From: Peredibacter starrii
Lineage (GTDB): Bacteria; Bdellovibrionota; Bacteriovoracia; Bacteriovoracales; Bacteriovoracaceae
NCBI RefSeq assembly: GCF_034259205.1
Contig: NZ_CP139487.1
Location: 496,001 to 560,000, forward strand
DNA: 64,000 nucleotides
Direction: 5' to 3'
This document shows positions 1 through 64,000 of the stretch, one piece after another; position 1 is the stretch's first letter; each line of letters begins with the position of its first letter. Under the pieces are notes generated by a model that searched no databases, was not told the origin of the DNA, and worked only from the letters and a program-made list of their open reading frames with translations. The translations under genes and the position numbers were made by a program.

Positions 1-584
1 TTCAGAAGTTCATTGTTGTGAATATTCACTACATAAGACCAATCGATGATTTTAGGAGAGTGGTTTTTGAAGTAGTCCAACGCCCACTTGTTGTCCTCCA
101 TATATTTGGTCTCTTTAGCGAGCATCTTTTTTGTGTTAAGCGGGACGAGAAATTCCAAAATCATTTTTTCCCGGAAGAGCTCATTGTTATCCAGAATGCT
201 AAACAGCTCCTTAAAGTGTTCGCGATTGAGATTATCAAACACACAAGCGGCCGTGATACGCGTCTTCTCGTTTAGCTGCAGGAGTTTTTGAAATGTCGGA
301 TGAAGCAGCACTTCTTTTGTATTGTGAGCACTAAAGAACTCAGTGGGGGCAAGAATGATTTCGCGAAAGCGAAGCCCTTCGCCGGCCAGGCCTTTAGCAA
401 TGGTATAAGCTCTCTCCAGGGCCTCTTCCCAATTATTTACATCTCGAACCTTCCGGACATAACAGCCTTCACAGGAATGGATACAGCCATTCAGGATATC
501 CAGACTCAGTACAAAATCCATGTTCTCAATATTATCAAGATTGGTTTTGGACATTTTTTCCAGGAAGTTGGTTTCAATTGTCAT
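1..584 (-). CDS. Radical SAM protein, paralog A (partial, cut by left edge)
   Basis: The first 194 residues are present; the 3' end lies outside the window. A CxxxCxxC cluster motif (C34, C38, C41; NGCIHSCEGC) marks a radical SAM [4Fe-4S] enzyme, and an APTEFF motif follows near residues 79-84. Both positions match the two genes just upstream (586-1707 and 1679-2776), so this is the third member of a tandem paralog set. Translation starts one base after the TGA of the preceding gene, with a GGAG about eight bases upstream of the ATG. Substrate unknown. Family assignment is from the motif and alignment by eye to its neighbours. Confidence 0.85.
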   Translation of the reverse strand, partial: MTIETNFLEKMSKTNLDNIENMDFVLSLDILNGCIHSCEGCYVRKVRDVNNWEEALERAYTIAKGLAGEGLRFREIILAPTEFFSAHNTKEVLLHPTFQKLLQLNEKTRITAACVFDNLNREHFKELFSILDNNELFREKMILEFLVPLNTKKMLAKETKYMEDNKWALDYFKNHSPKIIDWSYVVNIHNNELL

Positions 585-585
585 A

Positions 586-1707
586 TCAGTACTCCACTGT
601 TTTATACGAAGATCGATAAAGCTTTTTAGGTACCACACAACTCGTGATCTGATTCATTTTCATGAATTGAATATGGTTCCGGGAAACACAATTCGGTAGA
701 AACGGACAGCCCGCGCACTCAGGAAGGTCTTCGGCGTGAGCATATTGCTGAATAGTCAATTCTTCACGTTTCGCAAAGACATCACCCATATAAAAGCGAC
801 CATCTTCACGTGCTCTGATTTCCAGTTCCGGCTTTTTCAGGGCCACGAATTCATAAAAGTACGGGGCTATAAAAAGACGCCCATCGGTGTAAGAGAGAGG
901 GTGGAAAGTGTCCCCACCGAAATAAATATCAATCATGTTCATGAAAACATTTCGGATTTTGCTGTCATCAATCTGATTTTCAAGAAGATGGCTCAATGTT
1001 TTTGACTGCTTTTCAATTAAAGCTGCATTTTTGGCACGAGCAAAAGAAGGATTGATTTTAAATTTAGTACCGTAATCGGAGCGTATCCGGGCATTAAGCT
1101 CAGTGATACTGATATTGTCGAACATCTCTGGATAGAAATTTGCGATGAAAAAGATGTTTACCTGCTTCTTCAAGCGGCCATCAATATCAGCGATGACTTT
1201 CAGGTTTCGATCAAATTGTTCCAGATATTCTTTGTCGCCTGCGTGATACTTTTCAATATCCAGAATCACGAACAACTCGAATCTCTTTCCGTATGGGGCC
1301 ATGATATTGGAGAGTTTCTTTACCCGACGCTTTAATTCCTCATGTTCGGTCAACATGGTTGAAGTGAAAGTCAGGGCGGCATACTGCTCTACCAGGCGGT
1401 CAAATAGAGGAGCATCGACTAATTGATCGAAGTTACCGGCCTCAAAAATGTCAGTCGGGCCCAAAAAAAGTTCATTGGCATCAATTCCTTGATTCAAAAA
1501 CTCCTGAGTCAATATATGGATGTTTTCCAAATCCCGTGTGGTGAATTTGTTCTTTCTTTCCACAAAACATCCCGGACATTTCATGTCACATCCGTCCAGG
1601 ACATCAAAAATGATATCTAGTTCCACGGTTGGAGTGTATTTCAGTGGCTTCGTTCCGCTAATGTGCTTTCGATAAGCATCAAACAGCACGGCCATGGGCC
1701 TCTCCAT
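586..1707 (-). CDS. Radical SAM protein with C-terminal Cys cluster, paralog B
   Basis: A 373-residue radical SAM enzyme candidate. C40, C44 and C47 form the CxxxCxxC motif (DGCDMKCPGC). A LGPTDIF motif near residues 82-88 sits where many radical SAM enzymes have GGE. The C-terminus carries CxxC-x5-C-x16-C (C331, C334, C340, C357), like a SPASM or twitch domain that binds an auxiliary iron-sulfur cluster. The gene overlaps the end of paralog C by 29 bases; an alternative ATG at 1695, behind a GGAGAGG, would shorten the overlap. Known relatives with SPASM tails modify peptides or proteins, but the substrate here is unknown. Confidence 0.85.
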   Translation of the reverse strand: MERPMAVLFDAYRKHISGTKPLKYTPTVELDIIFDVLDGCDMKCPGCFVERKNKFTTRDLENIHILTQEFLNQGIDANELFLGPTDIFEAGNFDQLVDAPLFDRLVEQYAALTFTSTMLTEHEELKRRVKKLSNIMAPYGKRFELFVILDIEKYHAGDKEYLEQFDRNLKVIADIDGRLKKQVNIFFIANFYPEMFDNISITELNARIRSDYGTKFKINPSFARAKNAALIEKQSKTLSHLLENQIDDSKIRNVFMNMIDIYFGGDTFHPLSYTDGRLFIAPYFYEFVALKKPELEIRAREDGRFYMGDVFAKREELTIQQYAHAEDLPECAGCPFLPNCVSRNHIQFMKMNQITSCVVPKKLYRSSYKTVEY

Positions 1708-2776
1708 TTCCTAACCCCAAAAAGCAGTCTTTGATTTCGTTTGCTTCCATATAGGTCAGGACGTTTTTATAAGTGCAGGACACCAGATATTCACAGCCTT
1801 CACAGTGATTCGTTTTGGATGAATAGTTCATTTGTTTAACAAATGAGTTCTCCTTAGATTCTAAAAGATCAGACAATGTGTATTCCGATTGCTGCTTTTG
1901 AATTAAAAAGGAGTCTTCATAGGAAAAGACGTTTTCGTAGATGAAGGGACACAGATAGAAATTCCCTTCCCTAAAATTCACCACCAGATTATTCATACCG
2001 CTATGGCTTTTATTCACCATGGTGTAGGTGAAGTTATTAGCATTCTTAAGGCTGTTTTCCCGAATGGTTCTCATCCAGAATTTCAGGTTATCTTTTTGTT
2101 TTTGATGCTTAATTCGAAGGATCGAAGGGTTGAACTCTAAAATGGTGTCGAATTCGGCCTTAATCTCCTGGGCCAGTCTCGTTAAGTTATCCGGATTGTA
2201 TTTAATGAGATTTGCCGGATGAATATTGATCTGAAAGGCGGGATCAAATTCTAAGGATGACTCCTTCAGAATCTGCCATTTGCTCTTCATTTCCTGAAGG
2301 TACTGTTTATTGGTTAAGAATTCATCAATATCAGTGGCGATCAATAGATCAATATCCAGGTGACCGACACTTTCCTCCAGCACCTTGAGCTTTTGGCGAA
2401 TTTCTTCACCGCTGGCCTTAAGTGTAGAGGTCATTACGAATTTAGTGTCTTCGTTTTTAAAAAGGCGTTTAAAGGCCGGATGAGTGATGACTTCCAGGGT
2501 GTTTTTAGCGCTAAAAAAATCCGTAGGTCCCAGGGCTATTTCTTCCAAATGCAGATTACTGGCATTCACTTCATCTGCCAGGCGAGCAATGGTTTCCAGA
2601 TCGCGATTAAGATCATAGGAATTAATGCCTTTATTAACAAAGCATCCGGCACAGGTTTGTCCGCACCCATTTAAAAGATCGACATTCATGAAGACATAGA
2701 AATTGCTGGAGCGTTGAAGCTCCACATTTACATGTCCTGCAATGTTCATTCTCTCAAACAGGTTTTTTCTGATCAT
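1679..2776 (-). CDS. Radical SAM protein with C-terminal Cys cluster, paralog C
   Basis: A 365-residue protein with the radical SAM motif at C38, C42 and C45 (NGCGQTCAGC), a GPTDFF motif at about 83-88, and a C-terminal cluster C325, C328, C334, C351. The spacing of all three elements is nearly the same as in paralog B, so the two probably arose by tandem duplication and then diverged; most of the sequence between motifs differs. The start overlaps the 3' end of the upstream unknown gene by 23 bases, which fits translational coupling inside one operon. Function is inferred only as SAM-radical chemistry on an unknown substrate. Confidence 0.85.
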   Translation of the reverse strand: MIRKNLFERMNIAGHVNVELQRSSNFYVFMNVDLLNGCGQTCAGCFVNKGINSYDLNRDLETIARLADEVNASNLHLEEIALGPTDFFSAKNTLEVITHPAFKRLFKNEDTKFVMTSTLKASGEEIRQKLKVLEESVGHLDIDLLIATDIDEFLTNKQYLQEMKSKWQILKESSLEFDPAFQINIHPANLIKYNPDNLTRLAQEIKAEFDTILEFNPSILRIKHQKQKDNLKFWMRTIRENSLKNANNFTYTMVNKSHSGMNNLVVNFREGNFYLCPFIYENVFSYEDSFLIQKQQSEYTLSDLLESKENSFVKQMNYSSKTNHCEGCEYLVSCTYKNVLTYMEANEIKDCFLGLGNGEAHGRAV

Positions 2777-3509
2777 CAGTTTCCACCATTGGAATCTTAC
2801 CGTTTTTAATCTGAAGCATGATTCCCATCGAGAAATAGGCGAAGTGACTCAAATGTTTCTCTGTTGCAAGAAAGTTAATGAGTTTTTCACCGCCGTAAAT
2901 GTATTCATCGAAGTAGTAAGGAAAGTATGGATGCTGAAGTAGAGTCTTCATCTCGGTCGGATCAAAAAAGAGGCTCAGGAAATCAGGCAGGGCCAGCAGT
3001 TGACTGATGTTCACACCAATATTTGGAATTTTACCTTCCACTTTCGGATGATCCAGTTTCCATTGTTTGATTTCATCTTCACTATGGATCTTATTGGTCG
3101 ACATGATGAGGTAAAGCGGAATTGAATTAATAAGTCCGCACCACTGCTGGATCATTTCTTCATGGTTCACGATAAAGTTGGCATAGTTTTCTAATGAGAA
3201 GTGACTCTCAACATCTACATAAGGCATTCTTTGATATTTATAACCAAGAATAATATTGGCAATTATTTGCGGAAGATTAGTGGTTTCAATCACAAAATTG
3301 GCCGTCATGTACTCTTCCAGAACCGCAGGAGTGATGTTCCCAATTTCCGCCTTGATTCTCATATTACTCAGAGTCATGAAGCATTGTTTAGGTGTGATTC
3401 GGCTATTGGCCATATCAATACGGAACAGGATGCTCTTATCTTTGAAGTATTCAATCTGGTTTTGCGGTGACAAGGGAAGTGTCACATCTAATATGCGCTG
3501 ATTAGTCAT
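2754..3509 (-). CDS. Unknown protein of the radical SAM operon (251 aa)
   Basis: I do not recognise this protein. It is soluble-looking, with no signal peptide or convincing membrane segment and no iron-sulfur motif. Its start overlaps the stop of the gene upstream by eight bases, and its end overlaps paralog C, so it is co-translated with the radical SAM genes. Position between unknown gene 3502-4602 and the paralog set suggests a partner, for example a substrate-recognition or scaffold subunit; that is inference. The reading frame is supported by the tight overlaps and by absence of long competing frames. Confidence 0.75.
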   Translation of the reverse strand: MTNQRILDVTLPLSPQNQIEYFKDKSILFRIDMANSRITPKQCFMTLSNMRIKAEIGNITPAVLEEYMTANFVIETTNLPQIIANIILGYKYQRMPYVDVESHFSLENYANFIVNHEEMIQQWCGLINSIPLYLIMSTNKIHSEDEIKQWKLDHPKVEGKIPNIGVNISQLLALPDFLSLFFDPTEMKTLLQHPYFPYYFDEYIYGGEKLINFLATEKHLSHFAYFSMGIMLQIKNGKIPMVETDDQKKPV

Positions 3510-4602
3510 TTAAAACCACCTGGTCTTTGCGCGCTAATTTAACTGATACATAGTGAATTAACGTCGTATTCATCTTATTGGTGTATTCTTTGAAAAAATC
3601 GAGTTCATGGAGATTGGGTCCGGCACCACTCAAGATTTCATCCAGCGCCTTATCCTGATTTGGACCGTAGTAGACTTCCTGAATCTTTTTAAACTCATCA
3701 TAACTTGGAAATGGATCATGAGAGTCCAGATCATAGGCCTTAAGAAGGGACATAAGAAATTTAATTTCTTCCAGGCGTTCTTCCACCCAAGTCACATCCT
3801 TTGTACTGATGCGCTTTATGAAAAGACCATTTAATAGTTCGTCTTCTTCTAAAATGGGAACAATATCGTCGTAGGCCTCAATATCTATACCTTTAAAGTC
3901 CTTGAGGACTCTTGCATCGTTCAAAAGTGTTTCCAGACCGCTTTTAACCACCTGAATAAGGGACATGCCTACCATGTAGGATTTCAGGCTTTGAAACTTT
4001 GCCTTAAGTTCCTGTTTGGATATCTTTCCATGAGCATAAAACAAAAATACATATTCAAAAGGTAGGCTCACAATAGTTTTATCTTTGAACAGGAGATCAC
4101 ACTCTGGAATTTCTCCAATATCATCTTTAAAGGCCCTGTACAATTCTACGCTTAGATTCAAACGCTTATTGTCCCAAATCCAAAACCGCTCATTGGTTTT
4201 CTTGATAATACTTCGGAGAATTTCATGGCTGAGACCAAAGGTCTGATCAATTTGAACCAGAGAATATAGGAAAAAGGGGACCATCGTGTCGTAGCCGACA
4301 TAGATTTTAATCGCGTTGTCTTTTTCTGAATGGAGAAGATTTGCCAGTCCTCCGTATTCTCTTTGCGCATGCTTAATAAATTCAAAAAAGTCTCCGGCGT
4401 TAAAGAGCGGAGCGAAATGGGAAAAGGTAATGTCTTTCCAGTACTCGCCAATATAAATACTGGCGCTTGTTGGATGGGGATCAATGTGTGCTCTTGCACG
4501 TGAGACACAGATATAGTGTTTATCCAAAATATTTAGATAAAGCATGGCATGGTTATAGCCATGAACCGGCAGTAGCTCTACGGCTGGTTTATCTTCACTC
4601 AC
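3502..4602 (-). CDS. Unknown protein of the radical SAM operon (366 aa)
   Basis: Unrecognised, rich in charged and aromatic residues, no signal peptide, no Cys cluster motif. I choose the GTG at 4602 over the TTG at 4629: the GTG shares one base with the TAG stop of the upstream gene (TAGTG) and has an AGGA about nine bases upstream, while the TTG would force a 28-base overlap. It is followed with an eight-base overlap by another unknown gene. Being embedded between a candidate substrate and three radical SAM paralogs, it may be a partner or carrier protein. No function can be assigned from sequence alone. Confidence 0.75.
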   Translation of the reverse strand: MSEDKPAVELLPVHGYNHAMLYLNILDKHYICVSRARAHIDPHPTSASIYIGEYWKDITFSHFAPLFNAGDFFEFIKHAQREYGGLANLLHSEKDNAIKIYVGYDTMVPFFLYSLVQIDQTFGLSHEILRSIIKKTNERFWIWDNKRLNLSVELYRAFKDDIGEIPECDLLFKDKTIVSLPFEYVFLFYAHGKISKQELKAKFQSLKSYMVGMSLIQVVKSGLETLLNDARVLKDFKGIDIEAYDDIVPILEEDELLNGLFIKRISTKDVTWVEERLEEIKFLMSLLKAYDLDSHDPFPSYDEFKKIQEVYYGPNQDKALDEILSGAGPNLHELDFFKEYTNKMNTTLIHYVSVKLARKDQVVLND

Positions 4603-5168
4603 TATCTTCTTCCTCTCGAAGCGTGACAAGGAGGTGGTGTAGGAACATTGGTATGACAGTAATTAAAAGTACCATCCAGACGGTTAGAAAAGTGTTCCAC
4701 AATTTTTGCCCACACTTCCGAGTCTGCCACTGAAGTTATAAAGTTATCATCACCGATTCTCACTCCTGGTGCCCCGTTAAAATTAAGAATGTAGTTAATT
4801 TCATCTGGATTTGCGATGTATGAGGTCCTTGAAATATCTGCCCAATAGGCCTTAACGGTTTTTGAAGAAGGAGGGGCACCTTCAAACACAATGTTGAAAG
4901 TTCTTAGAACAGCATAAGTTCTAACCAGCGTGTGAATATAGGCCCTGACCGCGCCTGAGTTATTGATACTTCCAACTGGAAAAGGGTTTGCGGGTTGAGT
5001 CGGATAGTATGCCGTGGTGATTTGCCAAACTCCGCCAAAATAATAACCGGAGTTTTGAGCATCGATGAAATCGGCGGTCACCATCCCGTTGGCACGGGCC
5101 ACAGTGTAGTTATGGTCAAACCTAAGTTTGGTCAAAAGAGAAGCATAGTTAAAACGTTCACCTGCCAT
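4602..5168 (-). CDS. Unknown 188-aa protein, candidate substrate of the radical SAM operon
   Basis: Unrecognised protein rich in Tyr, Asn, Thr and Ala, with no signal peptide. Its only cysteines are in the C-terminal tail: C171 and C181 flank a TNVPTPPP stretch, followed by HASRGRR. The ATG has a good AGGA six bases upstream. Unlike every other gene of this operon it is separated from the gene before it (29 bases) and has its own near-consensus promoter (5188-5217). A strongly expressed small protein with a distinct Cys/Pro tail among six radical SAM enzymes fits a modified substrate; that role is inference. It could also be a structural or regulatory partner. Confidence 0.75.
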   Translation of the reverse strand: MAGERFNYASLLTKLRFDHNYTVARANGMVTADFIDAQNSGYYFGGVWQITTAYYPTQPANPFPVGSINNSGAVRAYIHTLVRTYAVLRTFNIVFEGAPPSSKTVKAYWADISRTSYIANPDEINYILNFNGAPGVRIGDDNFITSVADSEVWAKIVEHFSNRLDGTFNYCHTNVPTPPPCHASRGRR

Positions 5169-5187
5169 AAATTCCTCGCATGACTAA

Positions 5188-5217
5188 ATTATATTGCCTA
5201 TTTTGCGAGAGAGTCAA
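5188..5217 (-). promoter_or_regulatory. Sigma-70 type promoter inside the operon, in front of the 188-aa gene
   Basis: Reading the minus strand, TTGACT (5217-5212) and a perfect TATAAT (5193-5188) are separated by 18 bases. The predicted start lies near 5181, giving a leader of about 12 bases that includes the AGGA ribosome site of the 188-aa gene. The promoter overlaps the last codons of the upstream radical SAM gene. It is the best promoter match in the first 10 kb. Confidence 0.65.
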
Positions 5218-6238
5218 AAAACCGCTTATTAACACAACCTTTAGATCGCACTCTGTCCTTCCATGACCAGGAAACTGGGCATCTTAAGGGACAGCTTTGA
5301 TAGTACTCGCAACTTAAACATTGATTTTCTTCGATAAAGCGATAGAGCATGTTGGAATTGTCCTGATAATTTACCTCTGTGACAAAGCTCTCTGGGGGGT
5401 GTCTTTCCCATAAATAGTTGGTGACCTTATTATTGGGAAGAATGTTGCATTTATTGAATGTCGTGAATTGGATTTCGTTCGGAGACTGGGTCAACACTTT
5501 TGAAATCGCCTCACCAAATGGCAGGAGTTTTGGATATTTTTTGACAACTAACTCCAAATACTCCAGATACTCTTCATCACTTGGAATCATGCGACTGGTT
5601 TCTACATCTGGTAAAAAGTCGTCCATGAATATGGGAAATTCCTGGTAGAGCCGGTCAAATTGCTCATTTCCCTTTTTAAGTTCCCGAATGGCCTCTTTTG
5701 TTACGACCACATTGATATTTGAAATGAATTGCCGAAAGATTTTAAGGTTTAAGAAGTACTGCTTAGTTAAGGGGCGTCCAAAAGGATCAAAGGAAGCAAT
5801 TAATCGTACGAACACCGTTTCGTTAAGTTTTTCGAGCCACTTGATGACCACATCTGACTTGGTGGTAAGCATGTTACTCACCAGGATTATTCTGGGTTCA
5901 ATCTGACGTCTTTCACAGATTCGTTGATACTCAGAAATCAAAAGTTCATAGCGAGCGAGGAAATCATCAACTCCATCAATAAGTCGGTCCTGTAAAAGTT
6001 CTCCTCCTACCAGGTGGAGGTTCACCATTTCGACATCCGAATCAATTTCATCCAAAAAGTTTTCAATTAAAGGAATTTTAGACAGCATCTCCTCAGTTTT
6101 CATCCCGATGACCGAGCTTTTCTCATGGGCGCAAAACGTGCAATTCACATCGCAGTTTTCGAACAAAGTGAGTTCGATTTCCGCCACGCGGGGCTTTTTG
6201 TTACCCAAAACTGTTTTTAGATATCCTAAGGTATCCAT
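5198..6238 (-). CDS. Radical SAM/SPASM-like protein (346 aa)
   Basis: Radical SAM motif at C29, C33 and C36 (CDVNCTFC), followed by a GGE-type motif (LVGGELLQ) and a C-terminal cysteine cluster (C307, C310, C316, C320, C335) typical of SPASM-like auxiliary cluster domains. A longer frame opens at 6331, but I place the start at the ATG at 6238. It has AAGGA just upstream and overlaps the previous gene by only 13 bases, whereas the longer version would overlap by more than 100. The gene directly precedes the candidate substrate gene. It is not close to the A/B/C paralogs and keeps the GGE motif they lack. Confidence 0.85.
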   Translation of the reverse strand: MDTLGYLKTVLGNKKPRVAEIELTLFENCDVNCTFCAHEKSSVIGMKTEEMLSKIPLIENFLDEIDSDVEMVNLHLVGGELLQDRLIDGVDDFLARYELLISEYQRICERRQIEPRIILVSNMLTTKSDVVIKWLEKLNETVFVRLIASFDPFGRPLTKQYFLNLKIFRQFISNINVVVTKEAIRELKKGNEQFDRLYQEFPIFMDDFLPDVETSRMIPSDEEYLEYLELVVKKYPKLLPFGEAISKVLTQSPNEIQFTTFNKCNILPNNKVTNYLWERHPPESFVTEVNYQDNSNMLYRFIEENQCLSCEYYQSCPLRCPVSWSWKDRVRSKGCVNKRFFDSLAK

Positions 6239-6678
6239 GTGTTCCTTGGGAGAGTTTGCAGCCCCTCTGGATCTAACATGTATTCCTGACGAATAAGCCG
6301 ATGAGTGATCGCCATTCGCGGACTTTCCCAAACAATCTTTTCTCGAGGCACAAGCTTCAGGATTTCATCATAAGTACTTTTGTCTTCCTGATAGGTCTTG
6401 AAGAAGGGATCATTTCCATGCATGAGTTCTGGATTGTTTAGAACGGAGAAGAAGTCTTCATTGAACTCTCGGGCAATGAAATCGGCCACCGCAATGGCCA
6501 CTGCTCGGGCGGCCCCGGGAAATTTTAAATAGGAACTCCCGTCCAGGAGGTATGTTACAGCATCTTTAACGACAGAGGACTCGTGTATGCCATAGTCAAA
6601 GTTCTTGTGCTCGTCTTCAAAAGACTCATGTCCGTGCATCTGATAAAAAACCGTCCGGCGGTATTCAAATTCTTTCAT
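6226..6678 (-). CDS. Unknown 150-aa protein of the radical SAM operon
   Basis: A small protein with no cysteines, a His/Glu/Asp-rich N-terminus and a central Ala-rich helix (about residues 55-70). I recognise no family. It starts by a four-base ATGA overlap with the radical SAM gene before it and ends inside the next one, so it is translationally coupled on both sides. The size and absence of cysteines would suit a small partner protein such as a peptide-binding chaperone, but nothing in the sequence proves that. Confidence 0.75.
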   Translation of the reverse strand: MKEFEYRRTVFYQMHGHESFEDEHKNFDYGIHESSVVKDAVTYLLDGSSYLKFPGAARAVAIAVADFIAREFNEDFFSVLNNPELMHGNDPFFKTYQEDKSTYDEILKLVPREKIVWESPRMAITHRLIRQEYMLDPEGLQTLPRNTWIP

Positions 6679-7790
6679 ACCTTACCGCCCGTTTTTTCAT
6701 AGTAATCATCGTTCATGATTTCAATGTTCGGTTCCTCATAATTGATACGAAGAATATCGGAGGCAATGGCCTTCATATTGGAACAATGCTCTTCCGCCAT
6801 TCCAGAGGTCTTCATGTCTTTAACGTGTTTTCGGCAGCCGTTACAAATTTGGAACATTTCACATGAGTAGCATTCCATTTTAATGGCATCGATTTGGATA
6901 TCATCCTGAAGGGGAGTGAAAAATTTGTTCTTTCTGACTTCTTGGTCAAAATCAATTTCATATTCCCTATCATCACCAAAGGACCCACAGCTGAAATATT
7001 TCCCGTCCGGTTGAAGTAATCTGATGCCTTCATCGCAACTGCGGTGAAGTGGACAAATCGTTAACCGGGTCTTAGTCAGTCGATTGGCCATCTGGCGGGT
7101 GTTCCACTCATGTTGAGCAAGTCCCTCATTCCAGATTTGAATATAAATTTGGTAAACATAGGCGAGGGGTAGGGGCTCTTTACACTCACCACTCATATTG
7201 GCGTAGTTAATTTTGCAATCAACTCCCAGGCGTTTTGCCAGGCGGACCGTATCCAGAGCGGTGTGAAGATTGTTTTTTTCAATGACCGCGATAAAAGAGG
7301 GGCGATAGCCCACTTTCTCCAGCATTAAATCCGAAATTTTAATGAAATCTTCTTCAGAAAAAACTCGGCCCGGTCGAATGAGTCTTCCTTCCCCGTATTG
7401 AAAGGAAGTCCCCACTCTCACGATTGGGTGTCTGAAGAGTTTGGTCCAGGCCTTTTCCGGTAAATCATTCTCCCACTCAAGCCAAAACTTCCAGAGATTA
7501 GTCGTGATAGAAATGATGGTAGGGTAGTTATTTTTCTCAATGTGTTCAATCAGCTGCCAATAGTAGTTAACTGGCATCATGGTGGGATCCCCACCGTTCA
7601 CAATGATAGTTTGCGTATTGGGAAAGCGCTGGAGGAACTCATAAATGGTTTCAAGATGGAGAGTCAGTTTTTTATCATCCACCAGATGAGTAGAACTACA
7701 AAAAGTGCAGGCGAAGTTACAGGCCTCCGTGGGCTTGATAATCAAGTCCATAGTTCTCGGATCCTGTTGAATAACTTCACTCGTTTTCAT
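6675..7790 (-). CDS. Radical SAM/SPASM protein (371 aa)
   Basis: C24, C28 and C31 (CNFACTFC) bind the SAM cluster; NGGDPTMM is the GGE-like SAM-binding motif. The C-terminal third carries many cysteines (CPLHRSC, then SCGSFG, then CYSCxxxxxCNGC and a final Cys). This order is typical of SPASM domains with two auxiliary clusters, as in anaerobic sulfatase-maturating and peptide-modifying enzymes. It overlaps the oxygenase gene before it and the 150-aa gene after it by four bases each. It is the most complete SPASM-type enzyme of the set. Confidence 0.88.
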   Translation of the reverse strand: MKTSEVIQQDPRTMDLIIKPTEACNFACTFCSSTHLVDDKKLTLHLETIYEFLQRFPNTQTIIVNGGDPTMMPVNYYWQLIEHIEKNNYPTIISITTNLWKFWLEWENDLPEKAWTKLFRHPIVRVGTSFQYGEGRLIRPGRVFSEEDFIKISDLMLEKVGYRPSFIAVIEKNNLHTALDTVRLAKRLGVDCKINYANMSGECKEPLPLAYVYQIYIQIWNEGLAQHEWNTRQMANRLTKTRLTICPLHRSCDEGIRLLQPDGKYFSCGSFGDDREYEIDFDQEVRKNKFFTPLQDDIQIDAIKMECYSCEMFQICNGCRKHVKDMKTSGMAEEHCSNMKAIASDILRINYEEPNIEIMNDDYYEKTGGKV

Positions 7791-8398
7791 AGCTTTAAGT
7801 CTATTGGTAAATCGAAAATCTCATATTGTTTTGAAATCGTAAGATCCTGAGGCCACACCCCAAACCCCAAATGAACTGATGCCTTTTCGCCTGCTTTTGC
7901 GCGATGGCGGGCCCCATAGGGAATATAGAGAATCGTGCCTTCTTTTAATAAATGGCCACTGATACTCTGATCTGGTTCTTCAACTTCAAAATACTTCTCA
8001 CCTTTTTGCATTATCACGTACACGTCACGGTCGTCCGTGTGCCATCCAAAACCTGAAGCATGAGGAGGAGAAAGATAGAGGTGCACATTGGTAGGAAGCT
8101 TAAAACCAGCACATTTTTTTATAATGGCTTCATTCCAGTTTTCCACCTCTTTAATGACAATAGTGTTTCCTTTCTTATAGGCCTCTTCCAGTAATTTAAT
8201 TCTTTCCGGTACGATGCCGTAATTAAAGGTGCGGGTATCATCATAAGTGCCTTCAGCGCTCACAATGAAATGAGAGTGTTGATCATGTAGATATTCATTG
8301 CGAAGCATGTTTAAAACGTCTGCCTCATCAATAAGGCGAGTTTCTTCAGTCTTCGCTTCGATTAATTTGGAGAAGACCTGAAAATTTTTAAATTCCAT
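7787..8398 (-). CDS. JmjC/cupin-type Fe(II) oxygenase-like protein (203 aa)
   Basis: The C-terminal half shows a cupin/JmjC pattern: H120 and D122 (GWHTDD) and H165 (IPYGARH), the usual 2-His-1-Asp iron ligands, with a GTILYIPYG strand before the last His. Known relatives, such as the RoxA/YcfD and MINA53 group, hydroxylate proteins using 2-oxoglutarate. I use the ATG at 8398 (AAGGAG nine bases upstream) in place of the TTG at 8425. It overlaps the preceding radical SAM gene by 11 bases and the next by four. An oxygenase among six radical SAM enzymes suggests several successive modifications of one target; that is inference. Confidence 0.8.
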   Translation of the reverse strand: MEFKNFQVFSKLIEAKTEETRLIDEADVLNMLRNEYLHDQHSHFIVSAEGTYDDTRTFNYGIVPERIKLLEEAYKKGNTIVIKEVENWNEAIIKKCAGFKLPTNVHLYLSPPHASGFGWHTDDRDVYVIMQKGEKYFEVEEPDQSISGHLLKEGTILYIPYGARHRAKAGEKASVHLGFGVWPQDLTISKQYEIFDLPIDLKL

Positions 8399-9488
8399 GG
8401 GGTCCGTCTCCTTTGGCGCCGACAATGAGCTTTTTATAAGATGGAATATCGTTATCTCTTATCATCTGCTGCCAGATTTTTTTAGGAGCTGAACAGTAAT
8501 TGGTTTCTTTGTCCCAGGGAAGTTTATTGCAATCACTGTTACAGTACTCAAAGGCCTCGCACTTATAACATTCTTCCGGTCGATCCAGGCTTTCGCATGC
8601 GATTGCTTTAATTCTCTTTTCTGCCTTCAGGCTTTGAAGCACCGGCCATTCGATGTGACCCCAATGTTCAGAAGGTGCTGTATTAGGGCAGCCCCCAATG
8701 GTTCCATCAGCATTAATCGTAATGAGACTCTGCTCACACATTCTACAGCGATTAGCAGTGTGTTCATGATTAACATAGGCCCGGGCAAGCTCTGACATCA
8801 ACATATTGCCGATGTATTCATATGTTTTGTATTCAAGGCTCTGGTTGAACATGCGATGCAGCCATTCGTCCTGCTTTTGATTAGAAGGAAGAATACTTTC
8901 ATTGGTTTTGGCATTTCCGTCAGATGTGATCCTTTCAAAGAGGATATTCTGAAAACCAAGGCCTTTGGCATATTCGATGATTTCAATAGGTTCTTTTTCT
9001 TCAATGAGGTTCTTGGTAATCGAAACAATCATCGTGATGTAGTGCCCATCACGAATCAGGGTTTTGACGTTATTTTCCCAAAGTTCTTTTTGAGATTCAG
9101 AGGTAAATCTGATGTCATAGTCCCAGGAAGTACCGAAGCCTTCAGTCAAAAACACTTCTTTAATAAAGTTTCTTCTCTCCGGAGTGAGATGATAGGCAAG
9201 ATTGGTTTGAAGAGAGAACTGGGTTTCCGGGAAAATATTCTTCAGACCGTGATAGGCCTCGTACAGGTCCTCCATCGGGGCCAGAAGTGGCTCGCCTCCA
9301 TGGAACATGTAGCGGATGCTTTTGATCCAACCGCATTCTTGTTTTAGTCTTTCAAAAAAAGAGATGGTTTTTTTTGGTGAGAAAAAGATTTTTTTGCCAT
9401 TGGTACCGCTCGTAAAACAATGCTTACAATTTAAATTACAAGTCTCAGTTGTTTTTAAATAGACGCTTACGTTTGCGGCAAGAATCAT
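8388..9488 (-). CDS. Radical SAM/SPASM protein (366 aa)
   Basis: C17, C21 and C24 (CNLNCKHC) with FHGGEPLL, the classic SAM-binding GGEP motif, are followed by a SPASM-type Cys region (CRMC, GGCPN, CYKCxxxxYCNSDC and a late Cys). This is the most canonical radical SAM/SPASM member of the operon and resembles peptide-maturation enzymes. Its ATG shares one base with the stop of the membrane-anchored gene upstream (TAATG). The product probably carries one SAM cluster and up to two auxiliary clusters. Confidence 0.88.
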   Translation of the reverse strand: MILAANVSVYLKTTETCNLNCKHCFTSGTNGKKIFFSPKKTISFFERLKQECGWIKSIRYMFHGGEPLLAPMEDLYEAYHGLKNIFPETQFSLQTNLAYHLTPERRNFIKEVFLTEGFGTSWDYDIRFTSESQKELWENNVKTLIRDGHYITMIVSITKNLIEEKEPIEIIEYAKGLGFQNILFERITSDGNAKTNESILPSNQKQDEWLHRMFNQSLEYKTYEYIGNMLMSELARAYVNHEHTANRCRMCEQSLITINADGTIGGCPNTAPSEHWGHIEWPVLQSLKAEKRIKAIACESLDRPEECYKCEAFEYCNSDCNKLPWDKETNYCSAPKKIWQQMIRDNDIPSYKKLIVGAKGDGPHGI

Positions 9489-10042
9489 TAGAGTTTTCTC
9501 TCCATCTCAGCCGCCTTCTTTGCCTCATATAGATCATCAATGAATTTTCTCACTTCTTTTGCCTTTGCCGGGCTGCCTTTTTCGTACTCAGCTTCGTTTC
9601 TTAAATACTGGTCACTTTGTTGGACCAGATGATCAAACTGATCCTGCGAATATTTCGCCAAAAGGCGGTTCTTTAATAGTGGAGCGTAGTCATGAAGGTC
9701 ATCAAGCTTATCTTCTAGAATGACCGGTCTTGGAGATTGTTCCGGAATTTTCGCCCATTCAGGAGTCGGAGGAGCAACCGATGGAGTCGCTTGAGTAGTT
9801 TGTTCAGTACTAGGGCGGACAACCGGCTCTGCTGGTACTTCTGCGGGTGTCCCCGGCGTTGTTTCTGTTACCGCTATCGGCGCTGTTGGTTCCACTGGTT
9901 TTACGACCTCAGGTTGAGGATTCGTATTTTTAGGAATGACGTAGGGCTTGGGCTGTTCTTTGCTTTGTGCCTGCGGTTTCGGTCTGAAGAACCAGAACAA
10001 TCCACCCATAACGATAAAAAACAAAATTAAGCGAAGATGCAT
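9488..10042 (-). CDS. Membrane-anchored proline-rich protein, first gene of the operon
   Basis: A 184-residue protein with one N-terminal hydrophobic segment (about residues 3-18, no clear cleavage site), then a Pro/Glu/Thr-rich linker of roughly 85 residues and a charged helical C-terminal domain of about 75. This is the layout of an inner-membrane-anchored protein with its soluble domain beyond a flexible linker. I choose the ATG at 10042 (GAGAG upstream); an ATG at 10069 would put extra residues before the membrane segment. Leading the operon, it could tether the machinery or product to the envelope. Confidence 0.7.
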   Translation of the reverse strand: MHLRLILFFIVMGGLFWFFRPKPQAQSKEQPKPYVIPKNTNPQPEVVKPVEPTAPIAVTETTPGTPAEVPAEPVVRPSTEQTTQATPSVAPPTPEWAKIPEQSPRPVILEDKLDDLHDYAPLLKNRLLAKYSQDQFDHLVQQSDQYLRNEAEYEKGSPAKAKEVRKFIDDLYEAKKAAEMERKL

Positions 10043-10090
10043 ATTCACACTCTCAATTTCAAAGGTCATATGATCGCTACCGATGTTTAA

Positions 10091-10096
10091 ATTATA
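10091..10096 (-). promoter_or_regulatory. Probable -10 box for the radical SAM operon
   Basis: A perfect TATAAT on the minus strand lies 48 bases before the chosen start of the first operon gene and 21 bases before the end of the upstream gene in the direction of transcription. I see no good -35 hexamer at 16-18 bases, so an activator may be needed. Only the -10 element is supported. Confidence 0.45.
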
Positions 10097-10116
10097 AATT
10101 CAAAACAATGTAATGT

Positions 10117-10476
10117 TTAGCTTAGGTGCCAATTATTAGAGTCAGAATTATAGGTAAGCTTAATTATTGCTAAGGTATCAAGCCTAAGTGGCTCAGGTTT
10201 CCCGAGGATGCAATTTTCATAGTACTCTATTACCGAAGAGTTTCTCACAATGATATGGACGTGATCATTATCCTTTGGCCGAAATGGAAGTTCGATTAGA
10301 GTGTCTTCTTCCGTTGAATAGACCTCCCCATTTCGTAGTGTTTTTATCTTCTTTTTCCTTCGAAACTTTTTAACAGGGACAATCTGATCGATGTTTGAGT
10401 TAAAAGCTTGAGTATTCGGCATTACGCTGATTACTGCGACTGCGATGATCGAATATAAGAGCTCTCTTCTATTCAT
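10117..10476 (-). CDS. Small secreted protein (119 aa)
   Basis: The N-terminus is a signal peptide (MNRREL, a hydrophobic stretch, then cleavage probably after NTQA). The mature part has a very basic patch (FRRKKKIK, near residues 40-47) and no recognised domain. I take the ATG at 10476; the one at 10494 lies inside the GCCGATAA element and has no ribosome site. Position between the radical SAM operon and the pilin-like gene does not reveal a role. Confidence 0.7.
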   Translation of the reverse strand: MNRRELLYSIIAVAVISVMPNTQAFNSNIDQIVPVKKFRRKKKIKTLRNGEVYSTEEDTLIELPFRPKDNDHVHIIVRNSSVIEYYENCILGKPEPLRLDTLAIIKLTYNSDSNNWHLS

Positions 10477-10484
10477 ACCTGATC

Positions 10485-10513
10485 TTATCGGCATAATTGT
10501 TCATAAAGTTTTA
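10485..10513 (-). promoter_or_regulatory. Sigma-28 (FliA)-like promoter before the small secreted protein
   Basis: An exact GCCGATAA (10492-10485, minus strand), the consensus -10 of FliA-type sigma factors, has a TAAA 17 bases upstream (10513-10510; consensus spacing is 15). The -10 ends 8 bases before the ATG at 10476, so the transcript would be almost leaderless. The same arrangement occurs in front of three other secreted-protein genes in this window. Confidence 0.45.
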
Positions 10514-10574
10514 ATACTTTTTAATTTCTCACTTATAATAGTTTATAACTGATATAAATCAAGGGTACGTACTT

Positions 10575-11705
10575 ATGTGGTCTAATAAACAAAGTGGGTT
10601 CTCGCTTCTTGAAATTATGGTGGCTTCAGCTTTACTAGGGGGACTTGCCCTTGCCGGTGCCAAATTAATGGAAAACCAAACCAAAAATATGAAGACAGTT
10701 GAAGTACGTGGTGAGTACCAGGCCGTACTGACTGATATTCGAAGTATTCTTGCAGTCGCTGAAAATTGTCGATCTACCTTTAATGGAATCAACTTATCCA
10801 CGCCCTCGATCGCGGCCCCTGCCTCTCAACGAATTATTTCTCTTGCGCCTGACAACTCCCCTCAACCTAGATATCAGGCCAACTCCAACTGGCGCTTGGC
10901 CCAAGCATACGGGAACGGGCAAGTCAGAATTCTCTCCTATCGAATTACAACATCCCCAGATCCCTCTGATCCTGAAATTGGAATTCCCGCTGCTGCTCCT
11001 GCACCTCCGGCAACGACTAAATTAGGTGCAGTCAATCTACATGTTACTTTTCACTTCGGTGAAGGCCGAACTGTAGGTGCAGAAACGATCGAAAGAAAAA
11101 TCCGCTTAAATGTAGAAGTAAATGCTGCGAACACTTTAGTTGGATGTACTTCAACTGGAGGACTTGGATGGGACGCTAGATACATTTGGCGAGTAGGAGG
11201 AACGGCCGGAGTGATGACAGGTAATCTTACCATGTCGAATAATGCATTAATTATTCTCCAGGCCGGATCTTCTTTGGTTGCTCAAAATGGAACTTCAATC
11301 GTTATGCAAGATTCATCCGTCATCGATTTTACCTCTGACCAAAAATTCAAATACGATGTACGTGATCTAAATGGACTTTTACCTAAGATCAGAGAAACCA
11401 GACCCGTAAGATATAAATGGAAATCAAACAATAAAGAAGCTTACGGTGTTATCGCTCAAGAGTTACAGGAAATTTTCCCTGAACTCGTGAGAAGAAAGGG
11501 TCCCAACAATTCACTTACTGTAGATTATATTCAGTTGACCCCTCTCTTGCTTCAGGGTCTGAAAGAAATGGATATCGAAAACAAAGTACTAAAAAGCACA
11601 ATTAAAGAACTCAAAAATGAGCAGGTCAGAATGCAAGGTGATCTGGAGAATTTGAAAAAGATGATCTGTAAAAACAATCAATCAAAAGAATGCTTTAATC
11701 AGTGA
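10575..11705 (+). CDS. Type IV pilin-like protein with C-terminal Peptidase S74 domain
   Basis: The N-terminus is a class III prepilin signal: cleavage after G8, methylated F9, E13 at mature position +5, then a hydrophobic helix. A central domain of about 200 residues follows. From about residue 250 there is an S74 intramolecular chaperone signature: SDQKFK (S254, K259), GVIAQELQEIFPELV near 291-305, and a C-terminal coiled coil. S74 domains drive trimerisation of phage tail spikes and then cut themselves off, using a Ser-Lys dyad. Fusion to a minor-pilin N-terminus suggests a pilus-exposed fibre. The gene is followed at eight bases by its companion. Confidence 0.88.
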   Translation: MWSNKQSGFSLLEIMVASALLGGLALAGAKLMENQTKNMKTVEVRGEYQAVLTDIRSILAVAENCRSTFNGINLSTPSIAAPASQRIISLAPDNSPQPRYQANSNWRLAQAYGNGQVRILSYRITTSPDPSDPEIGIPAAAPAPPATTKLGAVNLHVTFHFGEGRTVGAETIERKIRLNVEVNAANTLVGCTSTGGLGWDARYIWRVGGTAGVMTGNLTMSNNALIILQAGSSLVAQNGTSIVMQDSSVIDFTSDQKFKYDVRDLNGLLPKIRETRPVRYKWKSNNKEAYGVIAQELQEIFPELVRRKGPNNSLTVDYIQLTPLLLQGLKEMDIENKVLKSTIKELKNEQVRMQGDLENLKKMICKNNQSKECFNQ

Positions 11706-11713
11706 GGTGAAAT

Positions 11714-12298
11714 ATGGGACGCTTATCAAATCGACTTTATAAAATTGAATTTGGTGGAGTCGGGGCCAGTGGACTTCAAATAACGAGAGCCACCTGGGGG
11801 GGAGGCGTCTCTGTACCGGCAGAAGATCCGAACGGAGGTTATCTTTATTCCAATGTTGATTTCATCGCTCCGAGAGTCTGGAACGCAGTCTGGAACGACA
11901 TCGCTGACTATCAACTTCTCTGCGACAAATTAGAGTATGGAAAATGCTACTTCGATACCAAAGATGGGGCGAAGATTTGTAATGAACGCTGCCAGATGAG
12001 TGTGATAGGTATTGCTTCTGATACTTTTGGGTATGGTGTAGGTCGAGGTGGAAATAATTCTGAAGTTCCTATTGGTGTAGCAGGATGGGTTCTCGCTTAC
12101 GTAGATCAAGAGTATGAATGTGGCACTCCTCTCACAAATGATGAGTTCGGGAACCTCACCGCCATGACGAAACAAGAGAAAATGGAATACCCGGAACGCA
12201 TTGTTGGTATCTACAAGCGCAAAGAAATGGAAAATTTCTGGGGACCTGAAGGTCAAAAGATTGAAGTTAAAGGCCGACATTGGGTGAAAATAAAGTAG
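11714..12298 (+). CDS. Unknown protein paired with the pilin-S74 gene
   Basis: A 194-residue protein rich in Gly, Trp and Tyr with no signal peptide, starting eight bases after the pilin-S74 gene with a GGTGA ribosome site. The last 70 residues (a YVDQEYE segment, then VGIYKRKE and a final GRHWVKI) loosely resemble the ends of phage tail or Peptidase G2-type autoproteolytic domains; this is a weak by-eye resemblance. Six cysteines lie mostly in the middle and could form disulfides. Probably works with the upstream pilin-like protein. Confidence 0.7.
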   Translation: MGRLSNRLYKIEFGGVGASGLQITRATWGGGVSVPAEDPNGGYLYSNVDFIAPRVWNAVWNDIADYQLLCDKLEYGKCYFDTKDGAKICNERCQMSVIGIASDTFGYGVGRGGNNSEVPIGVAGWVLAYVDQEYECGTPLTNDEFGNLTAMTKQEKMEYPERIVGIYKRKEMENFWGPEGQKIEVKGRHWVKIK

Positions 12299-12395
12299 TG
12301 TTTTTCACTCTCAAAACCGCCCAAAAAACGACAAAATTAATACTGGGCGTTATTTGGTCCTCAAAAAAATATTTTAAATTAAACGCAATTTTCTC

Positions 12396-12425
12396 TTGAC
12401 GAATTTCGACCAAATCCACTAAATT
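12396..12425 (+). promoter_or_regulatory. rRNA operon promoter
   Basis: TTGACG (12396-12401) and TAAATT (12420-12425) are 18 bases apart. The -10 is followed by a GC-rich GGCGTC discriminator, as in stringently controlled rRNA promoters, and A/T tracts upstream (12362-12393) resemble an UP element. It lies 25 bases before tRNA-Ala. Confidence 0.7.
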
Positions 12426-12450
12426 GGCGTCTCGCGATTTTATTGAAACT

Positions 12451-12526
12451 GGGGGTGTAGCTCAGTTGGGAGAGCGCCAGCTTTGCAAGCTGGATGTCGC
12501 AAGTTCGATCCTTGTCATCTCCACCA
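12451..12526 (+). tRNA. tRNA-Ala (UGC)
   Basis: A 76-base cloverleaf with encoded CCA. The acceptor stem GGGGGUG pairs with CAUCUCC and includes the G3-U70 pair that identifies alanine tRNA; the anticodon loop TTTGCAA gives UGC. It is co-transcribed upstream of 16S; in most bacteria this tRNA sits in the 16S-23S spacer. Confidence 0.97.
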
Positions 12527-12829
12527 AGTTTCTAAAATTTTTCTAAAGATTTTTGAAAAAAAAGCTTGCAGAAGAAAAAATGAACTGATAAAACGCTAAG
12601 CTCTTTGACAACTTAATAACGAATAAATTTTTTGAAACCTTCGGGTTTCAAGATGAGATGAGAATGGAACCCGTTCAATTGCCTAGTCTTCCGTAAGTTT
12701 TAGTACTTCGGTACAGGAAGACGGCTAAGAGACGAAAGTCTTTTATGTTGTAAAACAAATTTGAACTAATTCTTGAACAAAACAAGAATCTAGAGTCACC
12801 AAATAAACTTTAAGTTTTATTTAAATATA
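12527..12829 (+). other. rRNA leader with boxA and 16S processing stem (5' arm)
   Basis: This 303-base gap holds no gene. It contains a boxA-like antitermination site (GCTCTTTGACAA, 12600-12611), a small hairpin around 12636-12650, and a sequence at 12652-12681 that is largely complementary to 14390-14425 behind 16S. That pair would form the long stem cut by RNase III. A further hairpin (about 12688-12722, AGTCTTCC/GGAAGACT-like arms) follows. Confidence 0.75.
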
Positions 12830-14364
<1,535 letters not shown>

Positions 14365-14389
14365 TTAAAGGAAAACCTTATAGGGTCAA

Positions 14390-14425
14390 TCAATCGAACG
14401 CGGTTCCATTCATCATCATCTCATC
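14390..14425 (+). other. 16S processing stem (3' arm)
   Basis: The segment CAATCGAACGCGGTTCCATT and the following CATCATCATCTCATC are complementary, with a few bulges, to the leader at 12652-12681. The two arms enclose 16S and would be the RNase III substrate. Confidence 0.65.
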
Positions 14426-14490
14426 ATAAAAATAAGAGAAATTGAAAATTCATAGGGTACTTACCAGTCTCTATGATCCTAGTTTAAAAA

Positions 14491-14568
14491 TGGGATTGTA
14501 GCTCAGGTGGTTAGAGTACGTCCCTGATAAGGACGGGGTCGCAAGTTCGAGTCTTGCCAGTCCCACCA
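14491..14568 (+). tRNA. tRNA-Ile (GAU)
   Basis: A 78-base cloverleaf with encoded CCA. Acceptor TGGGATT pairs with AGTCCCA and the anticodon loop CTGATAA gives GAU. It is the only tRNA in the 16S-23S spacer, where Ile and Ala usually occur together. Confidence 0.97.
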
Positions 14569-14590
14569 TTTTTGAACTTCAGTTTCTTTC

Positions 14591-14643
14591 GTTCTTTGAC
14601 AATCACATAACAGGATAAGCAAGCAGACGAGAACCATGTAGTA
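14591..14643 (+). other. Second boxA-like site and 23S processing stem (5' arm)
   Basis: GTTCTTTGACAA (14591-14602) repeats the boxA-like motif of the leader, as is common before 23S. The following ACAGGATAAGCAAG and GAACCATGTAGT (14609-14643) pair with 17640-17678 behind 23S to form the processing stem. Confidence 0.65.
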
Positions 14644-14677
14644 ATTTTTTTTAAAAGAATCCATGCTAAAAAACTAA

Positions 14678-17598
<2,921 letters not shown>

Positions 17599-17639
17599 TT
17601 TCTTTGCCTCTCTACGCTAGAGAGGGGTTTTAAAGTGTG

Positions 17640-17678
17640 GAACTACATGGTTCAAAATTTGTCTTGCTTATCTTGTTT
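17640..17678 (+). other. 23S processing stem (3' arm)
   Basis: GAACTACATGGTTC and TCTTGCTTATCTTGT are complementary to 14609-14643. Just upstream, at 17607-17630, a CCTCTCT/AGAGAGG hairpin followed by TTTT lies between 23S and 5S. Confidence 0.65.
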
Positions 17679-17719
17679 TGTGATTGTAAAAGTGCAGTCT
17701 ACCTAAATTGAAATACAGT

Positions 17720-17838
17720 TTGGGTGTGTCGATAGCGGTGAGGAAATACCCAGTAACATCTCGAACCTGGAAGTCAAGCTCACTTGCGGCGAAGGTAGTG
17801 CCAGGGGAACTTGGTGTCAGAATAGCAAGATGCACCCT
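17720..17838 (+). rRNA. rrf: 5S ribosomal RNA
   Basis: About 119 bases. The ends GGGTGT and GCACCC pair to close helix I, and the interior holds the usual conserved segments (ATACCCAGTAACATCTCGAAC and GCGAAGGTAGTG). Ends are approximate. Confidence 0.93.
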
Positions 17839-17852
17839 CCATTTTTATAGAA

Positions 17853-17877
17853 AAGCCCTCTTTACGAGGGCTTTTTT
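17853..17877 (+). terminator. Rho-independent terminator of the rRNA operon
   Basis: AAGCCCTC and GAGGGCTT pair across a five-base loop and are followed by a T run, 15 bases after 5S. Confidence 0.9.
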
Positions 17878-17998
17878 ATTCCCTCAAATCAAAATCCTTT
17901 CGAATAATTCCTTTTTATCCCAATAATGTACGCAGTTTTTGTTTCAAATTCCTTCTAAGAAAATCTTTGCCCCTATGTGGTCCTACGTATTCAATACC

Positions 17999-18027
17999 TT
18001 GCGCTTTATCTCAGCGCTTCCTACAAT
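17999..18027 (+). promoter_or_regulatory. ftsK promoter abutting the start codon
   Basis: TTGCGC (17999-18004), 17 bases, TACAAT (18022-18027), then only six bases before the ATG at 18034. Transcription would begin at or next to the A of the ATG, so a leaderless message is predicted. Confidence 0.55.
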
Positions 18028-18033
18028 TTAGGT

Positions 18034-20475
18034 ATGGAAAAAAAAATCTTAAAAGTTCAATTATACTCTCTATTTATTCTCACAACTTTGAATCTGATCT
18101 ACTTCTATTATCGCGATAATCTTCCTGATAATTATTATGAGATCACGTATCAAAACCATTCGATCAATTTCTTCACTTACTATTTCTTCACTCTATTAGC
18201 TAACTTTGGTTACTGGTGTGGGATTTGGGTAACAGTTTCTTTTATTACTTTCGCCATTCTTCATACGTTTGTTCTTACTAAGAAGAAAGACGTTAAAAAT
18301 CAAATCGTTATCGCTGCACTTCTACCTTTAACTCTTGGTCTTTGCTATCTGCTTATGCCGGAATCTTTAGGTGAAGGTTTAATGTTTCTCATCAAAGAAA
18401 ACCTAAGTCTACTGAGCGTATTCTCATCAGTTCTTATATTTGGTGCTGCATTTTTCTATCTCGTTTCAGAGAAAAACTTCTTCAAAACTTGTCGCTTTAT
18501 CTGGAAGCAAATGGTGACTATCGGAACAATGATTAAAGAAGCAGATTATTCTGCGCTTAAATCAATTGAACCTAAGAAATGGCCGATGGCCATTAGAGAG
18601 CGTGCTATGGAACTTCTGGCCCGCTTTAAGAAAGAAGAAGAGCTTGCTCCTGCCAAAGCAGCGACCACTCCTAAAAAACTAAAAATTACTGAATCTCCTA
18701 AAATCAAAGAAGCTCCAGCTCAGAGAAGTCTTCCAGTAGAAGAGCCACCAGTGGCGGAAGAAATTGAAGAGGAAGAGATTGAAGAAGAGGAAGTAGAGGA
18801 ATTAGAAGAGGACGAAGAAGAAATCGTTGATGAGTCTGAAGAAGAATTCAATGATTCAGTTGATGAAGTAGTCGATGAAGAATCCGAAGAGGAAGAAGAC
18901 TCTGAGGAATCAGACGAAGAGCTTGAAGAAGTTGAAAGTCCGTTTGTTAAAAAGAAAGTTCAAGCTGAAGATACTTTCTTTGAGGCTGAAGAACTTATTA
19001 ACTGTATTGTTGCAAAAAATCAGGCCAACAAGATCAGTGATCCATCTGATACTTACTTCCAGACAATTGCGAGAGCGATTGAAGAGAAGCTTAAAGAATT
19101 CAACATTTCTGCCAGCGTAATTAATGTTCTGAAAGGGCCAGTAGTAGATACTTTCGAACTTGAACTTGGCGCTGGTGTAAAAGTTGCGGGTGTTACAAAT
19201 CGTGTAGACGATCTTTCACTTGCTCTAATGGGTGCTCCGATTCGTATGGTTTATCCGATGAAAGGAAAATCAACGATTGGTATCGAAGTTCCTCGTAATC
19301 CTCGTGATGTGATTTACCTGGATGAAGTTCTTCGTGCTCCAAACTTTAATAACTCAAGCTACAAGCTTCCAATCGCCATGGGTAAAGATGCTTACGGTGA
19401 TGCAGCCGTGATTGACCTTGCATCGACTCCGCACTTACTGGTTGCGGGTACAACTGGTGCCGGTAAGTCAGTATTCGTTAACACGCTTCTAGTTTCGCTT
19501 ATTATTAAGTTTTCGCCGAAGAAACTACGTCTCATTATGCTGGATCCGAAACAGCTTGAATTGGCGCTATATCAGCGTCTACCGCATTTGATTATGCCAG
19601 TTGTAACTGATCCTTCGGTTGCATCAGCAGCGCTCCTGTGGGCAATTGATGAGATGGAGAGACGTTACTCGCTTCTTAAAGACTTCGCGGTGAAAAATAT
19701 CGAAGGCTTTAACAAGAAAGTTGTAGGGGCAGGAACAGATCTTACTTGTCGAATTACTAAGTATTATCCAGATGCTGAAGTTGTTGGTTTCGAACTTCCA
19801 TATATCGTTGTGGTAGTGGATGAGTTCGCAGATCTTATGCTTTCTAAGTCTGGTAAAGCAATTGAGACATCGATTTCTAGACTTGCGGCCAAAGCACGTG
19901 CTTCTGGTATTCACATCGTGCTTGCAACTCAACGTCCATCTACTGACATCATTACCGGTGTTATTAAAGCGAACTTCCCGACACGTGTATCTTTCCGAGT
20001 GTTCACGAACATCGATTCACGCGTAATCTTGGATGGTGTGGGAGCTGAGAAACTACTGGGTAAGGGGGACATGCTCTTTAAACAAGGTATCGATATTCTC
20101 CGTATGCACTCGGCCTTTGTGAACGAAGAAGAAATTGAAGCACTAGTTGATAAGCTCGCTACTCTTCCAATCCAATACGATACGGGTGCCATGGAGTTCC
20201 TGGATAGTAACGGAACTGTTGATACTGATGTTGAAGGCATCACTATGGACGGCGAGGGCGGCGGTCTAAAAGACGAAAAATATGATGAAGCTGTTCGTTG
20301 TGTTGCAATGCATCGAGTGGCAAGTGCCTCATTCCTTCAAAGAAGACTTGGTGTTGGCTATAACCGAGCTGCTAACTTGATTGAAGAAATGGAGCGTCAT
20401 GGTGTGGTAGGGCCTGCTCAAGGGTCTAAACCACGGAAAGTTCTAGTGCCTCCACCTGCTGATTCTACCCCTTAA
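18034..20475 (+). CDS. ftsK: DNA translocase FtsK/SpoIIIE family
   Basis: An 813-residue septal DNA motor that clears and aligns chromosome ends at division. The N-terminus has four membrane helices, followed by a very acidic linker (long Glu/Asp runs, about residues 225-310) and the motor: Walker A GTTGAGKS at 472-479 and Walker B VVVDEFADL. A C-terminal winged-helix gamma domain (MHRVASASFLQRRLGVGYNR) reads KOPS sequences. I use the ATG at 18034; a GTG at 17977 only adds a non-conserved extension and lies in the promoter. The gene follows the rRNA operon but has its own promoter. Confidence 0.95.
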   Translation: MEKKILKVQLYSLFILTTLNLIYFYYRDNLPDNYYEITYQNHSINFFTYYFFTLLANFGYWCGIWVTVSFITFAILHTFVLTKKKDVKNQIVIAALLPLTLGLCYLLMPESLGEGLMFLIKENLSLLSVFSSVLIFGAAFFYLVSEKNFFKTCRFIWKQMVTIGTMIKEADYSALKSIEPKKWPMAIRERAMELLARFKKEEELAPAKAATTPKKLKITESPKIKEAPAQRSLPVEEPPVAEEIEEEEIEEEEVEELEEDEEEIVDESEEEFNDSVDEVVDEESEEEEDSEESDEELEEVESPFVKKKVQAEDTFFEAEELINCIVAKNQANKISDPSDTYFQTIARAIEEKLKEFNISASVINVLKGPVVDTFELELGAGVKVAGVTNRVDDLSLALMGAPIRMVYPMKGKSTIGIEVPRNPRDVIYLDEVLRAPNFNNSSYKLPIAMGKDAYGDAAVIDLASTPHLLVAGTTGAGKSVFVNTLLVSLIIKFSPKKLRLIMLDPKQLELALYQRLPHLIMPVVTDPSVASAALLWAIDEMERRYSLLKDFAVKNIEGFNKKVVGAGTDLTCRITKYYPDAEVVGFELPYIVVVVDEFADLMLSKSGKAIETSISRLAAKARASGIHIVLATQRPSTDIITGVIKANFPTRVSFRVFTNIDSRVILDGVGAEKLLGKGDMLFKQGIDILRMHSAFVNEEEIEALVDKLATLPIQYDTGAMEFLDSNGTVDTDVEGITMDGEGGGLKDEKYDEAVRCVAMHRVASASFLQRRLGVGYNRAANLIEEMERHGVVGPAQGSKPRKVLVPPPADSTP

Positions 20476-20484
20476 ATATCTCGA

Positions 20485-20514
20485 TTTTGAACGCCTCTTT
20501 TGAGGCGTTCAAAG
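20485..20514 (+). terminator. Hairpin terminator after ftsK
   Basis: TTTTGAACGCCTC and GAGGCGTTCAAA pair across TTTT, ten bases after the stop. The T tract downstream is poor, so termination may be partial or partly dependent on other factors. Confidence 0.6.
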
Positions 20515-20537
20515 CCTTGATTTCATTCTTAAAATCC

Positions 20538-20566
20538 TTGCCCTAAACGAGTCAGCGTGCTATTTA
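20538..20566 (+). promoter_or_regulatory. rpsB operon promoter
   Basis: TTGCCC (20538-20543), 17 bases, TATTTA (20561-20566), giving a leader of about 100 bases before rpsB. Confidence 0.5.
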
Positions 20567-20605
20567 CATCTGACCATTATTTACAATGCCCATAAGGGCA
20601 AATCT

Positions 20606-20670
20606 AATCACTTTAATTGGTTGGTCCATCATGTGATGGCACAAAGTGATTCGATCAAACCACCAAGGAG
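20606..20670 (+). promoter_or_regulatory. Structured rpsB leader, possible S2 autoregulatory element
   Basis: AATCACTTT (20606-20614) pairs with AAAGTGATT (20643-20651), enclosing a CCATCA-TG-TGATGG hairpin. A TTGGT at 20617-20622 can also pair with ACCAA at 20661-20666, next to the AAGGAG ribosome site, giving competing or pseudoknotted folds. Ribosomal protein S2 leaders of this general kind repress rpsB-tsf translation in gammaproteobacteria; identity of this element with those is inference. Confidence 0.5.
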
Positions 20671-20675
20671 TTTTC

Positions 20676-21464
20676 ATGTCTAAGTTACAAGTCAAGCAAT
20701 TGCTTGAGGCCGGCGCCCACTTCGGTCACCAAACACACAAGTGGAATCCAAAGATGAAGAAGTATGTTTACGGCGAACGTAACGGCATCTACATCATCGA
20801 CCTTCAACAAACTCTTCCAATGGCTGAAAAAGCATACGAGTTTCTTAAGAAGACTTCTCAGTCTGGTAAGTCAGTTCTTTTCGTTGGTACGAAGAGACAA
20901 GCTTCAGACATCGTGAAGAAGAAAGCAGAAGAGTGTGGCGCATACCACGTTACTTCTCGTTGGTTAGGCGGAATGCTTACTAACTACAAAACAATCGCTC
21001 TATCGATCGATAAACTACGTAAAGTAGAAAAAATGAAAGAGAACGGTGATTTCAAACTTCTTACTAAGAAAGAGCAATCTAACATTGAGAAAGAAGTTGA
21101 AAAACTAGAGAAGAACCTTGGCGGGATCAAGAACATGAGAAAGCTTCCAGGAGCTATCTTCATTATCGATCCAAACAATGAGCACATTGCTGTTAAAGAA
21201 GCTAACGTTCTTGGTATTCCAGTAGTTGCTGTTACAGATACTAACTGTGACCCTACAGGTATCGAATACGTTGTTCCAGGTAACGACGATGCTCTTAAAT
21301 CAATCACTCTTTTCCTAGACTACTTCTCAAACGCAATCGTAGAAGGCGGATCTAAGTCTCGTAAAGATGATGGTTCAGAGTCTGGCCGTGATATGGATCT
21401 TGAATCAGAAATCCTTGCTAAGTACGAGAAGGATATCGATCTTCAAGGTGAAGACGCAGAATAA
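20676..21464 (+). CDS. rpsB: 30S ribosomal protein S2
   Basis: 262 residues, standard size. It has the conserved N-terminus (LLEAGAHFGHQTHKWNPKM), NGIYIIDLQQT, FVGTKRQA and the P-x-FIIDPNNEHIAVKEA region. The start at 20676 is preceded by AAGGAG with a five-base spacer; an in-frame ATG at 20646 lies in the leader structure and has no ribosome site. First gene of the rpsB-tsf-pyrH-frr-uppS-cdsA-rseP string, the common bacterial order linking translation, nucleotide, envelope lipid and peptidoglycan precursor functions. Confidence 0.98.
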   Translation: MSKLQVKQLLEAGAHFGHQTHKWNPKMKKYVYGERNGIYIIDLQQTLPMAEKAYEFLKKTSQSGKSVLFVGTKRQASDIVKKKAEECGAYHVTSRWLGGMLTNYKTIALSIDKLRKVEKMKENGDFKLLTKKEQSNIEKEVEKLEKNLGGIKNMRKLPGAIFIIDPNNEHIAVKEANVLGIPVVAVTDTNCDPTGIEYVVPGNDDALKSITLFLDYFSNAIVEGGSKSRKDDGSESGRDMDLESEILAKYEKDIDLQGEDAE

Positions 21465-21493
21465 TTTTTTTCTAATTAATAAAGGATACGACC

Positions 21494-22411
21494 ATGGCAT
21501 ATACAGCTGCTGACGTAAAAAACCTTCGCGAGACAACTGGCGCAGGAATGATGGATTGTAAAAAAGCTCTTGATGAGACAGGCGATTTCCAAAAAGCCGT
21601 TGATTATCTTCGTGCAAAAGGCCTAGCTGCCGCTGCTAAAAAGCAATCTCGTATTGCTGCTGAAGGTGTAATCGCTGCTGTTGTAACTGGAAAAGTTGGT
21701 GCTCTTGTAGAAGTTAACTGTGAAACAGATTTCGTTGCTAAAAACGACGAATTCCAAAAGTTCGCTACAAATGCAGCTGCACTTGCTGTTGAAACACAAC
21801 TTTCAAACGTTGATCAATTCCTTACTGCTAAATCGTCTAACGGTTTAACAATCAAAGATAACATCTCTGAACTTACGATCAAGATCGGTGAGAAAATTGA
21901 TGTTCGTCGTGTAGAAGTAATGAAGCTAGAAGGTAACGGTATGATCGGTTCATACGTTCACTCTGGTAAGATCGGTGTTCTTTGTCGTGTTGAATCGGAT
22001 AAAGATGTTAACGGTAACGAAGCATTCCAAACTCTTGTAAAAGATCTTTGTATGCAAATCGCTGCTGCTAACCCTCAATTCCTTAACGCTTCTGAGATCG
22101 ATGAGACTTATAAAGCGAAAGAAGCTGAGATTTATGCTGCTCAATTAAAAGAGCAAGGTAAGCCTGAAGCTATGATTCCAAACATCGTTAAAGGTAAACT
22201 TGCGAAGCTTGCTTCTGAAGTTTGTCTTTACGAGCAGTCTTTCGTTAAAGATCCAGATACAACAATTGGTAAACTTATCGAAGCTACTGGTAAAACAGCT
22301 GGCGCTTCAATCAAAGTTACTAAGTTCATCAAACTTAACCTTGGTGAAGGTATCGAGAAGAAGTCTGAGAACTTCGCTGAAGAAATTGCTAAGCTTACTG
22401 GGAAAAACTAA
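21494..22411 (+). CDS. tsf: Elongation factor Ts
   Basis: 305 residues. The N-terminal UBA-like region (VKNLRETTGAGMMDCKKAL) and the TDFVAKNDEF motif that inserts into EF-Tu are present, followed by the core and C-terminal module. It catalyses nucleotide exchange on EF-Tu. AAAGGA lies eight bases before the ATG and 29 bases separate it from rpsB. Codon use is strongly biased, as expected for a highly expressed gene. Confidence 0.98.
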   Translation: MAYTAADVKNLRETTGAGMMDCKKALDETGDFQKAVDYLRAKGLAAAAKKQSRIAAEGVIAAVVTGKVGALVEVNCETDFVAKNDEFQKFATNAAALAVETQLSNVDQFLTAKSSNGLTIKDNISELTIKIGEKIDVRRVEVMKLEGNGMIGSYVHSGKIGVLCRVESDKDVNGNEAFQTLVKDLCMQIAAANPQFLNASEIDETYKAKEAEIYAAQLKEQGKPEAMIPNIVKGKLAKLASEVCLYEQSFVKDPDTTIGKLIEATGKTAGASIKVTKFIKLNLGEGIEKKSENFAEEIAKLTGKN

Positions 22412-22432
22412 TCCCAAACAAGTATTAAAGAG

Positions 22433-22464
22433 AAGGGGACTTTCACAAGTCCCCTTTTCCTTTT
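22433..22464 (+). terminator. Hairpin terminator or attenuator between tsf and pyrH
   Basis: AAGGGGACTT pairs with AAGTCCCCTT across a four-base loop, followed by TTCCTTTT. It sits in the middle of a conserved gene string, so it probably lowers rather than stops expression of pyrH and the genes beyond. Confidence 0.75.
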
Positions 22465-22474
22465 AAAGGGACTC

Positions 22475-23188
22475 ATGAAATATAACCGCGTACTAATTAA
22501 ACTATCTGGTGAGGCCCTTGCTGGTGATCAAGGTAATGGTATTTCAGGCGAAATTCTTAATAAGATCAGCTCTGAAATTGCATCACTTCAAAAAACTGGA
22601 TGTGAAATTGCTATCGTAGTTGGTGGCGGTAATATTCACCGTGGAGTTGCTGGTGCAACTTCTGGTATGGATCGCGCTACTTCGGATTACATGGGCATGA
22701 TGGCCACTGTGATCAACTCTTTGGCTCTTCAAGATGCTCTAGAGAGAAGAAATGTTTACACTCGAGTTCTTTCTGCAATCGCTATGCAGGAAGTTGCTGA
22801 GCCTTATATTCGCCGTCGTGCTGTTCGCCACCTTGAAAAGAAACGTGTGGTGATTTTCGCAGCAGGAACAGGTAACCCATATTTTACAACTGATACAACT
22901 GCCGCTCTTCGTGCTAACGAGATCAATGCTGATCTAATTATGAAAGCAACGAAGGTGGACGGAATTTACGATAAAGATCCTATGAAACACAAAGATGCTA
23001 AGAAGTTTGATAAGCTTTCTTATATCGAAGTGTTGAACAAAGACCTAAAAGTGATGGATTCAACTGCCATTACACTTTGTATGGACAATGACATGGATAT
23101 CGTCGTTTTCAACATGTTTGAAGAAGGCAATATCGCGAGAGTTGTTCAAGGTGAAAACATCGGAACTGTAGTTACTAAAAAAGCTTAA
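22475..23188 (+). CDS. pyrH: Uridylate kinase
   Basis: 237 residues of the amino-acid kinase fold. It phosphorylates UMP to UDP. Visible signatures are [13 protein letters not shown] at the N-terminus, [10 protein letters not shown], and [26 protein letters not shown] precedes the ATG. It lies in the conserved slot between tsf and frr. Confidence 0.97.
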
Positions 23189-23200
23189 GGAGATTAGGTT

Positions 23201-23758
23201 ATGATGAAAGAGCTAAAGCCTATACTTGATGAACAAATGAATAAAGCGATCAAGTCGCTTCACAACCAAATGGGCAAAGTGAGAACTGGCCGAGCAACTG
23301 CTGCGGTTCTAGATGGTATCACTGCTGACTATTATGGTTCTCAAACTCCGATTAAGAACATGGGTCAGATCTCAACTCCAGAAGCTCGTCTTCTTCAGAT
23401 CCAGCCATTTGATAAAACTCTTATCCCGGCAATCGAGAAAGCAATTCTTGCTGCTAACATCGGTCTTACTCCGGGTAACGATGGTAACTTCATTCGTATT
23501 CAATTCCCCGCTCTTACTGAAGATAAGCGTAAAGCTTTCGTAAAAGACGTTAAGAAAATGGGTGAGGACGCGAAAGTTCAAATTCGTAACATCCGTCGTG
23601 AGCAAAACGATAAAGTTAAAGCGAACGAGAAAGATAAGAAGATCTCTGAAGATGAATCTAAAAAGATTCAGGAAGAGATTCAAAAGATCACAGATAACTT
23701 CATTAAAGAAGTTGATAATGTGGTTAATGCTAAAGAGAAAGAGCTACTAACCGTTTAA
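23201..23758 (+). CDS. frr: Ribosome recycling factor
   Basis: 185 residues, standard length. The RTGRA motif (KVRTGRATAAVLDG) and the RNIRREQNDKVK helix of domain I identify RRF, which splits post-termination ribosomes with EF-G. Two adjacent ATGs (23201 and 23204) are both possible; AGGAG upstream favours either equally. Twelve bases after pyrH. Confidence 0.97.
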   Translation: MMKELKPILDEQMNKAIKSLHNQMGKVRTGRATAAVLDGITADYYGSQTPIKNMGQISTPEARLLQIQPFDKTLIPAIEKAILAANIGLTPGNDGNFIRIQFPALTEDKRKAFVKDVKKMGEDAKVQIRNIRREQNDKVKANEKDKKISEDESKKIQEEIQKITDNFIKEVDNVVNAKEKELLTV

Positions 23759-23766
23759 GGTTCTTT

Positions 23767-24528
23767 ATGTCGAGTATCAAGCATGTTGCCATAATCATGG
23801 ATGGGAATGGACGTTGGGCCAATCGACGCCTTCGTCCTCGCATTTGGGGCCATGTGAGAGGATCGGCCGTAGTTTCTGATATTGTGAGAGCTGCCGATGA
23901 TATCGGTCTTAAAGCGCTTACGATGTATGCTTTCTCAACAGAGAACTGGAGCCGTCCACTTGAAGAAGTGTCGACACTTTTCAGACTTCTCAAAAAATTC
24001 CTGATTAAAGAAAAGGCCAGAATTCTCGCCAATAATATTAAGTTCAAAGTTATTGGCGAAATTCAAAATCTTCCTCATGAGACGATCTCTTTGATTAAAG
24101 AGATGGAAGCTCTTACTGCGGAGGCAACAGGACTGAAGCTTACTTTCGCCTTTAATTATGGCGGAAGAGCGGAGATCCTGCGTGCGGTAAACGCATTTCA
24201 TTTGAATTATCCTGGTCGCACTATGACTGAGAATGATTTGAATGATCTTATGTATCGTCCTGAAACAGGGGACGTTGATCTTATGATCAGAACTGGTGGC
24301 GAGCAGAGGATTTCAAATTTCCTATTATGGCAGATGGCCTACGCTGAAATGTATTTCACGCCGACCAGATGGCCGGATTTCACCCCAAGTGAATTCAAAA
24401 AAATCATCGAACACGTTTCTTGCAGAGAAAGACGCTTCGGAAATGTATGCGGACAAACAGCCCTTGAACATTCAATGGAGAAAGCTGAAACTAATAAGTC
24501 AGTATTCATTAAAGGGGCGAATCTCTAG
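23767..24528 (+). CDS. uppS: Undecaprenyl diphosphate synthase
   Basis: 253 residues. The catalytic Asp is D12 in VAIIMDGNGRWA, and the STENWSRP and GGEQRISNFLLWQMAYAE motifs are intact. It extends farnesyl diphosphate with isopentenyl units to make the C55 lipid carrier for cell-wall precursors. The ribosome site overlaps the frr stop, showing close coupling. Confidence 0.96.
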   Translation: MSSIKHVAIIMDGNGRWANRRLRPRIWGHVRGSAVVSDIVRAADDIGLKALTMYAFSTENWSRPLEEVSTLFRLLKKFLIKEKARILANNIKFKVIGEIQNLPHETISLIKEMEALTAEATGLKLTFAFNYGGRAEILRAVNAFHLNYPGRTMTENDLNDLMYRPETGDVDLMIRTGGEQRISNFLLWQMAYAEMYFTPTRWPDFTPSEFKKIIEHVSCRERRFGNVCGQTALEHSMEKAETNKSVFIKGANL

Positions 24529-25350
24529 ATGTCTAACACAACCGTAAGAATCATTTCTGGTGCAGCTTTGATCATCCTGGTGGGACTTTGTATCTACTCA
24601 GGTCCTCAGGCGACTCTTGTTCTTTTTGGTCTGATTGGACCATTGATGATTGATGAGATCATTACGAATTTTTATGGGCAACGCCGTTTTTCGATCCGTT
24701 ATTGCCTGGCCCAGGCGATTTATGTTCTTTGTTACTATTTCTTCAATTTTTATCAAATCAGCCAGTCGTCGTTCAGCTTTTGGATTTCGGCGGGAATCGT
24801 TCTCGATATTTTACTTTTGGCCTACTTGTTCCTGATCTACAAGAAGTCGGAGCTGTTATTAACAGTTTTCCGAATTACTTCGTGGGGAACTGGTCTTTTT
24901 ACACTGATTCCTTTGTTGTGCTTGAGTTACATCATTCACTTCGAAAATTGGCGTCTTCTTCTTATTGGTCTCTTTCTGCTTAACTTTATGGTTGATACTG
25001 CGGCCTACTTTTCGGGCAAAAAATTCGGAAAGCATAAGTTATGGGAGGCCGTAAGCCCTAAGAAAACTATTGAAGGTGCTGTAGGGGGCGTGATTTGTTC
25101 AGTAATCGCGACCGCTCTATTCTGGCACAACCTAATTGCTCCTGTTACTCCGTTCACCATCGCTTTCTTTTTCATTGTGGCCTGTTGTTCTCAGGTTGGA
25201 GACCTTGCCCAGTCTAAGCTTAAAAGACAGTTTGAAATTAAAGACAGCTCATCATTGATTCCTGGCCACGGTGGTGTTTACGACCGTGTGGATAGCCTTC
25301 TGTTTGTGGCCCCACTTTATGCCTTCTATTTGATGGCAAACTTCCGCTAA
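24529..25350 (+). CDS. cdsA: Phosphatidate cytidylyltransferase
   Basis: 273 residues with about eight membrane helices and the family signature near the C-terminus (QSKLKRQFEIKDSSSLIPGH, then GGVYDRVDS). It makes CDP-diacylglycerol, the substrate of PssA encoded 3 kb downstream. The ATG follows the uppS stop directly. Confidence 0.95.
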   Translation: MSNTTVRIISGAALIILVGLCIYSGPQATLVLFGLIGPLMIDEIITNFYGQRRFSIRYCLAQAIYVLCYYFFNFYQISQSSFSFWISAGIVLDILLLAYLFLIYKKSELLLTVFRITSWGTGLFTLIPLLCLSYIIHFENWRLLLIGLFLLNFMVDTAAYFSGKKFGKHKLWEAVSPKKTIEGAVGGVICSVIATALFWHNLIAPVTPFTIAFFFIVACCSQVGDLAQSKLKRQFEIKDSSSLIPGHGGVYDRVDSLLFVAPLYAFYLMANFR

Positions 25351-25359
25351 GGATTAACT

Positions 25360-26910
25360 ATGCTAGAAAAGATTCTCATTTTTGTTATATTTCTTGGTCC
25401 ATTAATTTTCTTTCATGAATTGGGTCACTTCTTCTTCGCACGTCTTTTTGGCGTAAGAGTTGAAGTATTCTCAATCGGTTTTGGTCCAAAGATTTTCAAG
25501 TACCTTCACAAAGGTACTGAATACGCTATTTCAATCATCCCACTTGGTGGTTACGTAAAGATGTTCGGAGATGATCCGTTCTCTGAAACTCCGCTAACTG
25601 ATGAAGAGAAGAAAGTGGCCTTCAATCACAAAAGTAAAATCGCCCGTTTCTGGATTGTTTTCGGCGGTCCACTAGCGAACCTTTTACTTGCTTACTTCCT
25701 CTATGTAGGACTTCTAGCTTCAGGTGAGAAAGTTCCTGAGACGAAAGTGGGTGTAGTGACTGAGAAGTCGGTGCTTTACACGAAAGGTCTAAGAACTGGT
25801 GACGTACTAGTTGGAATCAACGATGAAAAAGTTCTGAGCTTTGATGATTTTAATATCAAAGGTTCTAATGTTGAAAAAGTAACTGTTCAACGTCATGGCG
25901 AAAAACTGGAACTTCCAGTTGGAATGGAGCTTGAACCATTCATCAATGAATTCGTGAATATCGTTTCAGTGGTTAAGAAGCCGATCTTTATTAACAAGAA
26001 AGGCGAGAAGTTCTACGTGAGCTTAACTCAAAAGCCGGCCGATCTTTCTCCTTCACTTGAAGAAATTAATACGAACTTCAAGGGTAAGGCATTTCTTTAT
26101 AACTATGCTCAGAAGGATGATGCTATTGCATTAGACTTTGCTTCTGAGTCTGAAATTACTTCTGACCAATCTCAGTCATTAGTTGAATTTCTTGAGAAGC
26201 TGGAATTTTATCCAGTAGATCTTTCTGTACGTAATATTGTTATGGGATCGCCGGCCGATAAAGCTGGCATCAAGAAAGGCGACATCCTAACTTCTGTAAA
26301 TGGTGTTACTTTGAGATCTTTCGAAGAACTTCGTTCGACACTTCAAGGAATTGAAGATGGTAAAGAAGTGGCAGTTGCCGTTCTTTCGAATGGTGAGTTA
26401 CAGACAAAAAAATTGATTCCTGAAGTAAAAGAAGTTGATAAGAAGAAAACAAAACTCATCGGTATCGAAAGTGCAGTTGAGTATGTTCAACCAAAGCTTA
26501 TCGTGGCGAAGGCCGATAGCTTCGGTGAGGCCGTAACTGGTGCTTTCACTCGTACTTGGGACGGAATTGTTAAAACTTTCAGCGGTTATAAAAAACTTAT
26601 CACTCGCGAAGTATCTCTGAACAATATCGGTGGACCACTGGCAATTGGTAAAGTTGCTTCTGATTCACTTAATATCAGTCTTTCAATGTTCTTCCGTCTG
26701 ATGGCCATCATCAGTATCAATCTTGGCGTGATTAACTTGTTCCCGATTCCAGTACTGGATGGCGGACATATCATGTTCCTGATTTTTGAAACAATTAACG
26801 GTGGACCGCTTTCTCGCAGAAAACTGGAAATCGCTCAGCGCTTTGGTATCTCTGTGCTGTTCTTCCTGATTTTTGTGGCATTGTTTAACGATATTACGAG
26901 ACTGTTTTAA
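25360..26910 (+). CDS. rseP: Site-2 zinc metalloprotease RseP
   Basis: 516 residues, longer than E. coli RseP (about 450). HELGH at 19-23 binds zinc in the first membrane helix, and NLFPIPVLDGGH near the C-terminus supplies the third ligand. Between the first helices there are two PDZ-like regions with a long insert (about 190-280). The enzyme cuts membrane-spanning anti-sigma factors and signal peptide remnants. Start ten bases after cdsA. Confidence 0.95.
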   Translation: MLEKILIFVIFLGPLIFFHELGHFFFARLFGVRVEVFSIGFGPKIFKYLHKGTEYAISIIPLGGYVKMFGDDPFSETPLTDEEKKVAFNHKSKIARFWIVFGGPLANLLLAYFLYVGLLASGEKVPETKVGVVTEKSVLYTKGLRTGDVLVGINDEKVLSFDDFNIKGSNVEKVTVQRHGEKLELPVGMELEPFINEFVNIVSVVKKPIFINKKGEKFYVSLTQKPADLSPSLEEINTNFKGKAFLYNYAQKDDAIALDFASESEITSDQSQSLVEFLEKLEFYPVDLSVRNIVMGSPADKAGIKKGDILTSVNGVTLRSFEELRSTLQGIEDGKEVAVAVLSNGELQTKKLIPEVKEVDKKKTKLIGIESAVEYVQPKLIVAKADSFGEAVTGAFTRTWDGIVKTFSGYKKLITREVSLNNIGGPLAIGKVASDSLNISLSMFFRLMAIISINLGVINLFPIPVLDGGHIMFLIFETINGGPLSRRKLEIAQRFGISVLFFLIFVALFNDITRLF

Positions 26911-26913
26911 GCC

Positions 26914-27534
26914 TTGAGCTCTTTATTCATCGACTCCACTTATGACCTCGGTTTAGGTGTCCTGGATGATGGATTAAACTGGCTTACGTTTGAAAGACTC
27001 CAGGGGCAGAAGGCCTCGGTCGTTATTCAGTCTAGTGCTTATGAACTTTTAAAAAAGCACCAGATCGATCCTCAGGAATTAAAATCAATCATTTCAATAA
27101 ACGGTCCGGGATTCTACACTGGACTTCGTTTGGCCGAAGGTTTTGCAGACGTATTCCAATTTTTTGGAGTTCCTCATTTCTCATTTTACTCTTACGACAT
27201 ACCCGCATGGTGTGGAGTGAAGAGTGGAGTTTGGTTCACCAAGGCCTATCGTGGAGAGTACTTCTTTTATCATTGGGACGAAGCTGGTTCACGTCAGGAG
27301 CTTCTGACTGGAAAAGAAATCCCGGCCGTGCTCGAGAAATTAGATAACGTGTTTATTCATTCGGATGTTTCGCTGGATGAACTAAGTCGTGGGCTTATTA
27401 AGCATTCAACTTCAACTCTTGAACTGCTTCAGAAGAATCCTCAAATCATCTTCAAAAACGTAATTGATCAAAAACTCAAGAAAGAGGCCTTCTACTTCCG
27501 TGCTCCGGAAGATGAGTTCAAGGCGAACCCATGA
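26914..27534 (+). CDS. tsaB: tRNA threonylcarbamoyladenosine biosynthesis protein TsaB
   Basis: 206 residues. The N-terminal LFIDSTYDLGLGVLDDG corresponds to the first strand of the ASKHA fold, and INGPGFYTGLRLAEGFADV is the TsaB signature. TsaB is a non-catalytic partner of TsaD in t6A37 formation. It begins with TTG three bases after rseP; no ATG or GTG fits and the TTG retains the conserved N-terminus. Confidence 0.88.
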   Translation: MSSLFIDSTYDLGLGVLDDGLNWLTFERLQGQKASVVIQSSAYELLKKHQIDPQELKSIISINGPGFYTGLRLAEGFADVFQFFGVPHFSFYSYDIPAWCGVKSGVWFTKAYRGEYFFYHWDEAGSRQELLTGKEIPAVLEKLDNVFIHSDVSLDELSRGLIKHSTSTLELLQKNPQIIFKNVIDQKLKKEAFYFRAPEDEFKANP

Positions 27535-28202
27535 GAAGGTTCTTCTTTCTTTCGACTGAAGTTTCATGGGGACTAGTTGGGCTTCTGATTTATGGCTTCA
27601 TGAAGCTCCCGCTTTTGATTTTGATTCCGCTCATTTTAATCAATACCTTAATCCTTTTTATTTTTAGAAAGGGCAGAGTGCCTTATCGAGACACAATTAA
27701 AAACGATGGAGAGATTTATCTTTCCCCTGTGCACGGGCGAGTTGAATCTGTTCGCTTAAACTCTACATCTCCTAATTACCCACATCTTTGTCATGAAATT
27801 CGCATTTCAATGAACTTTTGGGACGAGAAAGGACTCTATCTTCCTACCTCAGGTGAAGTGACTTATCTCAAGGCCAACAAAGGGAAGAAGGTGAAACGCA
27901 ATTCACCGGATGAAGTGTTCTATGGCCCGATTGAAGATATGGCCCATACTGATTTCACTCTTACTTCTAAGAATCAAACCGCCACACTTATGCGATTTAT
28001 TGACTGTCAGTGGGGCAAGCGCCCAACTATCTGGCTTAAATCAGGTGATAGAGGACGCGGAGCAGCCTGTTTTGGGTATTATCCTTTTGGGGGAACTCTG
28101 CTAATTTATTTACCAGCTACTAGTGATGTACTGGTTTATGAGAAAGAAATTGTGGTTCCCGGCCAAACGGTTGTGGCCGCGCTGAAAGACAAAAAAGGTT
28201 AA
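27531..28202 (+). CDS. Phosphatidylserine decarboxylase homolog lacking the catalytic triad
   Basis: 223 residues with two N-terminal membrane helices and a PSD-type domain aligned along its length. The three residues that make the enzyme self-process and act are all changed: the Asp of the PADG motif is H68 (SPVHGRV), the His of the DVH/DYH motif is K100 (NFWDEKGLYLP), and the GS cleavage site is G187-G188 (PFGGTLLIYLP in place of FGS). Without the Ser no pyruvoyl group can form at the usual site. It overlaps tsaB by four bases and precedes pssA by two, so it likely acts near PE synthesis, perhaps as a regulator. Residue assignments are by-eye alignment. Confidence 0.8.
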   Translation: MRRFFFLSTEVSWGLVGLLIYGFMKLPLLILIPLILINTLILFIFRKGRVPYRDTIKNDGEIYLSPVHGRVESVRLNSTSPNYPHLCHEIRISMNFWDEKGLYLPTSGEVTYLKANKGKKVKRNSPDEVFYGPIEDMAHTDFTLTSKNQTATLMRFIDCQWGKRPTIWLKSGDRGRGAACFGYYPFGGTLLIYLPATSDVLVYEKEIVVPGQTVVAALKDKKG

Positions 28203-28204
28203 AC

Positions 28205-28957
28205 ATGTTGATCCAAAGACACCAACTGGCATACTTCCTGCCAAATACTTTCACTGCTCTGAATATGGGATGTGGATTTATTGCAATTTTATATGCTTTC
28301 CATGGAGAGTTTTATAAAGCGTGTATGTTCATCGTTCTCGGTGCGATTTTCGATAGCGTGGATGGCCGTGTTGCACGTTGGACAAACACTCAATCTGCTT
28401 TTGGTGAGCAGTTTGATTCACTAAGTGATCTTGTATCTTTTGGTGTTTCACCAGCAATCGTTTATTACTTCCGCTTTTTAACTGAAGCTGGTCGTCCAGG
28501 CATGGTTGCCTGTTTCTTCTTCATGCTTTGTGGTGCTCTTCGTTTGGCCCGCTTCAATGCTAACATTGATAAAAACAAATCAGATTATTTCCAAGGTCTT
28601 CCGATTCCAGGCGGAGCTACTGCTGCAATCAGTTTGATCTTCCTTTCATTCACATTTCCAGAAATCGCTCTTTATAAGCCACTTACAGTTGCGTACCTAC
28701 TTTTCTACGCGATCCTGATGGTTTCAAACATCCCGTTCCCAAGTTTTAAGAAATCAGAGTGGGTGAGAACTCATAAGAAGCAAGTTCTGATGATTATCTT
28801 CCTAATCTTCGCCTCACTCTTCATTAATGAAGAGATCATGATTCCAACTATCATCACTTTCTATGTGGTTGCCTCAATGATTTACTGGCTAACTCACTTG
28901 AAGAAATTCGAAGGCATCTTCGATTGGTCTGATGAGCCTGAAACAGAATTGAAGTGA
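28205..28957 (+). CDS. pssA: CDP-diacylglycerol-serine O-phosphatidyltransferase
   Basis: 250 residues with about seven membrane helices. The CDP-alcohol phosphatidyltransferase motif DG-x2-AR-x8-G-x3-D-x3-D is complete (DSVDGRVARW through GEQFDSLSD). It makes phosphatidylserine from the CdsA product. N-terminal LPNTFTALNMGCGFIAI is typical of the PssA type found in Gram-positives and many proteobacteria. Confidence 0.94.
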   Translation: MLIQRHQLAYFLPNTFTALNMGCGFIAILYAFHGEFYKACMFIVLGAIFDSVDGRVARWTNTQSAFGEQFDSLSDLVSFGVSPAIVYYFRFLTEAGRPGMVACFFFMLCGALRLARFNANIDKNKSDYFQGLPIPGGATAAISLIFLSFTFPEIALYKPLTVAYLLFYAILMVSNIPFPSFKKSEWVRTHKKQVLMIIFLIFASLFINEEIMIPTIITFYVVASMIYWLTHLKKFEGIFDWSDEPETELK

Positions 28958-29724
28958 TTCAACATTACAAATTAATTGTTCAGTATAAAGGTACCCGCTA
29001 TCTCGGTTGGCAAGTTCAACCGGAATCAGCGGGTCTTACCGTTCAGGGGGAAGTAAATAAGGCGCTGGCGGTGGTTTCAAAGTCGGGCGAAGTGAAGACT
29101 TTGGGATCAGGTCGAACTGACGCCGGAGTACATGCTCTTGGCCAGGTCGTGAAGGCGAGCATTCCTCTGACGATTGACCCGGGAAGCTTGGTTAAGGCGC
29201 TTAATGGAAACCTTCCGGATGATATTCGAGTTATCCACGCTGAAAATTCGGATGAAGTTTTCTTTCCAACTGTTCATGCTATTTCCAAAGAGTACCATTA
29301 TCGTTTCACTGCCCACAGATCGTTTTCGGCCTTTCAAAATGATCTCATCGCCAATTGTCCATTCGAGCTAAATCTCGAGCAAATGCGTGAGGCCTGCAAA
29401 GTTTTTATCGGTCGTCATGACTTCACCAATTTTTACTGTGAAGGGACCGAGGTCGCGAGTAACATTCGTGAAATTTACGAATGTGAGATTCTGGAAGTTT
29501 CTCAAGGAGATTGGGGCATGCTCCCTCCACACTACGTTTTCAGAGTAGTGGGAAATGGCTTTTTAAAACAGATGGTTAGACTTCTGGTGGGTGCCACTTG
29601 GAACATTGGGCGAGGCAAAACTACGCTCGATCAGTTGAAGGGTGCACTAGGTCCCACCAAAGTTCATCGCTTGGGCCCAGTTGCTCCTCCAGAAGGCCTT
29701 TATTTGGTTCGCGTCAATTACTGA
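28954..29724 (+). CDS. truA: tRNA pseudouridine synthase A
   Basis: 256 residues. The catalytic Asp is D56 in SGRTDAGVHALGQ, and the C-terminal FLKQMVRLLVGATWNIGRGK motif is present. It modifies tRNA positions 38-40. The GTG start shares bases with the pssA TGA (GTGA). Confidence 0.96.
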   Translation: MIQHYKLIVQYKGTRYLGWQVQPESAGLTVQGEVNKALAVVSKSGEVKTLGSGRTDAGVHALGQVVKASIPLTIDPGSLVKALNGNLPDDIRVIHAENSDEVFFPTVHAISKEYHYRFTAHRSFSAFQNDLIANCPFELNLEQMREACKVFIGRHDFTNFYCEGTEVASNIREIYECEILEVSQGDWGMLPPHYVFRVVGNGFLKQMVRLLVGATWNIGRGKTTLDQLKGALGPTKVHRLGPVAPPEGLYLVRVNY

Positions 29725-29729
29725 TTACT

Positions 29730-29757
29730 TTGACAAATTCTAGCTTTATGTTAGAAA
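29730..29757 (+). promoter_or_regulatory. Probable tig promoter
   Basis: TTGACA (29730-29735), 16 bases, TAGAAA (29752-29757), then about 40 bases to the ATG with AGAGAG as ribosome site. Confidence 0.5.
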
Positions 29758-29797
29758 CATTAATTCAAATTTTTCACTCTAGAACAAGAGAGATTCT

Positions 29798-31081
29798 ATG
29801 TCTTACACCATTGAGAACGTAAACGGTTGCACGAAGAAATTAGTATTCAATTTCGACAAAGTTGACCTAACAAAAGAAATCAAAGAGGCCCTTGTTGCAA
29901 AACAAGCTAACTCAAACCTTAAAGGCTTCCGTAAAGGTAAAGCTCCACTTGAGATGGTTCAGAAACTATTCGGACCACAAATCGAGAACGATGCTCTTTA
30001 CCGTTTCATTTCTGAGCAATATTACAATGCTGTTAAGAAAGAAAATATCCGTGCTGTTGGTTACCCTCAGTTCGGTAACACAAAATACGAATCAGGTAAG
30101 AACGTATCTTTCGACGCTACTGTTGAAATCATTCCTGATTTCGAACTAAAAGATTATTCAAAACTTTCTTTCAAGAAAGATTCTGAAACAGTAACTGACG
30201 AAGATTTCGAAACTCTTAAGAAGAACTACCTTGGATCTAAAGCAGAAATCGCTGAAGTGAAAGATGCTGGCCACAAGCTTGCTAAAGGTGACTTCGCTGT
30301 ATTCAACTTCGAAGGTGAAAAAGCTGACGGTTCAAAACCTGAAAACATGAAAGCTTCTGAATACATGCTTGAAATCGGTTCTGGCCAATTTATCCCAGGA
30401 TTCGAAGATGGTATGATTGGTCTTAAGAAAGGTGACAAGAAAGACGTAAAAGTTACTTTCCCTGCTGATTACCATGAAGCTGATCTACAAAATGCTCCTG
30501 TAACTTTCCACGTTGAAGTTCTAGAAATTAAGCAAAAGAATTTCCCTGAGTTCAACGATGAAATCGCTAAAGAATTTGGTTTTGAATCAGTTGCTGATTT
30601 CACAACTAAAAACAAAGAGCGTATGGCGATCCAGAAGAAGCGCGAAGTAACTTCTAAGCTTCAACAGGAAATCCTTGAGAAACTAATCTCTGAAAACTCT
30701 TTCGAAGTTCCTAAGGCCCTAGTTGATGATCAAAAAGAATCAGTAAAAGAAGAGCTTTCTCGCACTCTTAAGCAACAAGGTTTCAACGATCAAATGATCG
30801 GTCTATACTTTGAGCGTTGGGATGCTGATGTTACTTCTAAAGCAACATTCCAAGTTCGTTCAGGTCTTATCCTTGATAAACTAGCTAAGAAATACAATAT
30901 CGAAGCTACTGATGCTGATCTAGATGTAAAAATCGACGAGATGGTATCTCAATCAGGCATGAAGAAAGAAGAAATCGCTAAGTTCTACAAGTCTAACGAG
31001 AACATTAAGCGCAATCTTATGTACGCAATCCGCGAAGAGAAGACATTTGCTTCTCTTATGAAGGATATGAAAGTTTCTTAA
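29798..31081 (+). CDS. tig: Trigger factor
   Basis: 427 residues in the normal three-part layout: an N-terminal ribosome-binding domain with the GFRKGKAP signature, an FKBP-type prolyl isomerase domain (about 150-240, with IGSGQFIPGFEDGMIGLKKG) and a helical C-terminal chaperone domain. It protects nascent chains at the ribosome exit. Strong codon bias suggests high expression. Its last 26 bases overlap the convergent ComEC-like gene. Confidence 0.97.
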   Translation: MSYTIENVNGCTKKLVFNFDKVDLTKEIKEALVAKQANSNLKGFRKGKAPLEMVQKLFGPQIENDALYRFISEQYYNAVKKENIRAVGYPQFGNTKYESGKNVSFDATVEIIPDFELKDYSKLSFKKDSETVTDEDFETLKKNYLGSKAEIAEVKDAGHKLAKGDFAVFNFEGEKADGSKPENMKASEYMLEIGSGQFIPGFEDGMIGLKKGDKKDVKVTFPADYHEADLQNAPVTFHVEVLEIKQKNFPEFNDEIAKEFGFESVADFTTKNKERMAIQKKREVTSKLQQEILEKLISENSFEVPKALVDDQKESVKEELSRTLKQQGFNDQMIGLYFERWDADVTSKATFQVRSGLILDKLAKKYNIEATDADLDVKIDEMVSQSGMKKEEIAKFYKSNENIKRNLMYAIREEKTFASLMKDMKVS

Positions 31082-32177
31082 GTTTTTTTCGACTGCTCTT
31101 CCTTCGGGAAGAGCAGTTTTCCCACCAAAATCCCCGCACTAGTTTCATTCTACAAATTCCATCACCCTTATAAATTTTGATTTCTTTTTCTGTATAAACC
31201 GTTTTGATCGTATGGCCATGAGGCAGGAACTCTTTTGGTAATGAGGGAGATTTTTGTCGGTCGAGGTTTAAACTAAAACTAAATAAACACAACAGTACGA
31301 GGGAGAGTTTCCAGCGCTTGAGAAGAATGAAGGCCACGAGAAGAATTGCTCCTGAGTGAATCTCCAAGAAAGGGACATGTTGTGAGACAGTCATGAAGAG
31401 ATCAATCGGATATTGAAGAAATTTAAGAATGAAAATGCCGGAATGAAGCTGCCAACTCCATAGAGGAAATGCCAATAGAAACAACACAGGCATCGCCACT
31501 CCAAAGGCGAGGTTTACGATTGGAGAAAATAGAATCAGAAGAGGTGAGATATCTGTTCCCTGAAAGTAGGCGAGGATAATCTGGGCGATGAAAAACCAGA
31601 TGATCAAGGCCAGACCTTCAAGACCCGAATAGATGATTCCAATGAACAGAAAGCTGTAAGTAAAACTCAACACTCCATTTTGAAAACTTCCAAAGAACAT
31701 ATCGATCATGAGCGCCACTACAAATCCTAAATGCAGTCCCAGCACCTTTTGATGAGACTTGATGAGGATCATGCGTTTGAGAGCACCGAGCCCTGGTAAA
31801 AACATGATTCCAAATCCAAGAAGGATGAGAAGTCCAAGCTGGTGAAAATTGTTTTTAAGAAGCTTCATAAAGGGAAAGAGCACAGCGCTGATATGAAAGC
31901 CCGAAGGGGTGAAGAGGTGATTTAGGCCCAGCATCTTGTAGCGCTCCTTCATCCATTTTGAGAGAGGAGCCGAGCGGCCTGTGATGATGGATTCCCAGAG
32001 TTTTAAAAGCTCTAAATCTTCCTTAGAGACTTCTTTTCGCGCTTCCTGGAAGTGCCTAAGCTTGATGGTTCTTTCCGCTTTAAAGAAAGGCTCCAGAGCA
32101 CATAACTCATGGGCCTTCTGAACCGTCAGGAGAAAGAGCGAAATGCCCAGAATGGCCAATAACCAGCTTTTATTCAT
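31056..32177 (-). CDS. Reduced ComEC/Rec2-like membrane protein
   Basis: 373 residues with about nine membrane helices. The segment GLNHLFTPSGFHISAV matches the GLxHLxxxSGxH signature of the ComEC competence domain (DNA uptake channel). The usual N-terminal OB-like domain (DUF4131) and the C-terminal metallo-beta-lactamase-like nuclease are absent; only a short basic tail follows the helices. The last codons run through the tig terminator hairpin and into the end of tig. Whether it transports DNA is open; a true ComEC may lie elsewhere. Confidence 0.8.
   Translation of the reverse strand: MNKSWLLAILGISLFLLTVQKAHELCALEPFFKAERTIKLRHFQEARKEVSKEDLELLKLWESIITGRSAPLSKWMKERYKMLGLNHLFTPSGFHISAVLFPFMKLLKNNFHQLGLLILLGFGIMFLPGLGALKRMILIKSHQKVLGLHLGFVVALMIDMFFGSFQNGVLSFTYSFLFIGIIYSGLEGLALIIWFFIAQIILAYFQGTDISPLLILFSPIVNLAFGVAMPVLFLLAFPLWSWQLHSGIFILKFLQYPIDLFMTVSQHVPFLEIHSGAILLVAFILLKRWKLSLVLLCLFSFSLNLDRQKSPSLPKEFLPHGHTIKTVYTEKEIKIYKGDGICRMKLVRGFWWENCSSRRKSSRKKLKKLSYPS
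31093..31120 (+). terminator. tig terminator
   Basis: CTGCTCTTCC and GGAAGAGCAG form a ten-base-pair stem with a TTCG tetraloop, followed by TTTT. It lies wholly inside the coding end of the opposite-strand ComEC-like gene. Confidence 0.88.
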
Positions 32178-32268
32178 GCCGGTCTACAAGCACCTCTGGG
32201 GCCATAGTTCTAAAACCTAAGTGCAGGAAATAATTACTCATCCCGTGCACTGAATAAAATGGATTCCC

Positions 32269-32297
32269 TTGCCTCCTCGGGCAAAAGGGTATACTTA
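32269..32297 (+). promoter_or_regulatory. nadC promoter abutting the start codon
   Basis: TTGCCT (32269-32274), 17 bases, TACTTA (32292-32297), then eight bases to the ATG at 32306. No ribosome site is visible, so a leaderless message is likely. Confidence 0.5.
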
Positions 32298-32305
32298 CTC
32301 GCCAT

Positions 32306-33151
32306 ATGGATATGAGTATCAAAAGCCTTCTTCCTCAGATTCAAAACTGGCTGGACGAAGACGATCTGACCCGCAATTTTCACTACACCAGAATGCTTCC
32401 AAAGCATCCGGTTAAACTTGTTCTAAGAATTAAGTCGCCACTAGTTCTGGCCGGTACTGATTATTTAGCGGCAGTGTTCACACAACTTGGAAGTCAGAAC
32501 GATTTCTCATTTCTTGAATCATATGAAGCTAAAGAGCTTGGTGATGGAACAACAATTGAGTTTCCCGAAACCATGCCATTCAATCTTGCTGTAACTGGTG
32601 AACGTTTAGCGTTGAACCTAGTTCAGCACGCGAGCTCAATTGCGACATGGACTTCTAAACATGTTGATCTGGCAAAACCTAAAGGCATTAAGATTCTTGA
32701 TACTCGTAAAACGACTCCAGGTCTTCGCTCATTAGAAAAATACGCAGTGAGAGTTGGTGGTGGTTTTAATCACCGTCTTGGTCAAACTGATACATGGATG
32801 GTTAAAGATAATCATAAAACGTCACTAGGTGGAATGAAGGGCGCATTGAAGTTCTTCGAAGATCAGGGTGTGTTTTATAACAATATTGTAGTTGAGATTC
32901 ACTCGATTGATGAGCTGAAAGAGGCCATCAGTCTTGGTGTTCAACACGTGATGCTGGATAACTTCTCTCCAGATAAGATTAAAGAAGCGGTTGAGCTTAA
33001 AAAACCAGGCATGACCTTTGAAGCATCCGGTGGGCTTAACCTTAATACGATTCCTCAATATTTAATTACTGGCGTGGATGCACTTAGCTTGGGTTCACTG
33101 ACTTATTCAGCACCAAGAGTGGATCTCTCGCTTAAATTTAGAAGTGTATGA
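32306..33151 (+). CDS. nadC: Nicotinate-nucleotide pyrophosphorylase (carboxylating)
   Basis: 281 residues. It converts quinolinate and PRPP to nicotinate mononucleotide. Family motifs LDTRKTTPGLRSLEKYAV, GGGFNHRLGQTD, KDNH and EASGGLNLNTIPQY are all visible. A second in-frame ATG at 32312 is possible. It overlaps nadB by four bases; nadA is not in the window. Confidence 0.96.
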   Translation: MDMSIKSLLPQIQNWLDEDDLTRNFHYTRMLPKHPVKLVLRIKSPLVLAGTDYLAAVFTQLGSQNDFSFLESYEAKELGDGTTIEFPETMPFNLAVTGERLALNLVQHASSIATWTSKHVDLAKPKGIKILDTRKTTPGLRSLEKYAVRVGGGFNHRLGQTDTWMVKDNHKTSLGGMKGALKFFEDQGVFYNNIVVEIHSIDELKEAISLGVQHVMLDNFSPDKIKEAVELKKPGMTFEASGGLNLNTIPQYLITGVDALSLGSLTYSAPRVDLSLKFRSV

Positions 33152-34725
33152 AAGATTTTAATACAGAAGTTCTGATCATTGGTACCGGTATCGCCGGACT
33201 TTCGACTGCCATCAAATTGGCAGAAACCAAAAAGAAAGTAACGATTGTTACTCGTGAGAAGAGACCTGAGATCACAAACACTTTCTGGGCCCAAGGTGGA
33301 ATCATCTATAGCCCGAAAGACCTGAATGATCAGGAAGATCTGGTTAAAGACATCATGAAGGCCTCTGCCTTCACTTCAAACATTGAAGCAGCAAAGATAC
33401 TTGCCACTCGCTCTGCTGAAATCATTGATGAAGTCCTGATTCATAAATCAAATACAGATTTTGCTAAAGATGCAGAAGGAGAGTTGCTCTTCACAAAAGA
33501 GGCCGCTCACTCGCGTGATCGCATTATCTATAAAGGGGACATGACGGGGAAAGCGATTCAAATCGCTCTTCTGAATTATCTCTCAAATGTTGAAATTTTC
33601 CCTAATGTGACTTTCCTTACTTCACATACGGCAATCGACTTGATTACTCCAAACCACCACGGTGTGGACATTACTCAACGTTATGAAGAGAACCAAGTGC
33701 TTGGTGCTTATGTGCTTGATCAAAAATCAAAAGACGTAAGAAAGATTCTCGCTAAAGTTACGATCCTCGCAACTGGCGGGATTGGTGCCCTTTACCTTCA
33801 CCATTCAAATGCTGAAGGTGCTCGTGGCGATGGTCATGCTATGGCCCACAGAGCGGGTGCCTATGTAACGAATATGGAATTTATTCAGTTCCACCCAACA
33901 ACATTCTATAACCGTTCTTCTCATCGACGTTTTCTGGTTTCAGAAGCTGTGAGAGGAGAGGGCGGACGTCTCATCAATTCAAAGGGTGAGGCCTTCATGA
34001 AGAAGTATCACGAGGACGCTGAACTTGCTCCACGTGATGTGGTTGCTCGAGCAATTCTCGAAGAGATGATTGCAGAGAAAGAAGACTGTGTTTACCTGGA
34101 TATTTCTCATAAAGATGAGAGCTATCTTAGAAATCGTTTTCCAACGATCAACTCATATTGTCTGGAGAACAAAGTAGATATGGCAGTTGAGCCGATTCCT
34201 GTGGTACCTGCTGCTCACTACACTTGTGGTGGTGTGAAGACAGATCTTAAAGGCCGCACGAATCTAAAACGGCTTTATGCTGTTGGTGAAGTCGCTTGTA
34301 CTGGTCTTCATGGTGCTAACCGTTTGGCATCGACGTCACTTCTGGAAGGTCTTACTTGGGGCTACATCGCTGCTGAGGACATTCTGACTTATGTGGATGA
34401 TGTGAACGATTACAAATTAGAGAAGATCAAAGATTGGACTCAAGCGACTGAAGAAGTTGATCTCGCTTTGATTGCCCAAGATCAGTTAACACTTAAACAA
34501 ACCATGTGGAACTATGTTGGACTTTCGCGCTCACAAAATCGACTGAATAGAGCAAGAGCTATGTTCATCGAGCTTCAAGATGAGATCTCAAAATTCTACA
34601 AAAATGCACAACTTCATGATGAATTAATCGGCCTACGAAATGGGGTCGAGGTGGCCTTCATGGTGTTGAACGCATCGTTAAGAAATAAGCAATCAGTGGG
34701 TTGTTTCTACCTTAAGAATAAATAA
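33148..34725 (+). CDS. nadB: L-aspartate oxidase
   Basis: 525 residues. The FAD-binding GTGIAGLSTAIKLAE starts near residue 12; HRFLVSEAVRGEGGRL and PVVPAAHYTCGGVKTD are succinate dehydrogenase/fumarate reductase family motifs, and GANRLASTSLLEGL is the second FAD contact. It oxidises aspartate to iminoaspartate, the first step toward quinolinate, and is coupled to nadC by an ATGA overlap. Confidence 0.96.
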   Translation: MKDFNTEVLIIGTGIAGLSTAIKLAETKKKVTIVTREKRPEITNTFWAQGGIIYSPKDLNDQEDLVKDIMKASAFTSNIEAAKILATRSAEIIDEVLIHKSNTDFAKDAEGELLFTKEAAHSRDRIIYKGDMTGKAIQIALLNYLSNVEIFPNVTFLTSHTAIDLITPNHHGVDITQRYEENQVLGAYVLDQKSKDVRKILAKVTILATGGIGALYLHHSNAEGARGDGHAMAHRAGAYVTNMEFIQFHPTTFYNRSSHRRFLVSEAVRGEGGRLINSKGEAFMKKYHEDAELAPRDVVARAILEEMIAEKEDCVYLDISHKDESYLRNRFPTINSYCLENKVDMAVEPIPVVPAAHYTCGGVKTDLKGRTNLKRLYAVGEVACTGLHGANRLASTSLLEGLTWGYIAAEDILTYVDDVNDYKLEKIKDWTQATEEVDLALIAQDQLTLKQTMWNYVGLSRSQNRLNRARAMFIELQDEISKFYKNAQLHDELIGLRNGVEVAFMVLNASLRNKQSVGCFYLKNK

Positions 34726-34774
34726 TCTCAGTAATTTAAGTAGGTTAGGAGAGTCTCAGTGATTAGGCCCTCCT

Positions 34775-34801
34775 TAAGAATGTTCATAAAAATGCCGATC
34801 T
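34775..34801 (+). promoter_or_regulatory. Sigma-28-like promoter before the giant lipoprotein
   Basis: GCCGATCT (34794-34801) differs from the FliA consensus GCCGATAA at two bases and has TAAG 15 bases upstream (34775-34778). It ends eight bases before the ATG at 34810, the same distance as at two other genes here. Confidence 0.35.
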
Positions 34802-34809
34802 AACTATTG

Positions 34810-37800
34810 ATGTTAAAGGTGTTTTTACTATTATTCATTTTCGCATTTTTGAGTGCTTGTAACTCAGAGATAAAGGTTACTTCAAATACAGATGATCCAC
34901 AGGTTGACGGGAGCACGGCAGGAGGTACAACTACCGGCGGAACAACAACAGGTGGTACAACCACCGGTGGAACTACGACTGGTGGATCAACGACGGGTGG
35001 AACTACAGGTTCAACAACGGGTGGGACAACTGGCGGAACTCCAACTCCTCCAGCGGAAGTAACACTTACTCGTGTTCTTCCAATTGCAAATAGGGCCGAT
35101 GATCCAAACATTACGATCAATGCCACTGCCGAAAGCACGGCTTCAGTAGAATTATTCTCCGATGATGATTGTAGCACCTCAGTTGGAACAGCAGTTTCAG
35201 TCGGTGGAACTGCAACTTTCAATCTCACGCTAAGTGCTTTAGGTAATTACGAATACTATGCCATTCAGACGATTGGTGGAAATTCATCAACTTGTTCTAC
35301 AACTCCGGCCACATACACTTATGCTCCTCCAAGAGTTCCAAGTTTGGCACTTTTATTTCCATCTTCTCCTGGCGGAAATAGCAATCCAAATATTCAAGCT
35401 CAGGGCCTTCAAACTGGAGCTCAAGTTGATCTGTATGAGGACAGTTCTTGTACCACCAGCCTTTTGCAAGTAAGTGAAAGTGGTGGGATCGCAAATTTTA
35501 CTCCTACAGTGGCCCCTGGAAGTCATGTGTTCTATGCAACTCAAACGGTAAGCGGGATCAAATCAGCTTGTTCTAGTGCGACTGTTAGTTATGAGTATAG
35601 GAGCGGTTGTGTCGCTGCGGATTTAACAGGCACACCATTCGCTCGAGGAATGGGTACTGAGAATGATCCATACATCATTTGTAATGGAACTCAGTTTAAC
35701 AATATTGGTAGTAGTGCTTCTTACAAGGACAAAAACTTCAAATTAGAGAGCAGCATCGATATGTCTGCCTTCAATGAAACAAACTACAATGTCATTGGAG
35801 GAACAGGGGCTTGTACGGCCGGTAACTATTTTACTGGAACAATCGCTGGTGGTTTTAATACGGTATCCGGTTTGTCATATAACAATCCAGTCGCTTCAGC
35901 AGGAGTCTTTGGTTGTTTCAATGGAACATTAAAAGATATCTCTTTCACTGGGCTCACAATTAATGGCGGAGCTAATACGGGTCTCATTGGAGTGGCCGGA
36001 TATGATGATAATATGACCACGGTTGCATCTATTTATAATGTCCATGTGACCTGGTCTACGATTTCTGGAACGTCTGCAGTTGGTGGGATTGTTGGTAGTG
36101 CCGTGAATGCGGTTATAACGGGCAATTCAACAAATAATCTAACTATAACAAGTGCAGGAATTAATATCGGCGGTATTGTAGGTATAAGTGATAAATATAC
36201 CTCAATAACAAGCAATACTTCGAGTGGTTCGGTTACCTCTACTTCAACAGTAGCATCTACTAATGTTGGTGGAATTGTCGGTCATACTACAAACTCTTTT
36301 ATCAATTCTAATGTCTCGAAGGGAACAATCTCAGGTGGTAACAGAACTGGTGGTATCGCCGGAAATGTGACAAATTGCCTAGAGTTCAACAGCAATCGTT
36401 CTGAAATAAGTTTTTCAAGTAATACTAAAAATTTCCAAGGGGGAATTGCTGGAGACGGCCAGAACTGTACTTTCAAAACCAATACAAACATCGGAACTGT
36501 ATATGGAAAGAGTCAGGTCGGTGGGGCCTTTGGACAAATCGTTAGTGCCTCTCTCATTGGAAATAGCTCTAGCGGGGATGTAACTGCTGTAGGTGCAAGT
36601 TACCAGGTCGGTGGTTTAGTTGGTTACTCTGATAGTTCCATCATAAATAAGAGCCATGTTTCCGGCACACTAAATATTAAAGATGATTCCGGAGGAGTTG
36701 TAGGCTTTTTAGATGCTTCAACTCTTTCTAACTGTTATTTCTCTGGATCTGTTACTTCTACGGTAAGTTCAACTGGAGCGATCGTTGGCGGTGTTGTTAA
36801 TGGAACAATTCAGAATTGCTATTCTCGAGGTACAGTAACTGGATCGACCTCGGGTTTTTTGGGTTTTATTGATCCAGGCACAAATACTTTTGCCAGCAAC
36901 TATTATGATACAGCCAAGGCCGCTAATGCGAGTGTTGGATTAGCTTCAGGGCAAATTGAAGCCGTATCTGATGCTGCTTTAAAAACTCAAGCTACATTCG
37001 TGAACTGGAACTTCGTCGTAGTTTGGAATGTGGATGCGAGTGGGTATCCGGCGCTCCAAATTGGAAGACCACCTGGCATGTTCTACGTATCCCCATCTGG
37101 TAATGATTCCAACCCCGGGACTCAGGCCGCTCCTTGGCGAAGTCTTACATTTGCAGGAAATGAGGCCATCGCTGGTGATACGATTTATCTTAGAGATGGT
37201 ATTCATGATTCACGTTTAGTGGTTGTTAATTCCGGTAATAGCACCGATGGTCCAATAACGTTTAGAAATTTTCCTGGCGAGACCCCGATTATAGATGGGA
37301 CCTTAGTGACTCATCCAACTGGCACTACATTCGGGTTAGTCGAAGGTCGTCACGTTTCATACATTACTGTTGCTGGTCTCGAGATTAAAGGTACTGTATT
37401 AAGTAGTGCCACTACTGTGCCAACTGGAATTTATTTCTCGGGTCGAGGCTCTAATATCTCTATCGAAAGCAATAACATCTATGGTGTAACAAATAATGAT
37501 GCTAACGGAAATGCCCATGGCATCCTGATCTCTGGTGATGATCCTATTCCAATGACCACCATCAATATTGGTGGAAATCAGGTGCATAATCTGGTGCTTG
37601 GATTTAGTGAGAGTGTGGTCGTGAATGGTAACGTGGATGGCTTTTGGATTGCGGGAAATTCCATCTATGATAATAACAACATTGCTATTGATGTAATTGG
37701 ACACGAAGGAACATGCTCTGGATGTGGAGAAAATGATCGTGCCCGAAACGGAAACATCTATAGTAACACTATCTATGGAATTACTGCTGCAAGTAACCCT

Positions 37801-38517
37801 GCCTATGGTGGTTCTTTAGGTGCAGTCGGGGTTTATGTTGATGGAGGGAAGGACATCATTATCGATGGGAACCTCATTTATAACAGCGACTATGGAATTG
37901 AACTGGCTTCTGAGAAAACTGGGGGAACTTTCTTTGCTGATCGAGTTTTAGTTCGAAATAACATTGTTGGTCTCAATAATCTTGCTGGTCTTACAATGGG
38001 CGGGTACACCTCGACCCGAGGTGGTTGCAGAGAGTGTTATATTTATAACAATACATTCTTCAATAACAACACGGCCAACGATGGAGCTGGTGAGATTTAC
38101 ATTCAACATAACAACCAAAATGTGAGTGTTGGTAACAATATCATGTATGCCGGAGCTGAAAACATCATGGTTTACATGAGTGGTGGATCAAATACTGCTA
38201 TTTCTTTCGATTACAATTTGTATCATACCGCTTCCGGAACTAAATCGTGGCGTTTCAACGGAACGAATTACTCATCGCTCGCTGCTTTTCAGGCCGGTAC
38301 TGGATTAGAAGCGCATGCAAATCAGGGAGATCCTTTATTTATTAATCCCGGCAGTGCGAATTTTACTCCTGGAGCAGGCTCTCCGGCGATCGATACTGGT
38401 TTTACTTTCGCTTCGGAAGAAAATGGATTGAGAGATTATGAAGGAAACGTCAGATCTTGGGGCGCGGGAACTGATCGAGGGGCCGTCGAAGCTGGCGCGC
38501 CTTATTACACGCCTTAA
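34810..38517 (+). CDS. Large secreted lipoprotein: Thr/Gly repeat linker, Ig-like repeats, GLUG-like repeats, beta-helix
   Basis: 1235 residues. A lipoprotein signal ends at C17 (LSAC) and the +2 Asn predicts outer-membrane sorting. A TTGG/STTGG-type linker spans about residues 38-78. Two related domains of about 90 residues follow, each with DDC/DSSC and a GxYxxYAxQT ending, then many VGGIVG-type (GLUG-like) repeats (about 320-740). A right-handed parallel beta-helix follows, beginning at FYVSPSGNDSNPGTQAAPW (a DUF1565-like start). Beta-helices of this kind often bind or cut polysaccharides; no catalytic site is evident. Start is the ATG at 34810. The stop interlocks with mtgA. Confidence 0.85.
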   Translation: MLKVFLLLFIFAFLSACNSEIKVTSNTDDPQVDGSTAGGTTTGGTTTGGTTTGGTTTGGSTTGGTTGSTTGGTTGGTPTPPAEVTLTRVLPIANRADDPNITINATAESTASVELFSDDDCSTSVGTAVSVGGTATFNLTLSALGNYEYYAIQTIGGNSSTCSTTPATYTYAPPRVPSLALLFPSSPGGNSNPNIQAQGLQTGAQVDLYEDSSCTTSLLQVSESGGIANFTPTVAPGSHVFYATQTVSGIKSACSSATVSYEYRSGCVAADLTGTPFARGMGTENDPYIICNGTQFNNIGSSASYKDKNFKLESSIDMSAFNETNYNVIGGTGACTAGNYFTGTIAGGFNTVSGLSYNNPVASAGVFGCFNGTLKDISFTGLTINGGANTGLIGVAGYDDNMTTVASIYNVHVTWSTISGTSAVGGIVGSAVNAVITGNSTNNLTITSAGINIGGIVGISDKYTSITSNTSSGSVTSTSTVASTNVGGIVGHTTNSFINSNVSKGTISGGNRTGGIAGNVTNCLEFNSNRSEISFSSNTKNFQGGIAGDGQNCTFKTNTNIGTVYGKSQVGGAFGQIVSASLIGNSSSGDVTAVGASYQVGGLVGYSDSSIINKSHVSGTLNIKDDSGGVVGFLDASTLSNCYFSGSVTSTVSSTGAIVGGVVNGTIQNCYSRGTVTGSTSGFLGFIDPGTNTFASNYYDTAKAANASVGLASGQIEAVSDAALKTQATFVNWNFVVVWNVDASGYPALQIGRPPGMFYVSPSGNDSNPGTQAAPWRSLTFAGNEAIAGDTIYLRDGIHDSRLVVVNSGNSTDGPITFRNFPGETPIIDGTLVTHPTGTTFGLVEGRHVSYITVAGLEIKGTVLSSATTVPTGIYFSGRGSNISIESNNIYGVTNNDANGNAHGILISGDDPIPMTTINIGGNQVHNLVLGFSESVVVNGNVDGFWIAGNSIYDNNNIAIDVIGHEGTCSGCGENDRARNGNIYSNTIYGITAASNPAYGGSLGAVGVYVDGGKDIIIDGNLIYNSDYGIELASEKTGGTFFADRVLVRNNIVGLNNLAGLTMGGYTSTRGGCRECYIYNNTFFNNNTANDGAGEIYIQHNNQNVSVGNNIMYAGAENIMVYMSGGSNTAISFDYNLYHTASGTKSWRFNGTNYSSLAAFQAGTGLEAHANQGDPLFINPGSANFTPGAGSPAIDTGFTFASEENGLRDYEGNVRSWGAGTDRGAVEAGAPYYTP
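34919..35043 (+). repeat. Low-complexity tandem repeat coding for Thr/Gly linker
   Basis: Imperfect units built on GGTGGAACAACAACA (about 12-15 bases) repeat about ten times in frame and encode TTTGG and STTGG blocks. Units differ mostly at third codon positions, so this is an older repeat kept for its protein sequence more than a fresh expansion. Confidence 0.8.
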
Positions 38518-39251
38518 GAATCAGAAAGCGGTTTGAAATAACCGTGTCCAAGAAGAACAAGATTTCTGCGAATAAAATTACGACGTCTTAAAACGAAGTT
38601 CGTTGGCTTCTTAGGACTCCAACGACGAGGGTTAGGAAGAATAGCTGCGAATAGTTGTGCTTCACCTTGAGCAAGTTTGCTCGCAGGTTTTTTCCAGTAG
38701 TATTGAGAAGCGGCTTCAGCACCATAAATACCATGACCTAATTCAATCACGTTCAAATAAACTTCCAGAATACGCTTCTTGTCCCACATCGCTTCAATCA
38801 GAACCGTGAAGTAAACTTCAAGGCCCTTTCTCAAATAAGTTCTTGAAGGGTAGAGGAACACGTTCTTGGCAGTTTGCTGAGAAATGGTAGAAGCACCCAT
38901 CTTAACTTTACGACGTTTGTTAGCATCGATCGCTTTGGCGATGGCCTCAAAATCAAAACCATTATGTGATAAGAACTTTGGATCTTCTGAAGCGATCACT
39001 GCCTTTTGTAAATGCGGAGAGATTTCTTCAATGGGAGTCCAGTCTTTGTGAACAGAGACCCATTTACCATCAAGTGCATATTCAGCAGAACGAAGAAGAA
39101 CTAGTGGAGTGGCGTAGATTGGTAACCAACGGTAGGCCAAAACGGTCAGGGCAGTTGAAACAAAAAAGGCGAAAACACTCCACAAGAAGATCTTGTGCAG
39201 TTTCTTTGCGACCGGTTTTACTTTTGCGTATCCTCTGCGGATGTAGCCCAT
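38514..39251 (-). CDS. mtgA: Monofunctional peptidoglycan transglycosylase
   Basis: 245 residues: one N-terminal membrane helix (about 23-40) and a GT51 domain. The catalytic Glu is E89 in VIASEDPKFLSHNGFD; GASTISQQTAKNVFL and the KKRILEVYLNVIELGHGIYG motif are intact. It polymerises lipid II without crosslinking. Its stop codon overlaps the stop of the convergent giant lipoprotein gene (shared TTAA). Confidence 0.95.
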   Translation of the reverse strand: MGYIRRGYAKVKPVAKKLHKIFLWSVFAFFVSTALTVLAYRWLPIYATPLVLLRSAEYALDGKWVSVHKDWTPIEEISPHLQKAVIASEDPKFLSHNGFDFEAIAKAIDANKRRKVKMGASTISQQTAKNVFLYPSRTYLRKGLEVYFTVLIEAMWDKKRILEVYLNVIELGHGIYGAEAASQYYWKKPASKLAQGEAQLFAAILPNPRRWSPKKPTNFVLRRRNFIRRNLVLLGHGYFKPLSDS

Positions 39252-39576
39252 ATCAAAAATTCAATTCAAAATGTGAGAAGTTTCCCTCTCTAATAATTAA
39301 AAAAAGCAGACTCGTCTCTGATTATATTTTAAGTCAGGTAAATTGTACTCGAAGGCACATTTTCCCCGGCTTGACCCTGAGACTCGGCTTTTTCTATGAA
39401 TAAAGTGTAATGATTTTTTGTACTTAGACCAGAAAACTCTGCAATTTTGCGCAAATTGTCACTGTGGGTCATGTTTGCTACTCTACCATGACTTTTTTAC
39501 AGGTTAGCAGGGGTATCCGCATGACATTTCCCTCTGAATCCACTAGAAAGTTCCAATTCAAAAAATAGGTGCACGA
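39252..39576 (+). other. Intergenic region between mtgA and rimO with promoter and palindromes
   Basis: No gene is visible in these 325 bases. A candidate rimO promoter is TTGACC (39371-39376), 18 bases, TATGAA (39395-39400), which gives a leader of about 170 bases. Inside the leader lie the palindrome TTTGCGCAAA (39446-39455) and an inverted repeat GTCATG/CATGAC (39468-39473 and 39487-39492) followed by TTTTTT, which resembles a weak terminator or attenuator. A third copy of CATGAC occurs near 39520. Confidence 0.45.
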
Positions 39577-40956
39577 ATGAGTCTCGATACAAAAAAATTC
39601 CAAGAGAAATCTCTCTACTTTACCTCATTGGGTTGTTCTAAGAACTTAGTTGATTCACAAGTTATGTTGGGTCACCTAAAACTCGATGGTTTCACAATCG
39701 CTCAAGCTCCAGAAGATGCTGAAGTGATTATCGTTAACACATGTTCATTTGTTGAGGCTGCGAAAGTTGAATCAATTGAAACAGTTTTAGATCTAGCGAC
39801 TTACAAAGAAGATGGTAAGTGCCAGGCGCTTGTTATGTCAGGTTGTATGGCCCAAAGATATGCGGGTGAGCTTGAAGCTGAAATGCCAGAAATCGATATG
39901 TTCATCGGTACAGGTGAATATCACAAGATCGTTCCACTTCTTAAAGCAATGGAAGATGGAAAACTTGAAAAGAAATCATTCGTAGAAATTCCAAAATTCA
40001 TTCACACTGAATTCGATCCTCGTCTGAATACTTCTCCATTCTATATGGCATGGTTAAAAATCTCAGAAGGATGTAACCGTAACTGTACTTTCTGTATTAT
40101 CCCGACTCTTCGTGGAAAACTTCGCTCTCGTACAGTTGATTCACTTGTTGCTGAAGCTGAACAGCTGGCAAAAACAGGTGTGCGTGAGTTGAACCTTATC
40201 TCTCAAGACTTCTCTGATTACGGCGTTGATCTAGAGGGCGGCGGGAAGAAAGACGGCAAAAACCCAATGATCTATGAGCTTCTTTCTCGTCTTGAGAAAG
40301 TTGAAGGCATTGATTGGGTACGCGTATTTTACTTCTACCCGGATGATTTAACTGAAGACGTGATGGACCTTATGGCCTCGTCTAAGAAGATCACAAAGTA
40401 TCTTGATATGCCAGTTCAGCATTTTGCTGATGGTGTGTTAAAGAGAATGAATAGACGTGTAACTGAAGAAGTTATCCACCAAAAAATTAAAACTCTTCGC
40501 GAGAAGATTCCAGGAATCGTTCTTAGAACTTCGATCATCGTAGGTTTCCCTGGTGAAACAGAAGAAGACTTCCAGGCCCTTTTAAGAGGTATCAAAGAAG
40601 CTCGCTTCAATCACCTTGGCGTATTCAAATACTCTGATGAGGAAGGGACTCCAGCAGTTCGTCTTAAGAACAAAGTTCCTCAAGAAGTGATCGATGAAAG
40701 ATTCGAACAACTTTATGAAGCTCAAAAAGAAATTGCACGAGAACTTAACCAGGAATACCTGGGCAAGGTCATCGATGTGTTAGTAGAGGGGCAGCATGAA
40801 GAGACTGAGCTACTCCTGCAAGGTCGTCATGCTGGTCAGGCCCCTGATATCGACGGTAAAGTGATCATCAACGATGGTATGGCGAAGGCCGGTGACATCG
40901 TAAGAGTGGAGATCACTGACGTTCTTGATTACGACCTAGTTGGCAGAATTATCTAA
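39577..40956 (+). CDS. rimO: Ribosomal protein S12 methylthiotransferase RimO
   Basis: 459 residues. The N-terminal MTTase domain has its three cluster cysteines in LGCSKNLVDSQ, VNTCSFVEAA and SGCMAQRY. The radical SAM domain has SEGCNRNCTFCIIP (C-x3-C-x2-C), and a C-terminal TRAM domain follows (about 390-459). It adds a methylthio group to an Asp of ribosomal protein S12. The SKNLVDS variant separates RimO from MiaB. No clear ribosome site precedes the ATG. Confidence 0.96.
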   Translation: MSLDTKKFQEKSLYFTSLGCSKNLVDSQVMLGHLKLDGFTIAQAPEDAEVIIVNTCSFVEAAKVESIETVLDLATYKEDGKCQALVMSGCMAQRYAGELEAEMPEIDMFIGTGEYHKIVPLLKAMEDGKLEKKSFVEIPKFIHTEFDPRLNTSPFYMAWLKISEGCNRNCTFCIIPTLRGKLRSRTVDSLVAEAEQLAKTGVRELNLISQDFSDYGVDLEGGGKKDGKNPMIYELLSRLEKVEGIDWVRVFYFYPDDLTEDVMDLMASSKKITKYLDMPVQHFADGVLKRMNRRVTEEVIHQKIKTLREKIPGIVLRTSIIVGFPGETEEDFQALLRGIKEARFNHLGVFKYSDEEGTPAVRLKNKVPQEVIDERFEQLYEAQKEIARELNQEYLGKVIDVLVEGQHEETELLLQGRHAGQAPDIDGKVIINDGMAKAGDIVRVEITDVLDYDLVGRII

Positions 40957-40961
40957 ATTTT

Positions 40962-40983
40962 AAGGGCAGCTTCGGCTGCCCTT
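40962..40983 (+). terminator. Hairpin terminator after rimO
   Basis: AAGGGCAGC and GCTGCCCTT pair across TTCG, six bases after the stop. The T tract is weak (CCTATAT). Confidence 0.7.
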
Positions 40984-41040
40984 CCTATATAAGTTTCACA
41001 CTAAATAAAAGTCTCGATTTCCCTGTGCTACATCTGGCAC

Positions 41041-41934
41041 ATGAAAAAATTCATCACCCTCTCCCTCGCATTATTCTCACTCTCGCTTTTTGCCCAAGAG
41101 GTAAATGTTCGAGTCGTGAATCCCATTAAAAATCAAATTACTGATTTAGGAATTGGATCAAGAGTTCAACTTGATTTCAAAACTTATCGTGAGCAAAAGC
41201 CTGCGATTTTTCTTGGTCGAATGGTGACTCAGGATGGGAAGACCGCTGAATTTCTATTTCTAGATGAACAAAAAACTCGCATCACCATGATCGATCCACA
41301 AAATGTCAGTGGATTTAGAAAGAACACATTTCAAGCCATTATTAGTCCGATAGATCAACAAGGTTCAACTTGTACCGCCTACGGAGTTCTTCATTTTTGG
41401 GGACAAATGTACGAGGTAGGTTGGAAAGGAACTCCGGAACTAATGTCCGTGATGGAGTCTGATCGTCGTCGCATGCAGCTCTTAGAAGAAACGATTGATA
41501 TCTATTATATTCAAAACAAAACTAACATTACGAGTCTCATGAAAATGCATGGGAAACGTTTTGGTTTCAACTGTCGTAACAATCCATTCAATAATTCAAG
41601 ACAGGCAGCGGACTTCCTCTTTCAGAAAACCTCTGAAGGAAAACCAGTGCTGATCGATTTCAATATCGGTTCAGATATGGTGGCCTCGACTTATGAAGTG
41701 ACGGACTATGAGACGCCGGTGAGTCGTGATCCACGTCTTTGGCTTCCCCGTAAAGTAGGGCAGAGAGCGACAAGTGGTCACGTGATTGTGGCGGCCGGAG
41801 CTTTCATTTCGAAAGGTCGCCGAAAACTTTTGGTACTTGATTCAAACTGGACTGAGCCGCGAGTATGGGACCTTGATCGTTATCTGGGATCAAAGGTGGC
41901 AATTAAAGAGATGGGATTTCATACGTGCAACTAA
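41041..41934 (+). CDS. Secreted papain-like cysteine peptidase candidate
   Basis: 297 residues with a signal peptide (cleavage near LFAQ). The order Gln-Cys (DQQGSTCTAYG, C111), His (SGHVIVAAG, H247) and Asn (DSNWTEP, N269) matches the catalytic series of clan CA (papain-like) peptidases. Overall similarity outside these sites is low, so the activity is inferred. A TACATC box six bases before the ATG suggests a leaderless message. The stop interlocks with the convergent coiled-coil gene (CTAA). Confidence 0.75.
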   Translation: MKKFITLSLALFSLSLFAQEVNVRVVNPIKNQITDLGIGSRVQLDFKTYREQKPAIFLGRMVTQDGKTAEFLFLDEQKTRITMIDPQNVSGFRKNTFQAIISPIDQQGSTCTAYGVLHFWGQMYEVGWKGTPELMSVMESDRRRMQLLEETIDIYYIQNKTNITSLMKMHGKRFGFNCRNNPFNNSRQAADFLFQKTSEGKPVLIDFNIGSDMVASTYEVTDYETPVSRDPRLWLPRKVGQRATSGHVIVAAGAFISKGRRKLLVLDSNWTEPRVWDLDRYLGSKVAIKEMGFHTCN

Positions 41935-42257
41935 TGATCTTTCAGCGCGTTCTTTTTCGCGTTTAGTTGCTCTTCGAGATCTCGAATTTCATCGTTAAGC
42001 TTGCTGTTTTTCGCTTCGTGCAGCTTATAGTGAAGAAGACCATAGGCCTGCTTATCTTTTAAGTCCTTAGTTAGAAGCTTTGTTTCCATCTGAGCAAGAC
42101 CCAGTTCAACTTCTTTGACTTGAGCGGAGAGTTCCTTGAAGCGCAGGTCAATTTGCTGATGAAGGTTGTTGATGAGAGCAGAAGTTTGCGTCACAACGGC
42201 CGTTACGATCACGTCATCTTTGATCTTTCTTTTCTTACCAAACAGTCTTTCAAGCAT
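41931..42257 (-). CDS. Small coiled-coil protein of unknown function
   Basis: 108 residues, basic N-terminus (MLERLFGKKRKIK), then almost entirely helical with heptad-like spacing from about residue 20 to the end. No signal peptide. The family is not recognised. Convergent to the papain-like gene with a four-base stop overlap, and divergent from the next secreted gene. Confidence 0.7.
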   Translation of the reverse strand: MLERLFGKKRKIKDDVIVTAVVTQTSALINNLHQQIDLRFKELSAQVKEVELGLAQMETKLLTKDLKDKQAYGLLHYKLHEAKNSKLNDEIRDLEEQLNAKKNALKDH

Positions 42258-42377
42258 AGAGCACCTCTAGTCCTATCATAGAGCAAAATGACTTTACGTG
42301 CCTCCCAAGGCAAGAATCTCCTAGTAGTTGAGGTCGCTTTTTGACTTATAATAAATGAAAATTTAAGGAGTTATCTG

Positions 42378-43208
42378 GTGAAAAAGCTGACAATCGTACT
42401 TGGTCTTTTACTTGCGTTCAACGTTCTCGCTCAAGAAGTAGTGAGTGAACCAGGTTGGAAGACGTCGCTTAGAAGTTTTGTCACTCGAGTAGCTGGAGCA
42501 GAGTGGGGAAATAAACTACTCGGAGCAGCTCCTGCTCCCGAAGCTCCGGAAGTCGTCATGCCGACCATTCCTCAACAAGTAAAAAAAGCAACTGATGTTG
42601 AGAGTTACAGCAAGAAAGTAAAAGAACCGACTGAATACGATCGTCTTCCTGTAGAAAGAAAAAAACAATTTGATTACAAGTTTGTTGAAGAACTCTTTCA
42701 AGTCACAAGAAAAACTCAAGCGAAGGATGAAGATCTTTCAAGCTGGTTAAACACTTTAGACCAGGGTGGATCTCGTGAAGGGATTTATCAGGCGCTGGTT
42801 TTAGATGAAGTGTATAACGGTCTAGAGAGCATTGAAGAAAAACCATCTGCCAGACTTCTGAACTTTTGCTTAATGTTCAGCCAGAAATTTCTGAATCAGA
42901 CATTTAAGACTGAATCTCTTAATCAGCTGAATCTTTATTCGCTGAAGAGAATTTTTACAGAAAAGGGTCTGGATCTGATGGAATATTATGAGTCGAGAGA
43001 TTTGGATGCTCTTTATCGTTGGTACGCTTTGTTCTCTGCAGAAGTGGCTAAAGATTACGAACCACTTTTAAAGTCTGAAATCAGAAAAGAGCCATCTGCG
43101 AAATATCATTATGAGTGGGCGAAGAGTATGCCCATTCAGCACATTAAGTCTGAATTCATTATCAAACTTCACACTGTGATGAACGGGCTTCAACTGCTAA
43201 ATGATTAG
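42378..43208 (+). CDS. Secreted protein of unknown function (276 aa)
   Basis: Starts with GTG behind a strong AAGGAG seven bases upstream. The signal peptide ends around NVLAQ. The mature part is mainly helical, rich in Glu and Lys, without motifs I recognise. Its stop overlaps that of the convergent caspase-like gene (TTAG). Confidence 0.75.
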   Translation: MKKLTIVLGLLLAFNVLAQEVVSEPGWKTSLRSFVTRVAGAEWGNKLLGAAPAPEAPEVVMPTIPQQVKKATDVESYSKKVKEPTEYDRLPVERKKQFDYKFVEELFQVTRKTQAKDEDLSSWLNTLDQGGSREGIYQALVLDEVYNGLESIEEKPSARLLNFCLMFSQKFLNQTFKTESLNQLNLYSLKRIFTEKGLDLMEYYESRDLDALYRWYALFSAEVAKDYEPLLKSEIRKEPSAKYHYEWAKSMPIQHIKSEFIIKLHTVMNGLQLLND

Positions 43209-44692
43209 AGAGTAAAGTCCTTACAAGGATTATTGGCCGGTGAGCTTTTCTGACGGTAAAGCTCACCATAGAGCTTCTTCGTTTCCTTCCTCACTGATTC
43301 TGCCATGTCATAAGTCTTCTCAAGCGCCTCATCAGAAAATTTCTGATTTAACTTTGAATTAAGTGCTTCATAAGTAGAGCCAACTCTACGTTTTAAGTCA
43401 GATTGAATTGCTCTCTTTCGTTCGATCATTTTGATTTCATCGACTTTTCTCTGAATCTGGATCGCCACCACATCGGCCTTAAGATAGTTCGGTGGATTAT
43501 TACGATACATCTCCAGGTCTTTCTGAACTGAGGCGATAGCGGCATTGTAATCTGCTTTTAAAATGGCAATTCCTTCTTCATGCTTAAAGAGTTCGGCCTC
43601 ATTTGAATAATTCTGATTCAGAATCTTCTTAACTTCTGAACCTACATCAAAGATGCCTTTTTTCATTTGCTCATATTCAAGCTGGTAGTTTCTGTAATTT
43701 GTAAGGGCCGCTCGCAGCGGTTTGGTATCAATCACGTTTGCTTGAACTTGATCGATATCGCCTAAAAATTTCATGAGGTCAGTGTAGTCATCGCGAATCT
43801 GACAAGAGAGCTGATCGAATTCGGCCTGCGAACGACCATAGTTTCTCGTGAAACCATTGTACTTTTTCTCGTGCTTTAAAAATGGCAGCATCAGAGTATA
43901 GAGATATTCACTCGTATATTTTCCAGCTTCAGTCGAAATCATAGGATAGTCAGCTGCCTGACTTTTTTCTCTCGCTTCTAAAAAAATTTCTTCCAGGTTT
44001 CGTCCTGATTTAAGTCCATCAGTGAAATTTCCGGGGAAGTCAGTTTTAACTTTTTTAAAGAAGTAGTTAGTATATCCGCCAGTATAGCCAGGGTGATCTG
44101 TACCCGTACTTGAGATGACACAGGTTTTAGAACTCGCGAGTTTTTGAGTGTTGCCCGAGTAGCAACTCAAGTCGACGATGGCAAGTTTAACACCCTTTTC
44201 TTCCGCTAGTTTTACCACTTCTTCAAGAGTGTCCAACGAACCCATCTTAGCACCTTCAAGGTTCTCTAAATTCTTGGCCTCAGCTCCTGCGAACGCTATA
44301 CTATGAGATTTTTGATCATCTCGTTTTTTCGCTCCATGGGTCTCGAAAACCACCATGAGCTTATCACCGGATTTAAGCGTTCCGTTTTGAAGTTTGGTTT
44401 TCATGTCACTGAGAATGCGCTCGTAATTGGCCTGATCAAAACTTCCCAGATTCTTTGAACCTGAGAATTCACCACGAATGATGCTTTCAGTTTTTGAATG
44501 TCCACCATTCACACTCAGAGTGGTGTCCCAACCAGGGCTCTTAGTGAATTTACCGACTGATTTAATGTTTTCATCAAAGATTGTTTCCGATCCTTTTGGC
44601 TCACCACCAGCACCCATAAAATAGAGCTGCTTACTTTCAGCAAGTGCCACTGGAGAAATGAGGAATGTGAAATAGAATAGAAAATGTTTCAT
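43205..44692 (-). CDS. Secreted caspase-like (clan CD) peptidase candidate with coiled-coil tail
   Basis: 495 residues with a signal peptide (cleavage near ALAES). A predicted His-Cys pair lies in the clan CD arrangement: H119 in VVFETHG after a hydrophobic strand, and C177 in LAIVDLSCYSG after another. The second half is long and helical, with likely coiled coil from about 320 to 480. Related folds include caspases, legumain and clostripain. It follows the small secreted gene by two bases, so both are probably one operon. Activity is inferred from two motifs. Confidence 0.75.
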   Translation of the reverse strand: MKHFLFYFTFLISPVALAESKQLYFMGAGGEPKGSETIFDENIKSVGKFTKSPGWDTTLSVNGGHSKTESIIRGEFSGSKNLGSFDQANYERILSDMKTKLQNGTLKSGDKLMVVFETHGAKKRDDQKSHSIAFAGAEAKNLENLEGAKMGSLDTLEEVVKLAEEKGVKLAIVDLSCYSGNTQKLASSKTCVISSTGTDHPGYTGGYTNYFFKKVKTDFPGNFTDGLKSGRNLEEIFLEAREKSQAADYPMISTEAGKYTSEYLYTLMLPFLKHEKKYNGFTRNYGRSQAEFDQLSCQIRDDYTDLMKFLGDIDQVQANVIDTKPLRAALTNYRNYQLEYEQMKKGIFDVGSEVKKILNQNYSNEAELFKHEEGIAILKADYNAAIASVQKDLEMYRNNPPNYLKADVVAIQIQRKVDEIKMIERKRAIQSDLKRRVGSTYEALNSKLNQKFSDEALEKTYDMAESVRKETKKLYGELYRQKSSPANNPCKDFTL

Positions 44693-44694
44693 AA

Positions 44695-45066
44695 TTATTT
44701 CTCACAATCTTTTTTGGATTTTAACGAGATGAAAGAATCGTGTTCAGGATTTAGTGGATCAGGAAGACGGATGTTAATCTTACTAATTTTCTTGATTGAG
44801 CCCTTCGTTCCTTCCATCGGTTTAGGAATGACTGCCTCAATACTTGTTGGTTTATCTAGGTAGGCAGCGAACGTTGCAACGTCATCACCGTTAACAGCGA
44901 AATCAAGCTGCGAACGAGTGCCACCATGAACGAGATACACCAATTGGTCTTTCTCATTTTTGATGAGTCGTCCGTGCATGGAATAGACACCACAACCTTT
45001 AAAGTCAGCAGCGGCCAACCCGGTCAAAGGAATAGAAATTAGGATTAAAATTAATAGCTTATTCAT
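44695..45066 (-). CDS. Small secreted protein (123 aa)
   Basis: A signal peptide ends near GLAAA; the mature protein has two cysteines (GCGVYSMHG and KKDC) that could form a disulfide across the domain. No family is recognised. First gene of a two-gene unit with the caspase-like peptidase, so it may be its partner, for example a chaperone or inhibitor; this is inference from position only. Confidence 0.72.
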   Translation of the reverse strand: MNKLLILILISIPLTGLAAADFKGCGVYSMHGRLIKNEKDQLVYLVHGGTRSQLDFAVNGDDVATFAAYLDKPTSIEAVIPKPMEGTKGSIKKISKINIRLPDPLNPEHDSFISLKSKKDCEK

Positions 45067-45084
45067 CTCCGATCTTATCGGAGT
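45067..45084 (-). promoter_or_regulatory. Sigma-28-like -10 and perfect inverted repeat before the secreted protein
   Basis: On the minus strand the sequence CTCCGAT-AAG-ATCGGAG is a perfect seven-base inverted repeat ending directly before the ATG. It contains TCCGATAA, one base from the FliA -10 consensus, eight bases before the ATG. No good -35 is visible. On the plus strand the repeat is followed by six T and could act as a terminator. Confidence 0.4.
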
Positions 45085-45097
45085 TTTTTATTTAGAA

Positions 45098-46057
45098 TTA
45101 AGTGTAGAAGGGATTTTCCACTTCAAATAGGGCGTGGAGCAGGCGCTCAACCCCTAGGGCGATTCCGGCGGAAGGAGGCAGTCCTTTTCTCATAGTTGCA
45201 TAGAATTGCAGGGGCTTAGGTAACTCATATCCGTAGAGCTGCTTTTTAAGGAGGTTCTGCTCGGAAAAACGTCTTTCCTGCTCAGTACTGTCAGTTAATT
45301 CGTTAAAACAGTTACATAGCTCGATGGCGTTTATATACACCTCAAATCTTTCACAGACACGAGGATCACTTGCCTTCAAAGTTGAAAGCGCACTTAAAGG
45401 AGCTGGGAATTCTGTAATCATGAGAAGCGGGTACTTCGTCAGCACAGGCTCAATACGATTGAGATAAAGAAGGAAGAAGTAATCGTCCCATTGCAGTTCA
45501 GCTTGAGGCACAGGTACATCAGGGAACTGTTTTAACAGTTCTTTGATTGAAGGCACGTCTAAGTAATTTAGAACATCGATTCCAAGTTCTTCCTGGAAAA
45601 GTTCCTGCATGGTTTTTTTCACCAGCACTTGTCCCTGCATTTCTTTTCGAAGTGGTAGTTTCTTCTTCATGCCTTCTTTCATGGCAAATTGAATAAGCCC
45701 TTCTACATCTCGCATGATCATTTCATAACGTTCGTGTTTTCTGTACCACTCGAGCATGAGGAATTGCGGACGATGAATTGGCGATTCAGGCTCATCACGA
45801 AAACAATAAGACAGAGAAAAAATTTTATCGAAACCTTCATCACTGGCCAAAAGTTCCTTCATGCAAAATTCTGGCGATGTGTGAAGATAAAGTGGTTTAT
45901 TTTTCTTTTGTTGAACTGAATGAAGTTGGAACGGGTGGATATGCACTTCCATTCCAGGATTTTCCACGGCCGGGGGAGTTAATACATCCAAGAAGCCTTG
46001 CTCCTGGAAATAGTTCCGTATAATCTGGATGAGTTCAAACTGGTAACGAAGACGCAT
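45098..46057 (-). CDS. epmA: Elongation factor P lysine ligase EpmA
   Basis: 319 residues, a class II lysyl-tRNA synthetase core with no anticodon-binding domain, the size of EpmA (E. coli 325). Motif 2 (YCFRDEPESPIHRPQFLMLEW) and motif 3 (AGIALGVERLLHALF) are present. It attaches beta-lysine to EF-P, which rescues ribosomes at polyproline. An in-frame stop lies nine bases upstream of the ATG, so the start cannot move outwards; the start codon overlaps that of the divergent Nudix gene. Confidence 0.93.
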   Translation of the reverse strand: MRLRYQFELIQIIRNYFQEQGFLDVLTPPAVENPGMEVHIHPFQLHSVQQKKNKPLYLHTSPEFCMKELLASDEGFDKIFSLSYCFRDEPESPIHRPQFLMLEWYRKHERYEMIMRDVEGLIQFAMKEGMKKKLPLRKEMQGQVLVKKTMQELFQEELGIDVLNYLDVPSIKELLKQFPDVPVPQAELQWDDYFFLLYLNRIEPVLTKYPLLMITEFPAPLSALSTLKASDPRVCERFEVYINAIELCNCFNELTDSTEQERRFSEQNLLKKQLYGYELPKPLQFYATMRKGLPPSAGIALGVERLLHALFEVENPFYT

Positions 46058-46646
46058 GGATTTTCACCGTATAAAACAAATTGTTCAGACAGAGCATACC
46101 CTCCAGGATAATGAGTGGAAAGGGGCCGTGGTCTTTTTGTGTAATGAAGAGTTTGTGTTCTTCATTAAGCGCTCAGATAAGATGCCTACACATGGTGGTC
46201 AGATGGCCTTCGTCGGTGGCCACAAAAAAGATGGAGAGAATCCATGGGAAGTGGCCCAACGAGAGTTTGAAGAAGAGACGAGTCTTTCGCGAGAAAGTCT
46301 CGACTTCATGGGCTTCTTGCCGATTGTAATGACTGCCCGAATGCAGCCCATTGTTCCAGTGATGTGTTTCCTTAAAATGAGCACTCAGGACTTTCTTCGT
46401 GATGTTAAATCTAATGGAGAGTGGGTCGATATCGTGGCCTACCCTTGGAAAGAACTTATTCAGGAAGATAACTGGCAGTTCGCTTGGCGTAATGGTTACG
46501 CTAAATTCCCGGTTTTATTTCACCCAATGCGTAGAGGAAGCTTCATTCCTTATTCTCAGGACTATCATACCCATTTATTGTGGGGAGCGACGGCCGCGAT
46601 GGTATGGGATTTCTTACGGCTTTACTATAAGTCATCTGACGGTTAA
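46056..46646 (+). CDS. Nudix hydrolase, CoA pyrophosphatase type
   Basis: 196 residues. The motif FFIKRSDKMPTHGGQMAFVGG resembles the LLxxRSxxLxxHxGQxxFPGG signature of NudL-type CoA pyrophosphatases, and the Nudix box follows (GENPWEVAQREFEEETSL). Its ATG shares two bases with the ATG of epmA on the other strand (CATG). The assignment to CoA as substrate is from the UPF0035-like motif and is moderate. Confidence 0.85.
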   Translation: MDFHRIKQIVQTEHTLQDNEWKGAVVFLCNEEFVFFIKRSDKMPTHGGQMAFVGGHKKDGENPWEVAQREFEEETSLSRESLDFMGFLPIVMTARMQPIVPVMCFLKMSTQDFLRDVKSNGEWVDIVAYPWKELIQEDNWQFAWRNGYAKFPVLFHPMRRGSFIPYSQDYHTHLLWGATAAMVWDFLRLYYKSSDG

Positions 46647-46674
46647 TACTAGCGTGCATTAAAAGGAAGCTTTC

Positions 46675-47793
46675 ATGGATTTGCAGAGTCTCGTGTTGGA
46701 AAATATTGAAGTCTACGTTAGTGGTTTTATCGTTCTTGGTGGGGCCCTCTTTTATTATTTCTATCGCTTAAAACAGGCCGAGAAAAAACTCGAAGATAAA
46801 GTTGAAAAGATTGAAGAAATACTTGAGCAGAAGATCGAAGAGATTAAAGCTCCGGTTGAAATTCCAAAAATCTCTTGGACGCAACGTCTATCACTTGGTT
46901 TGGAAAAATCCCGCTCTGAAGTTTGGGGAAAAATCGGACAATTATTTTCAGGTGAAACTCCTCACTTAGATGAAATCGAAGAAGTTCTTTATACGGCTGA
47001 CATCCCAACTGGAATGGTTCAGCAGCTTCTTGAAAAGTTAGAGAAAGAAGGCAAAGGCAAAGAGGCCGGCGATATTCAAAAACTTGTTTATGGTTTCATG
47101 AAAGATAAGATGGAACCAGTTCAGCATAACATTCATAAAGATGTTTTTAATTTTCATGCTAACGAAAAGAAGACCCGTGTTTTCATGATCGTGGGTGTGA
47201 ACGGTGCTGGGAAGACAACAACGATTGGTAAGCTTGCAACGAAATTAAAATCTCAAGGTGCCAAAGTTATCGTGGGAGCTTGTGATACGTTCCGTGCTGC
47301 GGCCGTTGACCAACTTCAGGTGTGGTGTGACCGCGCCGGCGTGGACATGGTTCGTGCTAAAGATGGAGCGGATCCAAGTGGCGTGGCTTATGACACAGTT
47401 GCTAAGGCTTTCAGTGAAAATTACGATTACTGCTTAATCGACACCGCCGGACGACTTCATACCAACCAAAACTTAATGGATGAGCTCACTAAAACGAAGC
47501 GAGTGATGGCGAAAATCAACCCGGAAGCTCCTCAGGAGGTCCTCCTGGTCTTAGATGCGATTACCGGACAAAATGCCTTGAAACAGGCCCAGGAATTTCA
47601 TAAAGCTCTTCAACTTACTGGAATCATATTCACAAAGTGCGACGGCTCGGCGAAAGCGGGGAGTGCGGTTGGAATTGTGGACCAACTTCGCGTGCCGATT
47701 ACCTATATCGGGGTGGGCGAATCGGTGGATGATTTGCACCTCTTCGACCTCGATTTGTATCTCAAAACTTTAGTTGGCCTGGAGTCACCTTAA
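46675..47793 (+). CDS. ftsY: Signal recognition particle receptor FtsY
   Basis: 372 residues. An N-terminal membrane helix (about 13-31) and an acidic helix precede the NG domain: VNGAGKTTTIGKLA (P-loop), DTFRAAAVDQL, DTAGRLHTNQNLMDEL and TKCDGSAKAGSAVGI. It docks SRP-bound ribosomes at the membrane. A direct membrane anchor replaces the long acidic A domain of E. coli FtsY. AAGGAAG is the ribosome site. Confidence 0.96.
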   Translation: MDLQSLVLENIEVYVSGFIVLGGALFYYFYRLKQAEKKLEDKVEKIEEILEQKIEEIKAPVEIPKISWTQRLSLGLEKSRSEVWGKIGQLFSGETPHLDEIEEVLYTADIPTGMVQQLLEKLEKEGKGKEAGDIQKLVYGFMKDKMEPVQHNIHKDVFNFHANEKKTRVFMIVGVNGAGKTTTIGKLATKLKSQGAKVIVGACDTFRAAAVDQLQVWCDRAGVDMVRAKDGADPSGVAYDTVAKAFSENYDYCLIDTAGRLHTNQNLMDELTKTKRVMAKINPEAPQEVLLVLDAITGQNALKQAQEFHKALQLTGIIFTKCDGSAKAGSAVGIVDQLRVPITYIGVGESVDDLHLFDLDLYLKTLVGLESP

Positions 47794-47829
47794 GCTACTG
47801 AAATGACAAGTATTGCCCGTCCGTCTTCA

Positions 47830-47858
47830 TTGACTTTTATCCGGGTGTGGCCTACCTT
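47830..47858 (+). promoter_or_regulatory. zapA promoter abutting the start codon
   Basis: TTGACT (47830-47835), 17 bases, TACCTT (47853-47858), then six bases to the ATG at 47865. There is no ribosome site. The arrangement matches that of ftsK and predicts a leaderless message. Confidence 0.55.
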
Positions 47859-47864
47859 ATTTCT

Positions 47865-48155
47865 ATGACCGAAAGTCAGGAAAAAGAGTTTAATGTTTTG
47901 GGTTGCAAGGTAAAGCTGCGACCTGATCAGAACGATAGTCACAATGCAAAGGCAGTGATCGATCTTGTTATGTCTGAAATTCAGGATCTCAAGATGAAAC
48001 GACCTTTGCTTAAAGATACTGATGTCGCCGTTTTAGTTGCACTAAAAATTGCGACCGAGAAATTGCAGCTGGAAGATGAGTACAAATCAAACATCTTAAA
48101 GTTAGAGAATTCTTTGGAATCAGTACTTGAACTTGTGAGCGTTGAAGCGAATTAA
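47865..48155 (+). CDS. zapA: Cell division protein ZapA
   Basis: 96 residues with the ZapA pattern: an N-terminal strand pair (FNVLGCKVKLRPD), a short helix, DVAVLVALKIATEKLQLEDEY, and a C-terminal coiled coil. ZapA crosslinks FtsZ filaments. A GTG at 47847 would extend the protein but lies inside the promoter spacer, so I use the ATG. It is followed directly by the 5-FTHF cyclo-ligase gene, as in many proteobacteria. Confidence 0.85.
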   Translation: MTESQEKEFNVLGCKVKLRPDQNDSHNAKAVIDLVMSEIQDLKMKRPLLKDTDVAVLVALKIATEKLQLEDEYKSNILKLENSLESVLELVSVEAN

Positions 48156-48703
48156 TGAATAAAGAAAGTCTACGAGCTGAATTGCTATTAAGACTTACTT
48201 CTTTGCCCAATGATTCCATTCAATCGTTAAGTTTTTCGCTTACTAATCAGCTCATCAAACTTTTTCACTTTATCCCTGAACTTCAAGGTCAAGTTGGCGC
48301 TGGCTATTTGCCACTCAAGGCGGAGATCGCTCCGGTTTATCAAGAATTGTTTAGAGCAATTCCATTAAGCCTCGCGTATCCGGTTTTAGTACAAGGACAA
48401 ATGCACTTCGCACTTCCGCAAGGAATGCCGAAGGGGTCGACTTGGTTGGAGCCTCCGTACCACATGGTTGATCCTGAGTGGCTACTGGTACCCGGTGTCG
48501 GTTTTGATAAAAACGGCGCACGATTAGGAAGAGGGAAGGCATTTTATGACCGCTACCTCGAAGGCAAAGACGTTTTGAAGATTGGTCTCGCGTGGAGCGA
48601 GCAGATAGTAGACAAGATTCCAGTGGAGGCACATGACAGCCACATGGACTATATAATAACGGAAGAATTTTGTTGGGATGTAAACCAACAGAAAAGATTT
48701 TAA
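48155..48703 (+). CDS. fau: 5-formyltetrahydrofolate cyclo-ligase
   Basis: 182 residues. The family signature LLVPGVGFDKNGARLGRGKAFYDRYL and the late VDKIPVEAHDSHMDYIITE are present. It converts 5-formyl-THF to methenyl-THF. It overlaps zapA by one base (TAATG); the 6S RNA gene that separates these two genes in E. coli is absent here. Confidence 0.93.
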   Translation: MNKESLRAELLLRLTSLPNDSIQSLSFSLTNQLIKLFHFIPELQGQVGAGYLPLKAEIAPVYQELFRAIPLSLAYPVLVQGQMHFALPQGMPKGSTWLEPPYHMVDPEWLLVPGVGFDKNGARLGRGKAFYDRYLEGKDVLKIGLAWSEQIVDKIPVEAHDSHMDYIITEEFCWDVNQQKRF

Positions 48704-48712
48704 GGGGAATAT

Positions 48713-50266
48713 ATGAATCCAATGATGATGGCCGTAGTTGGCGTGATCGTTGGTGCAATCGTAGCTTACCTAGCGGTATCTATGAAGAATGCATCAGCTC
48801 AGAAGTCCAAAGAGGGCGCGGCACAAGATATCCTGGCAAAAGCTCAGGCAGACGCTGAAGAAGTTAAGAAGAAAGCTGAAGAAAAAGCGAAACAAATTGT
48901 TCGTGATGAAAGAAACCGACTTGAAGATGAAATGGAGAAAAAGAAAAAGCACCTTTCTGATTTCGAGCGCGGCCTGACTAAAAAAGAAGTGGCCCTAGAG
49001 CAGAAGACTGAACAAATTCAAAAAGACACTGACCGTGTTAAAGCAAAAGAAACTGAAATCGAAACTCGCGTTCAGAAACTTGATGCTGAAATCAAAAAGA
49101 ACATTGAAATCCAGGACGACCTTGCTAACAAGCTAACTCAGGTTGCTGGTCTTACAAAAGAACAAGCTAAAAACGAACTTATCGCTCAAGTTGAAGAAGA
49201 AGCTCGTCTTGATGCTGCTAAGAAAGTTAAGCGTATTGAAGAAGAGGCCAACGAAGAAGCTGAGAAGAGATCTAAGCGTATCGTTGGTATCGCCATCCAG
49301 CGTTTTGCTGGTGAATATGTTGCTGAACAAACAATCTCTTCAGTGGAAATCGCTGATGATGGTGTGAAAGGTCGTCTAATCGGTCGTGAAGGTCGTAACA
49401 TCCGTGCTTTCGAGCAGATTTGTGGTGTGGATCTCATTATCGATGATACTCCTGGTGTCGTAACGATTTCTTCATTCAACGTTGTTCGTAAAGAAATCTC
49501 TCGTATGACAATTGAGCGTCTTATCGCCGATGGTCGTATTCACCCTGCTAAAATTGAAGAGTTCTACGAAAAATGTAAACACGAGTTTGAATCTCGTCTA
49601 CGTGAACTTGGTGAGAAGGCCCAGATGGAAATCGGTGTTCACGGTATCCACCCTGAAATTCTAAAACTAATTGGTGCCCTTAACTGGCGTACTTCTTATA
49701 CACAAAACCAATATCAGCACGCTCTAGAAACAGCATTCCTTGCTGGTAACATGGCGGCTGAACTTGGCATGAACGTAAAACAAGCTCGTCGTGCTGGTCT
49801 TATGCACGATATCGGTAAAGTACTTGATGCTTCGGCAGAAGGTTCTCACGCGGTTATCGGTGCTGACTTCGCTAAAAAATACGGAGAGTCTCCGGATATC
49901 GTTCACGCTATCCGCGCTCACCACGATGATGAAAAACCAGAATCAGTACTTGCTCACTTAGTAGCTGCTGGTGATGCTCTTTCAGGTGCTCGTCCAGGCG
50001 CTCGTAAGGCCCTTAAAGAGTCTTATGTATCTCGTCTTTCTGATATCGAGAAAATTGTTAACGGTTTCGAAGGTGTTCAACGTTCTTACGCCATCTCTGC
50101 TGGTCGTGAAATCCGCGTTATGGTTGAGAACGAGAAAGTATCTGATGAACAAACAATTATGTTGTCTCGTGATATCGCTCGTAAGATTGAGCAGGAGATG
50201 TCATATCCTGGTACAATCAAGGTTTCTGTAATCAGAGAAACAAGAGCAGTCGGAATCGCGAAGTAA
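48713..50266 (+). CDS. rny: Ribonuclease Y
   Basis: 517 residues: an N-terminal membrane helix (about 4-24), a long Glu/Lys coiled coil (30-200), a KH domain (GRLIGREGRNIRAFEQICGVDLI region) and an HD domain (AGLMHDIGKVLD). It is a membrane-bound endonuclease that starts mRNA decay. Ten bases after fau with AAGGGGA as ribosome site. Confidence 0.96.
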   Translation: MNPMMMAVVGVIVGAIVAYLAVSMKNASAQKSKEGAAQDILAKAQADAEEVKKKAEEKAKQIVRDERNRLEDEMEKKKKHLSDFERGLTKKEVALEQKTEQIQKDTDRVKAKETEIETRVQKLDAEIKKNIEIQDDLANKLTQVAGLTKEQAKNELIAQVEEEARLDAAKKVKRIEEEANEEAEKRSKRIVGIAIQRFAGEYVAEQTISSVEIADDGVKGRLIGREGRNIRAFEQICGVDLIIDDTPGVVTISSFNVVRKEISRMTIERLIADGRIHPAKIEEFYEKCKHEFESRLRELGEKAQMEIGVHGIHPEILKLIGALNWRTSYTQNQYQHALETAFLAGNMAAELGMNVKQARRAGLMHDIGKVLDASAEGSHAVIGADFAKKYGESPDIVHAIRAHHDDEKPESVLAHLVAAGDALSGARPGARKALKESYVSRLSDIEKIVNGFEGVQRSYAISAGREIRVMVENEKVSDEQTIMLSRDIARKIEQEMSYPGTIKVSVIRETRAVGIAK

Positions 50267-50288
50267 TTAAAGAACGGAGGAGGAAATT

Positions 50289-50969
50289 ATGGAAAAGTGT
50301 GCGATTGTCACTGGTTCCTCCTCCGGTCTTGGTCTTGAAATCACAAAATCCCTTCTATTCGCAGGCCATACAGTGTTCGGTGGTTCCCGTTCTGGAACCG
50401 AAATCGAACATGATAATTTCTATGATGTTGAACTCGACATCACTTCCGAAGAATCAGTTGAAGAATTTTACGAAACCGTTCGTGAGTTTACTGATGTTAT
50501 CCACCTGGTGGTGAATAACGCCGGAATGTGCGAAATGAGTCCTCTGACCGAAATGGAAACTGAGACTTTTGAAATGCATCTGGCGACCAATACCATTGGC
50601 CCGTTCCTGATGTTCAAGCACCTCGAGCCATTTATCGTAAAAGAAGAAACTCATATCATCTCGATTCTTTCTACTGCCGCTCACTACGGTTACCCAAATG
50701 TGGCCGGTTACAATGCTTCGAAGTTTGGCCAATTGGGCCTGATTGAGAGTTTAAAGAAAGAGTGGAAGAACCATAAAGTTCGCTTCACCAATCTTTTCCC
50801 TGGAGCAATTGACACTCCACTTTGGGACAAGATGGGGCCGAAGTTTGGTCGTGAGAAAATGTTGAAAACTTCAGATTTTATGTCGGTGTTTAACTATCTT
50901 CTTCACGCTCCACCGAGCATTCAATTTCCAGAAATCACTTTCCTTCACCGCGAAGGATATTTGGAATGA
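50289..50969 (+). CDS. Short-chain dehydrogenase/reductase
   Basis: 226 residues of the classical SDR type: TGSSSGLGLEI cofactor motif near 8-18, NNAG, a catalytic Ser (STAAHYG region) and YNASK. NAD(P)-dependent oxidoreductase with unknown substrate. A GGAGGAGG ribosome site precedes the ATG. It heads a set of overlapping genes up to 53034. Confidence 0.92.
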   Translation: MEKCAIVTGSSSGLGLEITKSLLFAGHTVFGGSRSGTEIEHDNFYDVELDITSEESVEEFYETVREFTDVIHLVVNNAGMCEMSPLTEMETETFEMHLATNTIGPFLMFKHLEPFIVKEETHIISILSTAAHYGYPNVAGYNASKFGQLGLIESLKKEWKNHKVRFTNLFPGAIDTPLWDKMGPKFGREKMLKTSDFMSVFNYLLHAPPSIQFPEITFLHREGYLE

Positions 50970-51391
50970 AATTTCAATCGTTCCTGATTCCTAGACGTAA
51001 GGTCATTGAACTTTGTTTGCTTCCCATTTTTTTAGTCGTGGCCTATTTCATCTGGCCCGAGATTGAAGTCTTGAGTCTTTTTGCTTTCGGGTATATCTGG
51101 AACTGGACCGCTTCAAATGATCTAACTGCCTTGTTTGAAGATAGACGCTACCGCATGTCGATGCTCAAAATGGTAGTTAACCTCCAGAATCTCATCTTAA
51201 AACCATTTGGATGGGCGCCTGAAATTGTGAAGAGGATCATTAGAGTTTTACCTGCTGGAATCTTTTGGTATCTGGTCATTTATCTTAATGAGAGTCATAT
51301 GCCTTGGTGGGCGACCTTTTTAGGAAGCGCGGTTTTTGAACTACTTCTTTTAGAAATCTCTCTCTTTAAAAAGCACAAGGAAAGTGTGTGA
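50966..51391 (+). CDS. Small membrane protein of unknown function (141 aa)
   Basis: Three or four hydrophobic segments (about 14-28, 32-45, 93-107, 110-125). No family recognised. It overlaps the SDR gene and the MutT-like gene by four bases each (ATGA and GTGA), so the three are co-translated. Confidence 0.75.
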   Translation: MKFQSFLIPRRKVIELCLLPIFLVVAYFIWPEIEVLSLFAFGYIWNWTASNDLTALFEDRRYRMSMLKMVVNLQNLILKPFGWAPEIVKRIIRVLPAGIFWYLVIYLNESHMPWWATFLGSAVFELLLLEISLFKKHKESV

Positions 51392-51816
51392 AACTTCTCC
51401 CGGTTGCTCTTGCTCTTTTTTACCGCCAACTTCCTGGAAACGTTTTAGAGGTTTGGACCCAGGTTCGTGAGGACGATGGGCCTTATCATGGTCTTTTGGA
51501 ATTTCCCGGTGGAAAAATCGAGCCAGGTGAAGAACCAGTCATGGGAGCGGTGAGGGAAGTTCAGGAAGAAGTGGGGATAGAGGTTGATCCAAAACTTGGA
51601 CGCTTCATGGGGATTTACACCAACCCACTTCCTAATAAGACGATTTTATTAAATGTATTTTTATTTCCGGATCAGCCGAGCCTGATTGGAAGAGGGCAGT
51701 GGTTAAAGGTTGAAAATCCTGATCTAAGTCGCCCTTTTACCGGCCAGATTCCTTCTCCAAACCATCAGATCATTGATGATCTCTATCATGCGCTATATGA
51801 TAGGGCCCATGAATAG
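51388..51816 (+). CDS. MutT-like Nudix hydrolase
   Basis: 142 residues. A complete Nudix box (GGKIEPGEEPVMGAVREVQEEVGI) follows a LLEFP strand, as in MutT-type enzymes that remove 8-oxo-dGTP or similar nucleotides. Starts with GTG overlapping the previous stop. The exact substrate cannot be read from sequence. Confidence 0.88.
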   Translation: MKLLPVALALFYRQLPGNVLEVWTQVREDDGPYHGLLEFPGGKIEPGEEPVMGAVREVQEEVGIEVDPKLGRFMGIYTNPLPNKTILLNVFLFPDQPSLIGRGQWLKVENPDLSRPFTGQIPSPNHQIIDDLYHALYDRAHE

Positions 51817-52585
51817 CATTACCCAGATCATCACGCATTTTTTCCTATTTTCATTGGCCTTTGGAACTCAGCTCTTCTCACCAGTGGTAAGTACAAAACT
51901 TACCGGTGTGGGCTTTTATAAATTAGGAACGTCAATTGTTCTGGCGAGTTTAGTATTGGCACTGGGTGTGGATTTTTTCATGGCACCAGCACTAACTCCG
52001 ATTGAATGGTGGTGCTACGGAATTCTCATCAGTACCAACGTCATCACTTCCATCTTTCATAAAGATCAAAAAGATTGGTTCATGTGGGTTCTATATGTTC
52101 TGCAGATCATTACTTTCTGCGTACTCGCGTTCCACGTGTTTACCTTTGATCCGATTTGGATCATGTTCTTCTTTATGTCGATGGCGCTATTGGGAATTAG
52201 TAACTTCTCAATGCTTCTTGGTCACTATTATCTGGTTGTACCGAAGCTCTCGGAAGAGCCACTTATCTATTGTTTGTTTATATTCTGGATGGCCTTTTTC
52301 CTAAAAATCATCTCGTCACTGGCGGTAATCTTCTCGATCGGCGCTCCTTATCTTGCTGAAGGCAGTATTGTAGGAGACGGTTACATGTATAACTGGCTCT
52401 TTGTATCTATGCGATACCTCTGGGGATTTGTAGCACCTGTCATTCTCAGTTTTTTCACTTTTCGCCTATGTAAAATCCGTTCCATTCAGAGCGCTACCGG
52501 TGTGCTTTACATCGTGGAGTTTTTTGTTATTGTGGGCGAATTAATATCAGTCTATCTCATGGCAAAACACGGTTTACCTCTATGA
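51809..52585 (+). CDS. Multi-pass membrane protein of unknown function
   Basis: About 258 residues with seven or eight hydrophobic helices and no recognised motif. I prefer the ATG at 51809 (AGGGCCC just before it, eight-base overlap with the Nudix gene) to ATGs at 51773-51800. It overlaps the next gene by four bases. Function unknown. Confidence 0.75.
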   Translation: MNSITQIITHFFLFSLAFGTQLFSPVVSTKLTGVGFYKLGTSIVLASLVLALGVDFFMAPALTPIEWWCYGILISTNVITSIFHKDQKDWFMWVLYVLQIITFCVLAFHVFTFDPIWIMFFFMSMALLGISNFSMLLGHYYLVVPKLSEEPLIYCLFIFWMAFFLKIISSLAVIFSIGAPYLAEGSIVGDGYMYNWLFVSMRYLWGFVAPVILSFFTFRLCKIRSIQSATGVLYIVEFFVIVGELISVYLMAKHGLPL

Positions 52586-53034
52586 TGGAAGTTCAGATTA
52601 CTTGTAAAGAATGCGGTTCTAGCGTTGAAGTTGTGCCTGATCACAATGCTCATAAAGTTGAGTGTGGTGTTTGTAAGCACGTTTCGGATGTTCACTTTAC
52701 TCATGAACATGAAGCAGGTGTTCTAAAAGAGTGTCCGGTTTGTTCACGTCAGGACTTCTACAAGCAGAAAGACTTCAACCGTAAGATTGGTGTTTTGTTG
52801 TTCGTAATCGCGGCCATTCTTTCGATCTGGACCTACGGTCTGAGCTTAGTGGCGCTTTATTTAGTAGATCTTTTCTTGTTCCGTCGTCTTGCGATGGTTG
52901 CCATTTGTTACAAATGCCAGACCAATTTCCGTAGGGTGGCGAATATGGCCGACATCCGTGATTTCGATCACGAAATGAATGACCGTATTGTTTATGCCGA
53001 CCATGACTTTAAGGGCAAGCCTCTATCTCATTAA
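52582..53034 (+). CDS. Zinc-ribbon protein with membrane hairpin
   Basis: 150 residues. C8-C11 and C28-C31 form one CxxC/CxxC zinc ribbon. A second set, C51-C54 and C109-C112, is split by two membrane helices (about 68-84 and 86-100). Both ribbons would be on the same, probably cytoplasmic, side. No family assigned. Last gene of the overlapping set that starts with the SDR gene. Confidence 0.8.
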   Translation: MMEVQITCKECGSSVEVVPDHNAHKVECGVCKHVSDVHFTHEHEAGVLKECPVCSRQDFYKQKDFNRKIGVLLFVIAAILSIWTYGLSLVALYLVDLFLFRRLAMVAICYKCQTNFRRVANMADIRDFDHEMNDRIVYADHDFKGKPLSH

Positions 53035-53069
53035 AACCATAGGGGCTAAATAAAATAAATTGCGTACCT

Positions 53070-53099
53070 TTGCAGTTCTTGGGGCCGGTGTGCTATAAT
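53070..53099 (+). promoter_or_regulatory. Promoter of the CNNM/CorC-type gene
   Basis: TTGCAG (53070-53075), 18 bases, TATAAT (53094-53099). The leader is about 95 bases and has an AGGAG at about 53126 that is not followed by an ATG; the gene start at 53202 has no ribosome site. Confidence 0.55.
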
Positions 53100-53201
53100 A
53101 GCTCTGCTATTTCATTAACTTAACAGGAGTTAGTTCCCATCGAACCCCCGGCTGAACGATCTTATATTTTTTCTCTAACCACTAAATCCCAATTTTAATT
53201 T

Positions 53202-54530
53202 ATGAGTACCGATCAAGAGATTTTAGTTCTTGTTGTTTCTCTCCTATTGTCTGCTTTTTTCTCGGGCTCTGAGGCCGCATTACTCTCACTTCCTCACGAG
53301 AAGGCGAAGCAAATCGCTGAAGAGCATGGCCTGGATTCTTGGGCCATGAAGCGTTGGCTGCAAATGCCAAACGATATTCTTACGACCATTCTAGTTGGAA
53401 ACAACTTCGTTAATATTTTAATTGCGACTCTCTCTGCAAGTATTGCGGAAAGGTTTTTCTCAAATGATGCCCTCGCCATTAGCGTAGGTGTGACTACCAT
53501 GATGATTCTGTTATTCGGAGAAATTGCGCCGAAGACGGTAGGTCGTGGTCACTCTGAGAAATTTGCTGCAACATCAGTTTTAATTCTAACTGGTTTTTAT
53601 TATCTGATGTGGCCGGTTGTGAAGGCCTTCACCAAAATCATTCAATTGGTACTTGGTAAGAACGCGAACGTAAGAAGTCGTGCCGTCACGAAAGATGATA
53701 TTGAAGTCATGGTTGAGATGGCGGAAGAGACCCGCACCATGGACTCAAAACAAATTGATCTACTGAACTCAATCCTTGAGTTTCCTTCGATCAAAGTAAA
53801 AGACATCATGGTTCCACGTACTTCAATTGAAGCGATCAAAAAAGATTCCAGCTTCCTTGAAGTGATTAAAATGGTTCGGGAAGTCGCTCATAGCCGCTAT
53901 CCGGTTTACGACGAAGATTTAGATGATGTTCTAGGATTTTTACACGTAAAAGATCTGGCCTTCATGGGTCCGGATGAACAGAAAAACTTCGACATCACTA
54001 AGTATGTGAAGCCACCTTTCTTTGTGTACGAACACATGAAAATTCAGGCCGTATTCGATCACATGAACCGTAAGAAAGTTCACTTGGCCCTCGTGAAAGA
54101 CGAGAACGGTATCGTCGTAGGAATGCTGACTTTGGAAGACATCATGGAAGAAATCTTTGGTGAAATTCAGGATGAGCATGATGATGAAGAAGATCTAATT
54201 CCGGGTGTGGAGAGTGCAGAAGGGGTACTTGTACCTTCAACGATTTCTCTTCGTGATCTTTATAATGAATACGATATTGAGATCCCGCTTAACGATAACT
54301 ACTCAACGCTAAACGGCTTTTTGATGGAGCAGCTTGGTAATAGCTTTCCGAAGAAAGGTCACCTCATTATTTGGGACGGCTATTCATTCGAGTTAGTACG
54401 CGTAAAGAGTTCTGAGATTAAAGAAGTTAAGATCAAGTCGACTACTGGCCTGCACCTTCGCGAGCCAGATAAGAAAGAGTCTAAAGAAACTTCTGACAAC
54501 GATCACCATAAGGCCATTGGAGCCAAGTAA
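53202..54530 (+). CDS. CNNM/CorC family (HlyC-like) membrane protein
   Basis: 442 residues: a DUF21 domain with about four membrane helices (FFSGSEAALLSL near 19-30), two CBS domains (about 205-335, with VPRTSIEAI and LTLEDIMEEIFGEIQDE), and a C-terminal CorC_HlyC domain. Known relatives export or sense Mg2+/Co2+. The C-terminal end is acidic and Lys-rich. Followed at two bases by the reductase gene. Confidence 0.93.
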   Translation: MSTDQEILVLVVSLLLSAFFSGSEAALLSLPHEKAKQIAEEHGLDSWAMKRWLQMPNDILTTILVGNNFVNILIATLSASIAERFFSNDALAISVGVTTMMILLFGEIAPKTVGRGHSEKFAATSVLILTGFYYLMWPVVKAFTKIIQLVLGKNANVRSRAVTKDDIEVMVEMAEETRTMDSKQIDLLNSILEFPSIKVKDIMVPRTSIEAIKKDSSFLEVIKMVREVAHSRYPVYDEDLDDVLGFLHVKDLAFMGPDEQKNFDITKYVKPPFFVYEHMKIQAVFDHMNRKKVHLALVKDENGIVVGMLTLEDIMEEIFGEIQDEHDDEEDLIPGVESAEGVLVPSTISLRDLYNEYDIEIPLNDNYSTLNGFLMEQLGNSFPKKGHLIIWDGYSFELVRVKSSEIKEVKIKSTTGLHLREPDKKESKETSDNDHHKAIGAK

Positions 54531-54532
54531 TC

Positions 54533-55522
54533 ATGGATCAAAAAATTTATCCTGTCTGTGTTATCGGCGGAGGTTCCGCCGGTATCATGGCAGTTCTTCG
54601 TACTGTTCTTAATAACGATGAATGTCTGTTCTTTCCTGGTTCTCCAAAGGACAAGAAGCGTTCGCGCGCTCTATGGGTAAGAAAGATTGAAAACATGCCG
54701 GCCCACTTTCAATACAAGCGTGGCATTGAAGAGCCGAATGCTGAAACGTTAAAGTGGATCGCGGAATCTCCTTTCAAAGATAATCTTCTTATTCATAAAA
54801 ACGTGGGTGTGACGAGTGTCGTGAAGAAGGGCGAGATTTTTGAAATCACTGATTCTAAAAACCAGGTTCATCTCGCTGAGTATATTATCCTTTGTACTGG
54901 AGTGATGGATGTTCAACCTGAGATCAAAGGTTCAATTGAAACCGTTTTTGATTACGCCAATGCTCAGACCATTGATTACTGCTTAATCTGTGACGGTCAT
55001 CACGTTTTTCAAAAACGCGCTTCCGTGATTGGACACGGTAATGGAGCTGCTTGGGTGGCGATTATGCTTTATGAGCGCTATCAACCCGAGAACTTTGCTA
55101 TTCTGACGAATGGGAAAAAAGCCGAGTTTCAGGACGACACTAAAAAGCTCATTGAGATGTATGGAATCAAAGTTTACGAGCAAGAGATCTCAGATGTTCT
55201 GGGCCAAGAGAAAGGGAAAATCCTGGAAGGCTTCATGCTTTCGGATGGAACTAAATTTGAAACCGACATCTGTTTTGTATCGATGGGCATGATTGTTTAT
55301 AACGAAATCGCCAAGCAGTTGGGTGCAGATTTGGATGAGCGTGGTTTTGTGAAGGCCGAAGAATCGGGGCTTACTTCAATTTCAGGTCTGTATGTAGCAG
55401 GGGATTTGAAGGCAAATACCAAGAAACAGATTTATACCGCTTGGGATAATGCTGTGAACGCGGCCAATGCCATCAACATGAAGATTCGTTCGAAAAAGCG
55501 TCAACAATTCAAAAAAGATTAA
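54533..55522 (+). CDS. Thioredoxin reductase-like flavoprotein
   Basis: 329 residues. FAD motif IGGGSAGIMA (10-20), the redox pair C150-x2-C153 followed by DG (DYCLICDG), and the late GLYVAGDL motif match thioredoxin reductases. The NADPH motif is altered (IGHGNGAAWVA in place of GGGDSA), and the region after the FAD motif is divergent, so the electron donor or partner may differ from true TrxB. It ends two bases from a convergent ferredoxin gene. Confidence 0.85.
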   Translation: MDQKIYPVCVIGGGSAGIMAVLRTVLNNDECLFFPGSPKDKKRSRALWVRKIENMPAHFQYKRGIEEPNAETLKWIAESPFKDNLLIHKNVGVTSVVKKGEIFEITDSKNQVHLAEYIILCTGVMDVQPEIKGSIETVFDYANAQTIDYCLICDGHHVFQKRASVIGHGNGAAWVAIMLYERYQPENFAILTNGKKAEFQDDTKKLIEMYGIKVYEQEISDVLGQEKGKILEGFMLSDGTKFETDICFVSMGMIVYNEIAKQLGADLDERGFVKAEESGLTSISGLYVAGDLKANTKKQIYTAWDNAVNAANAINMKIRSKKRQQFKKD

Positions 55523-55524
55523 GA

Positions 55525-55842
55525 TTATTTTATCGGGACGATAGTGACGTCCCCATGAACCTTGGCCCGGCAAGACAGTCGGATTTCTTTGTTTTTAATG
55601 AAATCCTCTCCTCGCTGCCCTCGAAACTCGTCTTTAAGGGCATCAATGGTATTCTGTTCAATGACTCCAGGGGGTTGCAAATGCTCTTTCCCTGCTGTGA
55701 CTTCCACCCGACAGGCCCCGCAAGACCCAGATAGGCACCCATGAGGTAATACCTCTCCATGCTCGTATAAAGCGTCGTAAAGAATCTCACCTTCATTCAC
55801 GTCAAAGGTCTTCGTCGTGTCTGTAATTGACACCCTGGGCAT
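55525..55842 (-). CDS. [2Fe-2S] ferredoxin
   Basis: 105 residues with the plant-type pattern C36-x4-C41-x2-C44 and C91 (CLSGSCGACRV, then LSCRA). Electron carrier. I use the ATG at 55842 with AAGGA upstream; the frame extends to a TTG at 55860. The partner is unknown; the convergent flavoprotein is a possible but unproven one. Confidence 0.9.
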   Translation of the reverse strand: MPRVSITDTTKTFDVNEGEILYDALYEHGEVLPHGCLSGSCGACRVEVTAGKEHLQPPGVIEQNTIDALKDEFRGQRGEDFIKNKEIRLSCRAKVHGDVTIVPIK

Positions 55843-55955
55843 AAGATTCTTCCTTGTCAAAACCTTAAGGGTTTAAGAAACTCGTCGCAATAAAATCTAG
55901 TCTAACCTAAGTCATAATTTTGGTCACTTGTAAAAAGGTGCCGAAGGAGAACGGT

Positions 55956-57065
55956 ATGTTAACTCTCGAAAAAATGTATTCAATGGGCCACGAAGAAGTT
56001 GTCTTCTTCCAGGATAAGTCTTGCGGTCTTAAAGCTATCGTAGGTATCCACGATACAACTCTAGGTCCAGCTCTGGGCGGAACTCGTCTATGGCCATATG
56101 CTAACGAAGAAGAAGCTCTAATCGACGTTCTTCGTCTATCTCGTGGTATGACTTATAAAAATGCTATCTCAGGTCTTAACCTTGGTGGCGGTAAAGCGGT
56201 AATCATCGCTGATCCAAAAAACAAAAACGAAGCTCTTTTCCGTTCATTCGGTCGCTTCATTGAATCTCTAAACGGTCGTTACATCACAGCTGAAGATGTA
56301 AACACTTCAGTAGAAGATATCGAACACATCTTTACAGAAACAAATCACGTAACTGGTGTTGCTCAACAGAACGGTGGTTCTGGTAACCCATCTCCGTATA
56401 CAGCTCTTGGCGTGTTCCGCGGTATCGAAGCTTCTGTAACAAAAGCTTTCGGTTCTCGTTCACTTAAAGGCAAAACAGTGGCCATTCAAGGTGTTGGTTC
56501 AGTAGGTTTCGAACTTGCTAAACTTCTTACTGAAGCTGGTGCAAACATTGTTTATACAGACGTAAACGAGCGTGGAATTCAGCGTATGAAAGACGCTTTC
56601 CCAACTGCTAAGTTCGTTTCTACAAATGAAATCTTCAGCGTTGCTTGTGACGTATACGCTCCATGTGCACTTGGTGCTTCAATCAACGACGAAACAATTC
56701 CTCAATTGAAAGCTAAGATCGTTTGTGGTGCTGCTAACAACCAACTTAAAGAAGACCGTCACGGCCTTATCCTTAAAGAGAAAGGCATCCTTTACGCTCC
56801 AGACTACCTAGTAAATGCTGGTGGTGTAATGAACGTTTCGATCGAGTTCGAAGGTTGGGCAGACTCTAAATCTCGTCGTATGGTTGATACAATCTACGAT
56901 AAGACTCTTGAAGTTTTCAAAATCTCTGACGAGCAAAACATTCCAGTTAACAAAGCTGCGGACGTAATGGCAGAGAACAGAATCGCTGCTATGAGAAGCA
57001 TCAAGAACGGTTACCTTGGTGTTAAAATCAACCACAGAATGCCTGGTCAAAAAAGAAGATTCTAA
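55956..57065 (+). CDS. Leucine dehydrogenase
   Basis: 369 residues of the Glu/Leu/Phe/Val dehydrogenase family, the length of leucine dehydrogenases. GPALGGTRLWPY, GLNLGGGKAVI with the catalytic Lys, the Rossmann motif VAIQGVGSVGFELAKLL and NAGGVMNVSIEFEG are visible. It deaminates branched-chain amino acids with NAD. The ATG at 55956 has GAAGGAG before it; the GTG/ATG at 55920 is an unsupported extension. Strong codon bias indicates high expression, which fits amino-acid catabolism. Confidence 0.93.
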   Translation: MLTLEKMYSMGHEEVVFFQDKSCGLKAIVGIHDTTLGPALGGTRLWPYANEEEALIDVLRLSRGMTYKNAISGLNLGGGKAVIIADPKNKNEALFRSFGRFIESLNGRYITAEDVNTSVEDIEHIFTETNHVTGVAQQNGGSGNPSPYTALGVFRGIEASVTKAFGSRSLKGKTVAIQGVGSVGFELAKLLTEAGANIVYTDVNERGIQRMKDAFPTAKFVSTNEIFSVACDVYAPCALGASINDETIPQLKAKIVCGAANNQLKEDRHGLILKEKGILYAPDYLVNAGGVMNVSIEFEGWADSKSRRMVDTIYDKTLEVFKISDEQNIPVNKAADVMAENRIAAMRSIKNGYLGVKINHRMPGQKRRF

Positions 57066-57070
57066 TCTTA

Positions 57071-57098
57071 AGGCCCTCGAAAGAGGGCCTTTTTTTTT
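57071..57098 (+). terminator. Leucine dehydrogenase terminator
   Basis: AGGCCCTC and GAGGGCCT pair across GAAA, followed by a run of nine T. Confidence 0.93.
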
Positions 57099-57240
57099 GC
57101 TCGACTTTCTCGGTTATGACCCATTTTACCTCCTAAACACATTTCTCTTTAATCTAAGTACAGACACTTATCGTTGGCATCGTTCATGCTTCTCTTACAA
57201 CAGTCAGAAGGTTAAAGACCTACTGGAAAGAGGGGTATTT

Positions 57241-57648
57241 ATGAATAACGCAGAAATTATGGGACGCTTTAATCATCTGAAGAGCAACGTGCAACATTTG
57301 TTCTCAGACATGTCTCACCTCGTGGTAGATCGCATTCAAAGAATGAAAGAAACAGATTCGGTTCATCCGATTCATATTGATAACTATCACTATGAATCAC
57401 ATCGCATTGATGTCGATTACGACTTGGATGATCTTCCGCTTACTTTGAATAAAGATCCAGGACCTGGTGTTAGATACAATTACACTGAGAACTCGGAGTT
57501 TGCTCGTGGAGCTCCTAAAGCGGCGGCCCATGGGATTGATAGTTTTGGAGAAGAAGACACGTTTGATCCTGAAGAAGCAGATGAACATCAGACGTATCGA
57601 GATCGAAAACAGAATTCAGACTTGGATAAGAGATTCTATACCCACTGA
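57241..57648 (+). CDS. Small acidic protein of unknown function (135 aa)
   Basis: Starts at the ATG at 57241 behind GAGGGG; the same frame runs upstream but there it only reads through the terminator of the previous gene. The N-terminal third is a likely amphipathic helix (HLKSNVQHLFSDMSHLVVDRIQ), the rest is acidic and probably flexible. No signal peptide and no known family. Monocistronic, with terminators on both sides. Confidence 0.7.
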   Translation: MNNAEIMGRFNHLKSNVQHLFSDMSHLVVDRIQRMKETDSVHPIHIDNYHYESHRIDVDYDLDDLPLTLNKDPGPGVRYNYTENSEFARGAPKAAAHGIDSFGEEDTFDPEEADEHQTYRDRKQNSDLDKRFYTH

Positions 57649-57674
57649 AAGGGGCCCTCGAGAAGGGCCCTTTT
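57649..57674 (+). terminator. Terminator after the small acidic protein
   Basis: GGGCCCT and AGGGCCC pair across CGAGA, with TTTT after it. On the other strand it would serve the convergent lipoprotein gene only weakly. Confidence 0.8.
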
Positions 57675-60600
57675 AGTATAGACCGTTCAGATAATTACTA
57701 ATGATCGTTTTTTGTGCCGGAGTTAATGATCCGGAAATTGCCATAACCTCACCAATCGCACCATCAAAAGTAGTTCCAATCAATGCTCCCGCCGTAAAGT
57801 CTTGAGGAGTATCGAAATCAACTTGGATGACGTTAACGGAGCCAGTCGCTCTATTTACGTTAAAGAATGTGTTCGTCCCGCGGTCAGTTCCGTTCAACCA
57901 GAGGTTACCATAAGTTATGGTAAGGTCATAAGTTGTGGCACCAGGTGAAAGAGTAATCGCATTCTTGAAGATATCATGGACTGCAAGAGTCGCTGGATTC
58001 TTAACAACGATGAAAACGGTTTCAACGTTATTGAGAGCACCGCCTAAATTGAGAGCATCATCACCTGTAAAATTTCGACAGTCATTTGCACTTGAGCATG
58101 TTGTATAAGAAATGGAACCGCTGTTACTAACAGTAGGACTACCAGTTTTAGCAAGACTTACAAAATCTTTTTTTACCCACAGTTTTGTATTCGCAAACAC
58201 TACTCTGACAGTGCTTAAGTTCTGTGTTTGGAAAGTATTGGTTCCGGTTGCAGGATTTCGCCCACCATCGAGAATCGTGGCACCATTAAGCGTAATGGTG
58301 TTTACTGTAGAAGAAAGACCATCGAAATCATAATCGTTATCAGTAAGTGTGTATGAGAAGGTAAGAGTTGTTGTTCCATCTCCGGAAGTGAGAGGAAAAT
58401 CAATGTTACCGCTCGTGAGTGCCACTCTGATATACGGTGTTCCGCCTGTAACATACATTGGTTCAGAATAAGTTAGAACAAATGATAATGTTTCTCCGCT
58501 CTCGTGAGTTCCTGAAAAGCTAGTGGCTGTTGGTTGTGCGGGTGCAGTGTTGTCAATAAGAATACCTGTCGTAGTTGGCGAAGTGAAGGCTGCCGCAACC
58601 GAATTAGAGCCAGCATCTCGTACATATCCAGTTGCGGTCGGATAAGCGCTACTAGAAATAGTGGTCCCAACAGCAATGCCATCTGGGTCATTGTCGGCCG
58701 CTACGATTGTGTATCGAAATGTATGTACTGTGTTTGTCGTGCTTGCAGTTGGACGTAAACATTCAGTTCCTGCCCCAGAGGCGTTCAATGTTACTGTAAT
58801 ACACGGTAGAGTTGCCGTCACATTAGTGGTTACTGGCTCGCTAAAAGTTACTGTGAAATCTAAGTTTTCACCGACTCGATAGGTTCCATTTGCTGTGACA
58901 GGAGTGACAGATACAATAGTGGGTGCTGTTGTATCAACGAGAACGCCAGTTGTAGAAGGAACATTAAAAGTTAAAACATTGGCCGTGTTTCCTGCAGCGT
59001 CTTTTATGACCGCAGTTCCCATTAACGGAGAAGAAAGAATAACGCCATCGGTATCTGTATAAGTCGATAGACCATTTGTCACAGGTCTGTGAGTAATTGC
59101 GGCAGTATTGTTATTGGCAGCATATTGTAAATTAACGGTTGATCCACCAACGTTCATGGGAACATAAGCAGCACCAGTACCGGTTGCGCTATAGTTAACT
59201 GCCTCAGACCAATTCACAATAAAGTTCATGGTCGCAAGGTTTACGTTTGAGTAAGTGCCATTGGTTGCTGGAGTTATAGAGGAAATAGTTGGTCGAACAC
59301 CATCAACAAATGTTGTGGTAATACTTGCTGGTAATGTACTCAGTACGTTAGTTCCATGAGCATCTGTTAACACACCACCATTTAATGTGATTGTTCCTAA
59401 TGCAATTGTCCCGTCTGTATCAAGATCGCCTTCTTGAATGGTATAACGGAAAATCAAAGAACTTTGACCATCACCAGAAATATATGGCGCTTGAACCGTG
59501 GTTGAACCAATCACAAGTCCGATACTAGGTGTACCACCGGTTTGAGTAACAGTAATGGGTGTGTTGAAACCAATTGTTACATTTAAATCTTGTCCAATGA
59601 TCCATTTATTATCCAGGGCCGTGCCCCAGACTGCATTAGTAATATCAGTGCCACGAGTTGCAGAGATCGCCATTGGTTGAACGGCATTCGCTTTAATTCC
59701 AGCGGTCGAAGGAATAACCAGTTTATTGTTTGTAGCATTCACAAAGAAACTACGATTTGGAGATGTCACGTCCTGGATGTTGCCAGCGTTTTGAGTAATA
59801 GAAGTAGGTACAGTGATCCCGTCTGCATCAACATCACCTGGAACGAGAGCATATCGGAAAGTGAGAAATTCAGTTCCAGTACCTGAAACATATTGGGCCT
59901 GTCTCACAGTCGAGCCAACCGTGATTCCCAAATAAGGAGTTCCGGTCACATTAACATTACGATCAAATTCAATCACAAAATCTAATGATTCACCTGCGAG
60001 ATAAGTTTTATCTGCTGGCATAACAATATCAACGAAGTTTGGATATTGACCCCAAAGCATGACGGTAGCACTATATGTGATCGCCGCTCCAGTCACTCCT
60101 GACATATCTAAGTTTGCATCGTTTCCATTCGCATCTGTTAAAGTATCTGTGCCAATATCGAGTGAAGAAGAAATGGAAGCAAAGCCATTCGTATCTAAGA
60201 GTGTTGGTTCAATCTCGTACGAAAAAACAAGTTTGTTTGTGCCGGAGCCGGAGACATACTCAATGTCAGCCGATTGAGTTTGCGGAGCCGTTTGAGCTGC
60301 CGCATGAAAGTTGACAGTAAACTTTGGTGTCCCTGTAACATAAACAGGTTCACTAAAAGTCATTTGAAAATTTAGTTTTGCATAGGCGTGATAATTACCA
60401 GGCAAGTTTGTAACGGTTAGGGCCGTGATAGTAGGGCCGGCAGTATCTATTTTAACGTTCGGAAAATTTTTTGTCGTTACTGTCGCAATCGCGCAATCCG
60501 TAATAGTGCCGTTGTTATCAAATTTTAATGTACTGCCATTAAGTTCAAGCGCGTTTACATCAATTCCATTGGTGTCATTATCAGTGGCACCCACCACATA

Positions 60601-60909
60601 CTTAAAAGTCATAGTACGTGCGTTAGGGCTGATGTCGTAATCTGCGTACTCGGTTACTGCTCCTACAGTGATACGAAGTCGCGGATCTCCCCCGGTCGTA
60701 TCCATGATGATGTCGAATGGAAAAGTGACCGTGAAAGTGATGGTTTCACCTTCGTCATAGGCCTTGGCAGTTGGAGTCTGGAGAGTAAATTTATTAGTAG
60801 TAGGTACGTGATCAGAAATCAATCCGCCATCAGACGACTTCTCCTTCACCTGACATGAGGAGATAAAGAGGGTAATGAGAAGTGTAAAAGCCAATCCTAG
60901 CGTATTCAT
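57673..60909 (-). CDS. Repeat-rich secreted lipoprotein with C-terminal lectin-like domain
   Basis: 1078 residues. The lipoprotein signal ends at C19 (FISSC) with +2 Gln, predicting outer-membrane sorting. The body consists of about seven repeats of 110-130 residues built on VTFSEPV-x-VTGTP, YVSGxGTxxLxFxY, DxDxDGI and DTxxPTI segments, like Ig/cadherin-type repeats of bacterial surface proteins. The last 150-180 residues, ending in a GAIGEVMAISGSLTPAQ segment, resemble LamG/concanavalin-like lectin domains. A surface adhesion role is inferred. A sigma-28-like box precedes the gene. Confidence 0.85.
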   Translation of the reverse strand: MNTLGLAFTLLITLFISSCQVKEKSSDGGLISDHVPTTNKFTLQTPTAKAYDEGETITFTVTFPFDIIMDTTGGDPRLRITVGAVTEYADYDISPNARTMTFKYVVGATDNDTNGIDVNALELNGSTLKFDNNGTITDCAIATVTTKNFPNVKIDTAGPTITALTVTNLPGNYHAYAKLNFQMTFSEPVYVTGTPKFTVNFHAAAQTAPQTQSADIEYVSGSGTNKLVFSYEIEPTLLDTNGFASISSSLDIGTDTLTDANGNDANLDMSGVTGAAITYSATVMLWGQYPNFVDIVMPADKTYLAGESLDFVIEFDRNVNVTGTPYLGITVGSTVRQAQYVSGTGTEFLTFRYALVPGDVDADGITVPTSITQNAGNIQDVTSPNRSFFVNATNNKLVIPSTAGIKANAVQPMAISATRGTDITNAVWGTALDNKWIIGQDLNVTIGFNTPITVTQTGGTPSIGLVIGSTTVQAPYISGDGQSSLIFRYTIQEGDLDTDGTIALGTITLNGGVLTDAHGTNVLSTLPASITTTFVDGVRPTISSITPATNGTYSNVNLATMNFIVNWSEAVNYSATGTGAAYVPMNVGGSTVNLQYAANNNTAAITHRPVTNGLSTYTDTDGVILSSPLMGTAVIKDAAGNTANVLTFNVPSTTGVLVDTTAPTIVSVTPVTANGTYRVGENLDFTVTFSEPVTTNVTATLPCITVTLNASGAGTECLRPTASTTNTVHTFRYTIVAADNDPDGIAVGTTISSSAYPTATGYVRDAGSNSVAAAFTSPTTTGILIDNTAPAQPTATSFSGTHESGETLSFVLTYSEPMYVTGGTPYIRVALTSGNIDFPLTSGDGTTTLTFSYTLTDNDYDFDGLSSTVNTITLNGATILDGGRNPATGTNTFQTQNLSTVRVVFANTKLWVKKDFVSLAKTGSPTVSNSGSISYTTCSSANDCRNFTGDDALNLGGALNNVETVFIVVKNPATLAVHDIFKNAITLSPGATTYDLTITYGNLWLNGTDRGTNTFFNVNRATGSVNVIQVDFDTPQDFTAGALIGTTFDGAIGEVMAISGSLTPAQKTIISNYLNGLY

Positions 60910-60920
60910 ACCTATGTTCT

Positions 60921-60948
60921 TTATCGGCTCTTTTAATTGGCACTTTTA
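60921..60948 (-). promoter_or_regulatory. Sigma-28-like promoter before the repeat lipoprotein
   Basis: An exact GCCGATAA (60928-60921, minus strand) with a TAAA 16 bases upstream (60948-60945). It ends 11 bases before the ATG at 60909, so the message would have only a few untranslated bases. Confidence 0.45.
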
Positions 60949-61018
60949 ACTAATACCCGGCTAGGTAAAACTTGCCACTGCTAGGTTTTTCCATGAGATA
61001 AGGCAATAGTAAGATGTG

Positions 61019-61735
61019 ATGGTTAGAATACTCTTATTACTTGCTCTGCTACTCCAGGTGAGTTGTGCCACAAAGTATATTGTGCCGGGAAACCGTTTTC
61101 TCACGCCTGAAAGTCAGGGGCAGGCCCTGCGCGGGCAATTTGAATTTCAACAAACCAGCGCCAACCAACTGACCGTGGATACTTCACAGGGAACGGTGGA
61201 TCAAGGCGTGAAATACAGCGATCTCAGCCGTTCGGGCTTTTTACTCTCTAATTCAATATTTGATCAGCTCGATGTTTATTGGTCGCATATCGGTGGTGCC
61301 AATTCAATGGTGGGTCTGAAGCTTCAGTTTTTAGGGGACTCCAGGGTGGCCAAAACAACCGGTCATAAAATGAGTATTGCGGGGGCCTTGGGCGAAAACG
61401 AACACGAGACTGAAGATGAATCTGTTGAGTTCAATTTAGGAGGTAAAGAATTTTTACTCCTCTACGGTTACCGCTTCTCAGATATGTTTATGACATATTC
61501 AAGTTACTCGATGGCGACCTATAGTTTTGACGGAGACATACGTTCAAGTGACCCAGGTTTAAACGGGGCAGATCCTAGTTTTAATACTAAAATCCAATCT
61601 TTGAGTGCCGGTCTGGAACTTTCATATGCGGCCGCCTTTGCTAAACTTGAGGCGACTTATCAGCAATTAAAGACAAATGATACTAAAGACAAGAGCCGAA
61701 TAATCATCGGTTATTCTATTGGATTATCGTGGTAA
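61019..61735 (+). CDS. Lipoprotein, probable outer-membrane beta-barrel-like
   Basis: 238 residues with a lipobox ending at C16 (LQVSC). The mature part alternates hydrophobic residues in strands separated by short turns and ends in an aromatic residue (GLSW), like outer-membrane barrels. The family is not recognised. The ATG at 61019 is used; a GTG one codon earlier is in frame. It is divergent from the repeat lipoprotein and could share its control region. Confidence 0.72.
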   Translation: MVRILLLLALLLQVSCATKYIVPGNRFLTPESQGQALRGQFEFQQTSANQLTVDTSQGTVDQGVKYSDLSRSGFLLSNSIFDQLDVYWSHIGGANSMVGLKLQFLGDSRVAKTTGHKMSIAGALGENEHETEDESVEFNLGGKEFLLLYGYRFSDMFMTYSSYSMATYSFDGDIRSSDPGLNGADPSFNTKIQSLSAGLELSYAAAFAKLEATYQQLKTNDTKDKSRIIIGYSIGLSW

Positions 61736-61784
61736 CAAGCCGCTTTTGCCCCTCATTGAGTCTTATACCCGATTCTTTTAAAAT

Positions 61785-62906
61785 ATGAGAGTGAGAGAGT
61801 TCTTAAGTTTGAACAAAATTTTCTTCATTGCTTCGGTCCTGCTGGTTGTAAAACCAGCGTTCGCTAAATTGGATTTCGAAGACCACGCTTTTCCTGAATT
61901 AGTGACATCTGCTCGCGCGCTTGCGATGGGTAATGCTTATATCAATAAAGTAGATGATTCATGGTCTGCATTTTATAACCCCGCAGGGTTAGGTACAGTT
62001 CGTAAGCCGCAGTTTCATATTGCTAACATTCACTTAGAAGCAAGTAGTGGACTCCTTGATGTGATTGGAAACGGTCCTGCTTATGAAATTCCTCAAAACT
62101 ACATCGACTCATTTGATCCAGAGGATATGCGATCAAAACTTGCTAAAAATCAAGGTGAACTTGCCCACTCGAGAATCAATCTCTTCCCGAACATCACGGT
62201 GAGAGGTCTAACTCTCGGTTATATGTACTCGCAGCGTGACCGAGCAATCATCAATGATGATGTTGCCAATAATTATGAGATTGCAGAAAGAAAAGATCAG
62301 GGTCCAGTAATGGCACTGAATGCTTCATTCTTCGGAGGAATTTTTAAGATTGGTGCTTCAGCAGTGTATCTGATGCGAAAAGATCTTTATAAATCTTTCG
62401 GACCAACTGATCCAGTAGATGTAAGTGGAAACGACTTTAAAAATGGTAAGAGCTTACAAGTAACTGCCGGTGCACGCTTAACTTTGCCATGGGATTTTCT
62501 TCCAACTGTTTCGGCGGTTCTAAGAAATGCTACCAACAATGATTTTGAAGGTGCTTCGGGTGGCGGACTTCCTGATGCAATTAAGCAAACAGTAGACCTT
62601 GGTGTTTCTATCACTCCTCAAATTGGAAAGATTTCTCGTCTTCACCTTGAGGCCAACATCAAAGATTTAAATGATGCTTACGATACTGATTACAAACGCC
62701 GTCTTGCCGCTGGTGCTGAGCTAGACTTCAATCGCCGTCTATTTGTGCGTGCGGGTTGGGGTGATGGTTGGGGGTCTGCCGGTCTAGGTGTGCGTACACG
62801 TACTTTCATTTTGGATCTCACAACTTATGCTGTTGACCGCTCTTTGGATGGCTTCCGCGAAGAAGAAGATCGCCGCTGGGTTCTTTCTCTCGCCTCGGGC
62901 TTCTAA
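61785..62906 (+). CDS. Outer-membrane protein of the PorV/FadL-like type
   Basis: 373 residues. After a signal peptide (cleavage near PAFA) comes TSARALAMGNAYINKVDDSWSAFYNPAGL, the N-terminal signature of PorV/UPF0164 and FadL-like barrels. A TTGAGT-N17-TAAAAT promoter (61756-61784) ends right at the ATG, so translation may instead begin at the TTG at 61809 behind GAGAGAG, which gives a cleaner signal peptide. The rest is strand-rich with an aromatic C-terminal residue (Phe), as barrels require. Confidence 0.8.
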   Translation: MRVREFLSLNKIFFIASVLLVVKPAFAKLDFEDHAFPELVTSARALAMGNAYINKVDDSWSAFYNPAGLGTVRKPQFHIANIHLEASSGLLDVIGNGPAYEIPQNYIDSFDPEDMRSKLAKNQGELAHSRINLFPNITVRGLTLGYMYSQRDRAIINDDVANNYEIAERKDQGPVMALNASFFGGIFKIGASAVYLMRKDLYKSFGPTDPVDVSGNDFKNGKSLQVTAGARLTLPWDFLPTVSAVLRNATNNDFEGASGGGLPDAIKQTVDLGVSITPQIGKISRLHLEANIKDLNDAYDTDYKRRLAAGAELDFNRRLFVRAGWGDGWGSAGLGVRTRTFILDLTTYAVDRSLDGFREEEDRRWVLSLASGF

Positions 62907-63062
62907 GTTCAGGTACTTAAGTCACATTTAATACCCTGTAATTCTATTCTTTTCCTTTCCAAAAATTCCATCATCTGTTAAAAATCCTCATTCTTAATTA
63001 GAGGGTTCCAATCCTTCCACTCAACCAAATTTTTGAGTGAAACAAACCAGACGGAGACTTTT

Positions 63063-64000
63063 GTGGCCTCACACAATCCTTATGCATCCTTTCTAGAAAA
63101 AGTTGAAAAACCTGCACGATATATTGGTGGCGAACATTTCGTTACGAAAAAGAATTGGGACGAGACCATCGGTCGCGTGGCCCTGTGTTTTCCTGATACA
63201 TACGAAATTGGGATGAGTCACTTGGGGATGAAGATCCTTTATGATGAAATCAACCAGCATCAATCTCTTTTAGCTGAACGCGTGTTTGCTCCATGGATTG
63301 ATATGGAGAAAGAAATCCGCTCACGTGGATTGCATCTCGTTTCTCTTGAAAACTTCAAACCGCTTAAAGACTTCCATATTGTTGGTTTCTCTCTTCAGTA
63401 TGAAATGAGTTATTCAAATATTCTGAACATGCTTGATCTGGGTGGAATTTCTATCTGGACCAAAGACCGTCAGGAACACGAACCATTCGTGATCTGTGGT
63501 GGTCCGTGTGCGACTCACCCTGAACCACTTGCTCCATTCATGGATTTCGTAGTGATCGGTGATGGTGAAAAACTTTTCGCTCGAGTAACTCACTTCGTGG
63601 GTGAAGCACGTGCTCGCGGTATGAAGCGTGATGAGATCCTTTTTGAACTAGCGAAGTGGAAAGGGATTTACGTTCCTAAGTTTTACGATACGGCCATTGA
63701 TCCAATGACTCAGATGGAAGTTGTGACAGGGCCAAAAGCTGAATTCGCAGGCGTGATCCCTGATCGCGTTCAACGTTACTTTGTGGATAACCTCGCAAAT
63801 TATCCGTTCCCGACAAAATCTCCGATCCCTCACATGACGGCGATCTTTGACCGTTTCTCAGTTGAGCTTGCTCGTGGTTGTACGGAAGGCTGTCGTTTCT
63901 GTCAGGCAGGAATGATCTATCGTCCGGTTCGTGAAAGAAATCCAGAGAACGTCGTTCAGATGATGATGGATGGACTTAAGAACGGGGGCTTTGATGAAGC
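63063..64000 (+). CDS. B12-binding radical SAM protein (partial, cut by right edge)
   Basis: The first 312 residues are present. An N-terminal cobalamin-binding-like Rossmann part (PDTYEIGMSHLGMKILYDEIN, VICGGPCATHPEPL, VVIGDGE) leads to a radical SAM motif CTEGCRFC (ELARGCTEGCRFCQAG). This matches the TIGR03960-type family that often lies upstream of a TIGR03936-like partner. GTG start at 63063 with GGAG six bases upstream. Function of the family is unsettled. Confidence 0.88.
   Translation, partial: MASHNPYASFLEKVEKPARYIGGEHFVTKKNWDETIGRVALCFPDTYEIGMSHLGMKILYDEINQHQSLLAERVFAPWIDMEKEIRSRGLHLVSLENFKPLKDFHIVGFSLQYEMSYSNILNMLDLGGISIWTKDRQEHEPFVICGGPCATHPEPLAPFMDFVVIGDGEKLFARVTHFVGEARARGMKRDEILFELAKWKGIYVPKFYDTAIDPMTQMEVVTGPKAEFAGVIPDRVQRYFVDNLANYPFPTKSPIPHMTAIFDRFSVELARGCTEGCRFCQAGMIYRPVRERNPENVVQMMMDGLKNGGFDE

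Follow-up and report, generated by a model that had tools for sequence, protein, structure and literature searches.

This work identifies, in Peredibacter starrii, an operon that likely encodes a dedicated maturation system, probably derived from phages, whose enzymes would modify a tail of Cys, His and Ser residues at the end of a displayed, fibre-associated protein, hereafter G. The stretch of DNA analysed (the window; 64,000 nucleotides, positions 496001-560000 of the 4.15 Mb single-contig genome) has its left edge inside this operon, which lies on the minus strand. Twelve genes, A to L, run from position 10069 to the window edge, and when the likeliest starts are taken neighbours overlap by about 1-29 bases, the exceptions being F/G, with a gap of 29 bases, and K/L, with about one base. 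This bears out the preliminary description, which reported at least twelve genes in one direction, nearly all overlapping, with the addition that the operon runs past the window: L (1..638, minus strand) is completed to the left (genome 495505-496638; 13505-14638 in the fetched locus L002) and is followed by a thirteenth gene, M (genome 494557-495501; L002:12557-13501). Past M, on the opposite strand, there is an unrelated cytochrome gene set.

Six of the genes had been assigned to the radical SAM family, and all six, B (8388..9488), D (6675..7790), F (5198..6331), J (1679..2776), K (586..1707) and L, indeed present a CX3CX2C motif and C-terminal Cys clusters; M, beyond the window and missed in that count, is a seventh relative, with an unusual CX6CX3C spacing in this genus and CX3CX2C in relatives from elsewhere. 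B and D are SPASM-like, and F, J, K and L are divergent, the last three being paralogues of each other; the F reading frame opens with TTG, the ATG at 6238 being a likelier start. The proposed Fe(II) oxygenase-like protein corresponds to C (7787..8425, likely start at the ATG at 8398), which matches JmjC_2 (PF08007) with 47.8 bits against a gathering score of 22; on the basis of this domain it is classed as a JmjC/ribosomal-oxygenase-type Fe(II) enzyme of putative activity, and its phage counterparts match both Cupin_2 and JmjC_2. The set is completed by E (6226..6678), I (2754..3509) and H (3502..4629), conserved proteins of which the first two match the phage families phrog_20737 and phrog_20767, respectively, and the third has no Pfam match. 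All the genes A to L are on the minus strand.

The operon is conserved within the genus. H is present in five genomes, this one included, and in the other four species the order from B to L is identical, with M next, in opposite orientation. That the B-M orthologues stay together in these four species is far beyond chance. Their identity to the window proteins is 55-79% for B-F and H-M and only 30-38% for G. The membrane-anchored protein counted earlier as part of the system, A, at the 10069-side start of the operon (minus strand), has no counterpart in the four orthologous loci and was rejected as a member.

G (4602..5168, minus strand) is a protein of 188 amino acids with a fast-evolving N-terminal domain and an almost invariant C-terminal tail. 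The tail codons (4605..4658) encode CHTNVPTPPPCHASRGRR, residues 171-188; the protein ends in YCHTNVPTPPPCHASRGRR in the window and in YCHGNFPPPCHGSRGRR in the four congeners. In phages the protein usually terminates precisely in CHxS-CHxS-CHxS-RGRR. Of 68 distinct G proteins, 58 have three CHxx units and then RxRR as their very last residues, and in these 58 no variation occurs at any Cys or His or at Arg -4, -2 and -1, the fourth position of the unit being mostly Ser. The spaced tail motif was never found away from the C-terminus, or reversed, in 6722 open reading frames. In this genus the middle unit is replaced by FPPP (VPTPPP in the window), so that the middle CH unit is absent, yet all the enzymes are retained. 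The preliminary description had seen no precursor gene and considered a larger protein target possible; the first statement is not supported, given that G occupies a central place in the operon and carries the repeated motif, and the second is supported, the putative substrate being protein-sized rather than a short peptide.

The tail is genetically linked to the enzymes. A DNA pattern for CHxSRGRR followed by a stop gave exactly one match per genome in six genomes, corresponding to G in all five congeners, while in a distant genome (G204) the tail pattern led to a protein ending in CHCSCHSSCHVSRGRR that adjoins homologues of D, J/L and M. To test the link without reference to the enzymes, IMG/VR was searched at the DNA level with the three-unit tail alone: 80 loci were fetched, each with an open reading frame ending in the tail, and at least one core gene was present at 78 of them; in the other two the stored DNA ends close to the tail. 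G thus has the character of a putative precursor with a C-terminal motif genetically tied to maturases, as in RiPP pathways in general. The tail is probably the substrate, as supported by its near invariance at the end of a protein whose N-terminal domain evolves much more quickly than the enzymes do. Counting against this are the missing middle CH unit in this genus and the tails of some loci, in which RGRR is lacking or Cys is scarce: those of L051, L067 and L080 are of the CHGSI/CHGSL type without RGRR, F, M and E being undetected at such loci, and that of L178 consists of HSS repeats with a single Cys. A tail of five units was also found (L060).

Homologues of the set are abundant in phages. 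Searches by tblastn identified the jumbo phages Burkholderia glumae SURPRISE13, FLC6 and FLC8 and Sinorhizobium Phosso, to which the search with D, the most conserved member, added Agrobacterium phage Atu_ph07 and Pseudomonas phage pPa_SNUABM_DT01; Ralstonia RP31, with published virion proteomics (PMC5468394), was not among the matches of the B, D and M searches. SURPRISE13 has counterparts of B, C, D, E, F, I, J and M, together with an H homologue, and its gp072 ends in CHSSCHTSCHGSRGRR; Phosso has a similar gene set and a protein ending in CHTSCHASCHSSRSRR. Relatives of D numbered 262 in IMG/VR (80 kept) versus only 19 in 84,980 species genomes, and this abundance of the set in phages suggests a phage origin of the system. 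A check of whether the genes co-occur had been proposed, scattered homologues being what would speak against a system; far from scattered, they recur in the order C-B-G-I-H-F-D-M-E, the phage homologue of B adjoining G, across about 100 loci. Among the 104 loci compared, D was found in 103, M in 89, B in 84, E in 83, F in 82, I in 80, G in 78, H in 74, C in 63 and J in 27, figures that are lower bounds because contig ends cut some loci, and that come from non-independent samples since the loci were selected by D and include near-duplicates. DHFR was considered as a conserved part and dropped, as it occurs in the Burkholderia phage only among these loci.

Structure models were obtained for G. 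The AlphaFold2 model of a phage G (from locus L111, 40 sequences) has a pLDDT of 88.8, low confidence being confined to the two termini, tail included. No solved structure matched it by Foldseek at E 0.001, nor at Z 2, and the G profile gave nothing significant against PDB sequences; since no solved structure matches, the fold gives no function. Among viral models it matched six uncharacterised phage proteins, including a 296-residue protein of Atu_ph07, which is the length of gp170 of that phage. The model of the window G is of low confidence (pLDDT 65.7), with the same order of elements before the tail (helix, two strands, helix, strand) and with its five best viral matches all within the match set of the phage G (best E 2.6e-4), a result not fully independent because phage sequences are present in its alignment. 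In profile comparisons without the tail no relationship was detected between the window G and the phage G, and a Bacteriovorax G (L043) was linked to the phage G at 98%. Homology of the N-terminal domains of the window and phage proteins is therefore probable and not proven, the link being provided by structure models and not by profile comparison without the tail.

These data bear on whether G could be the precursor of a classical RiPP natural product, in which case the modified tail would be cleaved from the protein and set free as a small molecule with an antibacterial, metal-binding or signalling role. RiPP pathways typically involve radical SAM/SPASM enzymes and repeated Cys motifs, and the best named matches of B are peptide maturases, though far below cut-off. 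Nevertheless, neither a transporter nor a protease was seen in the conserved set, the region before the tail is a confidently modelled, fast-varying folded domain of 100-280 residues, unlike a leader, and a secreted peptide would have no obvious use for lytic jumbo phages that carry these genes beside tail genes. We regard this explanation as unlikely, and favour a modified protein that is kept whole.

The set is also linked to fibre genes. In the four isolated phages examined, C-B-G is immediately preceded by a large gene with matches to tail-fibre or virion-structure PHROGs. The G homologue in Atu_ph07 is gp170, and virion mass spectrometry of this phage places CDS 170-215 as one of the three clusters with most virion proteins (PMC6102473); because the published cluster begins at gp170, the boundary given in the text suggests that this protein was detected in the virion. 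In the bacterial form, three upstream neighbours (10117-12298) are conserved along with the operon: X3 (10117..10494, minus strand), a small protein with an N-terminal signal-like stretch; X1 (10575..11705, plus strand), with a pilin-type N-terminus (N_methyl) and an S74 fibre chaperone domain; and X2 (11714..12298, plus strand), a conserved protein of 194 amino acids. The S74 domain of X1 scores 54 bits against 22 and contains the SDxxxK motif as SDQKFK, as in S74 (MAT-type) fibres, which have a part in prey recognition by Bdellovibrio bacteriovorus (PMC10769870). X1 resembles the Bdellovibrio MAT chimeric fibres in its S74 domain with SDxxxK and differs from them in having only 376 amino acids and a pilin-type start; radical SAM enzymes are unmentioned in that report (PMC10769870). 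In 358 genomes of Bdellovibrionota X2 is present in 20 and D in 18, 15 genomes having both (with phylogeny ignored, P is about 1e-19), and the two are close together in several families. Neither the pilin-like S74 fibre genes nor the phage connection appeared in the preliminary description. Two other candidates were discarded: a relationship between X2 and the fibre domain at the C-terminus of Phosso gp292, which looked alike by eye but gave 0.2% in hhalign, and a tailocin or contractile injection system, for which the search covered the tail sheath family PF04984 alone, absent from this genome and present in three control genomes. Taken as a whole, display of G at the surface or its presence in the virion seems reasonably probable.

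The conservation of X2 and its tie to the bacterial form could also be read as a sign that the radical SAM enzymes have their target elsewhere (X2, a fibre protein or nucleotides), G being an adaptor or chaperone with a tail that does no more than dock the enzymes. The authors of the S13 phage report, for their part, assign the DHFR genes of the cluster to pyrimidine synthesis (PMC11898562). However, no X2 relatives were found in the phage loci, whereas the tail is present in both forms, and the DHFR genes are limited to the Burkholderia phage among the 104 loci, which leaves a different target as improbable as the released peptide. Modification of the tail of G itself is the reading followed below.

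With respect to known systems, the earlier statement that no described pathway has this composition holds for the curated families tried, none of which matched: no member reached an NCBIfam cut-off other than that of the general SPASM domain (B, 27.7 versus 27 bits). The gene set would work like a radical SAM RiPP-type maturation but, by these scores, stays outside the named families tried. Ranthipeptide/CXXX-repeat maturases are alike in that their substrates have a Cys every fourth residue and B aligns with PapB over most of its length, with scores of 53 bits versus 340 for PapB (NF047865) and 25.5 versus 350 for TIGR04115; here, unlike there, the candidate substrate is a large folded protein. 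The His-Xaa-Ser (HXS) system (Haft and Basu; named in PMC9062424), in which HxsA/HxsA2 goes with the radical SAM enzymes HxsB and HxsC, likewise pairs such enzymes with a protein carrying His-x-Ser repeats, but in the operon nearly every unit has a Cys before its His, RGRR closes the tail, and five to seven radical SAM enzymes are accompanied by an oxygenase and by H, I and E. That the operon is a divergent branch of the HXS system is very improbable: the tails are rich in H-x-S and the L178 protein, ending in CHSSHSSHSSHSSRGRR, gives a sub-threshold match to HxsA2, but even this best case reaches 23.9 bits versus a cut-off of 48, the scores for HxsC (D, 33.3 bits versus 267.9) and HxsB (phage M, 21.5 bits versus 370) are below cut-offs, HxsD is unmatched, the G proteins of the window, SURPRISE13, Phosso and G204 do not match the HxsA-type repeat protein, and there are at least five radical SAM enzymes here versus two.

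The nearest solved relative of D is anSME, and that of C, over a short stretch only, is NO66. anSME oxidises Cys or Ser and NO66 is a histidyl hydroxylase, so that the residues of their chemistry, Cys, Ser and His, are those fixed in the tail, a suggestive fit by analogy. Both anSME and the NO66/MINA-type ribosomal oxygenases modify side chains of large proteins, as proposed here, although each works as a single enzyme, on sulfatases or on ribosomal proteins, and their identity to D and C is low. In the model we favour, G would be made with its folded variable N-terminal domain and the short tail of CHxS units ending in RGRR; H, I and E, which lack an enzyme signature, may hold or present the tail; the side chains of Cys, His and Ser would be altered one step after another by the radical SAM enzymes (B, D, F, M and J/K/L), which would introduce cross-links or oxidations; and C could hydroxylate the tail at one residue, His being the likeliest. 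The product would be the whole protein rather than an excised peptide, in phages built into the tail or fibre region of the virion and in Bdellovibrionota displayed with X1 and X2. The order and chemistry of these steps are the most conjectural part, any specific chemistry given here being unlikely to hold in detail.

Phages with many radical SAM genes have been reported before, such as a TARA contig with 12 (PMC5332604) and Aeromonas phage 332-Vera with 8 (PMC12390700). The Burkholderia phages FLC6 and S13 carry the same set as that described here, and the TARA contig and 332-Vera may do so too. The papers on such phages list the genes and none names a substrate or the tail; a search for the tail letters gave nothing relevant in open-licence papers, where no earlier account of substrate or tail was found, though one may exist elsewhere. 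It is a tentative proposal, somewhat short of probable, that the system represents an undescribed class of phage protein modification, in which at least five radical SAM enzymes would convert the (CHxS)n-RGRR end of a virion tail or fibre protein to a tip that is cross-linked, oxidised or able to bind metal, and that Bdellovibrionota adopted it for surface fibres. Phages with many radical SAM genes, remarked upon without a reason in several papers, gain with G a concrete and testable candidate substrate. If correct, this work would supply a large new set of peptide-modifying enzymes and would bring radical chemistry into the building of virions and, perhaps, of the fibres of predatory bacteria.

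The radical SAM gene M, encoded just to the left of the window (12557-13501 of L002, the stretch that extends in that direction), carries in this genus the cluster motif CX6CX3C (CNFRNGKCAETC), the same place being occupied by CNFRCxFC in relatives. This unusual motif is kept across five species, and is therefore not a sequencing error. M is flipped in this genome with respect to its congeners. In this genome only, gene A (9488-10069 of the window), encoding a membrane-anchored, proline-rich protein, is inserted between the small conserved neighbour X3 and B.

The set of phage SURPRISE13 (L029, 14001-15178 and 18271-19517) also contains a pair of DHFR-like genes and a pair of unknown ones. Relatives of the unknown pair (ox83) were found in about half of the loci, while DHFR-like genes inside the set were exclusive to SURPRISE13 among the loci compared. 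Two contigs from genome collections, labelled as Euryarchaeota and Bacteroidetes MAGs, were identical in layout and G coordinates to IMG/VR viral contigs (pairs L037/L084 and L038/L110), and are therefore probably phage contigs binned with cells.

The putative substrate G also varied. In L041, L045 and L116, and in many loci identified by the tail pattern (e.g. L208, L255), one long G is replaced by two short tandem genes (about 125-137 aa), and gene order differs (G-G-J-I-J-C-B-D-M-E-F). Viral G proteins in L051, L067, L068, L080 and L081 end in CHGSI or CHGSL and lack RGRR; no F, M or E was detected in these loci, which could represent a reduced form of the system. Finally, three-residue His-x-Ser repeats form the C-terminal ends of two G proteins from Bdellovibrionota (L178:4283-4918, CHSSHSSHSSHSSRGRR; L170:7507-8169, YCHSNHCSHSNHGSRGRR), tails that may constitute a bridge to the His-Xaa-Ser (HXS) system.

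Follow-up and report, generated by a model that had tools for sequence, protein, structure and literature searches.

The window analysed here, a stretch of 64,000 nucleotides from Peredibacter starrii (contig NZ_CP139487.1, positions 496,001 to 560,000), carries a gene, TAIL, whose product ends in a previously undescribed C-terminal tag. The tag occurs in many viruses of bacteria and in some relatives of predatory bacteria, nearly always in the company of one recurring set of radical-SAM and oxygenase genes. No description of this tail, or of a modification of virions by phage radical-SAM enzymes, was found in the open-access literature. We consider it probable that TAIL is the dedicated substrate of the surrounding cassette, with some form of association with fibres. 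A sequence-only reading had already proposed TAIL as the substrate of the neighbouring radical-SAM enzymes, and this proposal was supported by a near-invariant tail on a fast-evolving body, the occupation of the equivalent slot in phages, and a strict association of tail and cassette.

Cassette organization and expression signals

The shared cassette comprised a cupin/JmjC protein, rSAM366, TAIL, p251, p375, rSAM377, rSAM371, rSAM306, p150, and a 2OG oxygenase; their positions in the window and those of the neighbouring genes are given in Table 1. The radical-SAM enzyme rSAM366, whose orthologs directly adjoin TAIL in most phages, resembled PapB, DarE, and sulfatase-type maturases, with all scores far below the cut-offs. 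No RRE/PqqD recognition domain was found in p251, p375, or p150 with Pfam or NCBIfam models, which distant RREs can escape. The last gene of the operon, an rSAM306-like gene to the left of the window (L026:8557-9501), has CNFRNGKCAETC in place of the CxxxCxxC motif and may therefore have an altered cluster site. An rRNA operon with two tRNA genes lies just beyond p194 (window 12451-17838).

Table 1. Features of the TAIL region, with positions counted from the first nucleotide of the window.
Feature	Position	Strand	Remarks
TAIL, tail-tagged protein, 188 aa	4602..5168	-	No Pfam/NCBIfam family
C-terminal tag YCHTNVPTPPPCHASRGRR, proposed modification site	4605..4661	-	Near-invariant in congener alignment; same tag family in phages
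GAGG ribosome site of TAIL	5174..5177	-	Sequence; GAGG precedes start in congeners too
TTGACT-N18-TATAAT promoter of TAIL	5188..5217	-	Kept in G081, G082, G086, G087
Further radical SAM gene	1..653, frame continues past left edge of window to -495	-	Followed by 314-aa rSAM306-like gene
rSAM373, divergent radical SAM (CDMKCPGC)	586..1707	-	
rSAM365, divergent radical SAM (CGQTCAGC)	1679..2776	-	
p251, conserved cassette protein, usually adjoining TAIL in phages	2754..3509	-	phrog_20767
p375, conserved cassette protein	3502..4629	-	56-58% in congeners; phage p375-slot genes near TAIL and p251
rSAM377	5198..6238 (ATG start; first-listed TTG 6331)	-	27-30% to phage orthologs
p150, conserved cassette protein	6226..6678	-	phrog_20737; phage homologs
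rSAM371, most conserved cassette enzyme	6675..7790	-	49-51% identical to jumbo-phage orthologs
Cupin/JmjC_2 oxygenase-like protein	7787..8425 (ATG alternative 8398)	-	PF08007 47.8 bits, cut-off 22; phage orthologs
rSAM366, radical SAM/SPASM maturase	8388..9488	-	PF04055; 35-42% identity to phage orthologs
Pro-rich protein, 193 aa, one N-terminal hydrophobic segment; first gene of overlapping run	9488..10069	-	
p125, small protein accompanying prepilin gene	10117..10494	-	
Prepilin (N_methyl PF07963) fused to C-terminal Peptidase_S74 tail-fibre chaperone (PF13884)	10575..11705	+	Homologs near cassette in other genomes
p194, frequent partner of S74 prepilin and cassette	11714..12298	+	

Between positions 10069 and 586, all gene junctions overlapped (-1 to -38 nt) except the one 5' of TAIL, where a gap of +29 nt was present, as the sequence-only reading had claimed. 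The promoter and ribosome site that it had assigned to TAIL were likewise confirmed. The promoter (minus-strand hexamers 5217-5188) had 11 of 12 consensus matches and ranked first among 22 candidates in a scan of 11 kb; since 22.7 candidates were expected by chance at the same threshold, this score by itself proves little, and the weight of the promoter comes from its conservation in four genomes of the same genus. In these congeners (G087, G081, G086, and G082), identical hexamers with 18-nt spacing occurred at the equivalent position, with a diverged spacer and followed by GAGG and ATG. Because the -35 hexamer overlaps the final codons (FFDS) of the upstream rSAM gene, coding constraint may explain part of this conservation; in G087 and G081 the -10 hexamer overlaps the stop codon. 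Promoters of this kind were absent from most other, more distant members of the family, and G047 has TTGACA-N17-TAAAAT. A strong private promoter would supply more substrate than enzyme; that TAIL is needed in such excess, as had been suggested, is plausible, its one basis being a promoter conserved within a single genus.

The C-terminal tag and its variable body

As previously claimed, TAIL contains exactly two cysteines, C171 and C181, both within the last 18 residues. The window protein matched none of the Pfam, NCBIfam, or PHROG profiles. Its homologs in the four congeners were 30-38% identical over the whole sequence, vs. mostly 56-79% for the cassette neighbours, and all of them end in YCHGNFPPPCHGSRGRR. 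The conservation of the tail, which had been named as a check on the substrate proposal, was evident in a nearly invariant pattern within the genus (YCHxN..PPPCHxSRGRR), with Y170, C171, H172, N174, P178-P180, C181, H182, S184, R185, G186, R187, and R188 among the residues invariant over five sequences. The conserved tail residues are Cys, His, Ser, Pro, and Arg, and the suggestion that Tyr, Asn, and Thr (12, 16, and 15 per 188 residues, respectively) are modified found no support. The tail of relatives outside the genus has three CHxS repeats, which makes it probable that the Pro-rich tail of the window is a derived form.

The tag is very likely the modified site. Alternatively, it could remain unmodified, its Cys and His residues binding a metal or an Fe-S cluster, with TAIL acting as a scaffold or a cofactor carrier for the radical-SAM enzymes. 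CH repeats are indeed good metal ligands and several Fe-S enzymes are encoded alongside, but this reading would leave five to seven radical-SAM genes and the oxygenases without a substrate; moreover, a cofactor donor needs no near-invariant SRGRR C-terminus, and the body of TAIL evolves fast. We consider it improbable.

A scan of genome contigs of close relatives with the 188-aa TAIL as probe gave no match, because the body evolves fast, and rSAM371 is the right probe. A weak match in G035 (contig L025) was rejected as a tail homolog, being an unrelated Cys/His protein; the true tail protein of G035 is encoded on contig L298.

The AlphaFold model of the window protein was poor (pLDDT 37), and the structural comparison rests on the model of a phage member (pLDDT 87.6, pTM 0.81), in which the tail was of low confidence. 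This phage model matched folds among viral models only, and its comparison with the PDB gave no fold match, a result that falls short of proving a new fold. In Myoviridae ctijX18, three proteins (BFVD A0A8S5USJ7, A0A8S5USJ8, and A0A8S5USV2; 504-660 aa) match the fold of the tail-tagged body. Profile comparison with hhalign joined the bacterial and phage TAIL families in one match (95.5%, E 1.4e-8), of which the tail was the strongest part and which is the sole basis for a homology of their bodies. It also linked the two phage families (99.1%), and much of the score in these comparisons came from the tail. These results also bear on the possibility that TAIL is an enzyme whose catalytic cofactor is formed from its own tail, as in quinohemoprotein amine dehydrogenase or the formylglycine sulfatases. 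Such a role would agree with the resemblance of rSAM366 and rSAM371 to sulfatase and QhpD-type maturases, among others, but the bodies are poorly conserved, range from 124 to 309 aa, and have no relative of solved structure, which makes it a distinctly unlikely explanation.

Distribution in the bacterial family

In the family to which the window belongs, rSAM371 was present in 13 of 129 genomes, and the CHxSRGRR* tail in 10, all 10 of which carry rSAM371. Homologs without radical-SAM neighbours, named beforehand by the sequence-only reading as an observation that would speak against it, were sought, and none was found for the SRGRR tail. Matches to the tail pattern in genomes lacking the cassette (CHRSRFRR in G028, CHSSRWRR in G084 and G113) were all without SRGRR. 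The table of tail against rSAM371 (10, 3, 3, and 113 genomes, the three SRFRR/SRWRR matches being counted as tails) gave a Fisher p of 3e-10, a value that overstates independence since the family genomes are related. Three cassette genomes had no strict tail: two have the variants YCHSNHCSHSNHGSRGRR and WCHSSHSSHSSHSSRGRR, and the third has no slot in the stretch examined. In the rSAM371 tree, the window, its congeners, and G074 formed one group (100/95 support).

Occurrence of the cassette in phages and viral metagenomes

Both p251 and p150 matched proteins of jumbo phages of Burkholderia and Sinorhizobium, and rSAM371 was 49-51% identical to orthologs in these phages, in Agrobacterium phage Atu_ph07, and in Pseudomonas phage DT01. 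In these jumbo phages, the slot adjoining rSAM366 is occupied by a protein of 178-306 aa that terminates in CHSSCHTSCHGSRGRR, CHTSCHASCHSSRSRR, CHSSCHASCHNSRSRR, or CHTSCHTSCHSARGRR; ends of the form CHxSCHxSCHxSRGRR occurred in the slot proteins of FLC6, SURPRISE13, Phosso, Atu_ph07, and DT01.

Scanning IMG/VR for the tail pattern returned at least 120 stretches. Within the 80 loci listed, a recurrent gene order was cupin, rSAM366, TAIL, p251, p375, rSAM377, and another viral class had a tandem pair of tail genes with rSAM365-like genes after them. A scan with rSAM371, which is blind to the tail, found 298 viral relatives. The strict tail was present in 56 of the 80 loci kept of these, and most of the others had no slot or carried variants (CHSSCHSSCHGSI, CHSSCHSSHSSRNRR). 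The tail pattern was found in 157 of 2646 viral ORFs and in none of 20 residue shuffles of all of them; as the loci of this shuffle test include some fetched by the tail pattern itself, the unconditioned figure is the 56/80 of the rSAM371 scan. One viral contig (L172) has rSAM366 and rSAM371 with no visible tail gene, and forms a long branch among bacterial sequences in the tree.

Association with fibre genes

A gene for a tail-fibre C-terminal domain (phrog_19602 and relatives) was present in 87 of 135 tail-bearing viral loci, at distances from TAIL that clustered at 0-13 nt and at about 1.5 kb, with a few lying farther away; the other 48 loci had no fibre domain in the stretch examined. The virion proteins of Atu_ph07 are encoded in three gene clusters, one of which is CDS 170-215 (PMC6102473). 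The tail protein of this phage is gp170, in a numbering that agrees with the published one at gp215, and the boundary of the cluster suggests that gp170 itself was among the proteins detected in virions.

On the bacterial side, a prepilin-type gene and p194 lie near the cassette in the window, the four congeners, G074, G029, G051, G106, and G047. The pair of N_methyl and Peptidase_S74 domains was confirmed with Pfam in the window, G074, and G051, the other prepilin-type genes being related to the fusion of the window. The p194 gene was found in 11 of 13 cassette genomes vs. 4 of 116 others (p = 3.8e-11). In Bdellovibrio, S74 fibres are prey-recognition adhesins (PMC10769870). Three genomes without rSAM371 (G003, G048, and G128; loci L305, L306, and L307) also have p194, with a different multi-radical-SAM cassette nearby that includes a protein of 150-187 aa with another Cys-rich tail (CICNTDCACNAVCTCHNDCGCHY and similar). 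The fibre partner p194 seems to be paired across genomes with tail-tagged substrates that can be exchanged.

The location of the tail genes in structural regions of lytic phages argues against TAIL being the precursor of a RiPP natural product, in which the tail would be cleaved and released as a small modified peptide (a signal, metallophore, or bacteriocin). The radical-SAM enzymes of the cassette do resemble PapB, DarE, and DynA, and the core would be C-terminal as in many RiPPs. The body, however, is large and well folded according to the phage model rather than a short leader, and no peptidase, exporter, or other transporter gene for a released peptide was found among the recurring cassette genes or, with Pfam, in the window operon; genes elsewhere could serve. 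We give this explanation little credence.

Proposed mechanism and implications

In the preferred reading, TAIL as a modified substrate would consist of a body of approximately 170 residues and, at its C-terminus, a tag of (CHxS)n units terminated by SRGRR, the middle repeat being replaced in the genus of the window by a Pro-rich spacer. The tag would be modified by the SPASM enzyme rSAM366, aided by rSAM371, rSAM377, and the JmjC/cupin protein. Known members of the JmjC_2 family hydroxylate His or Arg of ribosomal proteins. Given this family match and the likenesses of rSAM366, the leading guess is that the CH units are cross-linked through thioether or carbon bonds and that hydroxylation also occurs, the most plausible chemistry being the linkage of Cys sulfur to neighbouring carbons plus hydroxylation of His or Arg. 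Modified TAIL may then be incorporated into a surface structure resembling a fibre, possibly at the tip; in phages this would be the tail fibre, and in these bacteria an S74-prepilin fibre. Such a tip would perhaps be hardened and belong to a fibre that makes contact with host or prey cells. We put this fibre role for TAIL at slightly less than an even chance. More tentatively still, the tag could mark a widespread class of fibres of phages and predator lineages, in which a dedicated radical-SAM/oxygenase cassette cross-links the (CHxS)n-SRGRR tag to form a tip that possibly binds metal. Many radical-SAM and 2OG-oxygenase genes of phages would then serve to finish virions rather than in metabolism.

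If correct, the proposal names a substrate and a modification site for a cassette that occurs commonly in viral metagenomes and is annotated only as dispersed genes for radical-SAM, cupin, and 2OG-Fe(II) proteins. It would also mean that phages use radical chemistry to remodel a structural protein post-translationally, and that the same toolkit serves relatives of predatory bacteria beside a pilin-like fibre. The substrate claim is directly testable on phages that have already been isolated.

Comparison with known systems

Two features of a radical-SAM-modified protein or RiPP in the broad sense are present in TAIL: a putative substrate gene beside a cognate radical-SAM maturase, and a conserved core. 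It resembles the His-Xaa-Ser system (HxsA-D; TIGR03977 for HxsC, TIGR03978 for HxsB) in that paired radical-SAM maturases accompany what may be a repeated His-x-Ser motif. In the window, the tail contains just two CHx[SN]-like units, and the relatives in G107 and G047 have HxS-like repeats, that of G107 ending in CHSSHSSHSSHSSRGRR. Tails of the HxS type (CHSSHSSHSSHSSRGRR and CHSNHCSHSNHGSRGRR) at L303:4310-4918 and L301:6562-7170 bridge the TAIL family to the His-Xaa-Ser motif. The TAIL cassette differs in its extra Cys, SRGRR end, oxygenases, fibre genes, and occurrence in phages. The best HxsC score in the window was 33.3 bits vs. a curated cut-off of 267.9 bits, which none of the 129 family genomes exceeded, and assignment to the His-Xaa-Ser system was rejected on these model scores.

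PHROG 35144, a family of unknown function, was matched in full by the SURPRISE13 protein (7.7e-119) and by all ten tail proteins tested, some of them weakly, and was the sole PHROG for the phage members; it did not match the window protein, although hhalign ties TAIL to the phage family. In comparison with the PapB-type maturases of ranthipeptides and CXXX-repeat peptides (NF047865 and TIGR04115), rSAM366 resembled PapB (2.3e-14) and CHxS forms a repeat of CxxxC spacing, but rSAM366 reached 53 bits vs. a cut-off of 340, and the TAIL substrate would be a folded protein with a C-terminal tag. The mosaic adhesive trimeric (MAT) fibres of Bdellovibrio with their S74 chaperones (PMC10769870) are similar in being S74-ended fibre proteins from the same phylum, and they serve in prey recognition. 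They differ in that the S74 domain of the window belongs to a prepilin fusion, with p194 and a radical-SAM cassette as its partners; the text of PMC10769870 mentions no radical SAM.
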